From: Bacteroidetes bacterium GWA2_40_15
Lineage (GTDB): Bacteria; Bacteroidota; Bacteroidia; Bacteroidales; VadinHA17
Assembly: GCA_001768195.1 (NCBI GenBank)
Contig: MENI01000032.1
Location: forward strand, 22,285-72,539
Length of the DNA stretch: 50,255 nucleotides
Direction: 5' to 3'
This document shows positions 1 through 50,255 of the stretch, one piece after another; positions within the stretch are counted from its first letter, which is position 1, and each line of letters starts with the position of its first letter. Position numbers and translations under genes: made by a program. A model generated the notes under the pieces. It did no database searches, was not told the origin of the DNA, and worked only from the letters and a program-made list of their open reading frames with translations.

Positions 1-1761
1 TTATTTCGGTAATGTAAACAGGAACTCTATCCCTCCCCCGGTCTTATTCCTTACAGTTATATCCCCTTTGTGGAGGAGAATGGCATTCTTCACAATTGCA
101 AGTCCCAGACCGGTACCACCGCTTTTACGCGATCTGCCGGAATCAATCCTGTAAAACCGCTCAAAAACCCTGCTCATATGTTCTTCAGGAATGCCAACCC
201 CGTTATCGGAAAGTGAAAAATGGTAGAATTTTTTATCCTCATTATATATTATTACCCTGATTATGGTATTATCACCGGCATAATTGATGGCATTTTCAAT
301 AAGGTTCTGAAATATTGATAAGACAAGCGATTTGTTGCCCATTACAACCACATTACCCTCGATTTCAATTTCAACTTTAATGTTTTTTGCTTCAATGGCG
401 GATTTGAAATTATCAGCCACTTCCCTGATTATCCTTTTAATCTTGATCTTCTCAACCCGGAAGGAGGTGCCAGCTTCTTCGATCTTATTCAGAACAACAA
501 TATCATTGATAAGCTCAGTGAGCCTGTCTGTCTGGGCAACGGCCTTTTCGAGGAAATATTTTTGCTTTTTTACCTCAATGCCCGGATCATTCAGTAGTGT
601 CTCTAAGTATCCTTTAACTGATGAGACCGGAGTTTTTAGTTCATGAGCGATATTTGATGTCATCTGCTGCTTTATCAGCTTGCTTTTTCCAAGTTTTGTA
701 ACATCACTTAGAATTACTTCAAAAGTTTTATCGTTGAAGATGACACATTGTATACGGAAAAATCTTCCATCTTTGGCAACCTGGTATTCGGTTTTTGGAA
801 GATCAGGACTTGAGATATCGGTATTGGAGTATTTATCGATGAACTCAATTATCTCGCTGAATTCGGGGATCTCAGAGAAGTTATATGTGAATATTTTGAG
901 ATCACCAGATATCATGTTCATCAGTTGGATAAAGTGGTCATTGTTGAGAATTATCGACCTGTCTTTTGAGAAAAATGCGACACCTTCATTCAATGCATCC
1001 AGATGGCTGAAGAGCTTCTCTTTCTCAGTAGCAAGATCGTTCTTGGTCTGAAGAAGATTATTATAAATTGTCAGGATCTCTTCTCCGATAAATCCTATTT
1101 CGTTCTTGGGGAATCTTGATTCGAAATCGAAAGGTTCATTCTTGCCGACATGCTGGGCAAAATCCCGGAGTTTTGTTATTGAAACGCTGAATTTGTTTGT
1201 TATAACAAGCATTGCAAGCCAGATAACAATAAAGGCAGCAAAGATTATCAGGAGGAAGTTCTTCCTTGCTGCCAGAAAATTTTCAACATTGACATCGTAA
1301 ATTACAGCAGCTCTTATATAGTAACTCTCAAGATCCTCGGCATAATAATAGTATGGTTGACCTGTAGATTCTGATTTTCTTATTGATGTTCCGAATTTCT
1401 TCTCAGATGCCTGTACAATCTCGGGTCTCCCTATATGGTTTTCCATTGATGACCAGTTCGGGACTGAGCTGTCATAAAGAACAATGCCATACGGATCAAC
1501 GATTGTTACCCTTAGGTTTTTCTGCGGAAGAAGCTCTACTATGGAATCAAGCAACAGGTAATTGCCGTTATCGGGGATTGAATTTGAAATGATATAGTTG
1601 TCCGTGATCCTGACTACAATATGAAGTTCATCATTTAGGGCACCAGTCCTGTAGTCCTTCTCCCTCTTGAATAGATAAGCAAGCATAAGGAAGATAAATA
1701 CCAGGAAAACAACCGAGTAGAATAGTACAAGATTATTTCTGAAGGATCCGCGAAACAGCAT
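1..1761 (-). CDS. PhoR-like membrane sensor histidine kinase
   Basis: Inner-membrane sensor kinase, 586 aa, expected to autophosphorylate on His and pass the phosphate to the response regulator encoded just upstream. Visible order: TM1 about 10-31, extracytoplasmic sensor region about 32-166, TM2 about 167-187, HAMP-like linker about 188-240, PAS-like region about 250-355, HisKA with [12 protein letters not shown] (phospho-acceptor His373), then HATPase_c with an N box ([10 protein letters not shown]), [10 protein letters not shown] and [10 protein letters not shown]. This is the PhoR/ResE/VicK type of class I kinase. Ten bases separate it from the regulator gene, so the two are surely one operon. 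The stop codon lies at the first bases of the window and the gene is complete. The stimulus cannot be read from sequence; a phosphate role is inferred only from overall similarity to PhoR. Confidence 0.9.
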
Positions 1762-1771
1762 TTTTCAGATT

Positions 1772-2464
1772 TTAGAGTTCAAAGAAATAACCATAACCGG
1801 TTTTATTCTTAAGATTAGAACCGAACTTACCAAGTTTGGTTCTCAGACGGGTAATATTTACATCCACGGTTCTGTCTGTAACAATTACATCTCCACCCCA
1901 TACTCTCTTCAGTATATCCTCTCTTGAGAAAACCTTGACCGGATTCTCGAGAAGAAGTTTGAGTATCTCATACTCCTTCTTTGTCAGTTCAATCTTTTCA
2001 TCATTGATTATCAGCCTTTTTCTGGCAGTATCAACCTCAATGTCACCATACTTTGTAACAGTCGGGTTTTTGGATCGGGATGAGTTAGTACGTTTAAGCA
2101 CTGCTTTTACCCGTGCTGTTAGTTCATTAACGGAGAATGGTTTGGTTATGTAATCATCGGCTCCTATGCTGAAGCCTGTGAGTATGTCGTTCTCTGAATC
2201 CTTTGCTGTAAGAAAAATGACCGGAACATTATTTCCCAGCTCCTTTCTTATCTTATCTGCAAATTTAAGCCCTGACATCTGACCCATCATAACATCAAGC
2301 ATAAGCAGGTCATATTCATCGAGAGGTCTTTTAAGTGCCTCTTCAGCAGAATGGGCGATGTCAGTTTTATATCCTTCGTTGCTGAGGTTGTACTGAAGGA
2401 TCTCACAAAGATCCTCTTCGTCGTCAACAATCAGAATGCGTTTTCCCCGGAGGTCCATAATCAA
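1772..2464 (-). CDS. OmpR/PhoB-family response regulator
   Basis: DNA-binding response regulator, 230 aa, partner of the adjacent kinase. The receiver domain (about 8-122) has the acidic pair DDEED, phospho-acceptor Asp57 in LLMLDVMMG, switch Thr86 and Lys108 (YITKPF). The C-terminal winged helix (about 135-228) has the OmpR-type ending RTVDVNITRLRTKLG...GYGYFFEL. A start at the third residue (MDLRGKRILIVDD) is equally possible and would shorten it by two residues. It is transcribed before the kinase gene. Likely targets include the TonB receptor and lipoprotein genes immediately upstream on the same strand, but this is an inference from position. Confidence 0.9.
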   Translation of the reverse strand: MIMDLRGKRILIVDDEEDLCEILQYNLSNEGYKTDIAHSAEEALKRPLDEYDLLMLDVMMGQMSGLKFADKIRKELGNNVPVIFLTAKDSENDILTGFSIGADDYITKPFSVNELTARVKAVLKRTNSSRSKNPTVTKYGDIEVDTARKRLIINDEKIELTKKEYEILKLLLENPVKVFSREDILKRVWGGDVIVTDRTVDVNITRLRTKLGKFGSNLKNKTGYGYFFEL

Positions 2465-2513
2465 TTAATTATTAGTAAAGTTACAAATATGATTTTAAAC
2501 CTGATGCAAATGT

Positions 2514-2555
2514 AAAAAAATGCCCGGAGAAACGGAGTTTTGTTCCAACGGGCAT
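2514..2555 (-). terminator. Intrinsic terminator after the large TonB receptor gene
   Basis: On the minus strand a stem ATGCCCG/CGGGCAT (2549-2555 with 2520-2526) with a long loop, itself partly paired, is followed by seven T (2520-2514). It lies 35 bases past the receptor stop and before the regulator gene, so it separates the two transcription units. Confidence 0.75.
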
Positions 2556-2589
2556 CGCGTCCATGCTAATGAAATTTTATAACAGGTTA

Positions 2590-5490
2590 TCAGAATAATG
2601 AATAACTGAGTTTGAATTGAAAAGTAATACCCGGTTCAAGTTTTGTAAAGAACTGGTCAGTGGGGCTAAATGATTTGAACACAGATTCTTTCTTATCATC
2701 TAGCAGGTTATCGATCTTGAATCCTATTTGCGTGCGATTATTTTTACCTACGAACTTGCTTGCATTAAAGTTAAGGCTGTGAAAGGGAAGCATGTAAATA
2801 TCAGGTCTGTCGGCTATACCCACATATTGCAGAGTTGATCCCTGCACATTATAATACAAACCGGCTTCAAGTCCTTTCCAGAAACCATTTGTGCCACCAT
2901 TATACGCTAATCCTCCGTTTATGAGAGAAGGAGCCTGCCCGGCCATAACACGATATTTGTCAATGGTTTCACCTGTCCTGGCATTTTCAACTTTTGAGAC
3001 ATATTCAGTTGCGCTTAATTCAATTGTTGAATTTGTGAATGACATGTTTGCTATCAGGCTAAAGTTGCTGAGAGACTGATTTATAATGTCAAGACCCTGG
3101 CGTAATTCAACTTCCACCCCCAATACTTTTCCGTCACCCACATTACGGGGCTGGAAAGAACCTGTCTGAGTTGCATACTGTACAATCTCAATCGGATTTA
3201 TAAAAGACTTGTAAAAGCCGCTTAGTGATACCATCTGTCCGTTACCATGAAACATTTCCCATCGAAGATCAAAGTTGTTAATATCAGAACTTACGAGGTT
3301 TCCATCCCAGTACTCGATCCCTGCTCCGTCATCTGCATCCCTGAACATACCACCTATAAACGTTCTGCCACTTATGGGGTCAGAAATCTCGGCATATGAC
3401 ATTTCTTTAAATGAAGGTCTTGCTGTTGTTTTTGCGTATGACACGCGTATATTTTGTTTCTCTGACAGACTGTAAATAAGGTTCAGAGTGGGAAAGAAAT
3501 CAAGGTTATCTATTACTTTATCATTATTAAGGACATTTATGCCCAGCTGGTCCTGTCCGGTGTATCTCTGTATATAGTTCTCGATACGAATACCCGCCAC
3601 TGCCTTCAGATTATTTATTACACGGAACTCTGTGGATAAATACCCTGCCGTGTTGGAAGATGAGGCATGAAACTGGTTTGGATTCACCGGGATGAAGTTT
3701 GCTTCATATGTTGTTCCTCTTGAAGTGGAAACACCCATATAGGGCCATAGGTTCTGAGACAGGAACAATTCATCCGGATTGCCTGTAAGAGGTATGTTTC
3801 TGATATTAAGCGCGTACTTATTGATAATGAAATCACGTTCCTTATAAGTATATGCCCCGCCGAAGTTAAGTTTTGCCTTTGCACCATTGAAGTTAAAACC
3901 TTTGCTGGCATGGACAAGGCCCACCATGTTAGTTTCTGAAAGATCTCTCCATATCCTTTCAGGGAAACCCGATTCGGTATTGATCAGAAATACTTCATTT
4001 TCATCAATATATCTGACAAACCTTGCATCAGGGTCTTCTATTTTGGATACAGTGGGAGATAGTTTCCATATAATATCCCAGTCTGACCCTTTGAATGAGT
4101 GTTTACCGTCAATCAGCAGGTTTGTTAATCCTCGTTCACTGTATTCAAGGTTATGCTGGAAACCCTCGAAGTTACTTCCCTGGTCAGAGCCGATATAATC
4201 AAAAATACCAGCCTTGGACTCACCATTTTGCAGGTGCATAAGATTAATACGGTATTTTGCATTGAGTGTTTTCACAGCAAAGCCTGCAAGTCCGCTCAGC
4301 AATACACTGCTTACACCAAAGTTACCTTTCTGGAACTCCCTTACCTCCATCTCCGTGACATCAGGATCCCCTGCCAACCCATACCTGCCATACTCGGCAT
4401 CTTCGTAAAACTCAGTATTGCTTTTATAGGAAAATCCAAAGTTATATCCGAGGGTCGCTTTTTTGTAAGGTACCTGGTTACCGAATGAAGCGCCAAAGCC
4501 GTAATCAGCTAAACTCATCTGTTTCATGGCCGCCATGTTGGGATTGAAGCCTTCAAGTATTTCTCTGAAGCGAAGACTTGCGTCACTGTTAACAGGTTTT
4601 CCGACAACATCTGTAAAGAATGGGATATCGGAGATAGCAGGAATGCTTCTTGTGCCGTCATCAAATCCCAGAAAATCAGTTTTTCCTCCTTTATAAGAGA
4701 GATAATCACGCTGGAAATGAAAATCAGGATTGTATGCAGTATTGATAAAGATGACTCCTTTTTTCTGGTCAGGGAAGTCTTTCAACCCGATATCTACTAC
4801 ACCGCCTGTGAAATCAGCGGGTAATTCAGCGCTGAATGACTTGTAAACCATAATATTATCAATGATATTGGTGGGGAATATATCCATCTGCATCGTATTT
4901 CTGTCAGGATCAAGTCCAGGCAGGTCAACACCGTTTAGAATGGTTTTTGTATATCTGTCACCCAAACCTCGTACATATACATACTTACCACCTTCAACAG
5001 AAACGCCTGTCACCCTTTTCATCGAAGATGCAGCATCGGAATCACCAATCTTGCGAAAGCCGGCAGATGAAATTCCATCCATAACGGTAGGAGAATTCAT
5101 CTTAATTGACATAATAGCATTTTCAGTGTTCCTTACCATGCTGGCCGTTACGGTAACTTCTGATAGTCCGATAGTAGAAGACTTCATACTAAGATTTTCA
5201 AGCAGGGTGACTCCTCCTGCTTTAACTGTTACACCGCTTACAACCAGCGATTCATATGAGATAAATGAAAGCTTAAGGTTATAAGTACCTGGTGCAATAG
5301 TCAGGTTGAACTTCCCATCGAGGTCAGAAACGGTACCTGTGGTTGTCCCTTCAGCCATAACTGTGACACTTATCATGGGTTCTCCCAGTGTTTCATCGAA
5401 TATAGTACCCCGTATTATACCATTTTGTGCATTCAGATGAAGAGCAGACACTAAAAGAAAAACTGTAACAAAGAACTTTAATGGACGCAT
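2590..5490 (-). CDS. TonB-dependent outer-membrane receptor with carboxypeptidase-regulatory-like domain
   Basis: Outer-membrane active transporter, 966 aa. Order: Sec signal peptide about 1-21 (ending LHLNAQ), CarboxypepD_reg-like beta-sandwich about 23-110, plug domain about 120-235 (with YVYVRGLGDRYTKTILNG and GGVVDI), then a 22-stranded barrel to the C-terminal FQFKLSYSLF. This is the Bacteroidota type that works with ExbB/ExbD/TonB. No SusD partner is present. The gene just upstream on the same strand encodes a surface lipoprotein that is a natural partner. The substrate cannot be read from sequence. Its position next to a PhoR/PhoB-like pair makes a phosphate-limitation role worth testing, without proof. 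Confidence 0.88.
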   Translation of the reverse strand: MRPLKFFVTVFLLVSALHLNAQNGIIRGTIFDETLGEPMISVTVMAEGTTTGTVSDLDGKFNLTIAPGTYNLKLSFISYESLVVSGVTVKAGGVTLLENLSMKSSTIGLSEVTVTASMVRNTENAIMSIKMNSPTVMDGISSAGFRKIGDSDAASSMKRVTGVSVEGGKYVYVRGLGDRYTKTILNGVDLPGLDPDRNTMQMDIFPTNIIDNIMVYKSFSAELPADFTGGVVDIGLKDFPDQKKGVIFINTAYNPDFHFQRDYLSYKGGKTDFLGFDDGTRSIPAISDIPFFTDVVGKPVNSDASLRFREILEGFNPNMAAMKQMSLADYGFGASFGNQVPYKKATLGYNFGFSYKSNTEFYEDAEYGRYGLAGDPDVTEMEVREFQKGNFGVSSVLLSGLAGFAVKTLNAKYRINLMHLQNGESKAGIFDYIGSDQGSNFEGFQHNLEYSERGLTNLLIDGKHSFKGSDWDIIWKLSPTVSKIEDPDARFVRYIDENEVFLINTESGFPERIWRDLSETNMVGLVHASKGFNFNGAKAKLNFGGAYTYKERDFIINKYALNIRNIPLTGNPDELFLSQNLWPYMGVSTSRGTTYEANFIPVNPNQFHASSSNTAGYLSTEFRVINNLKAVAGIRIENYIQRYTGQDQLGINVLNNDKVIDNLDFFPTLNLIYSLSEKQNIRVSYAKTTARPSFKEMSYAEISDPISGRTFIGGMFRDADDGAGIEYWDGNLVSSDINNFDLRWEMFHGNGQMVSLSGFYKSFINPIEIVQYATQTGSFQPRNVGDGKVLGVEVELRQGLDIINQSLSNFSLIANMSFTNSTIELSATEYVSKVENARTGETIDKYRVMAGQAPSLINGGLAYNGGTNGFWKGLEAGLYYNVQGSTLQYVGIADRPDIYMLPFHSLNFNASKFVGKNNRTQIGFKIDNLLDDKKESVFKSFSPTDQFFTKLEPGITFQFKLSYSLF

Positions 5491-5534
5491 AATTTTTTGG
5501 ACGCTTAAAAGAATTAATAGAGTTTGTTTAATAT

Positions 5535-5561
5535 AAAAAACCGCAGGTGTTTAAACCTGCG
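5535..5561 (-). terminator. Terminator or attenuating hairpin between lipoprotein and TonB receptor
   Basis: Stem CGCAGGT/ACCTGCG (5542-5548 with 5555-5561) with a six-base loop, followed on the minus strand by six T (5540-5535). It sits 34 bases past the lipoprotein stop and 45 bases before the receptor start, so it could end the transcript or set a lower expression level of the receptor. Confidence 0.7.
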
Positions 5562-5594
5562 AGGTTTTTAAGATTGTATTATAATTTTCATATA

Positions 5595-7361
5595 TTAAAA
5601 ATCACCAAGTTGATTATCGATAGAAGCCCAGCTCCAGTCGGCAAATTTTGATTTGTCAGCTCCAATTGTCTTCGTTGTTACAGCTGTTGCATGAACATCA
5701 GTGCCATTCTTAAATATGGAGGTTAATGCTACACCTGTTGCAGGAGTTATTTCTAAATTGCTGAAGATTAAGTGACCGGCTGCAAAATTGTCAGTTGTTG
5801 CGGTTCCGCTCAGAGAAAAATCACCTCTACCTGAACTTAAGGCAGGATCTCCAAATCCGAAGAAATAAATCTTTTCAAATGTTCCTCTGGCGCCAGCTCT
5901 GAAATCTGCAAGTTCTGATGCAGTAGCGTTACCTTTAACTGAACCGTTTTTTACGGTATGACCTGCCAGGTATGATCCCTCAGGTCCATCTATTTCCAGT
6001 GCATGATCAGTATCGCTGCCACAAATAACTATGAAATTGTCAAGGGTACCTGCCCAGGACTGATCAGTATCGACGCCATCATCTCCGGCATTCCAGATAA
6101 TTGCATTTTTTACATTGACTGTGCCTCCGAACCATTCGATACCATCATCCTGGTTGGCAATAACTTCAATGTTTTCAATAATAGTACCCGAACCAACACC
6201 ACCAAGAGTCAATCCGTTGATTTCGTTTCCTTCGCCAATGTTGGCGCCACCATGACGAATTGATATATACTTTATAGTACCGGAATTATCTGAAGGATCA
6301 GTACCTCCATACAAACCATTCTGATCAGAGGCAGGAATACCTTCAATCTGAACAGCACTTGCATCAGCTGATATGGGGGCATTGCCAAGTATCAATAAAC
6401 CTCCCCAAAGGCCGTTTAATGACGGTTCAAGGTTAGGACTTGCAATTTCACCGGGAAGAATCTGATCGGCAACAGATGTAAAGATAATCGGAGCTTCAGC
6501 TGTACCTTCTGCCATAAGTTTTCCACCGCGTGCGATAAGCAGAGCTGTGGCATTTGAACCTGAACCTTCTCTTCCTTTAACAATAACTCCGGGCTGTATT
6601 GTGAGGGTTATTCCGGATACAACTGTAATACGGCCTTCAAGTACATATATCTTACCTGTTTCCCAGGTGGTATTTGCTCCAATATTGCTTGCCACAGAAA
6701 CTGTTGGTACAGGTATCACATCAAGTACCGCTGTTGCCATACCTGTTTTATTGTTGTCATCATTCATGGTAATAACAACTGAACCGGCTCCGGTTTGTCT
6801 GAGGGCGGTGAATGTTATCACGATGCTTCCTGAAGTTGAACCAGCAGCAGGAGCGGTTTTAACTACTGCTTCACCATTTGTGGCAACGAGAGCTGCTGAC
6901 TTATATCCTCCTTCAGCATTAAATGTAAAGGTTACATCTGCTGCTTCCATCTGTGTTACTGAAGTACTTGCAGGTGCGGTTACTGACGGGGCTCCTTCTT
7001 CAAAAATTGTCAGAACCGCAGTTGCAGTTGCTAACTGTGATTTTTCATCTGTTACAGTAAGATTTACGGTACCTGCTCCTGCTGAAGTACCTGCTGTGTA
7101 TGTAACGACTACTGAACCGGAGGTGGCACCTGCTGTGCCATTGGTTTTTACAGCCACCGTGCCGTTTGTGGCATTTAATGTGGATGAACTGAACCCGGCT
7201 TCAGCAGAGAAACTGAAAGTCAGTTCAACTGATTTGCCCACTTCTACAGTTTGGGTAGCAGGAGCTGTTAAAGAAGGAATGGCATAATCCTCCTCGCATC
7301 CCGCGAAAATTGCCATTGATATAACCAGGGCAATAAAAAATAGTCTCTTCATTTTTTTCAT
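5595..7361 (-). CDS. Surface lipoprotein with two Ig-like repeats and a beta-helix-like region
   Basis: Predicted lipoprotein of 588 aa from the chosen start MKKMKRLFF at 7361. The frame stays open to 7403, but the extra 14 residues are Asn/Lys-rich and would precede the signal peptide. Lipobox IFAGC, with Cys22 followed by acidic residues (EEDY), which favours surface export in Bacteroidota. Two homologous beta-sandwich repeats follow (about 27-115 and 118-212: xAPAxTxxV...GSVVVTYTA / GSIVITFTA), then a region of short Gly/Asn-rich beta strands about 215-588 (ITLTIQPGVIVKG, GTIIENIEVIANQDDGIEWFGG) resembling a right-handed beta-helix. No catalytic residues were recognised. It precedes the TonB receptor gene and is probably its surface partner. 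Confidence 0.75.
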   Translation of the reverse strand: MKKMKRLFFIALVISMAIFAGCEEDYAIPSLTAPATQTVEVGKSVELTFSFSAEAGFSSSTLNATNGTVAVKTNGTAGATSGSVVVTYTAGTSAGAGTVNLTVTDEKSQLATATAVLTIFEEGAPSVTAPASTSVTQMEAADVTFTFNAEGGYKSAALVATNGEAVVKTAPAAGSTSGSIVITFTALRQTGAGSVVITMNDDNNKTGMATAVLDVIPVPTVSVASNIGANTTWETGKIYVLEGRITVVSGITLTIQPGVIVKGREGSGSNATALLIARGGKLMAEGTAEAPIIFTSVADQILPGEIASPNLEPSLNGLWGGLLILGNAPISADASAVQIEGIPASDQNGLYGGTDPSDNSGTIKYISIRHGGANIGEGNEINGLTLGGVGSGTIIENIEVIANQDDGIEWFGGTVNVKNAIIWNAGDDGVDTDQSWAGTLDNFIVICGSDTDHALEIDGPEGSYLAGHTVKNGSVKGNATASELADFRAGARGTFEKIYFFGFGDPALSSGRGDFSLSGTATTDNFAAGHLIFSNLEITPATGVALTSIFKNGTDVHATAVTTKTIGADKSKFADWSWASIDNQLGDF

Positions 7362-7423
7362 AAATTGTTTTTGTTTATAATTATTATTTAAATTCATTAT
7401 CATCCTGTATAAAAATCATGTGA

Positions 7424-7460
7424 CAAAGTTAGATCAACAGTATCCTTAAACCGGTTAAGG
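7424..7460 (-). promoter_or_regulatory. Putative promoter with palindromic operator for the lipoprotein gene
   Basis: On the minus strand a perfect Bacteroidota -7 box TAACTTTG (7431-7424) lies 62 bases upstream of the chosen start. The region where the -33 element would be is occupied by an inverted repeat, CCTTAA-5-TTAAGG (7444-7460), with AACCGGTT at its centre. A regulator bound there would sit where an activator such as PhoB replaces the upstream promoter element. The site is read from sequence; the regulator is inferred. Confidence 0.4.
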
Positions 7461-7663
7461 AAACATTAAGCTTTCTTTACAATGCGGTTACTAAAATGTT
7501 ACAAGGCAGAGATATATCAAGCGATTTCCATCGATCTGCTTGTATCTTGCTTAATTGCACTGTCATTCTGAGCGCAGCGAAGAATCTTTAACTTTTTTCA
7601 GGATTCCTCTTAATTGCACCGTTGGGTTAATTATTATTATCTTGCCATGAAAATTCTGATGGC

Positions 7664-8350
7664 ATGAAGAGGAAAAGATATCTGGTTTCGGTCTTGATAC
7701 TTACTTTAGCAATTCTGGCTCATTCACAGTCTGTCCTTAAACCCAATTATGGTCTCAAGAGTCATGAGACACTTGAGATATTAAAGATTGAGACCACAGC
7801 AGGAACCACTGTAGTATACCTTACTGTTGAGAACAGGATTGAGAAAGGTAGTTTCTGTGCTGATAAGAATATTTATATTGTTGATCAGACCGGAGTAAAA
7901 TTGAAGCTGTTAAAGGCTTCAGCCATTCCGGTCTGTCCTGAAAGTTACAGGTTTAAATCAATAGGGGAGAAGCTGGATTTCAGGCTTACCTTTCCTGTGT
8001 TGAAGTCTGGTAATGAATGTGTTGATCTGATTGAGGAATGCTCTGATAACTGTTTTTCATTCTATGGGATTGTTCTTGACAAGAATCTTAATAGAGAGCT
8101 TGATGAAGCTTTCAGCCTGGCTGAAGGCGGACAATCACTTCAAGCACTCGAAAAGTTCATCAGTTTAGCGGAGGATAATCAGAACAGAAACGGAATCACG
8201 GCTCTTTTGTACTTCAATATTGTAAAACTTGCTTATGAAACAGGGAATAAAGTAAAAGCAGGTGAATGGTATAGAAAGCTCAATTCTCCGGGAGTGCCTG
8301 GTGGCAGGATTTATATTGAACAACTTAATTTACTGGGAATAAGGTATTAA
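7664..8350 (+). CDS. Exported hypothetical protein
   Basis: 228 aa, function not recognised. N-terminal Sec signal peptide (RYLVSVLILTLAILAHSQ, cleavage near residue 22). The central part looks like a beta-rich domain with paired cysteines (FCADKN, PVCPES, NECVDLIEECSDNC), plausible periplasmic disulfides. The last 80 residues (about 145-228) are helical with a TPR-like pattern (EAFSLAEGGQSLQALEKFISLAEDN...AYETGNKVKAGEWYRKL). It stands alone, divergent from the lipoprotein gene and convergent with the FadL gene. Confidence 0.65.
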   Translation: MKRKRYLVSVLILTLAILAHSQSVLKPNYGLKSHETLEILKIETTAGTTVVYLTVENRIEKGSFCADKNIYIVDQTGVKLKLLKASAIPVCPESYRFKSIGEKLDFRLTFPVLKSGNECVDLIEECSDNCFSFYGIVLDKNLNRELDEAFSLAEGGQSLQALEKFISLAEDNQNRNGITALLYFNIVKLAYETGNKVKAGEWYRKLNSPGVPGGRIYIEQLNLLGIRY

Positions 8351-8377
8351 AAAAGGGGCCGTTATTACAACCCCTTT
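8349..8377. terminator. Bidirectional terminator between convergent genes
   Basis: Stem AAAGGGG/CCCCTTT (8352-8358 with 8371-8377). It is followed by a T-run when read from the FadL side (A-run 8349-8354 on the plus strand) and by a shorter T tract from the hypothetical gene. It lies between the two stop codons. Confidence 0.55.
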
Positions 8378-8400
8378 ATCTTATCCGGATAGTTATATTC

Positions 8401-9777
8401 TTACTTACCGAAGTAGAAATCGAGTCCTACTGCCACAACCCATGTCTCCTTATTATATGTATCCATTACAGGAACAGGAATAGTTCCAAGCATGTGGTTA
8501 TAACCTTTAGAACCTTCCTGGTAAAAGGTATAGGCGCCTCCGAGGTTAAGATCAATCATGGGTGAAATGCGGAAACCAAAGCCTGCTCCGAAAGAGTTGG
8601 TGTTGGTACTGTATCTCTGGTCATTCTGATAATTTTCGTTAACACCTGTTGAAGTTGCAACCCAACCGGCACTGGCCCTTAGTTTTTCAGATATACTATA
8701 TTCAAAGCCCAGCCCGTATTCCAGGAAATTCTTGTCAATCATCTTAATATCTGCTGTTTCGCTTCCATCATAATCAACAGCTTTGTCGCCATACATATTG
8801 AAAGTAGCAGCCAATGAAAGTTTATCCATCGGCCTGAATTCAGCACCGATAGCAAGAAGTGAAGGCATGTCAGCAATAGTTGTTGATCCGTCTGCAAAAA
8901 TACCACCGCTCTTGCCATCGTTTACTTTGGTGGTGAGTTCAAGAGTTGTCTTAAATTCATACCTGACAGAAAGATTTACTTTTTCAGAAGGAGCTACGTT
9001 AACGCTGATTATAGGAGTGAATCCTGAACCGGTCTGTTCAACATCAACTTGCCTGTCGGAAGTCATTGCAGCATACGCTGGCTGACTTATGGTTGTGAAG
9101 AAAGCAGGGGCAGAAATCAAAGCACCTGTAGGATTGATAAGTGGATGTACCGGATTGATCATAATGCTTTTGATATATCCGTTGTAGGTTTTTTTTGCAG
9201 TCACCATTCTGCCTCCTATTGCTGCAGATATCATGTCGTTTATAGCATATGAAACGTTTGCCTGATAGCCAAAATAAACCGAGGTTGCTTCGAAGAAGAT
9301 ATCGGCAGTATACTGGGTAGTTGTCAATCCCATGCTTGAGAGCAATGGTTTGAGGTCTGATATCGGTATTTCAAAAGATGGCAAACCGGTATTATATGTT
9401 GCTCCGCCACCTCCGCCGATCGGATTGAATCCGGCAGATAATGCAAGTTTCCCTGTTTTGTATGCAACATAAACACCCGGGTATATAGGTGCACTTACAT
9501 CTCCTGCGTAATCCCTTGGTGTACCGGTAAGATAAGTATAGTTGTTTCCAATTGTCTCTGTCTGTCCGATAAACTGGTTATTTAATGAAGCATAGAAACC
9601 GTCTCCCAGTTTTGTCAGACCGGCTGGGTTATAATAAACAGCGTCAATACCGGTTGAGGCATTGCGGTTCTGGAGACGCGTGAACATGGCGCTCTGGTTT
9701 GTGTTGGTTACCAGTCCGCCTGCAAGCAGATTGCCGGTGATCAGCATGGCAGCAATAATAGATAGAAGCTTTCTCAT
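8401..9777 (-). CDS. OmpP1/FadL-family outer-membrane transport protein
   Basis: 458 aa beta-barrel of the FadL/TodX family, which moves long-chain fatty acids or other hydrophobic compounds across the outer membrane. Signal peptide about 1-19 (ending GNLLAG). The mature N-terminus carries the family hatch sequence (FTRLQNRNASTGIDAVYYNPAGLTKL), including the typical NPAGL. Alternating hydrophobic strands follow, ending in an aromatic-rich terminus (VAVGLDFYFGK). Length is usual for the family. It is monocistronic. The actual ligand is unknown. Confidence 0.85.
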   Translation of the reverse strand: MRKLLSIIAAMLITGNLLAGGLVTNTNQSAMFTRLQNRNASTGIDAVYYNPAGLTKLGDGFYASLNNQFIGQTETIGNNYTYLTGTPRDYAGDVSAPIYPGVYVAYKTGKLALSAGFNPIGGGGGATYNTGLPSFEIPISDLKPLLSSMGLTTTQYTADIFFEATSVYFGYQANVSYAINDMISAAIGGRMVTAKKTYNGYIKSIMINPVHPLINPTGALISAPAFFTTISQPAYAAMTSDRQVDVEQTGSGFTPIISVNVAPSEKVNLSVRYEFKTTLELTTKVNDGKSGGIFADGSTTIADMPSLLAIGAEFRPMDKLSLAATFNMYGDKAVDYDGSETADIKMIDKNFLEYGLGFEYSISEKLRASAGWVATSTGVNENYQNDQRYSTNTNSFGAGFGFRISPMIDLNLGGAYTFYQEGSKGYNHMLGTIPVPVMDTYNKETWVVAVGLDFYFGK

Positions 9778-9810
9778 AGGTTAATTATTTAAAATTTATA
9801 TTTCATGCAA

Positions 9811-9855
9811 GAGATGGCTCGCGAGTTAGAGATGGCTCGCGAGCCATCTCTAACT
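9811..9855. repeat. 32-bp perfect palindrome with partial direct copy
   Basis: AGTTAGAGATGGCTCG followed directly by its complement gives a 32-bp palindrome without a loop (9824-9855). A direct copy of its GAGATGGCTCGCGAGTTAGA portion begins at 9811. It lies 34 bases upstream of the FadL gene. The rest of the gene-free stretch 9778-10124 is AT-rich and shows no ORF that I can support, apart from the heptamer array at 10001. Confidence 0.85.
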
Positions 9856-10000
9856 GTCTTAAAAATTCAGTCAAATGTAAAAAAATAATTGAATTAAACA
9901 ACAGGTCCAAAATAATCTGATGATAATTAACAGATTGGATGGAAATTTAAGAACAATTCGAAAAAGCGATTTCAGATGATATATAGAATATTGATATTAC

Positions 10001-10028
10001 GGCTGAGGGCGGAAGGCGGAAGGCGGAT
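10001..10028. repeat. Heptamer tandem array, GGCGGAA type
   Basis: Four consecutive 7-mers: GGCTGAG, GGCGGAA, GGCGGAA, GGCGGAT. It lies 97 bases before the four-helix-bundle gene and is matched in inverted orientation on the gene's other side (10524-10551). Confidence 0.85.
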
Positions 10029-10124
10029 GGGTATAAATGCAGGTTAATTCAATGAAGGTTTGTATCTTGTGTATGTCTTGCTTGTGGAATTACGATATGT
10101 TTCATTATTAAATTCTAAAGTGCC

Positions 10125-10478
10125 ATGGGAAATTTTAAAGAATTGAATGTTTGGAAAAATTCAAAAGATCTGGCTGTTGAAATTTACAGACTTACAGATC
10201 AGGGCAGATTTTGCCATGATTACGGTTTACGCGATCAGATCAGGAGATCATCTGTATCTATCCCTTCAAATATTGCTGAAGGAGATGACCTTGAATCAGA
10301 TAAGCAGAGCATAAAGTATTTTTATTTAGCCAGAGGTTCGCTTGCTGAGCTAAGGACTCAACTTCTCATATCTATGGAGATTGAATATATCTCAAAGGAT
10401 AAATATGATGAGTTGGAAAAAAGGTGTGAAAAGATCAGTGCTATGCTGATTGGACTGATCAGGCATAGGTCTAAATGA
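10125..10478 (+). CDS. Four-helix-bundle protein (S23 / 23S rRNA intervening-sequence family)
   Basis: 117 aa, all-helical. It carries the signature of the TIGR02436/PF05635 family: F.eLnVWknSkdLAveIY near the N-terminus, LRDQIRRSSVSIPSNIAEG (residues about 36-54), YFYLARGSLAELRTQL (about 66-81) and a C-terminal helix with leucines. Members form pentamers of four-helix bundles and are related to Avd of diversity-generating retroelements. Their function outside those elements is unknown. No reverse transcriptase or 23S rRNA gene is nearby. The gene is bracketed by inverted heptamer arrays (10001-10028 and 10524-10551), as is a second family member at 23734. Confidence 0.88.
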   Translation: MGNFKELNVWKNSKDLAVEIYRLTDQGRFCHDYGLRDQIRRSSVSIPSNIAEGDDLESDKQSIKYFYLARGSLAELRTQLLISMEIEYISKDKYDELEKRCEKISAMLIGLIRHRSK

Positions 10479-10486
10479 TGGTTAAA

Positions 10487-10551
10487 GACTGAGGGCTGAA
10501 GGCTGAAGGGAATCTTTTCTACCCTTCCGCCCTCCGCCTTCCGCCCTCCGC
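10487..10551. repeat. Heptamer arrays, GGCTGAA type and inverted CYTCCGC type
   Basis: Three 7-mers GACTGAG, GGCTGAA, GGCTGAA (10487-10507) are followed by four 7-mers CTTCCGC, CCTCCGC, CTTCCGC, CCTCCGC (10524-10551). The second set is the reverse complement of the array at 10001. The two sets can also pair with each other as a hairpin after the four-helix-bundle gene. Confidence 0.85.
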
Positions 10552-10569
10552 CTTTTCTGTTATTTGCTG

Positions 10570-13500
10570 TTATTCATTCTTCAGAAGTTCAAACTCCTCA
10601 AAAAGCCCGTAATCGAGAAAACTATAATCCTTACCGGAGGGATATTTTTCTATATTCCGCCATGTCCATGGTGTAACAAAACCGGGATTGGGTTTTGAAT
10701 GATGAGGTCCCAGAAGGTTACGAAGACTTCCTATTACTTTTACCTCAATTTTGTTCATCCCCGGTTTAATCAGATTAGTTACATCACTGCTGTATGGAGG
10801 AAATGCTATAGGGTCCGCCTTTTTACCGTTTACATAAACCTCAGCCACAGTTCCTGCCCATCTGTTTAGACTGACAGACCATTCCCCCTCAGCTTTTTCT
10901 ATACTGTACTCCCTGCTGTAACTTACTCCCCATGAGTAGAAAGGCATCTCCTGTTCTTTCCAGCTGTCCATTGTAAAAACGCCTGTCGGTTTCTTGATTA
11001 TCCACCCTTTTTCACCCGGGATAACGGAGAATTCTCCTGTTATAAATACAGGCTCAACTTCAGCATGTATGTTCATTGGAGAAGTTTTAAGTGTAATGGT
11101 ATTCTTTCCCTGTTTAACAAGTTCCCCAATTCTGAAAACCCTCAGAGACCTGTCAAGCCACCATTCTTCTTTTTCGGGTTTTACTTCAGTACCATTAACC
11201 ATTACAGTCCAGAGCCAGGGACGTTCAATAACCGCTTTCAAATTTTTGACATCGAATTTATCCCTTATAATAAAATGGTATGATGCAGTAAATCCGGTAC
11301 TCAATCCGAATGTATCCCTGTCAATAATATTTGTTTTGAACTGAACCGAAGTGTTCCATGGATTTCCATTTTTAAAACCATGATGTTTAAAGATGGTATC
11401 AGCTGCATTAAAAGTGTGGAGATCCTTAACATTAACATTACCAAGATCAATGTCGCAGAAATCAATCATTAGCACGTTCTCCCTTTCTCTGGTGATTACA
11501 ACCGGAAATGGCGAAATAGCCCATGTTGTTTGTGACGGTTTTACAGGGGCTACAAAATTTTTACCCTCTTCAGGAATAAACAGCATCAGGCTTCCGGCAG
11601 GGGGAATGGAATATGAGAGTCTTAATTTTTCACCATCACTATCAAAGGGGTAACCATAGATTTCCCCGGTCAGAGTATTCATTTCAGCTGCTTCGGCTCC
11701 CGTAACTGTCAGACTGCCATTAACATCCGATTCAAGATCCGAATTGACAAGGAATATAAGCTGTCCATCAGCCAGTTTACGGCAATGGTGGTATAAAGCT
11801 CCACCATCCGTTAACTCAAATGTCAGATCCACATTCCGGAAGTACTTTGAAATCGTTTCAGGAGTAAGCTGATCAAGTATGATTATTTTCTCTGAATCAG
11901 TTGCAAAGAACTTTTTTACCTCATCATTCCGGGATCCGTCAATAAGAGACGGTACAGAAAATGCAACCAAAGTTCCTCCTGTTTTTACAAATTTCTTTAA
12001 AAGTACAAATGTTGAAAGATCAAGGTTTTCTGTATGGGGAGGAATGACGACTCTTGAATAGGACCCCTGACCTATGTTGAGTTTCCCCTTTGAAACACTG
12101 CCAATATCTTTCATGATATTTTCAGATCCCAGGTCGTATTCAACCTGCCTTTTTTCAAGTGTTGTAATAAATGACTGGAAGGCTTGTCCTATCTCCTTGA
12201 CTTTCGGATTTTGATTTACGTATGAATCATACAGCCAGGTGGTTGTTGAAGGTTCAAGTACAAGGATGTCGTTTATTTGCCTGCCTGCTGAAAGAGCAAG
12301 GGAGAGTCGTGCATAATGGTCATTTATATATTTGTAATTGTTCCACCATGGCTCGTGATAATCGAAGGAGGGAGGGTAATCATATTTTCTGGCTCCTGCC
12401 ATGGTGAAGTAGGTTAGGTGCTGATTGAGAAAATTTACTCCCAGGGCATATTCCCAGTCTCCATTTCTTTTCATGTCGGTGAATGTAAGATCCCAGCCTG
12501 ATCCTCCGTAAGTCTCGCTTAACTTTCTCTGCCTGCCTGTCTGGTTTGCAGCGCTTGCCAGTTCTTTTACCGCCCTTACATTGCCAAATTGTGCATGAGA
12601 CGAAGAATCATTCCACTGGTTAAACAGCATGTCGATGGCAGGCATCTGGTGCCAGGCGTACATTGCCATATTATCACCGCCAAGCTTCATATTGGGCCAT
12701 TCATGTTCCCAGTAATGGCCGGTGAATTTAAGATTCTTCCCCTCGCAATATTCATAGTATGGTTTTGCCCACCTGTCGATGAAAAGCTGAAGGAGGGTCT
12801 GAGTATAGTTATGTCTTACTTTTTTCCAGTCGCCGGTCTCTTCAAAGAGTGACGGAAGATGAACTTTGAGATCATAACCCCATCGTTCCATAAAAACCTC
12901 AAAGATATCGGGTGTCCATCTTATGCCTCCCGGTGATTCTATCTGAGGTTCATCGGTAAAAATACCCGGAACTGTCTTGCCAAATTCGGAACCTATATTT
13001 TTTTCATAACCAGTCATTGTTATTTCAAGAAACTTCCGGGTAACGCCGGGCAGGAGAAGATCAACATAATTGAAGCCTCCGTACCAGTCTGATTTTCCGT
13101 TATAGGTTTTTGAAAACAGGAGATAGCTTCCCTTGTTTTCCTTTTCTGTTGAAAGAGAGGTGGTGATATCTGTGAATATCCCATTTTCCTCTTTAAGACA
13201 GAGATAATATTTTTCACAGGTGTCAGGAAGTGTTTCAAGCCTAGTCATTACAAGCCCCTGACCCTGGTTAAATGATTCCGGCATCTGGTCGGGCACATGA
13301 CCTCCGGCGAAACCGCTCGGATAAGAGTTTTCATCATAGATCCAGATATTCATTCCCAGCTCCTTACCCCTTTCCACCGTATACCTGTACAGATCGAACC
13401 ACTCTTCCGAAAGGTATTCGGTGACCAGTCCAGGTCTTGGATGAACAAAGGGCTGTAATATTCCCTGCTCCTTAAAGCTTACAAGGAAGTTATTGATTTC

Positions 13501-13701
13501 CTCCTTTGTTATCTTCTCATTCCATACAAAGAGAGGACCCGAGGCATATTCAGCCGGGGGTTCGTTGAATTGAGATGAAAGGGTGGTAAAGTCAGGAACC
13601 TTGACTTCATTGGGTAACTGATTTTTGCAACTGTTTGATAAAAAGGCAAGAAAAATCAATACAGCGATTATAAAGGGTTGTCTTATTCCGGATGGTTTCA
13701 T
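10570..13701 (-). CDS. GH106-like glycoside hydrolase lipoprotein
   Basis: Large exported glycosidase, 1043 aa, resembling the alpha-L-rhamnosidase GH106 family and its unassigned relatives. N-terminal signal with a plausible lipid Cys25 (FLSNSC). Catalytic TIM-barrel part about 50-480 contains WIYDENSYPSGFAGG, GIFTDEPQIESP (Glu251) and KLSETYGGSGWDLT (Glu396), candidate acid/base residues. A flavodoxin-like or accessory domain follows about 480-730 (DILVLEPSTTTWLY; TGGTLVAFSVPS). The C-terminal 300 residues contain two galactose-binding-like beta-sandwiches (GLSTGFTASYHFIIRD; WSVSLNRWAGTVAEVYVNGK). It is co-oriented with the sulfatase gene 136 bases upstream, which suggests attack on a sulfated rhamnose- or deoxysugar-containing glycan. 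Substrate assignment is inference. Confidence 0.72.
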   Translation of the reverse strand: MKPSGIRQPFIIAVLIFLAFLSNSCKNQLPNEVKVPDFTTLSSQFNEPPAEYASGPLFVWNEKITKEEINNFLVSFKEQGILQPFVHPRPGLVTEYLSEEWFDLYRYTVERGKELGMNIWIYDENSYPSGFAGGHVPDQMPESFNQGQGLVMTRLETLPDTCEKYYLCLKEENGIFTDITTSLSTEKENKGSYLLFSKTYNGKSDWYGGFNYVDLLLPGVTRKFLEITMTGYEKNIGSEFGKTVPGIFTDEPQIESPGGIRWTPDIFEVFMERWGYDLKVHLPSLFEETGDWKKVRHNYTQTLLQLFIDRWAKPYYEYCEGKNLKFTGHYWEHEWPNMKLGGDNMAMYAWHQMPAIDMLFNQWNDSSSHAQFGNVRAVKELASAANQTGRQRKLSETYGGSGWDLTFTDMKRNGDWEYALGVNFLNQHLTYFTMAGARKYDYPPSFDYHEPWWNNYKYINDHYARLSLALSAGRQINDILVLEPSTTTWLYDSYVNQNPKVKEIGQAFQSFITTLEKRQVEYDLGSENIMKDIGSVSKGKLNIGQGSYSRVVIPPHTENLDLSTFVLLKKFVKTGGTLVAFSVPSLIDGSRNDEVKKFFATDSEKIIILDQLTPETISKYFRNVDLTFELTDGGALYHHCRKLADGQLIFLVNSDLESDVNGSLTVTGAEAAEMNTLTGEIYGYPFDSDGEKLRLSYSIPPAGSLMLFIPEEGKNFVAPVKPSQTTWAISPFPVVITRERENVLMIDFCDIDLGNVNVKDLHTFNAADTIFKHHGFKNGNPWNTSVQFKTNIIDRDTFGLSTGFTASYHFIIRDKFDVKNLKAVIERPWLWTVMVNGTEVKPEKEEWWLDRSLRVFRIGELVKQGKNTITLKTSPMNIHAEVEPVFITGEFSVIPGEKGWIIKKPTGVFTMDSWKEQEMPFYSWGVSYSREYSIEKAEGEWSVSLNRWAGTVAEVYVNGKKADPIAFPPYSSDVTNLIKPGMNKIEVKVIGSLRNLLGPHHSKPNPGFVTPWTWRNIEKYPSGKDYSFLDYGLFEEFELLKNE

Positions 13702-13760
13702 AGTATCTGATTTAAGATTATGAAGCTAAAAGAATTTCCGGAAGAATACAAATCCATGAA

Positions 13761-13831
13761 AGCGAAGTTGCAAACTTCGCTTAGCTGAGACCTGGCTTGG
13801 GACCTGGCTTGGCGAAGTCTGTGACTTCGCC
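13761..13831. repeat. Two GCGAAGT palindromes and a 12-bp direct repeat
   Basis: Hairpin AGCGAAGTT-3-AACTTCGCT (13761-13781) and hairpin GGCGAAGTC-3-GACTTCGCC (13811-13831), separated by two tandem copies of GACCTGGCTTGG (13789-13812). A third copy of the palindrome lies at 26996. It looks like a REP-type dispersed palindrome. There is no T-run, so it is not an ordinary terminator. Confidence 0.8.
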
Positions 13832-13837
13832 GGAATC

Positions 13838-15433
13838 TTAAAATCCTTCGGTTTCGAAATCGGTTGAATCAACCCATCCTGCAGCTTTCCTGCTGATCTC
13901 ACCTCTCATAAACCTGGTATAAAAATCTTTTGTCCGGCTGTCAGCATAAGGATAATAATCGAAAATATCTCCTTTACCATTCATTCTGGGATCATCTTGT
14001 TGCAATAGCTCGTCAAAGAGATGGTTGTTCAGTCTTCTTTTTACAGTATTATAACCCGGATCGTTTGCAAGATTGATCAGGCATTCCGGATCGCTGCCAA
14101 TATTGTAAAGCTCCTCGCCAACCCTTTTACCGAAGTTAAGTTTCCAGTATTCAGATGATATTCCGGTTCTCCTGAGGTTAAGTATCAGTGATTTTGTCGG
14201 ACTGCCGTCACAATTCAGATACCCTGTTTCAGGATTCCCTGCAGGCCACCTTTCAGGCTGGTAGTTTCTAAGGTATAGAAATCCTTCCTTAATAATTCCC
14301 CTTATGGGATATCCGGCATCACCGGGACGTCCGATATCATGACGTTCTTTTCCGATAAGTACATGATCCCGTTTATTGTCTGTAATACCTTTCTTTCTGC
14401 TTTTAAAAATATTGGAGAAGCTTTTTCCCTGCATAGCATGCATCCCCGACTCAGACTCCTTAATACCTGCAACATCGAGAAATGTAGGTGCGAAATCAGT
14501 GAAGCTTATGCAATCATAGATCTCTCTTTCCGGATTTTTTATCCCTTTTTTCCACATTACAGCCAGGGGCAAATGGTTTGAATATTCATAGGCCTGCCCT
14601 TTTACCCGGGGAAATGGCATCCCATTATCTGCAGTAACAATAACTATGGTATTTTCCAGTTCACCTCTTTTTTCAAGTACCTCAAGCATCTTAACAAGAT
14701 GGTTATCAAAATGTTCTATTTCAAAAGCATAGTCAAGAAGGTCATTCCTGACTTTCTCATCATCTGGCCAGAATTTTGGTACAGTATTTATTTCGTCAGT
14801 GCTTTTTCCTCCCTTGCTGGCACCGGATCCATATTCGTAACCTCTGTGAGGTTCAAAAGATCCATACCAGAAGCAGAATGGGCTGTTGTCTGTTCTTGAG
14901 TCCAGAAATTCCTCAAAGTTTCCGGCATAGTCAATATCCGATATGCCGGTGGCGGGCGGAGAGAGTCGTTTAGAGCTGAATTCTTTTCCGGTTAATAATC
15001 GTGGATTTCCCAGACTGTCATCAGCAATCCCAGGAGCCCATCCTTTTGCAGTATATCCTGTAAAATATCCGTTTTCACTCAGCGATTCCATAAAGGACTT
15101 GAATTTTGAAGGGAAAAAGGGTACGTGATTGGCTCCCTCCTCAAGCTGCCAGCTGTTCAATCCTGTCAGAAAGCATGCCCTTGATGGTGATGATTTTGCA
15201 TTGGGGGTATAGGCGTTTCTGAAAAGGATACCATTTGCTGCAACCCTGTCAAAACCGGGTGTTTTCACCCAGCTGGTTCCATAAGCTCCCATATGAGGAT
15301 ATGAGATGTCGTCGCCCATAACTATCAGTATGTTTGGCCGGTCATTGGCAGGTTTCTCCTGGGACCCTCTCTGGCAATTTGTTAACAGCCATGGTGAAAT
15401 GATCAATGTAGCTTTTGCAAAAACTGTTTTCAT
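13838..15433 (-). CDS. Ser-type sulfatase, lipoprotein-like
   Basis: Sulfatase of the alkaline-phosphatase fold, 531 aa, hydrolysing sulfate esters from glycans in the periplasm or on the cell surface. Signal region about 1-19 with a plausible lipid Cys20 (LLTNC). Metal ligands Asp41/Asp42 ([12 protein letters not shown]). Catalytic motif [11 protein letters not shown] with Ser81 in the formylglycine position, so an anaerobic radical-SAM maturase (anSME) is needed rather than FGE. A second metal site is TADNGMPF, with [10 protein letters not shown] further on. Length is normal for the family. It is co-oriented with the hydrolase downstream and the TonB receptor upstream. No maturase gene is in the window. 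Exact substrate unknown. Confidence 0.88.
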
Positions 15434-15442
15434 GATTATTTA

Positions 15443-15555
15443 TGTTTTTCTGTTTTTCTGTTTTTCTGTTTTTCTGTTTATTACTTTCCTACTCACTCCG
15501 TGCGACTCCGTGGTTACAACTTATTTTATTATTTTAACACGGAGTTACGCGGAGT
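15443..15555. repeat. 8-bp tandem array and imperfect ACTCCGTG inverted repeat
   Basis: Four full copies and a partial copy of TGTTTTTC (15443-15480) abut the sulfatase start. Next comes an imperfect inverted repeat, ACTCCGTG...ACTCCGTGGTT (15495-15515) against AACACGGAGT...CGGAGT (15536-15555). The insertion-type repeat fills the whole gap between the sulfatase and the TonB receptor. Confidence 0.75.
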
Positions 15556-15576
15556 TTTCACTGAGTTTCACGGAAT

Positions 15577-17823
15577 TCAAAATTCACCGGACAATCTCAG
15601 GCTCACATTTCTGTGAGGCTGAATGTCACCAGGACGTCCCATATATTCAGTATTTAACGCGTTTTTTATTGCCACCGAAGCAGTAATGATTTTACTGATC
15701 TTATAACCAATAATCTCATCTATCAGCAGGTAACCTGTGTTATGGTCCTGCCAGTAATCATAAAATCCCGGAAGTATTTGCTCACGTGTCATTTCATTAA
15801 GAAAAACATCATCAATATTCAGGATTTTTGATTTGAAATACACCAGGAAATTGAATTGAAATTTCTTGTAAAAGGTATTGGATTCAAGCTTAAGCGAATG
15901 TTTTCTCCTGTACTTAAGATATGTGTCTGTGTTGCTGTTTGAAGCCGGGTTGAATTCAACCGGGTAGATATATGTATACCCGCCACTTAATATTGTATTC
16001 ATATTGCCGGAGGAAAAATTCAGAGAGAATTCAGTTTCAAATCCATATACCTTTGACTGTTCTACATTTGTAGCCTGGAATCCGAAGTCGAATAATCCTG
16101 TTACAGGATCAGGATAGTTGCTGAATACGTATTCAATCATATCACTGTTCTTTGACATGAATATCGAGAGATCTGCCTGTCCGGTTGTTTTACCAAGTTT
16201 GACTCCCTGCTTAATACCGATTTCGGTACTCCATCCCGATTCGGCATCGACATAGGGATTAGGGAATATTTTTACTGATCCCAGGGTAGTTGAAGCATAT
16301 TTTTCAGCTATTGAGGGATACCTGTATCCCTGTCCGAATGATCCTCTTATAAAGGTATATTCCGCTGCCTGCCAGTTAATTCCCGTTCTGAATACCGGCA
16401 CGATCCTGTCGTTCTTTTTATCCAGAGAATTCTGTTCCACTCTTAATCCTGCAACCAGCTTCAGCCTATGAAAAGGATTTACTTCAAACTGAGAAAATCC
16501 TGCAAAATTCATCCCTTCATGGTCGCCATAGAAATTTGAACGGACATTACTGTAAGTTTCGGCTGCCCCGGCTGTGATGGATAATAAATCCGATATTCTG
16601 AATGAACCCTGGTATTCAGCATACAATGAATATGCATTGGAGTTGTTATTTATTCTCACCGGAAACCTGTTGTCAGATAACTGGAACCTTGCCCTTATAT
16701 CATGCCTGAAGCGGTCTGACTTATCGAACGAAAGATATGGATCAACTGCCATAAATGTTCCGGTGAGCTCTGAAACACTTGAAGTATCCTGTTTCAATGC
16801 TCCGTATTCAGCATCCTCCCACAGAATGAAATCGGTCTTACGGGTAATCCCTGAACTTATGTTCAAACCATAAGCTAAACCCTTTATTTTTTCATTACGA
16901 TGTTTAAACCTGAAACTTAGTCTTGCCAGCTTTTCGTCATTATACTTCCTGTAACTATTATCGGAGAGAAGGGTAAGACCAATACCTATATCGTTATGCC
17001 CTAATTTCCTGAGGTGAGAGAATGAAGCTGATGAAAATATTCTTGATGTGTTCCACCATTTCCAGCTACTGTTTTGAGGTTTGCCGAACATTCCGGTCTC
17101 AGCATAGAACCTGGTCTCTGGATGACTTGTTGCATCAGCTGTGCGGAAATTAATTATTCCATTCAGGGCTGATGACCCGTAAAGAACAGATGAGGCTCCT
17201 TTAATTATTTCAATCTGCTCAATATTTTCCAGGGGAAGGAACTGCCATTTTATGTTGCCTGCATCAGGAGAAACGACAGGCAATCCGTCTATCAGAGCCA
17301 GCACACGGCTGCCAACACCATAGCTGAATCCGCTTCCGCCTCTTATTGAGGCCTGTCCGTCAAGTACTTCGATGCTCGATGATTTGGTGATCAGCTCCTG
17401 GGCATCGGTAATATGGTTTTTCAGGAAATCAGATGATTTAAGGATATCCATCGATACGGTAAGCTCTGCTACTCTCCTTTCTGTCCTGTCGGCGCTTACC
17501 ACTATCTGATCTAACTCTTTGATATCCATATCCATTGCTATATCCAGCCTCGTTGTATCTGTTATTATATTAACAGTTCTCTTCTCAGATTTATAGCCAA
17601 TGAACTGGAAGATAATACCAATAGTATCACTACCCGCTTTGAATGAATAGAAGCCATTTTCATCGGTCACCGTTCCACGGTTATCATTGCTTATGATATA
17701 CACGCTATGAATTGATTCTCCTGTATGACTGTCATAAACCCTTCCTTCTATAACTCCCTGGCTAATGGCACTATTCAGAAAGGAGGTGATAATTAATGCA
17801 GCAAGCGGGAAGTAGTATCGCAT
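15577..17823 (-). CDS. TonB-dependent outer-membrane receptor
   Basis: 748 aa siderophore/vitamin-type receptor. Signal peptide about 1-21 (SFLNSAISQ), short carboxypeptidase-regulatory-like domain about 23-100, plug about 105-230 (VLALIDGLPVVSPDAGNIKWQFLPL; IEIIKGASSVLYGSSALNGIINF), barrel to the C-terminal NVSLRLSGEF. The compact size and clear plug motif resemble BtuB/FecA-type receptors more than SusC. The start codon overlaps the stop of the preceding small lipoprotein gene by one base (TAATG), so the two are translationally coupled. No SusD homologue and no cobalamin riboswitch were seen. Ligand unknown. Confidence 0.88.
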   Translation of the reverse strand: MRYYFPLAALIITSFLNSAISQGVIEGRVYDSHTGESIHSVYIISNDNRGTVTDENGFYSFKAGSDTIGIIFQFIGYKSEKRTVNIITDTTRLDIAMDMDIKELDQIVVSADRTERRVAELTVSMDILKSSDFLKNHITDAQELITKSSSIEVLDGQASIRGGSGFSYGVGSRVLALIDGLPVVSPDAGNIKWQFLPLENIEQIEIIKGASSVLYGSSALNGIINFRTADATSHPETRFYAETGMFGKPQNSSWKWWNTSRIFSSASFSHLRKLGHNDIGIGLTLLSDNSYRKYNDEKLARLSFRFKHRNEKIKGLAYGLNISSGITRKTDFILWEDAEYGALKQDTSSVSELTGTFMAVDPYLSFDKSDRFRHDIRARFQLSDNRFPVRINNNSNAYSLYAEYQGSFRISDLLSITAGAAETYSNVRSNFYGDHEGMNFAGFSQFEVNPFHRLKLVAGLRVEQNSLDKKNDRIVPVFRTGINWQAAEYTFIRGSFGQGYRYPSIAEKYASTTLGSVKIFPNPYVDAESGWSTEIGIKQGVKLGKTTGQADLSIFMSKNSDMIEYVFSNYPDPVTGLFDFGFQATNVEQSKVYGFETEFSLNFSSGNMNTILSGGYTYIYPVEFNPASNSNTDTYLKYRRKHSLKLESNTFYKKFQFNFLVYFKSKILNIDDVFLNEMTREQILPGFYDYWQDHNTGYLLIDEIIGYKISKIITASVAIKNALNTEYMGRPGDIQPHRNVSLRLSGEF

Positions 17824-18230
17824 TATTTTGCCTTAAAAGTCATCCTTATTTTTATTGGAATTCCTGTAACTATGTTTGGGAAGCTGGTCGTTATTTTCAG
17901 AGACGATGCCGTTAATTCAGCAATCTGGGTGGTAAGAGGGATTGGAAGGGAATCAGTTTCAATAACTATCTGGGTCTCATCGTATGCAAATCTCCATGTC
18001 CCCTCATAGATGCCGAAGTACCCGGTACCGTCTTTATTGAATTTGGCATCTCCCTTGAAATCTTCAAGGAACCCGCCGGGCCCGCTGGCGTCAGCACCGT
18101 TTGCCAGGAGGCTGTCACTGGACCATGTTGGAGTGGTCAGCAGCTTAAATCTCTCAGATTCAGCGTCTTTATTGCAGGAAAATGTTGTAAATAATACTGC
18201 AAATATGAATAATAATGTAAGATTTTTCAT
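17823..18230 (-). CDS. Small lipoprotein, lipocalin-like
   Basis: 135 aa with lipoprotein signal (lipid Cys19 in FTTFSC, followed by NKDAES). The mature part is beta-rich with W-x(3)-G-like patterning (TPTWSSDSLLAN, GTGYFGIYEGTWRFAYDETQIVIETD), typical of the small lipocalin-like families of Bacteroidota, but the exact family is not certain. It overlaps the TonB receptor start by one base and is surely co-expressed with it. A ligand-capturing partner role is an inference. Confidence 0.7.
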   Translation of the reverse strand: MKNLTLLFIFAVLFTTFSCNKDAESERFKLLTTPTWSSDSLLANGADASGPGGFLEDFKGDAKFNKDGTGYFGIYEGTWRFAYDETQIVIETDSLPIPLTTQIAELTASSLKITTSFPNIVTGIPIKIRMTFKAK

Positions 18231-18300
18231 GGTAGCAGTTTTTAGATAAAACTATAATTCAAAGATATGAAACTATCTTATAAGTTCCACCTTTGAATGC

Positions 18301-18350
18301 TCATGAACTCACCCCCGGCCCCTCTCTGCTCCGCAAAGAGGGGTGACTTC
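18301..18350. repeat. Solo end of a gaactcaccccc (MITE-like) repeat
   Basis: TCATGAACTCACCCCC (18301-18316) matches the termini of the longer elements at 19248 and 39219. It is followed by a CCCCTCTCTG...CAAAGAGGGG hairpin, and no opposite terminus is found. It appears truncated. Confidence 0.65.
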
Positions 18351-18393
18351 AGGAGTAAATAGTTATCTGGTCATTGTCTTTGGCTACTGACCA

Positions 18394-18414
18394 GTCGCCT
18401 GTCGCCTGTCGCCC
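18394..18414. repeat. Heptamer tandem array, GTCGCCT type
   Basis: Three 7-mers GTCGCCT, GTCGCCT, GTCGCCC that end eight bases before the DUF1080 gene's stop codon. Confidence 0.75.
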
Positions 18415-18421
18415 GTAACCT

Positions 18422-19159
18422 TTATCTTATCTCCCTTATCTTTATATTCTTAAATGAAACTGCATCCCCGTGTTCCTGCAGCAGAATCCTGCCTTCGATC
18501 GTTTCTCCGAATCCACTTATATCCCTGAATTTACTTTTTGAGACGATCTCTTTCCACTCAGGAGTGCCCCTGTAGTACTCAACAGTCATCTGTCCGTTAA
18601 GCCAGTGCTCAATATGATTGCCTTTTGCAACGATCCTTGCGGTATTCCATTGGTCAGGACCATTATCCTTTACATTTGCAGGCGGGATAAGATCATAGAG
18701 ACATGCAAGTTTATGGTTGCCGCTTAAACCTGCTTTTGCATCGGGATGCAGGTTATCATCCAATATCTGGTATTCGCAGCCGATTGATCTCAGCGCTCCT
18801 TCATTAATTTCAGTATCAACAAAGTATTTAATTCCGCTGTTTGATCCGGGTTTGTAGTTGAAGTCAACAGAGAGTTCAAAATCTTTAAATTTTCCTGTTG
18901 TGACAATATCGCCGCCACCACTTTCTCCTTTAGCTTCAGGATTAGTGAACAACACGCCATCCTTTATTTCCCAGCCACTCACAGGGAAACTCCCTGTTTT
19001 TGCATTCATCCAGCCTGCCGGTGTTTTACCGTCAAAGAGGAGCTGCCATCCATCTGTGCGCTCCGTCTGAGTTAAGGTATTGTCAGCCTGTTTGTCTGCA
19101 GTGCAGTTCTGTAGAACAGATATAACTACTGCAGCAAGAATGATACTTTCTTTTTTCAT
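18422..19159 (-). CDS. DUF1080 (3-keto-disaccharide hydrolase-like) lipoprotein
   Basis: 245 aa, one DUF1080/PF06439 domain preceded by a lipoprotein signal (lipid Cys19 in VLQNC). Family landmarks: GWQLLFDGKTPAGWMN, GWEIKDGVLFTNP, FKDFELSVDFNYKPGSNSGIKYFV, GCEYQILDD, WNTARIVAKGNHIEHWLNG and the ending FKNIKIREI. The fold is a concanavalin-like beta-sandwich. Some relatives cleave 3-keto-glycosides made by Gfo/Idh-type dehydrogenases. No such oxidoreductase is nearby, so the activity here is open. It stands at the upstream end of the minus-strand hydrolase/sulfatase/TonB series, separated by a repeat-filled gap. Confidence 0.85.
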   Translation of the reverse strand: MKKESIILAAVVISVLQNCTADKQADNTLTQTERTDGWQLLFDGKTPAGWMNAKTGSFPVSGWEIKDGVLFTNPEAKGESGGGDIVTTGKFKDFELSVDFNYKPGSNSGIKYFVDTEINEGALRSIGCEYQILDDNLHPDAKAGLSGNHKLACLYDLIPPANVKDNGPDQWNTARIVAKGNHIEHWLNGQMTVEYYRGTPEWKEIVSKSKFRDISGFGETIEGRILLQEHGDAVSFKNIKIREIR

Positions 19160-19247
19160 TATGTATACTATTTCAGGTTAAATGAGTATTTGGGAATTAT
19201 TAATATTAATTATATTTCGCATACGAGCCTCCCATTTCACACTATTT

Positions 19248-19374
19248 CATGAACTCACCCCCCTCCACCCCCCCCCTCTCTGTTTCAAAAAGAGAGGGGG
19301 GGAACGCCCTGTATTTCAGTTGATTTCCCCCTCTTTATAAAGTAGAGAGGGGGATAAAGGGGGTGAGTACGTGA
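19248..19374. repeat. MITE-like element with gaactcaccccc terminal inverted repeats
   Basis: 127 bp. Left end TCATGAACTCACCCCC, right end complementary to TCACGTACTCACCCCC (14 of 16 match). Two internal G/C-run hairpins lie at about 19270-19302 and 19325-19353. The same ends occur at 39219-39378. No coding capacity. With the promoter at 19455, this accounts for the gene-free stretch 19160-19498. Confidence 0.7.
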
Positions 19375-19454
19375 GGAATAGGGCAGAATTATGTAATTGA
19401 TTTGTAAATAGAACCAAAGTTTTATTATTCATTACCGATAGTCATTTCAGATTA

Positions 19455-19484
19455 TTGTTTACTCATTTATGTTTCATATTTTTG
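19455..19484 (+). promoter_or_regulatory. Putative promoter of the GH38 gene
   Basis: TTG (19455-19457), a 19-base spacer and a perfect -7 box TATTTTTG (19477-19484), 14 bases before the annotated start. Confidence 0.5.
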
Positions 19485-19498
19485 AGATAATATAACTC

Positions 19499-22411
19499 AT
19501 GAAATTTATGGAAAAAATGAAGATTTACAAAACTGTAGTGCTTTTCATCATAATAATAATGACCGGAATGCTTGAAATTTCCGGGCAGAACCCTGAATCA
19601 GTAAAAGTTGATCTTCTGAATGCCCCGGTACTATTCAGGGAGAATGGAAGGTCATTTCAGCAGGTTGTTGCAAACTGCCGGTCAGATAAGGAGGGAAAGA
19701 TAGTTATCAGTCTCGATGGCAAACAGGTTGTAAAAGCTGATCTGAAAAAGGGGATGAACAAATACCTGGTAACAACTCCTGCTGTAACAAAATCAAAAAA
19801 AATTACACTCTCTGTAAAAATTGATGATGGAGAAGCCGCCTCCTATTCACTGAATGTTGTTCCTCCGAAAAAGTGGGATATATACCTGGTTCAACATTCA
19901 CACACAGATATCGGATATACACGTCCTCAGTCGGAAATTCTTGCTGAGCAGATGCGTTACATCGATTATGCTCTTGATTACTGCGATCAGACAGACGGAT
20001 TGCCTGAAGAAGCCAGATTCCGCTGGACATGCGAGTCATCATGGGTGACACGGGAGTACCTGCGTTCAAGACCAAAATCACAGATCGAAAGGTTTCTGAA
20101 GAGGATTGCCGAAGGCAGGATTGAGGTTATGGGAATGTATGCCAATATGGCTGAAATAGCCGATGAGAATGTGATGTACGATTTTCTCCAGCCATTGAAG
20201 GAGTTTGAAAAACTGAATATTCCTGTTAAAGCTGCCATGCAGAATGACGTCAACGGTATAGCATGGTGTATGCCGGATTATTTCAGGAACACGGGGGTGA
20301 AATATCTTATTATGGGAATAAATGAAACCAGGTCGGTGCTGCCATTTGACAAACCTGCCTGTTTCTGGTGGGAGTCGCCTTCAGGTGCCAGATTACTTGC
20401 TTTTCGCGCCGATCACTATATGACCGGTAACTTCTTTGGAGCAGAGAGCGATGCCATAAAACCCGAGAATCTTCTGGGGCATCTGGCTGATCTCGATAAA
20501 AAGGGCTACCCCTTTGACAGGATTGGAATTCAGTTCTCGGGTTATTTCACCGACAATGCTCCTCCATCAACAACAGCATGCAATCATGTTATAGAGTGGA
20601 ACAGGAAGTATGAATATCCAAAGATAAGGCTGGCAGTTGCCAGTGAATTCCAGGAATATGTTGAGAAAAACTATGGCGACAACCTGCCTGTTTACAGAAA
20701 TGCCTGGCTGGACTGGTGGACAGATGGTTACGGTTCTACATCAAGGGAGACTGCGGAATCACGCAAGGCAAAAAACATGAAGCAGGTGGATGAAGGTCTC
20801 TTCGCCATGGTATCAGTGATGGGAGGGGAACTTAGTCCCTCCCTGGAATCAAATCTTGATCATATTAGCGAAAATATAATATTTTTTGATGAGCATACAT
20901 GCGGGGCAGATGAGAGCATCAGTCATCCCTGGTCGGAAAATTCAACTAAACAGTGGCTGCAGAAAGGGGCTTACGCCTGGGAGGCTCTTAAAAAAGTAAC
21001 CTTACTGAATGAAGAAGCTATGGCAAGGTTCCAGCCATATCTTAAAAAGGCAGATTTTCCTGTGATTTATGTAATGAATCCTCTTGGATGGAACCGGTCG
21101 GGAACCATTAATCTGTTTGTTGATTTTGAGGTACTTCCCATAAGAACACGAACCAGGATCATTGACCTCTCAACAGGAGATGAGGTTCCGGCCCAGGTAG
21201 TATCAAAGAGAGCTGAAGGTGCCTGGTGGGTGCTGGACGTCAGGAATGTGCCCGCTATGGGTTACAAGGCTCTGAAGATTGAACTTCCGGGGTACAATGC
21301 AAGAGAGGAAGAAGAGGGTAATTTGGACGTATTGGAAAATGATTTTTATAAGCTGGTCATTGATAAAGCCACGGGATCGATAAGTTCCCTGTTTGACAAG
21401 GAGCTGAACCTGGAGTTCGTTGACGGTCAAAATCCCTATAAGTTAGGACAGCCCGTCCGGGAAACCAGCGAAAAGCGTGATGTATCTCCTTTCATCCGTA
21501 CATCTGTATCGAATGTGAGAATTGACAAAGGAGTTAACGGACCTGTGTGGGAAAGTGTAAAGATCTCCTCTGACCTTGAGGGATTTGAAAAGGGAGCTGA
21601 AGGATCTCCAAAGGGGATTGATACTGAGATCAGGCTGTATAAAAACCGCAAGAAGATAGAAATCAGATATATGGCCCGTAAGATGATAATTACTGATCCC
21701 GAAGCTCTTTATGTAGCATTTCCTTTCTCGCTTCCCGATTCACGCATTGTATTTGAGACTATTGGAGGCATCCTCTCACAGGGTCAGCAGCTGCCGGGGT
21801 CAGCTACCGACTGGAATGTGGCCCAGAATTTTGTTGCAGTACGGGGTAAGAAGGGCCAGATAGTGGTTGTAAGCAATGAAGTACCTCTCTGGCATTTCAG
21901 CGACTTTAACATGAATAAGTATGACCGGATACCAAAGGCCGGGAAGACATGGCTCTATTCGTGGGTGATGAACAACTACTGGTTTACAAACTTCAGGGCT
22001 TACCAGGAGGGTGCCTTCAGCTGGGGTTACCAGATAACATCATCTGCTGATACCACTAATGCATTTGCCACAAAATATGCATGGGGAGAAAGAAATCATT
22101 ATCCGACAAGAACCTTCCCTGCAGGGAAGAACGAACTCACGTCAGCTACTCTTGAAACACTTAAAATAACCGGAGATGTAAATGCAATAATGACAAACAG
22201 CCGTCCTTCATTTAAAACAACGGGAGCGATACTTCTCAGGTTCCGTGAACTCGAAGGACTTAATGCTGAAGTGAAGGTTGCTTCTGTTGTTCCCGGGCGA
22301 ACTGTGAAAAAAATAACAGAAGTGAATTCAACCGGTAAAGCTTTGGGAGAACCTGTTCAGTCAGTACGATTGAAACCATTTGAAGTAAAGTTTATTGAAG
22401 TTGAGTTTTAA
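19499..22411 (+). CDS. Exported GH38 family alpha-mannosidase-like hydrolase
   Basis: 970 aa, glycoside hydrolase family 38, acting on alpha-mannosides outside the cytoplasm. Signal peptide about 8-29 (VVLFIIIIMTGMLEISGQ); the start could also be Met4 or Met7, all in the same frame. A small beta domain about 35-122 precedes the catalytic GH38 barrel from about 126: VQHSHTDIGYT (Zn ligands His135, Asp137), MQNDVNGIAW (nucleophile Asp250), FDEHTCGADESISHP. Middle helical domain and C-terminal beta-sandwiches follow (DVLENDFYKLVIDKATGSISSLFDKE is a family signature). Thirty-nine bases separate it from the UroD-like gene, so an operon is likely. Sugar specificity is not determined. Confidence 0.87.
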   Translation: MKFMEKMKIYKTVVLFIIIIMTGMLEISGQNPESVKVDLLNAPVLFRENGRSFQQVVANCRSDKEGKIVISLDGKQVVKADLKKGMNKYLVTTPAVTKSKKITLSVKIDDGEAASYSLNVVPPKKWDIYLVQHSHTDIGYTRPQSEILAEQMRYIDYALDYCDQTDGLPEEARFRWTCESSWVTREYLRSRPKSQIERFLKRIAEGRIEVMGMYANMAEIADENVMYDFLQPLKEFEKLNIPVKAAMQNDVNGIAWCMPDYFRNTGVKYLIMGINETRSVLPFDKPACFWWESPSGARLLAFRADHYMTGNFFGAESDAIKPENLLGHLADLDKKGYPFDRIGIQFSGYFTDNAPPSTTACNHVIEWNRKYEYPKIRLAVASEFQEYVEKNYGDNLPVYRNAWLDWWTDGYGSTSRETAESRKAKNMKQVDEGLFAMVSVMGGELSPSLESNLDHISENIIFFDEHTCGADESISHPWSENSTKQWLQKGAYAWEALKKVTLLNEEAMARFQPYLKKADFPVIYVMNPLGWNRSGTINLFVDFEVLPIRTRTRIIDLSTGDEVPAQVVSKRAEGAWWVLDVRNVPAMGYKALKIELPGYNAREEEEGNLDVLENDFYKLVIDKATGSISSLFDKELNLEFVDGQNPYKLGQPVRETSEKRDVSPFIRTSVSNVRIDKGVNGPVWESVKISSDLEGFEKGAEGSPKGIDTEIRLYKNRKKIEIRYMARKMIITDPEALYVAFPFSLPDSRIVFETIGGILSQGQQLPGSATDWNVAQNFVAVRGKKGQIVVVSNEVPLWHFSDFNMNKYDRIPKAGKTWLYSWVMNNYWFTNFRAYQEGAFSWGYQITSSADTTNAFATKYAWGERNHYPTRTFPAGKNELTSATLETLKITGDVNAIMTNSRPSFKTTGAILLRFRELEGLNAEVKVASVVPGRTVKKITEVNSTGKALGEPVQSVRLKPFEVKFIEVEF

Positions 22412-22450
22412 TAGCAGTGAGACGCTAGCGCGGATTTGCAAGTTTTTAAA

Positions 22451-23692
22451 ATGAATTCCAGAGAACGTATTTTATCAGCCATCAATCACAGGCAGCCTGA
22501 CAAGGTTCCAGTTGATCTTGGTGCCACACCAAGTTCAGGAATTTCTGCCGTTGCATATCATAACCTTATCAGGTATATGGGACTCACTCACCTGAAGAAC
22601 CAGGTATATGATGTGATCCAGCAGGTGACACAGCCGGAAATGGAACTCCTCGACAGGTTCAATGTTGATGTTCTTGATGTCGGCAGATTCTTTAATACAC
22701 CGGATGATTACTGGCACGAACTGGAGCTGTTAAAAGGAGTTCCATGCCTCTATCCGAAATGGTTCAATCCTGTAAAGCAGCATGATGGCAGCTGGCTGGC
22801 TCCCGGCAAAACAGGCGAGTATATAGGAAAGATGCCTGTTGGTGCCACATTTTTCGATCAGCAGATATTCCCCTATCTGGACGGGTACCCATCTGATTAT
22901 AAGAATATCAGCCATGAAATGTCACGCGTGATATGGGGAGGTTTTGGATTCACTCCCTTCGATCATCTGGATGAAAAGGATTTCTGGAAAATGCTCAGAG
23001 AGACAATTATTGATGAGAAATCAAAAACTGACAAAGCCCTTCTGATAGGCATCGGGTGCAATCTTTTTGAGTGGGGCACTTTTCTGCGCAGGATAGACAA
23101 TTTTCTGACTGATATGTACCTTGAACCTGAAAATGTCCACAGGTTACTGGATAAGCTGATGGAAGGCCATATGTCGTTTCTTGCAAAAATTTGTGAATCA
23201 GTAGGGGATGTTGTAGATGTTATTAAGTTCGGGGATGACCTGGGAACAAATACAGGCCCGTTTATGCCGAGGGAGACATACGAGGAGTTTTTTGGTCCCA
23301 GGCACAAGATGCTGTGCGACTATGTTAAGACAAATTCATCCGCCCATACAATGCTCCATGTTTGCGGGGGGATCTATGAACTTATACCCGGACTGATAAA
23401 TGCAGGTTTTGAGATCATAAATCCGGTACAGATTAATGCCGTTAACATGGAACCTGAACGGCTGAAAAAGGAATTCGGGAAAGATGTAACATTCTGGGGC
23501 GGTGGTTGCAATACCCAGAGTGTGTTGAATCATGGTACTCCGGAAGATATAAGGAAACACGTCCTTCATAATCTGGAAGTTTTCAGCAAGGATGGGGGAT
23601 ATGTTTTCAATACAATACATAATATTCTCCCTGATGTGTCTCCTGAGAATGTTGTTGCATTATTTGATGCTGTTGAAGAGTTTAACCAGTAA
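22451..23692 (+). CDS. UroD/MtaA-like protein (uroporphyrinogen decarboxylase superfamily)
   Basis: 413 aa from the ATG at 22451 (MNSRERILSAINHRQPDKVP); an in-frame TTG at 22436 is less likely because the paralogue at 24207 starts at the same place. TIM-barrel of the UroD/MtaA-CmuA methyltransferase superfamily. It is not a haem enzyme by context: no other haem genes are near. Candidate Zn ligands H-V-C (HVCGG) and the later Cys in WGGGCNTQS match the HxC...C pattern of corrinoid methyltransferases. It follows the GH38 gene, so its role is probably catabolic. The real substrate is unknown. Confidence 0.8.
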   Translation: MNSRERILSAINHRQPDKVPVDLGATPSSGISAVAYHNLIRYMGLTHLKNQVYDVIQQVTQPEMELLDRFNVDVLDVGRFFNTPDDYWHELELLKGVPCLYPKWFNPVKQHDGSWLAPGKTGEYIGKMPVGATFFDQQIFPYLDGYPSDYKNISHEMSRVIWGGFGFTPFDHLDEKDFWKMLRETIIDEKSKTDKALLIGIGCNLFEWGTFLRRIDNFLTDMYLEPENVHRLLDKLMEGHMSFLAKICESVGDVVDVIKFGDDLGTNTGPFMPRETYEEFFGPRHKMLCDYVKTNSSAHTMLHVCGGIYELIPGLINAGFEIINPVQINAVNMEPERLKKEFGKDVTFWGGGCNTQSVLNHGTPEDIRKHVLHNLEVFSKDGGYVFNTIHNILPDVSPENVVALFDAVEEFNQ

Positions 23693-23725
23693 TCGGTGAT
23701 CGGTAATCGGTAATCGGTAATCAGG
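23691..23725. repeat. Heptamer tandem array, AATCGGT type
   Basis: AATCGGT, GATCGGT, AATCGGT, AATCGGT, AATCAGG. The array starts inside the TAA stop of the UroD-like gene and ends eight bases before the four-helix-bundle gene. The inverted version is at 24121. Confidence 0.85.
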
Positions 23726-23733
23726 AAGAAGAT

Positions 23734-24117
23734 ATGACATATGTAAAGAGTTTCAGAGATTTGGAAGTGTACAGGCTTTCGAGAGAAGTATCTAAGCAGA
23801 TCTTTGTAATCAGCAAAGGATTTCCTTCAGAGGAGAAATTTTCTTTGACTGATCAGGTAAGAAGGTCATCAAGATCAGTTGGCGCACAGATCGCTGAGGC
23901 CTGGGGTAAAAGAAGGTATGAGAATCATTTTATTTCAAAACTTACTGATGCTGATTCAGAGCAACTTGAGACTCAGCACTGGCTTGAAGAGGCTGAAGAA
24001 TGTGATTATATAAATACCGATATCTCTAAGGAGATAATTCATAAATGTGAATCTATAGGAAAGATGCTTCATTCTATGATAGAAAAATCTTCATCATTTT
24101 GTAGTAAGGCTCAATAA
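23734..24117 (+). CDS. Four-helix-bundle protein (S23 family), second copy
   Basis: 127 aa, same family as the protein at 10125 but a different subgroup: SFRDLEVYRLSREVSKQIF, LTDQVRRSSRSVGAQIAEAWGKRRYENHFISKLTDA, then a C-terminal helical hairpin. Low overall identity to the first copy argues against recent duplication. It lies between the two UroD-like genes, which face each other convergently, and between inverted heptamer arrays that begin exactly at its outer edges. No DGR reverse transcriptase or rRNA gene is present. Function unknown. Confidence 0.87.
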   Translation: MTYVKSFRDLEVYRLSREVSKQIFVISKGFPSEEKFSLTDQVRRSSRSVGAQIAEAWGKRRYENHFISKLTDADSEQLETQHWLEEAEECDYINTDISKEIIHKCESIGKMLHSMIEKSSSFCSKAQ

Positions 24118-24120
24118 AAA

Positions 24121-24180
24121 ATTACCGATTACCGATTACCTTTTAATCAGACACCATCACCGAATACCGAATACCGAATA
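24121..24180. repeat. Heptamer arrays, ATTACCG and CCGAATA types
   Basis: ATTACCG, ATTACCG, ATTACC (24121-24140), the reverse complement of the array at 23691, followed by CCGAATA three times (24160-24180). They fill the space between the four-helix-bundle gene and the convergent UroD-like gene. Confidence 0.85.
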
Positions 24181-24206
24181 ACTCACGCCTGACGCCCCAC
24201 GCCTCC

Positions 24207-25427
24207 CTATTCACCATTAAACTCCCTCACAGCATTATATGCAGCAATAACATTCTGTGCAGGGACTTCTGAAAGAATATTGTGAATGGGAGCGAAGACA
24301 AAGCCCCCGTCTTGTGAAAAGATCTCACAGCGCTTTAGGACATCCTTCCTCACCTCCTCAGGTGTTGCCCTGTTAAGGACCGAGGCCGTATCGACGCCTC
24401 CTCCCCAGAAGGTAATATCCCTGCCAAATTCCCTCTTAAGAGCAACAGGCTCCATGTCGTAGCAGTTTGTCTGTACCGGATTAAGAATATCAATTCCGAC
24501 ATCAATGAAGTCGGGGATGAATTGTCTGACACTTCCGCACGAATGCATAAAGATCTTCATGTTGCTGTGCTTCTTTACATAATCGCAGAGGATCTTGTAC
24601 CTTGGTTTAAAGAATTTACGGAAAGTTTCCAGGTCCATTATTGGACCGGTAGTCATCCCCAGGTCATCGCCGAAACGGATGACATCGACAATATCTCCGA
24701 CGCTCCTGCATTTTTTCTCAAGTCCGGCGAGATGCATCTCAACAAGTATGTCAAGCATCTCAGACAGCTTGGCCTCTTTGGTCATCAGATCCATAAGCAG
24801 ATTATCCATTCTCCTTATAAAGAAGCCAAGCTCCAGCAGTTTTACTCCGCCCGACATGACAAGAGCTTTATTAGTGGTATCCTTCAGATCAATAAGCTTT
24901 GCCCTGAGTTCGGTCTCATTCAGGTTTGAAGCATGTGAGTGTACCACCCAGCTTATCTTTTTGAGTGCTTTATTCAGATCATTCAGGTTCTCAGGGTAAC
25001 CTTTTTCATAAGGGAAATACATCTGATCGTAAAATGCTGCACCGGATGCCCTCTTTGAGAGAATTGTTCCCTCTTCATCAGTTGTATACCATGAGCCATC
25101 TTTATCCCTGGCGGGCCTGTACCAGCCGGGAAGCTGAGCTAAGCTGCCATCGGGGAGTTCTGTATCGTACCAGTCACCGCTCTCAGCAGAAATCCGGTTT
25201 ATGTCAAGAGCATCAATGCCAAAGAGGTCAATTACCTCCATGTCAACATTTGCCAGCTGCTGTACAACATCGAAAACCCTTGTTTTGCTTTCAATTTTAA
25301 GGTGTCGCTTAAGGTTATTATAGGCAATGGCAGATATACCGGTAACAGTTGAGCTTCCTAGATCTATTGGAACCTTGTCAGGTTGTATATGGTTTATAGC
25401 GGATAGTATTCTTTCCCTTGAGTCCAT
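24207..25427 (-). CDS. UroD/MtaA-like protein, paralogue lacking the second Zn cysteine
   Basis: 406 aa, clearly paralogous to the protein at 22451 (MDSRERILSAINHIQPDKVPIDLG; FGDDLGMTTGP). It keeps the H-S-C motif (FMHSCGSVRQFIP), but the position of the other protein's Cys is Val in WGGGVDTASVLN. Val/Ile is common in the environmental UroD-like subfamily, so the two copies may differ in metal binding or chemistry. It is transcribed towards the other copy, divergent from the symporter gene. Possible roles include one-carbon or demethylation chemistry. No corrinoid protein or activator gene is nearby. Confidence 0.8.
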   Translation of the reverse strand: MDSRERILSAINHIQPDKVPIDLGSSTVTGISAIAYNNLKRHLKIESKTRVFDVVQQLANVDMEVIDLFGIDALDINRISAESGDWYDTELPDGSLAQLPGWYRPARDKDGSWYTTDEEGTILSKRASGAAFYDQMYFPYEKGYPENLNDLNKALKKISWVVHSHASNLNETELRAKLIDLKDTTNKALVMSGGVKLLELGFFIRRMDNLLMDLMTKEAKLSEMLDILVEMHLAGLEKKCRSVGDIVDVIRFGDDLGMTTGPIMDLETFRKFFKPRYKILCDYVKKHSNMKIFMHSCGSVRQFIPDFIDVGIDILNPVQTNCYDMEPVALKREFGRDITFWGGGVDTASVLNRATPEEVRKDVLKRCEIFSQDGGFVFAPIHNILSEVPAQNVIAAYNAVREFNGE

Positions 25428-25540
25428 TATCTATAAGGAGAAAAGTGTTTTTTTGTAATTCGTTAAAGATATTAATGATTTAGTAATATATTTAAACATA
25501 TCAGAATTATCAGAAATACTAAAGAATTAGTCATCACCTC

Positions 25541-26785
25541 ATGCCAAAGATCTTTAAAAGTCTATATGCCCAGGTAATAATTGCCATACTGATTGGTATT
25601 GCCCTTGGATTCTTCTATCCCGCCTTTGCAACGAAATTAAAGCCGTTGGGTGATGCATTCATAAAACTTGTAAAAATGATGATTGCACCCATTGTTTTCT
25701 GCACCATAGTAAGCGGTATAGCAGGGATGCAGGACATAAAGAAGGTTGGCCGGGTGGGCATTAAGGCTTTGATTTATTTTGAGATCATCACGACTCTGGC
25801 CCTCATCATTGGACTGGTAGTAATAAACATTTTAAAGCCGGGTTCAGGCATGAATGTTGACCCTTCAACCCTTGATCAAGACGCTGTTGCTTCATATGTT
25901 ACTCAGAGTAAAACAACAGGTGTAGTCGGTTTTTTCCTTCATATTATACCTGACAATATAGTAAGTGCGCTGGCCAACGGAGATTTACTTCAGATACTGT
26001 TTTTTTCGGTGCTCTTCGGGATAGCCCTTTCAAAAACAGGAGAAAAGGCAAAACCGGTGCTTAAAGGAATAAAATCGCTTGAGGCAGGTTTATTTGCTGT
26101 GATAAATATCATTATGAAAGCCGCACCTGTAGGAGCGTTTGGTGCCATGGCTTTTACAATTGGAAAGTACGGCGTAGGTTCCTTGGCTTCCCTGGGTCAG
26201 CTTATGCTATCTTTCTATTTAACTTGTATCCTGTTCATAATAATTGTTTTAGGCAGTATATTGAAATATGCTGGGTTTAATCTTTTCAGGTTGCTTGGCT
26301 TTATTAAAGAAGAGATTCTTATTGTTTTAGGGACTTCATCATCTGAGGCAGCACTGCCAAGTCTGATGGCAAAACTTCAAAAGGGTGGATGTTCAGAATC
26401 GGTGGTAGGACTTGTTGTGCCTACAGGATATTCCTTTAATCTTGATGGGACATCAATTTACCTGACCATGGCAGCAGTATTTCTGGCGCAGGCTACTAAT
26501 ACGCAGCTACATATTTCGGATCAGATTACCATGCTTCTGGTTTTACTGCTGGTATCCAAAGGCGCAGCAGGTGTAACAGGCAGCGGTTTCATAACTCTTG
26601 CCGCCCTTCTGCCGGTTGTAGGGAATATTCCGGTAGCCTCACTTGCATTAATTCTTGGAGTTGATCGTTTTATGAGTGAAGCCCGTGCTATTACCAATCT
26701 GATTGGAAATACTGTCGCTACTGTGGTTATAGCAAAATGGGAAAAGGAAATAGATCTTGATATTGCAATAAAGGAGATGGGTTGA
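25541..26785 (+). CDS. Dicarboxylate/amino acid:cation symporter (DAACS family)
   Basis: 414 aa inner-membrane secondary transporter of the DctA/GltP family, moving C4-dicarboxylates or acidic amino acids with H+ or Na+. Hallmarks: [27 protein letters not shown] (TM2/3), Ser-rich hairpin loop [14 protein letters not shown], the substrate/cation motif [22 protein letters not shown] and [16 protein letters not shown]. The length is typical. It starts at an ATG with no visible Shine-Dalgarno. It is divergently arranged with the UroD-like gene, 113 bases apart. Confidence 0.9.
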
Positions 26786-26794
26786 TATCAGGGT

Positions 26795-26872
26795 CAGAAG
26801 GTTTTCCAAAAGCAGATAACCCTGCTTATTGAAAAAATCAAACTGCGACTTGGTTAAAACATTTGATGCCAT
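26795..26872 (-). pseudogene. Remnant of a phytanoyl-CoA dioxygenase-like gene (N-terminal fragment)
   Basis: A 26-residue stretch starting at the ATG 26872 (ASNVLTKSQFDFFNKQGYLL...) matches the typical N-terminus of PhyH-family Fe(II)/2-oxoglutarate oxygenases (LTxEQxxFFxxNGYLvLENLL). After ENLL the similarity stops abruptly, nine bases past the symporter stop. No catalytic H-x-D/E is present. Short, so chance similarity cannot be excluded. Confidence 0.35.
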
Positions 26873-26995
26873 GTCTTTCAAGGTATTCCTTAATGAGATA
26901 ATCTGTCGGATCGGTTTTCAGGCCGAATACGCATTTTAAACCCTGAAATTGTTTTTTTGTTTACGGGAAAGCATCATTCCTTAACATCAGGCTAA

Positions 26996-27015
26996 GCGAA
27001 GTCTCCAGACTTCGC
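26996..27015. repeat. GCGAAGT palindrome, third copy
   Basis: GCGAAGTCT-2-AGACTTCGC, same family as the hairpins at 13761 and 13811. It lies 12 bases past the stop of the membrane acyltransferase gene. It lacks a T-run. Confidence 0.7.
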
Positions 27016-27027
27016 CGAACATATGAA

Positions 27028-28152
27028 CTAAACCTTCAGGAAAATCTTCTTTTTATATAAGATATACAGGAAAATCCATCCGATTGCAGTTATCCCGATC
27101 CCGTTTATAAGAGGGGTCCATGTTTCAGGTAACAGCTCGGTCAATCCTTTGAAAAAGAACCTGTTTGCATTGCCAAAATTCACTATCCTTCCTGTCAGGT
27201 AGATAGTTATTGGATTTAATCCGATAACCACGAAGAAAAATGCCCATTTCTTATATTGCCAGACATCAATTATAAGATAGAATAAGGCAAAGAGCAAAAG
27301 GCTGAGGCCACCCACAAAACAGACAAATGAACTTGACCAGAGGTATTTGTTTATAGGGAAGGCGATATTCCAGATCCTGCCCAGTATTATTAACCCTATT
27401 GCAGCTAAAACCATATAGAGCACCCTGCGAATGGGTTTATTAATCAGGTACTGTGAACTTATAAATTGTCCTGTTAACATTCCAAGAAGAGCAGTACAGA
27501 TTGCAGGTATTGTACTTAACAGACCTTCGCTGTCTCCATATTCATAACAGCAAAACCTTCCCGGTAACATCAACCTGTCGATATATCCCGCAAGGTTGCC
27601 TTGCATGGAAAAAGGATCGGTGGCTCCAAGATCATGTGCAGGAAAGAGAAGAAACATCAGCCAGTAGACGATCAGTATTCCTGCAAACCAGACAATACGG
27701 AATGTGAGTTTTGAATTCATAAAAATAAGAGCTGCAAACATCCATGCCAGACCGATTCGTCCCAGAACGCTTCCATAACGCATATGTGCAAAATCGAAGT
27801 TTATGCCATTATTATAGATAATACCTAAAAGAAGAAGTAACAATCCACGGCTGATCACCTGTTTATAAATTGATTTCCGGCTGTCATTCATGGCAGTTCT
27901 CTTGGCAAGGGAGAAGGGAAAAGATATTCCGGCTATGAAAAGAAACAGGGGAAAGATCATGTCATAAAAATGAAAACCGTGCCATGGCACATGCTCAAGC
28001 TGTTCCGCCCACCATTTAAAAACGGGCCATCCCGTTAGTGATGCCAGACCAATAAAAATACTTTCACCGCCCATAATCCAGAACATATCGAATCCACGAA
28101 GTGCATCGAGTGAATGCAATCTTGTTGCAGAAGATGTTGTTTTCGATTCCAT
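27028..28152 (-). CDS. HGSNAT-like membrane acyltransferase (DUF5009 family)
   Basis: 374 aa with about ten membrane segments. It opens with the family signature SLDALRGFDMFWIMGGESI, followed by WHGFHFYDMIFPLFLFIAGISFPFSLAKR, MRYGSVLGRIGLAWMFAAL and NPITIYLTGRIVNF. Relatives of heparan-alpha-glucosaminide N-acetyltransferase transfer acetyl groups to sugar amines across the membrane, and bacterial members lie in glycan-degradation regions. The substrate here is not known. Divergent from the APC permease gene with 158 bases between. The previously noted palindrome 26996 is just downstream. Confidence 0.85.
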   Translation of the reverse strand: MESKTTSSATRLHSLDALRGFDMFWIMGGESIFIGLASLTGWPVFKWWAEQLEHVPWHGFHFYDMIFPLFLFIAGISFPFSLAKRTAMNDSRKSIYKQVISRGLLLLLLGIIYNNGINFDFAHMRYGSVLGRIGLAWMFAALIFMNSKLTFRIVWFAGILIVYWLMFLLFPAHDLGATDPFSMQGNLAGYIDRLMLPGRFCCYEYGDSEGLLSTIPAICTALLGMLTGQFISSQYLINKPIRRVLYMVLAAIGLIILGRIWNIAFPINKYLWSSSFVCFVGGLSLLLFALFYLIIDVWQYKKWAFFFVVIGLNPITIYLTGRIVNFGNANRFFFKGLTELLPETWTPLINGIGITAIGWIFLYILYKKKIFLKV

Positions 28153-28310
28153 ATTTCTCTATTGTTTTTTGAATCTGCATAAGGGTAAAACTTTTTCAGT
28201 AAATTGATTTTTTTCACATTTAATTTGCATATTTGATGAGATATCATTTTAGCGATTTCAAATATAGCAAAATTGTGAATGGCAGTTTTTAATTTTATTT
28301 CCCATAAATT

Positions 28311-29660
28311 ATGAGTGTTCCCCAATCAGGATCAGGACCGGGACTTAAGAGGGTTCTCGGACTATCATCACTAATCCTATATGGCATTATACTTATTCAG
28401 CCAACTGCTCCAATGCCGCTTTTCGGGGCTGCAGCCACACTTGCAAAAGGCCATGTGGTGACTACAATAATCATAGGAATGATAGGAATGATGTTCACTG
28501 CAATAAGTTACGGGAAGATGGCCAATGTTTACCCGAGTGCCGGTTCTGCTTACGCCTACGTAACAAGGGAGATTCATCCTTCAGTAGGTTACTTTATTGG
28601 TTGGGGGATGATATTTGATTATGTTATGAATCCGATAATCTGTGTGATATGGATCAGCAAAGCGGCAATGAATATGATCCCTGAAATTCCTTTTCCGGTA
28701 TATGTTGTTGCATTTACCCTGCTTTTCACCGGGATGAATCTAAGGGGGATTGAAGCAAGTTCGAGGACAAATGCAATTATTGCTACCGGATTAGGTGTTG
28801 TGATCATACTGTTCCTTGGTTCAGCAATTCGTTACCTGATGATCCATCCTCCTGCAGGTGTTTCTGAATGGACAAGGCCTTTCTATGATCCTCAGACTTT
28901 TTCATTTTCAGCTGTTTCAGCCGGTGCTTCACTTGCTGTACTGACCTATATCGGATTTGATGGTATATCAACTCTTTCGGAAGAGGTAAAGAATCCACGA
29001 CGGAATATTCTCCTGGCATCGGTTCTTGTATGTATAATAACAGGCACACTGGCTTCGATACAGGTTTATACCGCTCAGATGGTATGGCCCGGAACCTCAT
29101 TTCCTGATCAGGATACAGCATTTGTTTATGTTGCAGGCAGGGCGGGAGGCCAGTGGTTGTTTCATGTAGTGAATTTTGCACTTCTCATAGCAACTATTGG
29201 TTCAGGATCCGGCGCCCATCTTGGTGCAGGAAGGCTACTTTACGGCATGGGTCGCGATAATGCCATCCCAAAGAAATTCTTTGCATACATTAATCCAAAA
29301 ACAAGGATACCTTCGAACAACATAATACTTATCGGGGTATTTGTACTGATCGGCGCTTTCCTTGTTACATACCCTCTCGGAGCACAGCTTCTCAACTTCG
29401 GAGCTCTTATCGCATTTATGGGAGTAAATGCCTCATCATTTGTACATTACTTTCTGTTCAGCAAGAAAAAGACATTTTTGAATTTCATTGTTCCGGTACT
29501 GGGATTTTCTATTTGCCTTTTTCTCTGGTTCAGCCTTGGAATGAAAGCAAAGATTGTTGGTATGATATGGCTTTCAGCAGGTGTACTGTACGGTGCTTAC
29601 CGTACATCATGGTATCGTAAACCAATGCAGTTTGCCGAACTTAACAATAATGAAGATTAA
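28311..29660 (+). CDS. APC superfamily amino acid/amine permease
   Basis: 449 aa inner-membrane permease with about twelve TM segments of the APC superfamily (PuuP/YcaM-like). N-terminal landmark GLKRVLGLSSLILYGIILIQPTAPMPLFGAAA, TM3 region YPSAGSAYAYVTREIHPSVGYFIGWGM, then TYIGFDGISTLSEEVKNPRRNI, the usual intracellular loop between TM6 and TM7, and a C-terminal LLNFGALIAFMGVNASSF. The putrescine-importer group is the closest resemblance, but substrate is uncertain. The NIPSNAP gene follows after 38 bases, probably in the same transcript. Confidence 0.85.
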   Translation: MSVPQSGSGPGLKRVLGLSSLILYGIILIQPTAPMPLFGAAATLAKGHVVTTIIIGMIGMMFTAISYGKMANVYPSAGSAYAYVTREIHPSVGYFIGWGMIFDYVMNPIICVIWISKAAMNMIPEIPFPVYVVAFTLLFTGMNLRGIEASSRTNAIIATGLGVVIILFLGSAIRYLMIHPPAGVSEWTRPFYDPQTFSFSAVSAGASLAVLTYIGFDGISTLSEEVKNPRRNILLASVLVCIITGTLASIQVYTAQMVWPGTSFPDQDTAFVYVAGRAGGQWLFHVVNFALLIATIGSGSGAHLGAGRLLYGMGRDNAIPKKFFAYINPKTRIPSNNIILIGVFVLIGAFLVTYPLGAQLLNFGALIAFMGVNASSFVHYFLFSKKKTFLNFIVPVLGFSICLFLWFSLGMKAKIVGMIWLSAGVLYGAYRTSWYRKPMQFAELNNNED

Positions 29661-29698
29661 ATCAGCAGGTATCATAAATAACTTAAAATAAATAAATT

Positions 29699-30505
29699 AT
29701 GAAAAAATCAGGAAATTTTTTGCTTCTCTTCATTGCCTTTACATTGATAATAATGTGTCTGACAACCGGAAACAACTCTTTGTCAGCACAGGCAAAGCAG
29801 GAGTATTATGAATTAAGGGTTTATCACTTAGCATGGGGGAGCGGACAGGAAGGTAAAGTGGATGCCTTTCTGAAGGATGTTTACTTACCCGCTCTTCATC
29901 GTGCAGGCATTGCAAAAGCAGGTGTCTTTAAACCTATTGAGACAGATGTGCTTTCCGGCAAAAGGATCTTTGTTCTGATTCCGTTTAAAACAATCGATCA
30001 GTATTTTATGCTTCCGGAAGTTCTTGGTAAGGATAAGGCTTATCTTGATGCAGGAAAAGCATTTATTGATGCTCCATATAATGAAGCTCCTTATGCAAGA
30101 GTAGAAAGTATTGTTTTAAAGGCATTCAAGAATATGCCTCAGCCCTTTTTCCCGTCTTATACAAATCCGGTATCCGAAAGAGTGTATGAACTTCGCAGTT
30201 ACGAGAGTGCAACAGAGGCTAAAGCCAGTAAGAAGATACATATGTTCAACGAAGGAGGTGAAATAGATATATTCACCAGCCTCAAATTCAATGCAGTATT
30301 CTATGGAGAGGTAATCGTCGGTGGTGCAAGGCCAAACCTTATGTATATGACCACATTTACCGATAATGCATCGCGTGAGGAACACTGGAAAGCATTCGGG
30401 GCTACCGCCGAGTGGAAGAAACTCTCTGCAATGGAGGAATACAAAAACACAGTGTCGAATATCGACAGGTATCTTCTTCGTCCGACAAATTATTCGGATT
30501 TTTAG
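29699..30505 (+). CDS. Exported NIPSNAP-family protein
   Basis: 268 aa with signal peptide about 1-31 (LLLFIAFTLIIMCLTTG...SLSAQA); Cys20 might make it a lipoprotein instead. Two ferredoxin-like NIPSNAP domains: about 35-145 (YYELRVYHLAWGSGQEGKVDAFLKDVYLPALHRAGI) and about 158-268 (VYELRSYESATEAKASKKIHMFNEGGEIDIF). Bacteroidota members are often exported and linked to catabolism regions, with no defined reaction. It follows the APC permease closely. Confidence 0.85.
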   Translation: MKKSGNFLLLFIAFTLIIMCLTTGNNSLSAQAKQEYYELRVYHLAWGSGQEGKVDAFLKDVYLPALHRAGIAKAGVFKPIETDVLSGKRIFVLIPFKTIDQYFMLPEVLGKDKAYLDAGKAFIDAPYNEAPYARVESIVLKAFKNMPQPFFPSYTNPVSERVYELRSYESATEAKASKKIHMFNEGGEIDIFTSLKFNAVFYGEVIVGGARPNLMYMTTFTDNASREEHWKAFGATAEWKKLSAMEEYKNTVSNIDRYLLRPTNYSDF

Positions 30506-30550
30506 TAAGACTCTGTGGCCAGTGGTAAAATCTTACTTTTTCAACACTCC

Positions 30551-31026
30551 CGTTGGGCATAGCCGTCAACCTACGCATAGTTTTGATGGAGGGAAAGAGG
30601 GTTAAAGTTTCCCCTCCTTTTGAAGGAGGGGTGGCCGCAGTACATTGATTGTTAATTTATTGAAGGTTTATTCTGCGGCCGGGGTGGTTGATTGGCGAAG
30701 CTAACCACTTCTTATTTTTAGATAACTTTCCTTATCTCACTTTTTGATTATTAAGCTAACTGTAATTCAAATTTATTCTTAAACTTAATACTGTTAATCC
30801 CAGGCATACCTTTAATAATTCTTGTCAATAACTTTATGTAGTGTATTACAGTCAGCAGAGTTAATTGTATTATTCATTCAAATCAACCACCCCGGCCGGG
30901 AGATGGATCTTGTAATGATAAGATAATCAGTTGTCCCGGCCACCCCTCCTTCAAAAGGGGGGGAAATTTATACTACACTTTTTAGAAACAACAGTCTTAG
31001 GTTGACGGCTATGTTCCGTTGGGGTG
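30551..31026. repeat. Nested inverted-repeat block between convergent genes
   Basis: Three nested inverted pairs: CATAGCCGTCAACCT (30558-30572 with 30999-31013), CCTTTTGAAGGAGGGGTGGCCG minus its last bases (22 bp, 30616-30637 with 30937-30958) and GGCCGGGGTGGTTGATT (30677-30693 with 30881-30897). The core 30694-30880 is AT-rich and non-coding. The structure occupies nearly all of the gene-free stretch 30506-31033, between the NIPSNAP and trpB2 stops. Confidence 0.75.
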
Positions 31027-31033
31027 AGGTCAT

Positions 31034-32395
31034 TTATACCGGCACATCTATTTTCGATATAGCATCTTCCACCTCTGCTGTTGTCAGCTCATGATCGGGC
31101 AGATTATTTTCGAAGTACTTCTCATAGGCAGAAATATCAAAATGGCCATGGCCGCTGAGGTTGAAGAGAATATTTTTTGATACACCTTCAAGGTCGGCTT
31201 TTCTTGCTTCATCAAGTGCGCCTGCTATTGCATATGAAGATTCAGGTGACGGGAGTATCCCTTCTGTCCTGGCAAACAGGACAGCACCTTCAAAGCATTC
31301 CCTTTGCATCTTGGCTTTTGCCTCAATGAAACCGTCCTTGAGAAGCTGGCTTACAAGCACTCCTGCACCATGGTAACGCAGACCTCCTGCATGGATCTTA
31401 TCAGGCATGAAGTTATGTCCCAGTGTGTACATCGGAAGGAGAGGGGTCATACCTGCTGTATCGCCAAAGTCATAGGTGAACTTGCCTTTTGTCAGTTTAG
31501 GGCATGATGAAGGTTCCACGGCTACAAGTCTGATATTCTTACCATGCTGCAGTTTTTCGCGGAGGAATGGAAATGCTATTCCTGAAAAGTTTGATCCGCC
31601 TCCGAAACAGCCAATCACCACATCCGGATAATCTCCGGTCTTTTCAAGCTGAATCATTGCTTCCTGTCCGATTATGGTCTGGTGAAGGATTACGTGATTA
31701 AGTACACTGCCAAGTGAGTATTTAGTATAAGGATCCTGTACGGCAACCTCTATTGCTTCGGAAATTGCTATACCCAAACTTCCTGGTGACTCCGGATCAA
31801 TTTCAAGAACTTTCCTTCCCGCTGCTGTCAGTGTACTGGGCGAAGGAACAACCTTGGCATTGTAGACGTTCATCATAAGTTTCCTGCCAGGCTTCTGATC
31901 ATAGCTGACTCTGACCATGAAGACCAGCAATTCCATACCGAAGTGGTTACATGCAAAACTCATTGCGCTTCCCCACTGGCCGGCTCCTGTTTCTGTGGTT
32001 ATTCTCTTTATACCTTCCTGCTTATTATAGTAAGCTTGTGCTATAGCAGTATTGGCTTTATGAGAACCGGAATAGTTTCCTCCTTCATACTTGTAGTAAA
32101 TCTTACTTTTTGTTCCCAGCGCTTTTTCCAGACTGACAGCCCTGAACAGAGGCGACGGACGATAAGTATGATAGAGGTCGCGAACCTCCTCCGGTATGTC
32201 TATATACCTTTCCGTTGATACTTCCTGCTTTATAAGTTCCATCGGGAAAATTGCAGAAAGGTCCTCCGGACCAACAGGCTGCCTTGTTACCGGATTCAAT
32301 GGAGGCAACGGTTTGTTAGGCATATCTGCCATAATATTATACCATTGCCCCGGCATTTCTTTCTCGCTTAAGATGATTTTTCTGAGTTTTTCCAT
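31034..32395 (-). CDS. trpB2: Tryptophan synthase beta-like PLP enzyme, TrpB2 type
   Basis: 453 aa from the ATG at 32395 (MEKLRKIILS); the frame extends 20 residues upstream, but that part overlaps the attenuator leader. TrpB2 (TrpB-related, TIGR01415-like) group: long N-terminal extension with GQWYNIMADMPNKPLPPL, PLP lysine 113 in SGSHKANTAIAQ, catalytic Glu135 in TTETGAGQWGSA, phosphate loop GCFGGGSNFSG. It makes Trp from indole and serine, or salvages indole. No trpA or other trp gene lies in the window. It is placed after aroA but has its own promoter and Trp leader, which is direct evidence for regulation by tryptophan. Confidence 0.88.
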   Translation of the reverse strand: MEKLRKIILSEKEMPGQWYNIMADMPNKPLPPLNPVTRQPVGPEDLSAIFPMELIKQEVSTERYIDIPEEVRDLYHTYRPSPLFRAVSLEKALGTKSKIYYKYEGGNYSGSHKANTAIAQAYYNKQEGIKRITTETGAGQWGSAMSFACNHFGMELLVFMVRVSYDQKPGRKLMMNVYNAKVVPSPSTLTAAGRKVLEIDPESPGSLGIAISEAIEVAVQDPYTKYSLGSVLNHVILHQTIIGQEAMIQLEKTGDYPDVVIGCFGGGSNFSGIAFPFLREKLQHGKNIRLVAVEPSSCPKLTKGKFTYDFGDTAGMTPLLPMYTLGHNFMPDKIHAGGLRYHGAGVLVSQLLKDGFIEAKAKMQRECFEGAVLFARTEGILPSPESSYAIAGALDEARKADLEGVSKNILFNLSGHGHFDISAYEKYFENNLPDHELTTAEVEDAISKIDVPV

Positions 32396-32435
32396 AGGTC
32401 TAAATTTTATGTAGGTTAATAATTGCATACAAGAA

Positions 32436-32515
32436 AGGCACGCTGTGAACAGCATGCCTCTATACAGAAATATTTTCTACTCTTATAAAATGCCTTGTTT
32501 CACAGCTTTTTCAGG
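32436..32515 (-). promoter_or_regulatory. Trp attenuator: terminator and antiterminator of trpB2
   Basis: On the minus strand the terminator stem AGGCATGCTG (32459-32450) pairs with CAGCGTGCCT (32445-32436), ten pairs with one G-U, loop TTCA, followed by TTCTTG. An alternative stem uses GCTGTGAA (32506-32499) with TTCACAGC (32449-32442), which takes the terminator loop and half of its 3' arm. A third option, CAGCT (32522-32518) with AGCTG (32507-32503), would sequester the antiterminator arm. The layout fits classical ribosome-stalling attenuation. All pairings are read from the sequence; function is inferred. Confidence 0.75.
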
Positions 32516-32557
32516 TTAGCTGCGCCAGGACCAGATTTTATAAAAGTTTGTGTTCAT
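32516..32557 (-). CDS. Trp operon-type leader peptide before trpB2
   Basis: Thirteen codons, MNTNFYKIWSWRS then TAA. Trp9 and Trp11 (TGG TCC TGG) lie three codons before the stop, as in other Trp leaders. It begins six bases after the -7 box, so the transcript may be almost leaderless. Too short for ordinary gene finding. Confidence 0.8.
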   Translation of the reverse strand: MNTNFYKIWSWRS

Positions 32558-32562
32558 GAAGG

Positions 32563-32591
32563 CAAAAATAAATATTTTTTTATAAATCAAA
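32563..32591 (-). promoter_or_regulatory. Promoter of the Trp leader/trpB2
   Basis: -33 TTTG (32591-32588), 17-base spacer and -7 box TATTTTTG (32570-32563), matching the Bacteroidota pattern. A second TTTG (32596-32593) gives a 22-base spacer. Confidence 0.55.
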
Positions 32592-32673
32592 ACAAAATGT
32601 GAACCTTTTTTAAATTTTTTAATTTTCCGGATCTTTTTAATATTGGAATGATACTTAATTTATTGATTATGTT

Positions 32674-33924
32674 TCATTCATGAACCGTGGCTCCAAGCGT
32701 CCTGAGATCATCAAAGAAGCCGGGATATGATTTACCAACACACTGTGAATCTCTTATGTATACTCTTCCTGAGGCTTTCAATGCTGCAACAGCCATAGCC
32801 ATTGTAATACGGTGATCATCATGCGATTCAACCTTTGCCCCTTCAGGTTTTCCGCCGGTGATGCTCATAATATCGCCATCAATATCTATCATTATCTTAA
32901 GTTTTCCGAATTCCAGGCGCAGAGCCTCAGCCCTGTTGCTTTCCTTGTGAATAAGCCTTGTAACCCCTTTAATTGTTGAAACTCCGTCGCAATATGCCGC
33001 AAGTACAGTAAGGGGAGGAAACAGGTCGGGTGAATGAGTCGCGTCAAAGCTGAAAGCTTTAAGCGGGGAATGTGAAATCCAGACCGAATCATCGCTTATC
33101 TTCATCTTTGCTCCTGCATCCCTTAATGCATCAAGAATTGTCATATCGCTTTGTCTGCTTGCCTTCTGAAGTCCGGTTATGGTCAATTCTCCATTGATGG
33201 CGCCTGCAACTAACAGGAATGCTCCGCCGCTCCAGTCACCTTCAACTGTATAATCATAAGGGATATACTTCTGGTTACCAGGTATTCTGAAAAGCGAGAA
33301 GTTTTCATTATGTATGGTTACCCCGAATGACTTTAAAATCTGTATAGTCATTTCTATATAGGGTTTGCTTTTCAGGTCATTGACTTTTATTTCCGAATCC
33401 TCCTGAGCCAGAGGTAATGCCATTAACAATCCGGTAAGGAGCTGACTGCTTACAGATCCGTCAATTTCACATCTGCCTCCCTTAATGGGTCCTTTAATTG
33501 TCAGGGGTAGAAATCCTCCTGAAGATGTGCAACTGACTCCCATCTGGTTCAACGCCTCCTCAATCATTTTCATCGGCCTCTTCCTCAGGGAATTTGCTCC
33601 TGTAAGTATAATCTTTTCGGGGAATAAGGCTGCAATAGGCGAGAACATTCTTATAGCCAGGCCCGATTCGCCGCAGTTAAGTTTTGATTCTCTCAGGTTA
33701 CCTGTTCCGTCAACGATCATCTTATCGCTGTGTGGTTCGATCCGTGCTCCAAGACCGACGGCAATGCTCATAGCGGCCAGCGAATCATCACAGTAGGACG
33801 GATTATGGATAGTGCTTTGTCCGTCAGCAAGCAGTGCGGCAGCAATTGCACGCTGGGTCATACTCTTTGATGAAGGCGCTTTTACAGTGCCTTTCAGTGG
33901 AGACGGATCAATATATCTTTCCAT
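32674..33924 (-). CDS. aroA: 3-phosphoshikimate 1-carboxyvinyltransferase (EPSP synthase)
   Basis: 416 aa, sixth step of the shikimate pathway, joining PEP and shikimate-3-phosphate. Motifs: GTVKAPSSKSMTQRAIAAALLADG at the N-terminus (substrate Lys and Ser), NCGESGLAIRMFSPIAAL, GSVSSQLLTGLLMALP, and DDHRITMAMAVAALKA. Both inverted half-barrel domains are complete. It is the last gene of the Phe/Tyr block, 174 bases after the DAHP synthase/chorismate mutase gene. Its own promoter was not recognised. Confidence 0.93.
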   Translation of the reverse strand: MERYIDPSPLKGTVKAPSSKSMTQRAIAAALLADGQSTIHNPSYCDDSLAAMSIAVGLGARIEPHSDKMIVDGTGNLRESKLNCGESGLAIRMFSPIAALFPEKIILTGANSLRKRPMKMIEEALNQMGVSCTSSGGFLPLTIKGPIKGGRCEIDGSVSSQLLTGLLMALPLAQEDSEIKVNDLKSKPYIEMTIQILKSFGVTIHNENFSLFRIPGNQKYIPYDYTVEGDWSGGAFLLVAGAINGELTITGLQKASRQSDMTILDALRDAGAKMKISDDSVWISHSPLKAFSFDATHSPDLFPPLTVLAAYCDGVSTIKGVTRLIHKESNRAEALRLEFGKLKIMIDIDGDIMSITGGKPEGAKVESHDDHRITMAMAVAALKASGRVYIRDSQCVGKSYPGFFDDLRTLGATVHE

Positions 33925-33996
33925 AAGGTAGTTATGATAAATATTATTCTTTCAATTAGTATCCCATCTCCTCTGAGAAGCTTATTAAGATCCGAA

Positions 33997-34059
33997 TTAA
34001 GAACATTTGAACAAACGAAATCAGAATGCAGAAGTTCTTAGTTCTTAAATCGTTTGTTC
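33997..34059. repeat. Crossed inverted repeats before aroA
   Basis: TTAAGAAC (33997-34004) pairs with GTTCTTAA (34041-34048), and GAACAAACGA (34009-34018) with TCGTTTGTTC (34050-34059). The two pairs cross, so only one can form as a simple hairpin, or both as a pseudoknot. Probably two overlapping dispersed repeats. Confidence 0.55.
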
Positions 34060-34098
34060 TATTGTTCTTCCTTCTTCAATTTTTGGGGTCTATTACCC

Positions 34099-35199
34099 TC
34101 AGGGAGTATTTTCGTCATTCATTACTTTCATCTGGTGGTTGATCGACTCCTGGTGAATTGCCTTGAATATTGCATCAATCATTTCAGCGCTGAGTCCCTT
34201 GGCCTGTCCTTTGACAATAGCTTTCTTAATTATTTCATCCCACCGGATGCTCTGCAATATAGTGATATTATTTGCCTTTTTATAGCGTCCGATAGTTTCT
34301 GCAACTTTCATTCGTTTTTCCATCAGGTCGAGAAGATGCTCATCATAAACGTCTATCTGCTGCCTCAGTTCACCGAGTACATCGAGCATTTTCGGATCGG
34401 CCGGATTCGGATTTCTCATGATGAGCCTGCTTAACAGCTCTTTAAGGTCATTTGGCGTAACCTGCTGCGCTGAATCACTTAAGGCTTTTGCCGGATCGAT
34501 ATGCGACTCTATCATGAGACCGTCGAAGTTCAGGTCCATTGCCTTCTGAGATATTTCGTGGAGATATGCCCTGGCGCCGGCAATATGACTCGGATCGCAA
34601 ATTATGGGAAGATCGGGGATCCTTCGTCTCAGTTCGATCGGAAGCTGCCAGTTGGGCTGGTTACGATAAAGTGTCTTTTCATATGATGAAAATCCCCTGT
34701 GAATAGCTCCGATCCTTGTGATACCGGCCCTGGCGATACGCTCTATTGCACCCATCCATAGCTCAATATCAGGATTTATGGGATTCTTTACAAGAACCAT
34801 AACATCAACGCCCTGCAGTGCATCCGATATTTCCTGTACTGTGAAAGGATTAACAGAAGTTCTTGCCCCGATCCAGAGCATGTCAATGCCATATTTAAGC
34901 GCTTCATAAACATGGCGTTCATTGGCAACCTCTGTTCCCACAAGCATTCCGGTCTCCTGTTTTACTCTCCTGAGCCATTTCAGACCTTCCGAGCCAACTC
35001 CCTCAAATGAATCAGGACGAGTACGCGGTTTCCAGATGCCGGCACGGAATACACTTATTTCATTAAGCGATGCCAGTTGCCTGGCAGTCTCCATTACCTG
35101 CTCTTCGGTTTCAGCGCTGCACGGGCCGGAGATAAGAAATGGTCTGCCTTTGTACCCTTTCCAGTCGGTTATTTGCGAATTTTCGATTTTCAGTACCAT
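34099..35199 (-). CDS. Bifunctional DAHP synthase / chorismate mutase
   Basis: 366 aa. The N-terminal domain about 10-265 is a type I-beta (KDO8P-like) DAHP synthase: FLISGPCSAE, VFRAGIWKPRTRPDSFEG, LWIGARTSVNP, IGAIHRGFSSYEK, ICDPSHIAG. The C-terminal domain about 280-355 is an AroQ chorismate mutase: LGELRQQIDVYDEHLLDLMEKRMKVAETIGRYKKAN. The fusion ties entry into the shikimate pathway to the branch into prephenate and is common in Bacteroidota. It lies within the Phe/Tyr operon, and a heptamer array fills the 51 bases separating it from tyrA. Confidence 0.92.
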   Translation of the reverse strand: MVLKIENSQITDWKGYKGRPFLISGPCSAETEEQVMETARQLASLNEISVFRAGIWKPRTRPDSFEGVGSEGLKWLRRVKQETGMLVGTEVANERHVYEALKYGIDMLWIGARTSVNPFTVQEISDALQGVDVMVLVKNPINPDIELWMGAIERIARAGITRIGAIHRGFSSYEKTLYRNQPNWQLPIELRRRIPDLPIICDPSHIAGARAYLHEISQKAMDLNFDGLMIESHIDPAKALSDSAQQVTPNDLKELLSRLIMRNPNPADPKMLDVLGELRQQIDVYDEHLLDLMEKRMKVAETIGRYKKANNITILQSIRWDEIIKKAIVKGQAKGLSAEMIDAIFKAIHQESINHQMKVMNDENTP

Positions 35200-35205
35200 T
35201 TTTAA

Positions 35206-35253
35206 AAGTTGAAAGTTTAAGTTTAAAGTTCAATGTTGAATGTTCAAAAGTTA
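35206..35253. repeat. Degenerate heptamer array, AAGTTNA type
   Basis: AAGTTGA, AAGTTTA, AGTTTA, AAGTTCA, ATGTTGA, ATGTTCA, then AAAGTTAA: mostly period seven, reaching into the tyrA stop codon. It occupies the whole spacer between tyrA and the DAHP synthase gene. Confidence 0.65.
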
Positions 35254-36096
35254 ATTCAGTATTTTCCTGATCTTGTTTGCTTCTTCCATAAGGTTTTTTA
35301 ATCCCTCCATATCTTTATCCTTTATCATTTTCCTGAAGAGATTCATTTTTTCTATGTAGGTATCCATTACTTCAATAATATATCCTGAATTTTCAATAAA
35401 GATAGGAGCCCAGGTTTCCCCGTTGCTTTTTGCCAGACGGACCGTACTCTCAAATCCTCCGCCGGCAAGCGCAAGAATATTCTCTTCCTCCTGTTCTTTT
35501 TCCAGAACGCTTAATGCCAGCGAGAATGATGTGATATGCGATATATGAGATATATAGGCAACATGGATATCATGTTCTGACGAGTTCATATATACCTTTC
35601 GCATATTGAGTATATCCAGCATCTGTTCAGCTTTAAAGAGAGCATCAGGGTCACTCAGTTCCTTATCGCAGATTATAACATTCTTGTAATCAAAAAGTTT
35701 TCCGATTGCTGCCAGGGGGCCTGAAAACTCGGTTCCTGCCATTGGGTGTGCAGCTACGTATCTGCCTCTTGCAGGATGGTTTCTTGCTGCTTCTGCCATA
35801 CCCACTTTTGTTGACCCCATATCTGTTACAACTTTTGATGTGCCCGCAATCCTGTCAAGTATTGATGGAAGCATTTTACAATTAGTGCTTACCGGTGTGG
35901 AAAGAATTATCAGTTCACTTCTGTCTATTGCATTTTCCAGTGTCTCAATTTCATCAACCAGTCCGCACAGTTTTGCAATATTCTGATGGTGCAGACTTGA
36001 ATCAACCCCTATTATCGTGTCTGCAAATTTGCGTTTGCGAAGGTCCACTGCCATTGACCCTCCGATGAGTCCTATTCCTACTATTGCTATTGTCAT
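35251..36096 (-). CDS. tyrA: Prephenate dehydrogenase
   Basis: 281 aa, NAD(P)-dependent oxidative decarboxylation of prephenate to 4-hydroxyphenylpyruvate on the way to tyrosine. Rossmann motif GIGLIGGS (residues 7-14), VTDMGSTK, and AAHPMAGTEFSGPLAA, which carries the catalytic His. No fused chorismate mutase or ACT domain; mutase activity is provided by the neighbouring fusion gene. A start one codon block upstream is possible but lacks the Rossmann beginning. Confidence 0.92.
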   Translation of the reverse strand: MTIAIVGIGLIGGSMAVDLRKRKFADTIIGVDSSLHHQNIAKLCGLVDEIETLENAIDRSELIILSTPVSTNCKMLPSILDRIAGTSKVVTDMGSTKVGMAEAARNHPARGRYVAAHPMAGTEFSGPLAAIGKLFDYKNVIICDKELSDPDALFKAEQMLDILNMRKVYMNSSEHDIHVAYISHISHITSFSLALSVLEKEQEEENILALAGGGFESTVRLAKSNGETWAPIFIENSGYIIEVMDTYIEKMNLFRKMIKDKDMEGLKNLMEEANKIRKILN

Positions 36097-36163
36097 TTGT
36101 TGTATTGTTTTTAAAACTCATTAACCCACCCCCAACCCCTCCGGGGAGGGGAGCCCCCACTAT

Positions 36164-36198
36164 CGAATACCGATTACCGATTACTGAATACCGATTAC
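36164..36198. repeat. Heptamer array, CGATTAC/CGAATAC type
   Basis: Five 7-mers: CGAATAC, CGATTAC, CGATTAC, TGAATAC, CGATTAC. It ends two bases from the aminotransferase stop. A CACCCCCAACCCCTCC-type repeat with a G/C hairpin lies at 36124-36158, so the whole spacer to tyrA is repetitive. Confidence 0.85.
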
Positions 36199-36200
36199 AA

Positions 36201-37370
36201 TTATCTTTCATTCATATATTTAACGAACCTTTCTTTGGCTTCATGTAATTTTTCTTCAGTGGCACACAGCGAGATACGGATATACCGTTCGCCATTGAGG
36301 CCGAAAATAAATCCGGGTGTTATGAATACATGTGTTTTTTGAAGGATGTTTTCAACATAGTCTTCACATGATTTTATCTTTTCCGGGATTTTTCCCCATA
36401 CAAATAATCCAACCTGTTCTTTATTATACCGGCATTTGAGGATATCCATTATCTCTTCAACAATTTTGCGTCGCCGGGCATACACTTCATTAACAGTATC
36501 GTACCACGAATCCGGATTATTAAGCGCTTCGGCTGCGGCTGCCTGCATCGGAAGGAACATCCCTGAGTCCATATTGCTCTTGACTTTAAGTATACTTTTA
36601 ATATATTCCTGGTGACCTGCGACCATTCCGATACGCCATCCGGCCATATTCTGCGACTTGCTTAATGAGTTCAACTCCAGCGCTGTATCCTTCGCACCTT
36701 CTACTGCAAGTACACTGGTGTATTCTTTGTTCAGAATAAAGCTGTATGGATTGTCATTGATAAGAAGAATGTTGTTTTTTCCCGCAAACCTGACCAGTTT
36801 TTCGTAGAGAGCCATCGATCCCTTTGTGCCTGATGGCATGTGAGGATAATTGATCCACATGAGTTTAACATTACTCAGATCGCTTTTATCAAGAGAATCC
36901 AGATCGGGGAGCCAGCCTGATTTTTCAGTAAGATCGTATTTTCTTACTATGCCCCCGACAAGATTAGTCACAGATGTATATGTGGGATAACCCGGATCAG
37001 GAACAAGTACCTCATCGCCCGGATTGACGAATGCCATGCTGATATGCATAATGCCCTCCTTGCTTCCCATCAGAGGCAGTATCTCATTATCGGGATTCAG
37101 ATCAACATGAAAATATTTTTTGTACCATTCTGCAAATGCTTTCCTCAGGGCAGGAATACCGGTATAACTCTGGTACCCGTGCGATGCCGGCTTCTGCGCT
37201 TCAGCAATAAGCGCCTCAACCGTGCCGGCTGATGGTGGCTGATCGGGACTTCCGATACCAAGGCTGATGATATTGGCTCCTTCTCTCCTCATCCTGTCGA
37301 TCTGGGCAAGCTTTTGTGAGAAGTAATACTCCTGAACTGATTCCGTACGTTTTGCAGGTTTAACTTTCAT
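36201..37370 (-). CDS. Class I/II pyridoxal-phosphate aminotransferase (aromatic-block)
   Basis: 389 aa from MKVKPAKRTE at 37370; upstream extension would run into pheA. Fold type I aminotransferase: SLGIGSPDQPPS, GYQSYTGIPALRKAFAEWY, DPGYPTYTSV, NYPHMPSG (variant of NNPTG), Asp206/Tyr209 in LINDNPYS, PLP Lys238 in NSLSKSQNMAGWRIGM. It overlaps pheA by 11 bases and so is translationally linked. In this block it most likely transaminates phenylpyruvate and 4-hydroxyphenylpyruvate (or prephenate). Sequence resemblance to LL-diaminopimelate/aspartate aminotransferases leaves the exact activity open. Confidence 0.88.
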   Translation of the reverse strand: MKVKPAKRTESVQEYYFSQKLAQIDRMRREGANIISLGIGSPDQPPSAGTVEALIAEAQKPASHGYQSYTGIPALRKAFAEWYKKYFHVDLNPDNEILPLMGSKEGIMHISMAFVNPGDEVLVPDPGYPTYTSVTNLVGGIVRKYDLTEKSGWLPDLDSLDKSDLSNVKLMWINYPHMPSGTKGSMALYEKLVRFAGKNNILLINDNPYSFILNKEYTSVLAVEGAKDTALELNSLSKSQNMAGWRIGMVAGHQEYIKSILKVKSNMDSGMFLPMQAAAAEALNNPDSWYDTVNEVYARRRKIVEEIMDILKCRYNKEQVGLFVWGKIPEKIKSCEDYVENILQKTHVFITPGFIFGLNGERYIRISLCATEEKLHEAKERFVKYMNER

Positions 37371-38190
37371 ATAACATATCTCCTTTATAATATACACCAA
37401 GTATTTCAAGGTCGCTTGTGTGGTCTCTCAATACTCTTTTAATGACGTCAGAGTTTGTATCCTTCGGCAGTTCAAGATCGCAATAGAACATATACTGCCA
37501 TTCTCCGTTAAGTCGTGGCACAGACTGGATTTTGGAAAGGTTTATTTCCATTTCAGCCAGTTTGACAAGTACTTTTGCAAGTGATCCGGGTTTATGTCCG
37601 GTTGAGAAACAGATAGATACCTTATTACCTTTTTTGTTTCCCCTTTCCTCCGGACCAACAACGAGAAACCTGGTGTAGTTTTGCTTGTAAGTCTCTATTC
37701 CGGGGGCAATAATTTTGAGGCCATATATCCGTGCCGCTTCCGAGGAGGCAATTGCAGCAATACCTTTCAGTTTGTTTTCACTCACCTGTTTTGCACTTCC
37801 TGCTGTATCATCACTTTCCATCAGAGTCCATGAGGGGTATTTCTTAAGGAAGTCCATGCATTGTGCAAGGGCAATGGGGTGTGAACGGACCTCATGAATA
37901 CTATCAATAGTCTGACCGGGTAATGCCATGAGATTCTGTATGATACGCAGGTTGTGTTCTCCCAGCATTTTCATCCCCGATTCGCGTATAAGAGTATAAT
38001 TTTGCAGGATGCTTCCTGACCTTGCATTTTCGATGGCCATAACGGCATAATCTGCTTCGCCGGCAAGCACGGAGCCAATAGTATGATCAAAAGTAGAGCA
38101 GGGAACAATCTCTATTTTATCATAATTAAAGTACTGCCTTGCAGCTACTTCATGAAAACAACCTTTCTCTCCCTGTATTGATACTTTCAT
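37360..38190 (-). CDS. pheA: Prephenate dehydratase with ACT domain
   Basis: 276 aa. The PDT domain about 1-180 carries ENARSGSILQNYTLI and the diagnostic NYTRFLVVG. The ACT domain about 190-270 (HKPGSLAKVLVKLAEMEINLSKIQS) gives feedback control by Phe. Converts prephenate to phenylpyruvate. First gene of the Phe/Tyr operon, 86 bases behind the leader stop. No fused mutase. Expression is expected to be set by the Phe attenuator immediately upstream. Confidence 0.93.
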   Translation of the reverse strand: MKVSIQGEKGCFHEVAARQYFNYDKIEIVPCSTFDHTIGSVLAGEADYAVMAIENARSGSILQNYTLIRESGMKMLGEHNLRIIQNLMALPGQTIDSIHEVRSHPIALAQCMDFLKKYPSWTLMESDDTAGSAKQVSENKLKGIAAIASSEAARIYGLKIIAPGIETYKQNYTRFLVVGPEERGNKKGNKVSICFSTGHKPGSLAKVLVKLAEMEINLSKIQSVPRLNGEWQYMFYCDLELPKDTNSDVIKRVLRDHTSDLEILGVYYKGDMLYES

Positions 38191-38206
38191 TTCCTTCCCT
38201 GTTATT

Positions 38207-38276
38207 AAAAAATCAAGGGTCCTTTTCGGGGACCCTTGTTATCATATAAATCTTTTATTTGTATACAACAATCCCC
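38207..38276 (-). promoter_or_regulatory. Phe attenuator: terminator and antiterminator before pheA
   Basis: Terminator stem CAAGGGTCC (38238-38230) with GGACCCTTG (38222-38214), loop of seven, then six T (38212-38207). Antiterminator: GGGGATTGTT (38276-38267) pairs with AACAA and TCCCC within 38240-38228, ten pairs around a three-G bulge. The two structures exclude each other. The antiterminator arm begins immediately after the leader stop codon, so a ribosome ending there would hide it. Confidence 0.8.
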
Positions 38277-38342
38277 TTATCTCTTCTTAAAATAAAAAAA
38301 GAAGTAAAAAAAGGTGAAAGAAAATTTGTATACAATATTCAT
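38277..38342 (-). CDS. Phe-rich leader peptide before pheA
   Basis: Twenty-one codons: MNIVYK, then FSFTFFYFFFYF, then KKR and TAA. Eight Phe and three Tyr codons. The operon makes both amino acids, so a shortage of either charged tRNA could stall the ribosome. Short UTR after a clear promoter. Confidence 0.85.
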   Translation of the reverse strand: MNIVYKFSFTFFYFFFYFKKR

Positions 38343-38362
38343 TATTCGTGCTTATTGGCTTA

Positions 38363-38392
38363 CAAAAGTATACTATTTTTCAGAATAACAAA
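38363..38392 (-). promoter_or_regulatory. Promoter of the Phe leader/pheA operon
   Basis: TTTG (38392-38389), an 18-base spacer and TACTTTTG (38370-38363), a near-ideal Bacteroidota promoter, 20 bases before the leader ATG. Farther upstream, 38450-38530 holds a G/C-hairpin repeat with CCCACCCCTAACCCCTCC. The gene-free 38191-38588 is thus leader, promoter and repeats. Confidence 0.7.
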
Positions 38393-38544
38393 TTAAATTC
38401 TAATAAAAATGTGTATTACGTTATTTTTTGTATAAGGGCATTTTTTACAATTCCCCCTTTGAAGGGGGCATGGAGGATGTTCTTCGAAGAATAACCCACC
38501 CCTAACCCCTCCCAGGAGGGGAACTCTAAGCCCAAACCTTCCTG

Positions 38545-38592
38545 CCTCACTCCTCACTCCTCACTCCTCACTCCTCACTCCTCACTCCTCAC
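38545..38592. repeat. Heptamer array, CCTCACT type
   Basis: Six exact copies and one partial copy of CCTCACT. The last copy contains the TGA stop of hisIE (38589-38591). Confidence 0.9.
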
Positions 38593-39179
38593 CCCTTATG
38601 CCGTTCCTTAAGCACCTCTTCAATTTCCTGAAGCGAAGTTCCTTTTGCCCTTAGCAGTATCAGCAGATGATAGAGAAGGTCGGCTGCCTCGTTCTTAAAG
38701 AGATCGTCATTATTATCCTTTGATTCGATAACGAGTTCTACCGCCTCTTCTCCAACCTTTTGTGCCACTTTGTTAATGCCTTTTTTATAGAGCTTATTGG
38801 TATATGAGTCCTTTTCATCATCGTCAATACGCTGATTAATAACCTGCTCAAGGTTGTATAAAAATCCTCTGGCAGTATCGGTGCCAAAGCATGAATTGGT
38901 ACCGATATGGCATGTCGGACCTGCTGGTTTTGCTTTTATCAGTATCGAATCATTGTCACAATCAGTCAGTATCTCTTTAACATACAGAAAATTACCCGAT
39001 GTTTCTCCTTTTGTCCAGAGACGGTTTTTACTCCGGCTGAAGAATGTTACTCTGCCTTCTTTAGTGGTTTGTTCAAGTGCTTCCTGGTTCATATAGCCAA
39101 GCATCAGAACCTGTAATGTGGCATTGTCCTGTATAATAACGGGTACAAGTCCGTTTCCCTTGGTGAAATCTATTTTCAT
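38589..39179 (-). CDS. hisIE: Bifunctional phosphoribosyl-AMP cyclohydrolase / phosphoribosyl-ATP pyrophosphatase
   Basis: 196 aa from the ATG at 39179 (MKIDFTKGNGLVPVI); the frame runs 17 codons farther but lacks conservation. PRA-CH domain about 1-105: FFSRSKNRLWTKGETSGN, DCDNDSILIKAKPAGPTCHIG with Asp/Cys metal ligands. PRA-PH domain about 110-196: GINKVAQKVGEEAVELVIE. It does steps 2 and 3 of histidine synthesis. It is separated from hisF by 219 bases that hold a MITE-like element, the only break in the operon. Confidence 0.93.
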   Translation of the reverse strand: MKIDFTKGNGLVPVIIQDNATLQVLMLGYMNQEALEQTTKEGRVTFFSRSKNRLWTKGETSGNFLYVKEILTDCDNDSILIKAKPAGPTCHIGTNSCFGTDTARGFLYNLEQVINQRIDDDEKDSYTNKLYKKGINKVAQKVGEEAVELVIESKDNNDDLFKNEAADLLYHLLILLRAKGTSLQEIEEVLKERHKG

Positions 39180-39218
39180 TTTCAATATATTTAAACTCTG
39201 ATATTTGTTTCTCAATCT

Positions 39219-39378
39219 GCACGAACTCACCCCCTGCCTTCGCTCCGCTCAGTTTTTCCCCCTCTCTGCTGTGCAAAGAGGGGGAAATGCCTGAAGGAAA
39301 ATTAGTTTAAGCCCCCTCTTTACGAAGTAGTGAGAGCCTGTCCCGTTTCAGCGGGAGGGTTTGGGGGTGAGTTCATGA
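39219..39378. repeat. MITE-like element between hisF and hisIE
   Basis: Ends CACGAACTCACCCCC (39220-39234) and complement of TCATGAACTCACCCCC (39363-39378), with a G/C hairpin in the left half (39257-39285, CCCCCTCTCTG...CAGAGGGGG-type). Same family as 19248 and the solo end at 18301. Inserted into an otherwise overlapping operon. Confidence 0.7.
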
Positions 39379-39398
39379 GTAAATCAGTTATTCCATTA

Positions 39399-40154
39399 TT
39401 ATAATCTAACTGCAATATTCTCATTTTTCAGATACTTCTTAAGGTCCCTGATATCGATTTCCCCGAAGTGGAAAATGCTTGCTGCAAGGGCTGCACTGCA
39501 CCCGGTATGGAAAAAAACATCCCTGAAGTGCTCCATGCTTCCTGCTCCGCCCGATGCAATAACAGGAATATTAACATTTCTGCTCACTTCTGTTGTTATA
39601 TCCAGGGAAAAGCCTTCTTTGGTTCCATCACTATTCATTGATGTAAGAAGAATTTCTCCGGCTCCCAGTTCCTCAACCTTTTTTGCCCATTGCATTGTTT
39701 TAAGTGGAGTCGGTACCCTTCCTCCATTCACAAATACTTTCCATCCGTCATCATTTAATTTGGTGTCAATTGCTACAACAACGCACTGGCTTCCGAATTG
39801 TGCTGCAATATCAGATATCAATTCAGGCCTCTTTACTGCCGATGAGTTTACAGTTACCTTATCTGCTCCGGCTTTGATAAGAACAGCGACATCTTCAACA
39901 GTGTCAATTCCTCCGCCAACTGTAAAAGGGATATTTATCTCTGCCGCAATCCTTTCAACCAGGCCGGCAAGGGCTTTTCTGTTTTCGATGGTAGCTGTGA
40001 TATCAAGAAAAACCAGTTCATCTGCACCCTGTTTTACGTATTCTTTTGCAAGTTCAACCGGGTTGCCTGCATCAATGAGGTTCAGGAAATTTACACCTTT
40101 TACTGTTCGCCCGTCTTTGATATCCAGACAAGGAATAATCCGTTTTTTTAACAT
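39399..40154 (-). CDS. hisF: Imidazole glycerol phosphate synthase, cyclase subunit
   Basis: 251 aa TIM barrel: [19 protein letters not shown] (catalytic Asp11), [50 protein letters not shown] (Asp of the second catalytic site), PVIASGGAG. Uses ammonia from HisH to form IGP and AICAR. It overlaps hisA by seven bases. Confidence 0.95.
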
Positions 40155-40861
40155 TGTTCTGCCAGTTCTTTCAGTGTTATTTTTCCTTCATAAAATGCTT
40201 TGCCTATTATTGCCCCTTCGCATCCGGCATTCCGGAGATCCTCAATATCTTTCATGGAGGAGATTCCTCCGCTGGCAATCAGGCTGACCTTTACTTCATC
40301 CAGTATCTCTTTATAGAGAGCTGTTGAGGGTCCCTGCAGCATACCATCCTTTCTGATGTCAGTGCAGATTGTATATTTCACTCCTTTTGACCGGTAATCA
40401 GAAACAAAACTGACTACATCTATATCAGTCTTTTCAAGCCAGCCTCCGGCAGATATTTTCCTGTTTATAAAATCAGCACCCAGGATCAGTTTTTCCTGTC
40501 CGAGCTTTGCAAGCCAATCAAGAAACAGATGAGGATCGGTGACGGCAACACTTCCTGTTGTTGCCTGTCGTGCCCCTGCATTAAATACCGTAATAAGGTC
40601 TTCGTATGATCTCAATCCACCCCCGAAGTCGACTTTCAACTTCGTTTTCCAGGCGATCTTCTCAAGAATTTTAAGGTTCTCTATCTTTTTATTCCTGGCC
40701 CCATCGAGATCAACAAGATGGAGGTAATGCAATCCGCTGTCCTCAATCTGCCTGGCAATCTCAAGAGGGTCCTCATTATAAACCTTCTTAGTATTAAAAT
40801 CACCCCTTGTCAGTCTGACACATTTCCCGCCTATTATATCTATAGCTATTATTATTCTCAT
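40148..40861 (-). CDS. hisA: ProFAR isomerase
   Basis: 237 aa half-barrel-repeat protein: [22 protein letters not shown] (Asp8), [32 protein letters not shown] (second catalytic Asp), [13 protein letters not shown]. Fourth step. Overlaps hisH by four bases (ATGA-type) and hisF by seven. Confidence 0.95.
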
Positions 40862-41436
40862 AGATCAAGAAAGTTTTTAAGGATTTTTTCACCCACCCCT
40901 GCTGATTTTTCGGGATGGAACTGGGTGGCATAGAAATTATCCCTCTGCATTGCTGCACTGAATGGCAGTATATATTCGGAGGTGGCAATTGTACACGATG
41001 ATATTTCTGCATAAAAACTGTGTACAAAGTAAACATCATCATTAAGTGAGATATCTTTAAACAGATCCCCTTTCATATTAATGAAATTATTCCAGCCCAT
41101 ATGAGGGATCTTATCAACCGGCGGGAACAGCTTCACACTGGCAGGGAAAATGCCAAGACATTTAGTCTCTGCCTCCTCCGTGAACCTGCATAAAAGCTGC
41201 AATCCCAGGCAGATACCCAGTATTGGCTGCCTGAGTGATATTATCGTTTGATCGAGCTTCCTCTCCTTCAGGTATGCCATTGCAGATCCTGCTTCACCAA
41301 CACCCGGGAATATTACTTTATCGGCTCTTTCCAATTCATTCTGATCATCAGTAATTATACTCTCATAACCCAGCCTTGTGACTGCATTTCTGACCGACAT
41401 GATGTTACCGGCATTGTATCTTACAATGGCTATCAT
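40858..41436 (-). CDS. hisH: Imidazole glycerol phosphate synthase, glutaminase subunit
   Basis: 192 aa class I amidotransferase: nucleophile Cys76 in GICLGLQLL, His174/Glu176 in QFHPEKSAG. Gives ammonia to HisF. Overlaps hisB by four bases and hisA by four. Confidence 0.95.
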
Positions 41437-42521
41437 AAAGAACCCTTTGTTGATGGCAGGTTATAATTATCTGTCTGCTTCGCTGCTATTTTAATGGCTT
41501 TTGAGAATGCCTTAAAAATTGCTTCTATCTTGTGATGCTCATTATCTCCTCCGGCTTTTATATTAAGGTTGCATTTTGCGCTGTCGGAGAATGATTTGAA
41601 GAAGTGAAAAAAAAGTTCAGTCGGTATCTCTCCAATCTTCTCCCTTTTAAATTCAGTTTCCCATATAAGCCACGATCTCCCGCCAAAGTCTAAAGCAACT
41701 TCTGCAAGAGAGTCATCCATGGGAAGAACAAAGCTGTATCTTTCAATTCCTTTTTTACCGCCAAGAGCCTTAAGAAATGCTTCACCGAGAGTGATAGCTA
41801 CATCTTCAACTGTATGGTGCTCATCTACATTGAGGTCTCCTTTTGCTTCTATATCAAGATCAACATTGCCATGCCTGGCTATCTGTTCAAGCATGTGATC
41901 AAAGAATCCAAGCCCGGTTTGAATATTGCTTTTTCCTGTTCCGTCGAGATTAAGTCTGACCAGAATCTGCGTCTCTGATGTTTTTCTGTTTACTTTTGCT
42001 GTCCGCGGAATCCGCTTAAGGAAACTGTATATTTCATTCCAGTCAGTCGTACATAAAGCAGCATCGGACGAAAATGCAGTGTTTATGAAAATCGCATTAC
42101 ATCCCAGATTCTTAGCCAGTTGAATATCAGTCAGCCTGTCGCCAATAACGTATGATGAACCGAGATCGATTCCCTTTGCCAGGTACCGGGTCAGCATAGA
42201 AGTACCGGGTTTCCGGGTCGGAGCTTTATCTGCAGGAAGTGTCCTGTCGATGAATATCTCCTTAAACTCAATGCCTTCGCCCTTCAATATTCTGATCATC
42301 AGGTTCTGCACAGGCCAGAAAGTGTCCTCGGGATATGATGCTGTACCAAGTCCGTCCTGATTTGTCACCAGTGCCATTTCATAGTCACACTCCCTTGCGA
42401 TTTTTGAAAGACAAGTGATTGCTCCGGGCAAAAAAACCATCTTATCAAAGCTGTCAACCTGTTCTTCTGCAGGTTCCTCAATTATAGTACCGTCCCTGTC
42501 AATAAAGAGTACCTTCTTCAT
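41433..42521 (-). CDS. hisB: Bifunctional histidinol-phosphatase / imidazoleglycerol-phosphate dehydratase
   Basis: 362 aa fusion. N-terminal HAD phosphatase about 1-160: [12 protein letters not shown] (nucleophile Asp8, Asp10), [34 protein letters not shown]-terminal IGP dehydratase about 170-362: [53 protein letters not shown] (His-rich Mn sites). Steps 6 and 8. Overlaps both neighbours by four bases. Confidence 0.95.
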
Positions 42522-43549
42522 ATTTTTATTGTTTTAAGGGCGTTGACAAGTAATTTGTTTTCAGAAGGTTTGCCAACTGTGATCCTGATGCAGTCCTTAA
42601 TAACCTGATTGCGGTTCCTTGTAATGATATTCATCTTAACGAGTGAATTGTAAACAAGATCGGCATTTTTTACTTTCACAAGCAAAAAATTGGAATCGGA
42701 TGGAAATACTTTATCTGTAAGGCTCATTTCAGAAAGTTTTTCCCTGAGAATGGCTTTTTCCATTTTTATCCTCCTTACCTGCTTTTTCACCTTCTCAGTT
42801 TTGGAGAGTTTGTTCAGTGCAGCTCTCTGGTTGATAGTACTGATGTTATACGGAGGTTTTACTTTATTGAAATATTGAATTATCTGTGGGTTAGTGAAGG
42901 CCATCCCGACTCTGACCGATGCCAGTCCCAGCGCTTTGCTGAATGTCTGCATCACTATCAGGTTCGGATATTTTTCAACCATTTTCAAAAATGATGGTTT
43001 GTCGCTGAAATCAATATAGGCTTCATCAATTACCACAATACCTCTGAAAGTTGAGATAATATGCTCAATATCAGCATAATTCATGCAATTACCTGTGGGG
43101 TTGTTAGGAGAACAGATAAATGTCAGTTTCAGGTTCCTGTCTGATAACAGTGGCTTAACTTTTTGCAAATTGATCTGAAACGAGCTGTTCAATGGTATCC
43201 TGATAACCTCAATGTCATTGACTGATGCTGACACTTCATACATCCCGTAAGTGGGAGTGAAGGTAAGTATTTTATCAATACCTGGCCTGCAGAATACCCT
43301 GAAACAAAGATCGATGATCTCATCGCTGCCGTTACCAATGAAAATATTTTCTAACGCGATACCCTTAACTTCAGAAACTGCTTTTTTTAACTCTGTCTGA
43401 TATGGATCGGGATAACGGTTCAGTGCGCCATATGGATTCTCATTGGCGTCCATGAATATACCCTCTTTGCCCTTGAACTCATCCCGTGCACATGAATAGG
43501 GAGTGAGCTTTACGACGTTCTCCCTTACCAGTTCTTTGATATTAACCAT
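42518..43549 (-). CDS. hisC: Histidinol-phosphate aminotransferase
   Basis: 343 aa PLP enzyme of fold type [56 protein letters not shown], and PLP Lys in [16 protein letters not shown]. Step 7. Overlaps hisD by eight bases and hisB by four. Distinct from the aromatic-block aminotransferase at 36201. Confidence 0.94.
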
Positions 43550-44831
43550 TCTTTAAGCTTTTTAGTCTTACACTTACTGCATTTTTATGGCCATGAAGAT
43601 TCTCGGCTTCTGCCATTATCTCGATAACCGGACCAAGCTCTCTGATGCCATCAGCACTAAGTTCCTGGAATGAGATCTTTTTCTGGAAACTTTCGACTGA
43701 AACTCCGCTGAAATTACGTGCAAAGCCATTCGTTGGCAGAGTATGGTTCGTTCCTGAGGCGTAATCCCCGGCGCTTTCGCAACTGAAACTTCCAAGAAAC
43801 ACCGAACCGGCATTGATCACTTTATCCGCCAGTTCATAACAGTTCCTTGCATTTATTATCAGATGTTCAGGCGCATAGATATTGCTGAATATCATGCACT
43901 CCTCAAGTGATGGCAGTACAACAGACATACTGTGCTCAAGGGCTTTTAATGCAATCTCCTTTCTTGGAAGTCCCTGAAGCTGATTTTCAATTTCAGTTTT
44001 CACCTTTCCGGTAAGTTCCCTGTAATCTGTAAGTAATACGACCTGACTGTCAACTCCGTGTTCTGCCTGCGAAATAAGGTCAGCTGCAATGAATTCAGGA
44101 TTTGCATTTCTGTCAGCTACAACAAGCACTTCGCTTGGACCTGCGGGCATGTCTATTGCAATGCCATCCTGCTGGATCAGCTCCTTGGCTTTTGTGACAT
44201 ACTGATTTCCCGGACCAAAAATCTTATAAACTTTTGGTATGGATTCTGTTCCGTATGCCATCGCAGCAATAGCCTGAGCGCCTCCTGTTTTGAAAATCTG
44301 AGTTAATCCTAAACAATCTGCAGTGTAAAGGATAACAGGATTTACCCTTCCATCCTTCCCGGGAGGAGTACAGAGAATTATCTCGCTACAGCCGGCAAGC
44401 TTAGCCGGAATGCCAAGCATGAGTACTGTTGAGAACAGAGGAGCGCTACCTCCCGGTATATAGAGTCCGACCTTTTCTATTCCAACGCTTTTTCTCTGGC
44501 AAACCACACCCTTTGAAGTCTCTACAGAAGATTCCTCATGAACCTGTGCCAAGTGGAATTTTTGCAGATTGGTTCTGGCAACTCCGATTGCTTTTTTCAG
44601 TTCATCAGGAACCAGGTCTGAGGCCTGCTTAATCTCATCCGGAGTAACTTTCAGGTTTTCAATTTCTATTCCATCGAATTTTCCGGAGTAGTAAGCAAGC
44701 GAAATGTCTTTATCCTGCTTTACTGTATCGAGAATACTTCTTACAGTTGCTTCAAGGTCAGACTTTTCCAGTACGGGCCGGCTGCAAAGCGCTTCCCAGG
44801 ATTTTTTTTCAGGGTACAAGATTGTTTTCAT
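43542..44831 (-). CDS. hisD: Histidinol dehydrogenase
   Basis: 429 aa from the ATG at 44831; a GTG three bases upstream is an unlikely alternative. Motifs: VGLYIPGGSAPLFSTVLMLGIPAKLAG, KTGGAQAIAAMAYGTESIP, IFGPGNQYVTKAKE, DMPAGPSEVLVVAD, SQAEHGVDSQVVLL (Zn-linked). Last two oxidations of the pathway. Start overlaps the hisG stop (TGATG). Confidence 0.95.
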   Translation of the reverse strand: MKTILYPEKKSWEALCSRPVLEKSDLEATVRSILDTVKQDKDISLAYYSGKFDGIEIENLKVTPDEIKQASDLVPDELKKAIGVARTNLQKFHLAQVHEESSVETSKGVVCQRKSVGIEKVGLYIPGGSAPLFSTVLMLGIPAKLAGCSEIILCTPPGKDGRVNPVILYTADCLGLTQIFKTGGAQAIAAMAYGTESIPKVYKIFGPGNQYVTKAKELIQQDGIAIDMPAGPSEVLVVADRNANPEFIAADLISQAEHGVDSQVVLLTDYRELTGKVKTEIENQLQGLPRKEIALKALEHSMSVVLPSLEECMIFSNIYAPEHLIINARNCYELADKVINAGSVFLGSFSCESAGDYASGTNHTLPTNGFARNFSGVSVESFQKKISFQELSADGIRELGPVIEIMAEAENLHGHKNAVSVRLKSLKNG

Positions 44832-45688
44832 CACAATATCATTTTTTCTATCGGGATTACGAGTATGCCTTCTGCACCAGCCTCCTTAAGCTGGTTTATT
44901 CTTTCCCAGAATTCATCTTCCTTTACCACCGAGTGGAGGCTGCACCATCCTTTTTCTGCCAGGGGTAATATTGTCGGGCTTTTCATTCCCGGCAGGATTT
45001 CACAGATCCTGTTTACGGCTGATTCCGGTGCATTGAGGAGTATGTATTTGTTTTCCTTTGCATTTTTTACGGCTCTTATTCTGAAGAGGAGGCTATTGAG
45101 GATCGTCTGTTTTTCAAGGCTAAGATTCTTGTATGCAATTATCACAGCCTGGCTTTTCAGTATTGTCTCAACTTCATACAATCCATTGGTAAGCAAAGTG
45201 CTGCCGGAGCTGACAATATCACATATTGCATCTGCCAGCCCGATCCCCGGGGCAATTTCCACACTTCCGCTGATCTCTTCAATCTCGGCAGTTATACTAT
45301 GTTTTTTGAGAAAGTCATTCAGAAGCTTAGGATAACTCGTGGCAATCTTCCTGTTCATGAAATAGCCCGGTCCGGTGTAGGATTCCTCCTTTGGTATTGC
45401 AAGGCTGAGCCGGCAGCTTGCAAAGCCAAGCTGTTCAACAATAGTAACATCCTTTGCTTTTTCGAAGACCATATTCTCTCCAAGTATGCCAATATCGGCA
45501 ACCTGTTGTTCTATATACTGAGGAATATCATCATCCCTGAGGAACAGTACTTCAACAGGGAAATTATGAGCTTTGGTTTTAAGGACACTTATGCCATTGG
45601 AGAATTTAATCCCGCACTCTTCAAGAAGTTTCTTGGAATTGTCGCTAAGCCGCCCGTTTTTCTGGATCGCAATTTTCAGTACACTCAT
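44831..45688 (-). CDS. hisG: ATP phosphoribosyltransferase, long form
   Basis: 285 aa from MSVLKIAIQK at 45688; upstream residues of the open frame run towards the attenuator. Catalytic part about 1-210 (AIQKNGRL, LRDDDIPQYIEQQVADIGILGEN, ATSYPKLLNDFL, EISGSVEIAPGIGLADAICDIVSSGSTL). C-terminal PII-like regulatory domain about 212-285, so it is the hexameric long type, feedback-inhibited by His and independent of HisZ. First gene of the his operon. Confidence 0.94.
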   Translation of the reverse strand: MSVLKIAIQKNGRLSDNSKKLLEECGIKFSNGISVLKTKAHNFPVEVLFLRDDDIPQYIEQQVADIGILGENMVFEKAKDVTIVEQLGFASCRLSLAIPKEESYTGPGYFMNRKIATSYPKLLNDFLKKHSITAEIEEISGSVEIAPGIGLADAICDIVSSGSTLLTNGLYEVETILKSQAVIIAYKNLSLEKQTILNSLLFRIRAVKNAKENKYILLNAPESAVNRICEILPGMKSPTILPLAEKGWCSLHSVVKEDEFWERINQLKEAGAEGILVIPIEKMIL

Positions 45689-45727
45689 TTTACTTTTACT
45701 TATGTGTCTGAGCATGCCGACAGGGAT

Positions 45728-45760
45728 AAAAAAACCCGTCTGTTCTGCTCAGACGGGTTT
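45728..45760 (-). terminator. His attenuator terminator, with competing antiterminator
   Basis: Stem AAACCCGTCTG/CAGACGGGTTT (45760-45750 with 45742-45732), seven-base loop, then a run of seven T (45734-45728). Its 5' arm can pair alternatively with the leader coding region: CGTCTGAG (45755-45748) with TTCAGGCG (45804-45797), eight pairs with two G-U. That arm lies just before the leader stop, so a ribosome finishing the leader hides it, while one stalled at the His codons leaves it free. Confidence 0.85.
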
Positions 45761-45787
45761 ATGATATTTTATAATATGCACATATCA

Positions 45788-45847
45788 CTATCTCCTCGCC
45801 TGAAAGCAACTATGAAAATTATGATGATGTGAATTTCTGCAAAACAT
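45788..45847 (-). CDS. His leader peptide before hisG
   Basis: Nineteen codons, MFCRNSHHHNFHSCFQARR, then TAG. His7-His9 are consecutive CAT codons and His12 is another. Followed by the terminator at 45728-45760. Too short for ordinary gene finding. No Shine-Dalgarno seen. Confidence 0.87.
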   Translation of the reverse strand: MFCRNSHHHNFHSCFQARR

Positions 45848-45865
45848 TATTAATAAATATAAATA

Positions 45866-45873
45866 CAAAGATA
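45866..45873 (-). promoter_or_regulatory. -7 box of the His leader/his operon promoter
   Basis: TATCTTTG (45873-45866), perfect TAnnTTTG, 18 bases before the leader ATG. No good TTTG at the usual -33 distance was found. Confidence 0.5.
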
Positions 45874-45932
45874 GCAATAAATTAATAATTAACACAGAAA
45901 AATAACAAAAAGTGATATTCAATCATTAGTTC

Positions 45933-46628
45933 CTATGCAAGAAGTTTCTCCAACTTCATTTTCCATTTTTCCCAGTCCTTCATTTCTTTCGTCTGTAAGT
46001 CAATGAACTTCTGTGTATGGTCATGATGGACTAAATGGCAGAGCTCATGAATAATTACATATTCAATGCAACCTTTAGGCGCTTTAATCAATTCAGGATT
46101 TAAAATAATTTTACCTTTTGGTGTACAACTTCCCCACCTGGTCGGCATGTCTCTCAACACGATTGATGACGGCTCAATATTGTACTTTTTAAAATTGTCT
46201 ATAAGTGGCTGAGCTATTGTTCTTAACTTCAATTTTGCATTCTGCAAATACCATTCTCCAACTAATTGTTTAATCCTTGTTTTATCATTCGCTGTAGCTT
46301 CGATACACTTCCCTTTCAATTTGACAGATTCAAAATTATTCTGAATTATCTTAAGACGGTATTCCCTTCCGAGATAAAGGTGAGTTTCCCCGGAAATATA
46401 TTTTCTTGCCGGAGTCCTGGGATGAAAATAAAGAAAGAAACTTTGCTGTCTGATTATCCATGGAGCTTTCTTCCGGAGTTTTTCTTTTACCTTTTCAAGA
46501 GATGTGTCGAATGGTGCTTTTACCAGGACTGATAAGTCTGGTTTAACTGTAATACCTAAAGATTTCCGATCTGAATATTCCAAATGAAAATCTATCTGTT
46601 TTGAGCCAAATTGAATAGTGGATGTCAT
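45933..46628 (-). CDS. YgjP-like (DUF45) zinc metallopeptidase
   Basis: 231 aa soluble protein of the YgjP/WLM-related metalloprotease family. N-terminal beta domain about 10-110 (LEYSDRKSLGITVKPD; APFDTSLEKVKEKLRKKAPWI), then RDMPTRWGSCTPKGKIILNPELIKAP and the zinc motif HELCH (194-198) with His204 as the likely third ligand. Its ATG overlaps the hsdR stop (TAATG), so it is coupled to the restriction subunit. DUF45 proteases next to hsdR are recurrent; a regulatory role is a guess. Confidence 0.88.
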   Translation of the reverse strand: MTSTIQFGSKQIDFHLEYSDRKSLGITVKPDLSVLVKAPFDTSLEKVKEKLRKKAPWIIRQQSFFLYFHPRTPARKYISGETHLYLGREYRLKIIQNNFESVKLKGKCIEATANDKTRIKQLVGEWYLQNAKLKLRTIAQPLIDNFKKYNIEPSSIVLRDMPTRWGSCTPKGKIILNPELIKAPKGCIEYVIIHELCHLVHHDHTQKFIDLQTKEMKDWEKWKMKLEKLLA

Positions 46629-49600
46629 TACCTGTAACGGATTTTAGCAACTTCAATGCACTTATTTGTGATTTCATCCATTTCTCCAAATGAAAGAGCC
46701 AGATGGTATTTGTCTCTCATCTCATCAATTAAATAATCGCCTATTTCAATTTGCAGTTTTCCCGTAATATTCGTTTTATATTGCCAATCAATTATTGGTT
46801 TATTATTATCAAGAACAGCCTTTTGAATCAACTCGTCAATATTCAATGCTGCCTGTGTTGAAATTTCTCTCCTGACAATAAAATCCTGAATATTTTCACT
46901 TAAAGATTCTACACATAAACCATAAAATGCTTTTGCAACATCTTTGTCTTTTAAATCTTCAGGAATATCGCTGTCAGTGTGGGCTAAAACATTGTTCATG
47001 ATCTCCTGAACCCTGTTTAAATATATTGTTTCATTGATACGATTTGATTCATACTCCATAATGGCTTCCTGCAACATCTGTGAAAACTTTTTGTAGAAGG
47101 CAGGATCTTCCTCCATTTTCTCAGAAATATGCTTTGAAGTTCTGCTTGCAATCTTATCTGCCTTTGCTGCCTTTCCTATTGTTTTCTCAACTTCTTCCTG
47201 AAATTTATCTTTTTCGAAAATATTTACCAATTCTGTAATCACTTCAATTTTGTCAGTCGTGATGTGTGTATCAATAAGTTTTTGGATCTGCCCTTCATAT
47301 TGTTTATAGTCAATTTCATCAGAATACCTTTCAACAACTGCAACACGAAGTTTCAGAAACATTGTAAGATCTTCTTTGTAACGTCTAATCGTCTTTTCAT
47401 CAACCTCCTTATAGAACTGAATAGAAGAGAGTGCAAGCTTCAAACCTTTTGCAAATGCAGCCAGCTTATCATAAAACAAAACCCTTACAGCTTCATCCTT
47501 TAACAATAACTGATAAGCTTCTGCATCACGTTTGTTTGTAACGGTTTTGAAAAGATCCCACAACTCCGAATGTTTCTGTGGCAATTTTCTTATTTCATCG
47601 TTGATATTTTTGAGGGTTCCTATCAGATCATCATCGTCAAAATCCTCAAATGAAGAATACATTTGCATTGCATCATCCAAATTTTCAATCACACCATAAT
47701 AGTCAATGATGTATCCAAATTCTTTATCAGAATAAATTCTGTTCACCCTTGCAATTGCCTGCAATAGTTTATGTCCCCTCAAATTTCTTGTCAGGTACAA
47801 AACTGTATTCCTGGGTTCGTCAAAACCGGTAAGCAACTTATCTACAACAATAATTATTTCCGGATCTTTCTGATTTTTGAAACGGCTGATGATGTTCTTC
47901 TCATAGGTTTTTGAATTACCATGTTCGTCCATCATCTTCTTCCAAAAACGATTTTCTTTATCGGTTGATTTTTCATATGCACTTTCTTCTCCCTCTCTTT
48001 CATCTAATGGAGAAATCAAAACCTCAGTGGATACCAGGCCTATTTCGTCTAAAAAATCTTTATAACGAATTGCATTTACTTTTTTATCGCAAACCAATTG
48101 TGCTTTGAAAGCTGTCCCTTGCCAGTTATCCCGGAAATTCAAACTGATATTCCATGCAATGGCATATATCTTCTGTTCAGCTCCATTAAGCTGGTCTGCA
48201 CGACTGAATTTCTTTTTAAAATCAGTTTTTTGATATTCCGTTAATGGTTCTGAAACCATTTCAAAGAATGTATCCAACGGACTTGCATTTACAATTTGTC
48301 TGGGCAGTCTCCCTTCGTACAACAATGGTACCACTGCCTTGTCTTTGACAGCCTGATCAACGGTGTAAGCATCAATAATGCCTCCGAATTTTGCTGCAGT
48401 GCTCTTATCTCTTTTAAAAAGAGGAGTTCCTGTCATCGCAATAAAACAGGCGTTAGGTAATGTTTTTTGCATCTCTATGTTGAAGGTTCCGTACTGAGTC
48501 CGGTGTCCTTCATCCACCAGCACAAAAATATCGGGACTCTCCAACGGCCTGATTATTTTTTTCATAGCCGCCACAAACTTATTTATGATTGTGGTAACGA
48601 CTGCATCACTTTTACTTTCTAACAATTCTACCAATCTTTGACCGGTTGTGGCATTCTCAACGAACTTTCCGCACTTTCTGAATGTGCCCGTTATCTGGTT
48701 ATCCAGATCAGTCCGGTCAGTTACTAATACTATTTTGGGATTGCGGATAGATTTTTGCAACGCAATTGCCTGTGCAAGCATTACCATTGTTAATGATTTT
48801 CCGCTGCCCTGTGTATGCCAGATAACGCCACCTTGCCTCCGTCCATCTTTAAACTGAAGAATACGAATCATGGATTTTTTAATAGCGAAAAATTGCTGGT
48901 AACGAGCAATCTTTTTCTCGCCATTATCGAAAAGAATAAAGTTAAAAATAATATCCATCACTCTTTCCGGTCTGCATAAGCCATATAGATACTTATCCTG
49001 AATTGTAGGATGAATATGCTCTTTTTCCAGATCATCAAAATATTGCCTCACGTATTTAAATCGTTCACTGAACAATTTGTCTTTCTGACCTATTGAGAGT
49101 GGTTGATTTTTTAGATTCTCCAGTTCGGTGTTATATTTATTTTCTTCCCCGGCGGTTGTAAATTTTTCTTCCCACTTCGACCAGAATTTCTCAGGTGTAG
49201 CGTTGGTTGCATAAGCTGCTTCCCGGGTAGCAACACTCATAATCACCTGTGCATAAACATACAGAGCACGGATTCCATCTTCCTGTTGGCTGCGCAGATG
49301 CTGACTAATGGCCTGTGCCAATGGTTCTTTCATATCAGGCCGTTTGCACTCAATTACGCATATGGGAATACCATTCACAAACAAAACCAGGTCTGGCCGG
49401 TAATGCTCCTTGCTGGCGCTTCGCATTACACTGTATTCTTCGGTTACATGAAATACGTTATTTGTTAAAAATGTACCGGGATTCCAGTCAATGTATTGAA
49501 GGGTAATACTCTTTTTATCTCCGTCAAAATTCTGTTCAAATGCTTTTCCCAATGTAATCAGGTCGTAAACTGACTCGCAGGCAGCAATGTAACCTTCGTT

Positions 49601-49864
49601 CATTGGTAATTCTTTTAATGCACGAATTCCGTTCTCGATGTTGGCATCGCTTATATAAGTTGTTCTTGTTGAACTGATTCTTTTATCTGAATTGATCTCC
49701 TTCAACTGCTTCCGCAGAATATCCTCAAGCAGAACATTGCTCGTTTTGCCACCTCGTAAATTTTCGGTTTCTGCCGGGCTCAAATATTTGTAACCCATCT
49801 TTTGCAATAACTGCAAAGCGGGTATCTGGCTGATGTGATCTTCTTTGAAACTTGGTGTGTCCAT
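46628..49864 (-). CDS. hsdR: Type I restriction enzyme R subunit
   Basis: 1078 aa motor/nuclease subunit. PD-(D/E)xK nuclease about 150-180: RPDLVLFVNGIPICVIECKRP (Asp158, Glu172, Lys174). SF2 translocase: Walker A TQGSGKS (351-357), DEGH (451-454), TGTP (478-481), and the second RecA domain with DKLLTGFDEPRNTVLYL and AIARVNRIYS. Helical C-terminal region binds HsdM/HsdS. No hsdM or hsdS lies within the window; they would have to be upstream past the transposase fragment. Followed by the YgjP-like gene with a one-base overlap. Confidence 0.92.
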   Translation of the reverse strand: MDTPSFKEDHISQIPALQLLQKMGYKYLSPAETENLRGGKTSNVLLEDILRKQLKEINSDKRISSTRTTYISDANIENGIRALKELPMNEGYIAACESVYDLITLGKAFEQNFDGDKKSITLQYIDWNPGTFLTNNVFHVTEEYSVMRSASKEHYRPDLVLFVNGIPICVIECKRPDMKEPLAQAISQHLRSQQEDGIRALYVYAQVIMSVATREAAYATNATPEKFWSKWEEKFTTAGEENKYNTELENLKNQPLSIGQKDKLFSERFKYVRQYFDDLEKEHIHPTIQDKYLYGLCRPERVMDIIFNFILFDNGEKKIARYQQFFAIKKSMIRILQFKDGRRQGGVIWHTQGSGKSLTMVMLAQAIALQKSIRNPKIVLVTDRTDLDNQITGTFRKCGKFVENATTGQRLVELLESKSDAVVTTIINKFVAAMKKIIRPLESPDIFVLVDEGHRTQYGTFNIEMQKTLPNACFIAMTGTPLFKRDKSTAAKFGGIIDAYTVDQAVKDKAVVPLLYEGRLPRQIVNASPLDTFFEMVSEPLTEYQKTDFKKKFSRADQLNGAEQKIYAIAWNISLNFRDNWQGTAFKAQLVCDKKVNAIRYKDFLDEIGLVSTEVLISPLDEREGEESAYEKSTDKENRFWKKMMDEHGNSKTYEKNIISRFKNQKDPEIIIVVDKLLTGFDEPRNTVLYLTRNLRGHKLLQAIARVNRIYSDKEFGYIIDYYGVIENLDDAMQMYSSFEDFDDDDLIGTLKNINDEIRKLPQKHSELWDLFKTVTNKRDAEAYQLLLKDEAVRVLFYDKLAAFAKGLKLALSSIQFYKEVDEKTIRRYKEDLTMFLKLRVAVVERYSDEIDYKQYEGQIQKLIDTHITTDKIEVITELVNIFEKDKFQEEVEKTIGKAAKADKIASRTSKHISEKMEEDPAFYKKFSQMLQEAIMEYESNRINETIYLNRVQEIMNNVLAHTDSDIPEDLKDKDVAKAFYGLCVESLSENIQDFIVRREISTQAALNIDELIQKAVLDNNKPIIDWQYKTNITGKLQIEIGDYLIDEMRDKYHLALSFGEMDEITNKCIEVAKIRYR

Positions 49865-49911
49865 TTTAATTTTCGTTTTTAAACCATTGCTCCGATATCA
49901 GAAATATGGTT

Positions 49912-50255
49912 TCAATCATTGAAAAAACCATCTTCTTTCCAGTTTTTAGGGTTATTGATTATATATTCCGAAATCCTATGATAGGATTTTTCATCACGAA
50001 TAATGTGTTCGTAATAATTGCGTTGCCACAATTTACCATTAAATGATTTCCAACAATGGTTTTTTACGCCGCGAATATATTCCACGGTAACAATAGATTG
50101 AAACGCCCCAACAATGTCCCCAACGGTTTTCGTAGGGGCAACCCTCGTGGTTGCCCTTTTATTATCATGGGCGACGATATTATCATGGGCGACGATATTA
50201 TCATGGGCGACGATATTATCATGGGCGACGATATTATCATGGGCGACGATATTAT
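49912..50255 (-). CDS. REP-associated tyrosine transposase (RAYT), C-terminal part, open at window edge
   Basis: 114 residues in one open frame ending at TGA (49914-49912). After the in-frame repeats, NKRATTRVAPT leads into VGDIVGAFQSIVTVEYIRG, KSFNGKLWQRNYYEHIIRDE and SEYIINNPKNWKEDGFFND, the usual C-terminus of IS200-like Y1 transposases that act on REP palindromes. LWQRNYYEHIIR holds the tyrosine region. The N-terminal HUH half would be beyond the window. The upstream part contains a REP-like palindrome and an 18-bp repeat, both in frame. Confidence 0.75.
   Translation of the reverse strand, partial: NIVAHDNIVAHDNIVAHDNIVAHDNIVAHDNKRATTRVAPTKTVGDIVGAFQSIVTVEYIRGVKNHCWKSFNGKLWQRNYYEHIIRDEKSYHRISEYIINNPKNWKEDGFFND
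50136..50156. repeat. REP-like palindrome within the RAYT gene
   Basis: GGGCAACC (50136-50143), five-base loop, GGTTGCCC (50149-50156). It encodes RATTRV-type residues in frame. Confidence 0.7.
50161..50255. repeat. 18-bp tandem repeat, five copies plus part, in frame in the RAYT gene
   Basis: ATTATCATGGGCGACGAT repeated exactly from 50161 and cut by the window end. Read on the minus strand it encodes IVAHDN per unit and keeps the RAYT frame. No spacers, so it is not a CRISPR array. Confidence 0.9.

Follow-up and report, generated by a model that had tools for sequence, protein, structure and literature searches.

A probable ribosome-mediated attenuator with interleaved Phe and Tyr codons upstream of pheA in a Bacteroidota genome

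In this study, we analyzed a stretch of 50,255 nucleotides from Bacteroidetes bacterium GWA2_40_15 (contig MENI01000032.1; this whole stretch is called the window below), and found that the minus strand between hisIE (end 38589) and pheA (start 38190) most probably carries a ribosome-mediated transcription attenuator of the pheA-aminotransferase-tyrA-aroFH operon, which would read the supply of both charged tRNA-Phe and charged tRNA-Tyr. The leader ORF, the helices, their conservation, the covariation of one helix (1:2) and the association of Tyr codons with operon content were all computed. The features are as follows, in the direction of transcription.

38389..38392, minus strand: TTTG element, -33-like (from the sequence)
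38363..38370, minus strand: TAnnTTTG element, -7-like, TACTTTTG (from the sequence; TAnnTTTG in 52 of 52 genus regions)
38277..38342, minus strand: leader ORF, 21 codons plus TAA (ATG at 38342, TAA at 38279-38277)
38325..38336, minus strand: region 1, leader codons 3-6, partner of region 2 (from the genus alignment, codons 4-6)
38258..38276, minus strand: region 2, GGGGATTGTTGTATACAAA, left arm of the antiterminator (GGGATTnTTGT in 52 of 52 genus regions)
38228..38240, minus strand: region 3, AACAAGGGTCCCC, shared by the antiterminator (as right arm) and the terminator (as left arm)
38214..38238, minus strand: terminator hairpin (regions 3:4)
38207..38212, minus strand: T6 tract, where the attenuated transcript is predicted to have its 3' end
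37360..38190, minus strand: pheA, first structural gene (used to find the relatives), whose product we take to be prephenate dehydratase
36201..37409, minus strand: presumably a class I aminotransferase (next gene in relatives)
35251..36096, minus strand: tyrA, presumably of the prephenate dehydrogenase type (gene order in relatives)
34099..35199, minus strand: aroFH, taken to be DAHP synthase fused to chorismate mutase (gene order in relatives)
32674..33924, minus strand: aroA, presumably of the EPSP synthase type (gene order in relatives)

The genes behind the leader thus follow in the order pheA, aminotransferase, tyrA, aroFH and aroA, and we assume that aroFH supplies precursors for both Phe and Tyr. 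The aminotransferase ORF as listed opens at TTG, and its true start is probably nearer 37370. The aromatic cluster ends, after aroA, with a TrpB-like gene (31034-32455, minus strand), and a short tandem repeat of GAGTGAG units occupies about 38545-38595, between hisIE and the leader promoter.

Most elements had been proposed by a sequence-only reading of this DNA, and they held up well. First, the near-ideal promoter claimed there consists of TTTG (38392-38389), an 18-nt spacer and TACTTTTG (38370-38363). Bacteroidota promoters have the consensus TTTG / TAnnTTTG, which this putative promoter fits; TAnnTTTG was located within the first 40 nt in all 52 upstream regions of the genus, and a scan of 37800-38800 for sigma-70 promoters gave no site. 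Transcription would start near 38356. Second, the predicted leader peptide, MNIVYKFSFTFFYFFFYFKKR, indeed has 21 codons, including eight for Phe and three for Tyr. Third, the antiterminator arm said to begin right after the stop codon, GGGGATTGTT, starts at 38276, the first base after it. Finally, the nine-pair terminator with six T was recovered as described, with a stem at 38238-38214 (nine pairs, six of them G-C), a 7-nt loop and the tail ATTTTTT. In the window sequence, the duplex of regions 1 and 2 was computed at -10.6 kcal/mol and that of regions 2 and 3 at -18.2 kcal/mol. The parts expected of an attenuator are therefore present: a short ORF with many codons for the amino acids that the operon makes, an intrinsic terminator between this ORF and pheA, a mutually exclusive antiterminator, and a protector pairing of the leader ORF with the antiterminator arm, the energetic role of which looks weak in the fold of G000.

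The leader is not a chance ORF, and the main evidence for this is its conservation. Within the window, it had the top Phe+Tyr fraction among 812 ORFs of 12-40 codons (458 + 354). When the intergenic region was dinucleotide-shuffled 2000 times, no ORF of 25 codons or fewer held at least 11 Phe/Tyr, and two shuffles gave an ORF of 12-40 codons with that many; the folding of the leader region was equalled by one of 200 shuffles. Eight consecutive TWY codons occurred once in the 4.77-Mb assembly (reversed control pattern, five times), and the region-2 motif also once, as an exact match with up to one mismatch allowed (reversed control, three times). Because the reversed controls were as frequent or more so, these whole-genome counts were not used as an argument against chance.

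Conservation was analyzed in 63 genomes of the same genus, 57 of which had a pheA match; 52 upstream regions were aligned, and G019, G035, G041, G052 and G057 were left out for a missing gene start or a divergent copy. The leader passed the automatic filter in 50 of the 52 regions, the exceptions being G008, in which the frame continues past region 2, and G031, which has a short leader with five aromatic codons. In codons 11-18 of the 34 leaders with 21 codons (one of them perhaps a second, incomplete copy in G059), the first base was T in 266 of 272 cases, the second T or A in 268, and the third T or C in all 272. This pattern is a coding signature that selects exactly Phe and Tyr codons. Thus, the loss of Phe codons in close relatives, which the sequence-only reading had named as a ground against itself, was absent, and the Tyr codons were kept as well. 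Codons 13, 14 and 16-18 were nearly fixed as Tyr or Phe (30 leaders), so that the two residues are not freely exchangeable at every place. Trp codons were also seen inside the Phe/Tyr leaders of the genus members G011, G023, G038 and G054.

The helices were then followed in the same alignment. For 1:2 (codons 4-6), 91.6% of 466 cells were paired, and 27 cells had changed on both sides, compared with a shuffle mean of 7.1 and none of 500 shuffles reaching as many. Two of the five measures computed were not exceptional, namely pairs with a both-side change (51 of 500 shuffles as high) and further pair types (98 of 500). A shift of the partner by one or three columns abolished the 1:2 pairing, and a shift by two columns reduced it to 79.0% or 56.2%, a residue explained by the near-palindromic region-2 motif. 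The 2:3 helix, which contains G-U pairs, was computed for all 52 regions at -11.3 to -21.9 kcal/mol, with 92.5% of 572 cells paired. No covariation of 2:3 was found in the genus alignment, in which its arms are nearly invariant; therefore, it was examined by a permutation test outside the genus instead.

A metabolite- or protein-binding structured RNA, with an incidental ORF, might also account for a strongly conserved region 2, which is among the most conserved stretches of the upstream region, and at gathering score Rfam gave no match in the window, riboswitch and T-box families included. However, the codon-position signature, with its invariant T or C at third positions, the leader stop codon adjoining region 2, and the Phe/Tyr-rich leaders upstream of pheA in other genera and families, where the arms differ in sequence, all argue against this explanation, which we consider very improbable.

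Beyond the genus, the pairing was analyzed in 146 leader-terminator units. The pairing of each unit's own region 2 with its own terminator arm had a mean of -15.3 kcal/mol, compared with -9.99 kcal/mol when partners were permuted, and none of 2000 permutations was as good. In 144 of the 146 units, own 2:3 pairing was stronger than its own shuffles were on average, and for 64% of units the own partner ranked in the top 10% of all partners. The arm sequences in loci of other genera and families differed from those of the genus. The predicted alternative pairing is thus kept across many families, each arm fitting its own terminator, and this conservation of alternative hairpins supports the attenuator interpretation first made from one sequence. 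Mixed Phe/Tyr leaders before pheA were identified in named Flavobacterium, Sphingobacterium, Saprospiraceae, Cyclobacteriaceae and many Bacteroidales. At the order level, 60 of 139 genomes with a match were sampled, many of the others being already included, and four of the 60 coincided with named loci; the class-level sample comprised six of 52, five with mixed leaders and one (G137) without, and stands outside the counts.

Folding models gave a less direct picture of the switch. In an equilibrium model, in which the full leader was folded with the ribosome footprint masked in 50 genomes, the terminator won on average at every ribosome position. The mean antiterminator probability was 0.00 for ribosome-free RNA, rose to 0.18 with the A site at codon 8 and returned to 0.00 by codon 15; the probability exceeded one half in nine of the 50 genomes at codon 8 and reached a maximum of 0.11 in the window's own sequence. 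The peak of antitermination, at codons 6-11, was therefore weak. An element that terminates or is read through constitutively, without translational control, would agree with the strong advantage of the terminator at equilibrium, but the alternative pairing, kept across many families with arms matched to their own terminators, argues against it, and we regard it as extremely improbable. For an attenuator, the advantage of the terminator throughout means that the switch must depend on the order of folding. When the nascent RNA before region 4 was folded (G000 only), 2:3 formed with A sites up to codon 18, and the antiterminator was lost from codon 20 to the stop. The ribosome-free nascent RNA of G000 also formed 2:3 and not 1:2, which counts against a strong role for 1:2; that role rests on covariation more than on energy. 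The modeled results agree with a control stretch at about codons 5-13, which holds both Tyr and Phe codons, and in these models folding energies alone are poor at explaining the switch.

From these features we infer the transcription start, ribosome stalling, termination and an OR logic, which together suggest the following mechanism. A ribosome slowing down midway through the Phe/Tyr run would cover region 1 and free region 2, which would pair with region 3 before region 4 is made, so that transcription enters pheA. A ribosome reaching the stop codon would instead cover region 2; region 3 would then pair with region 4, and transcription would stop near 38207. If the leader is untranslated, 1:2 should form and the terminator should again be favored. 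Since Tyr5, Phe7, Phe9, Phe11, Phe12 and Tyr13 all lie where a stalled ribosome masks region 1, shortage of either Phe or Tyr should open the operon, as in an OR gate.

Whether the Tyr codons are read can be judged from operons of different gene content. We analyzed 153 pheA loci that lie outside the genus alignment and have enough sequence; of 165 loci, 12 were excluded (nine of the window's genus and three with short upstream sequence), and G057, of the window's genus, was kept among the 153 loci and the 146 units for its divergent pheA copy. Loci were called linked if the operon also had the aminotransferase, tyrA or aroFH, which gave 134 leaders: 132 by a distance cut-off plus G466 and G467, moved from solo to linked because their aroFH and tyrA lie at 1293 and 1372, beyond the cut-off. 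With that cut-off, a leader was lacking in six linked and seven solo loci.

As proposed for a Phe+Tyr sensor, in which Tyr would be expected only where the operon makes Tyr or the shared precursor, all 134 linked leaders had Tyr in the 12-codon core, and 133 had at least two (the exception, G333, had one), whereas six of seven filtered leaders of split pheA genes (G087, G097, G474, G107, G067 and G537) had none. The seven split leaders represent four genera in four families, and G537, retrieved alongside the class-level sample, is counted among them. Fisher's test gave p about 7e-10 over loci and 7e-8 for the four split genera against all linked loci, neither value being corrected for relatedness. 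Among the split leaders, G097 and G474 had two Tyr near the peptide end, outside the core; the solo locus G479 had one Tyr ahead of its Phe run, and another solo locus, L154, which is weaker and below the filter, had four Phe and one Tyr. The same division was observed inside single families: in f19, G087 (solo) was Phe-only and G387 and G467 (linked) were mixed, and in f1, G067 (split) was Phe-only and G064, G065, G066 and G069 were mixed. The pheA gene of G067 lies near a contig end, and its aminotransferase-aroFH pair is on another contig.

In 11 of 14 split genomes examined, a separate tyrA/aroFH operon had its own leader with three to six Tyr (G087, G107, G097, G395, G534, G474, G367, G423, G495, G551 and G068; four of these, G097, G395, G474 and G534, are from one genus). 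No partner-operon leader was found in G067, G479 and G537, the last two having little upstream sequence. In G423, G495 and G551, an aminotransferase lies about 1.5 kb downstream of pheA; these genomes have no pheA leader, so that reclassifying them as linked changes no leader count. The presence of Tyr in linked leaders, its absence from split cores and the Tyr-containing leaders of the partner operons indicate that the codon set follows the operon's products. Thus, the suggestion that the leader may sense both amino acids, a guess from one sequence when first made, gains support from the contrast of linked and split operons, as far as codon content can tell. Trp codons occurred in the Phe/Tyr leaders L286 (G423), L287 (G495), L288 (G551), L218 (G107) and L283 (G367), for example FYFWFYYF before tyrA-aroFH, as though these leaders read Trp in addition. 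Trp shares the DAHP synthase step.

The same comparison bears on an ordinary Phe-only attenuator, in which the Tyr codons would be neutral (TTT to TAT is one change) or serve to break U runs. A run of Phe codons is U-rich, and in 253 close genus pairs, which are not independent, Phe-Tyr exchanges (348) outnumbered differences between Phe/Tyr and other codons (228), as this explanation would have it. However, Phe-only leaders exist and interrupt their U runs with TTC (G087), and neither neutrality nor U-run breaking accounts for core Tyr codons that are universal in linked leaders, missing from nearly all split ones and found again before separate tyrA/aroFH operons. We therefore consider it unlikely, and favor an attenuator that reads both Phe and Tyr.

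Two leader-terminator units in series, each with its own terminator, were found in 16 of the 128 loci having such a unit: L170, G069 (L086), G065 (L088), G083 (L092), G093 (L105), G413 (L225), G499 (L229), G439 (L230), G466 (L240), G471 (L252), G365 (L262), G414 (L264), G333 (L269), G519 (L272), G354 (L275) and G429 (L277). A specialization of the tandem units, one for Phe and the other for Tyr, was rejected, as all units of the 16 loci hold both codons. One antiterminator of G333 is weak (-5.6 kcal/mol). L137 was left out of the tandem count, as was the outermost of three ORFs in G466, because a single terminator is shared by two ORFs. Two leaders were also seen in L141, G350 and G304, which are not in the tandem count; in G304, from another order, they stand in a row. 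Taken together, we lean towards the view that OR-gate attenuators of this kind occur phylum-wide, that their codon set splits with the operon (pheA leaders Phe-only, tyrA/aroFH leaders Tyr-containing and in some cases with Trp), and that about one-eighth of loci are stacked, perhaps for a sharper response.

Peptide-leader attenuation of pheA is textbook knowledge. The pheL leader of Escherichia coli has Phe codons and is not known to have Tyr codons. The E. coli pheL-pheA system (RF01859) resembles the one described here in its Phe-rich leader, alternative hairpins, pheA gene and ribosome-mediated logic; in contrast, Phe and Tyr codons are interleaved here, and the operon also has tyrA and aroFH. 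In enterobacteria, thrL reads Thr and Ile, and ilvL reads Ile, Val and Leu. These systems are alike in that a single leader senses several of the amino acids which its operon makes, but they concern other amino acids and another phylum, and here the codon set follows operon splitting. The Rfam model of Phe_leader (RF01859) scored 23.7 bits (E 0.16) against a gathering cut-off of 55, and the match was rejected as non-specific because the His leader of the same window gave 22.8 bits. This second attenuator-like region lies before hisG (45847-45788 and 45760-45732, minus strand), with the leader MFCRNSHHHNFHSCFQARR (four His), a TATCTTTG box upstream and an 11-bp terminator with a T run; Rfam His_leader scored 24.7 bits on it, under the cut-off of 49.

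The pheA gene of E. coli is among the attenuated operons listed in PMC1183508. Structured 5' elements before pheA and hisG were described in Flavobacterium psychrophilum, occurring in other Flavobacteriaceae genera and lacking Rfam hits, together with clues for leader-peptide attenuation before amino-acid operons (passages of PMC9723704). The pheA element of F. psychrophilum thus concerns the same gene and the same phylum as the window's attenuator, whereas the mixed Phe/Tyr leaders found here come from other Flavobacterium (L157, L192) and not from F. psychrophilum itself; the passages on that element make no mention of Phe/Tyr codons, dual sensing or tandem units. Passages of PMC7366714 describe sORFs like leader peptides in B. 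thetaiotaomicron, and the word pheA is absent from that paper; those of PMC4974804 concern tandem attenuators of Mg transporters. Neither Phe/Tyr dual leaders nor tandem aromatic attenuators were among the matches listed in open-access text. The mechanism is already known; neither its dual nor its tandem form turned up in the open-access literature covered here.

Within the open-access text covered, there are few descriptions of how amino-acid synthesis is attenuated in Bacteroidota. Dual sensing should be directly testable by codon swaps, since leader codons track the gene content of the operon, and the tandem units provide a natural setting in which to see the contribution of a second attenuator. 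Leader codons that follow operon gene content would represent a case of evolution adjusting the input of a sensor.
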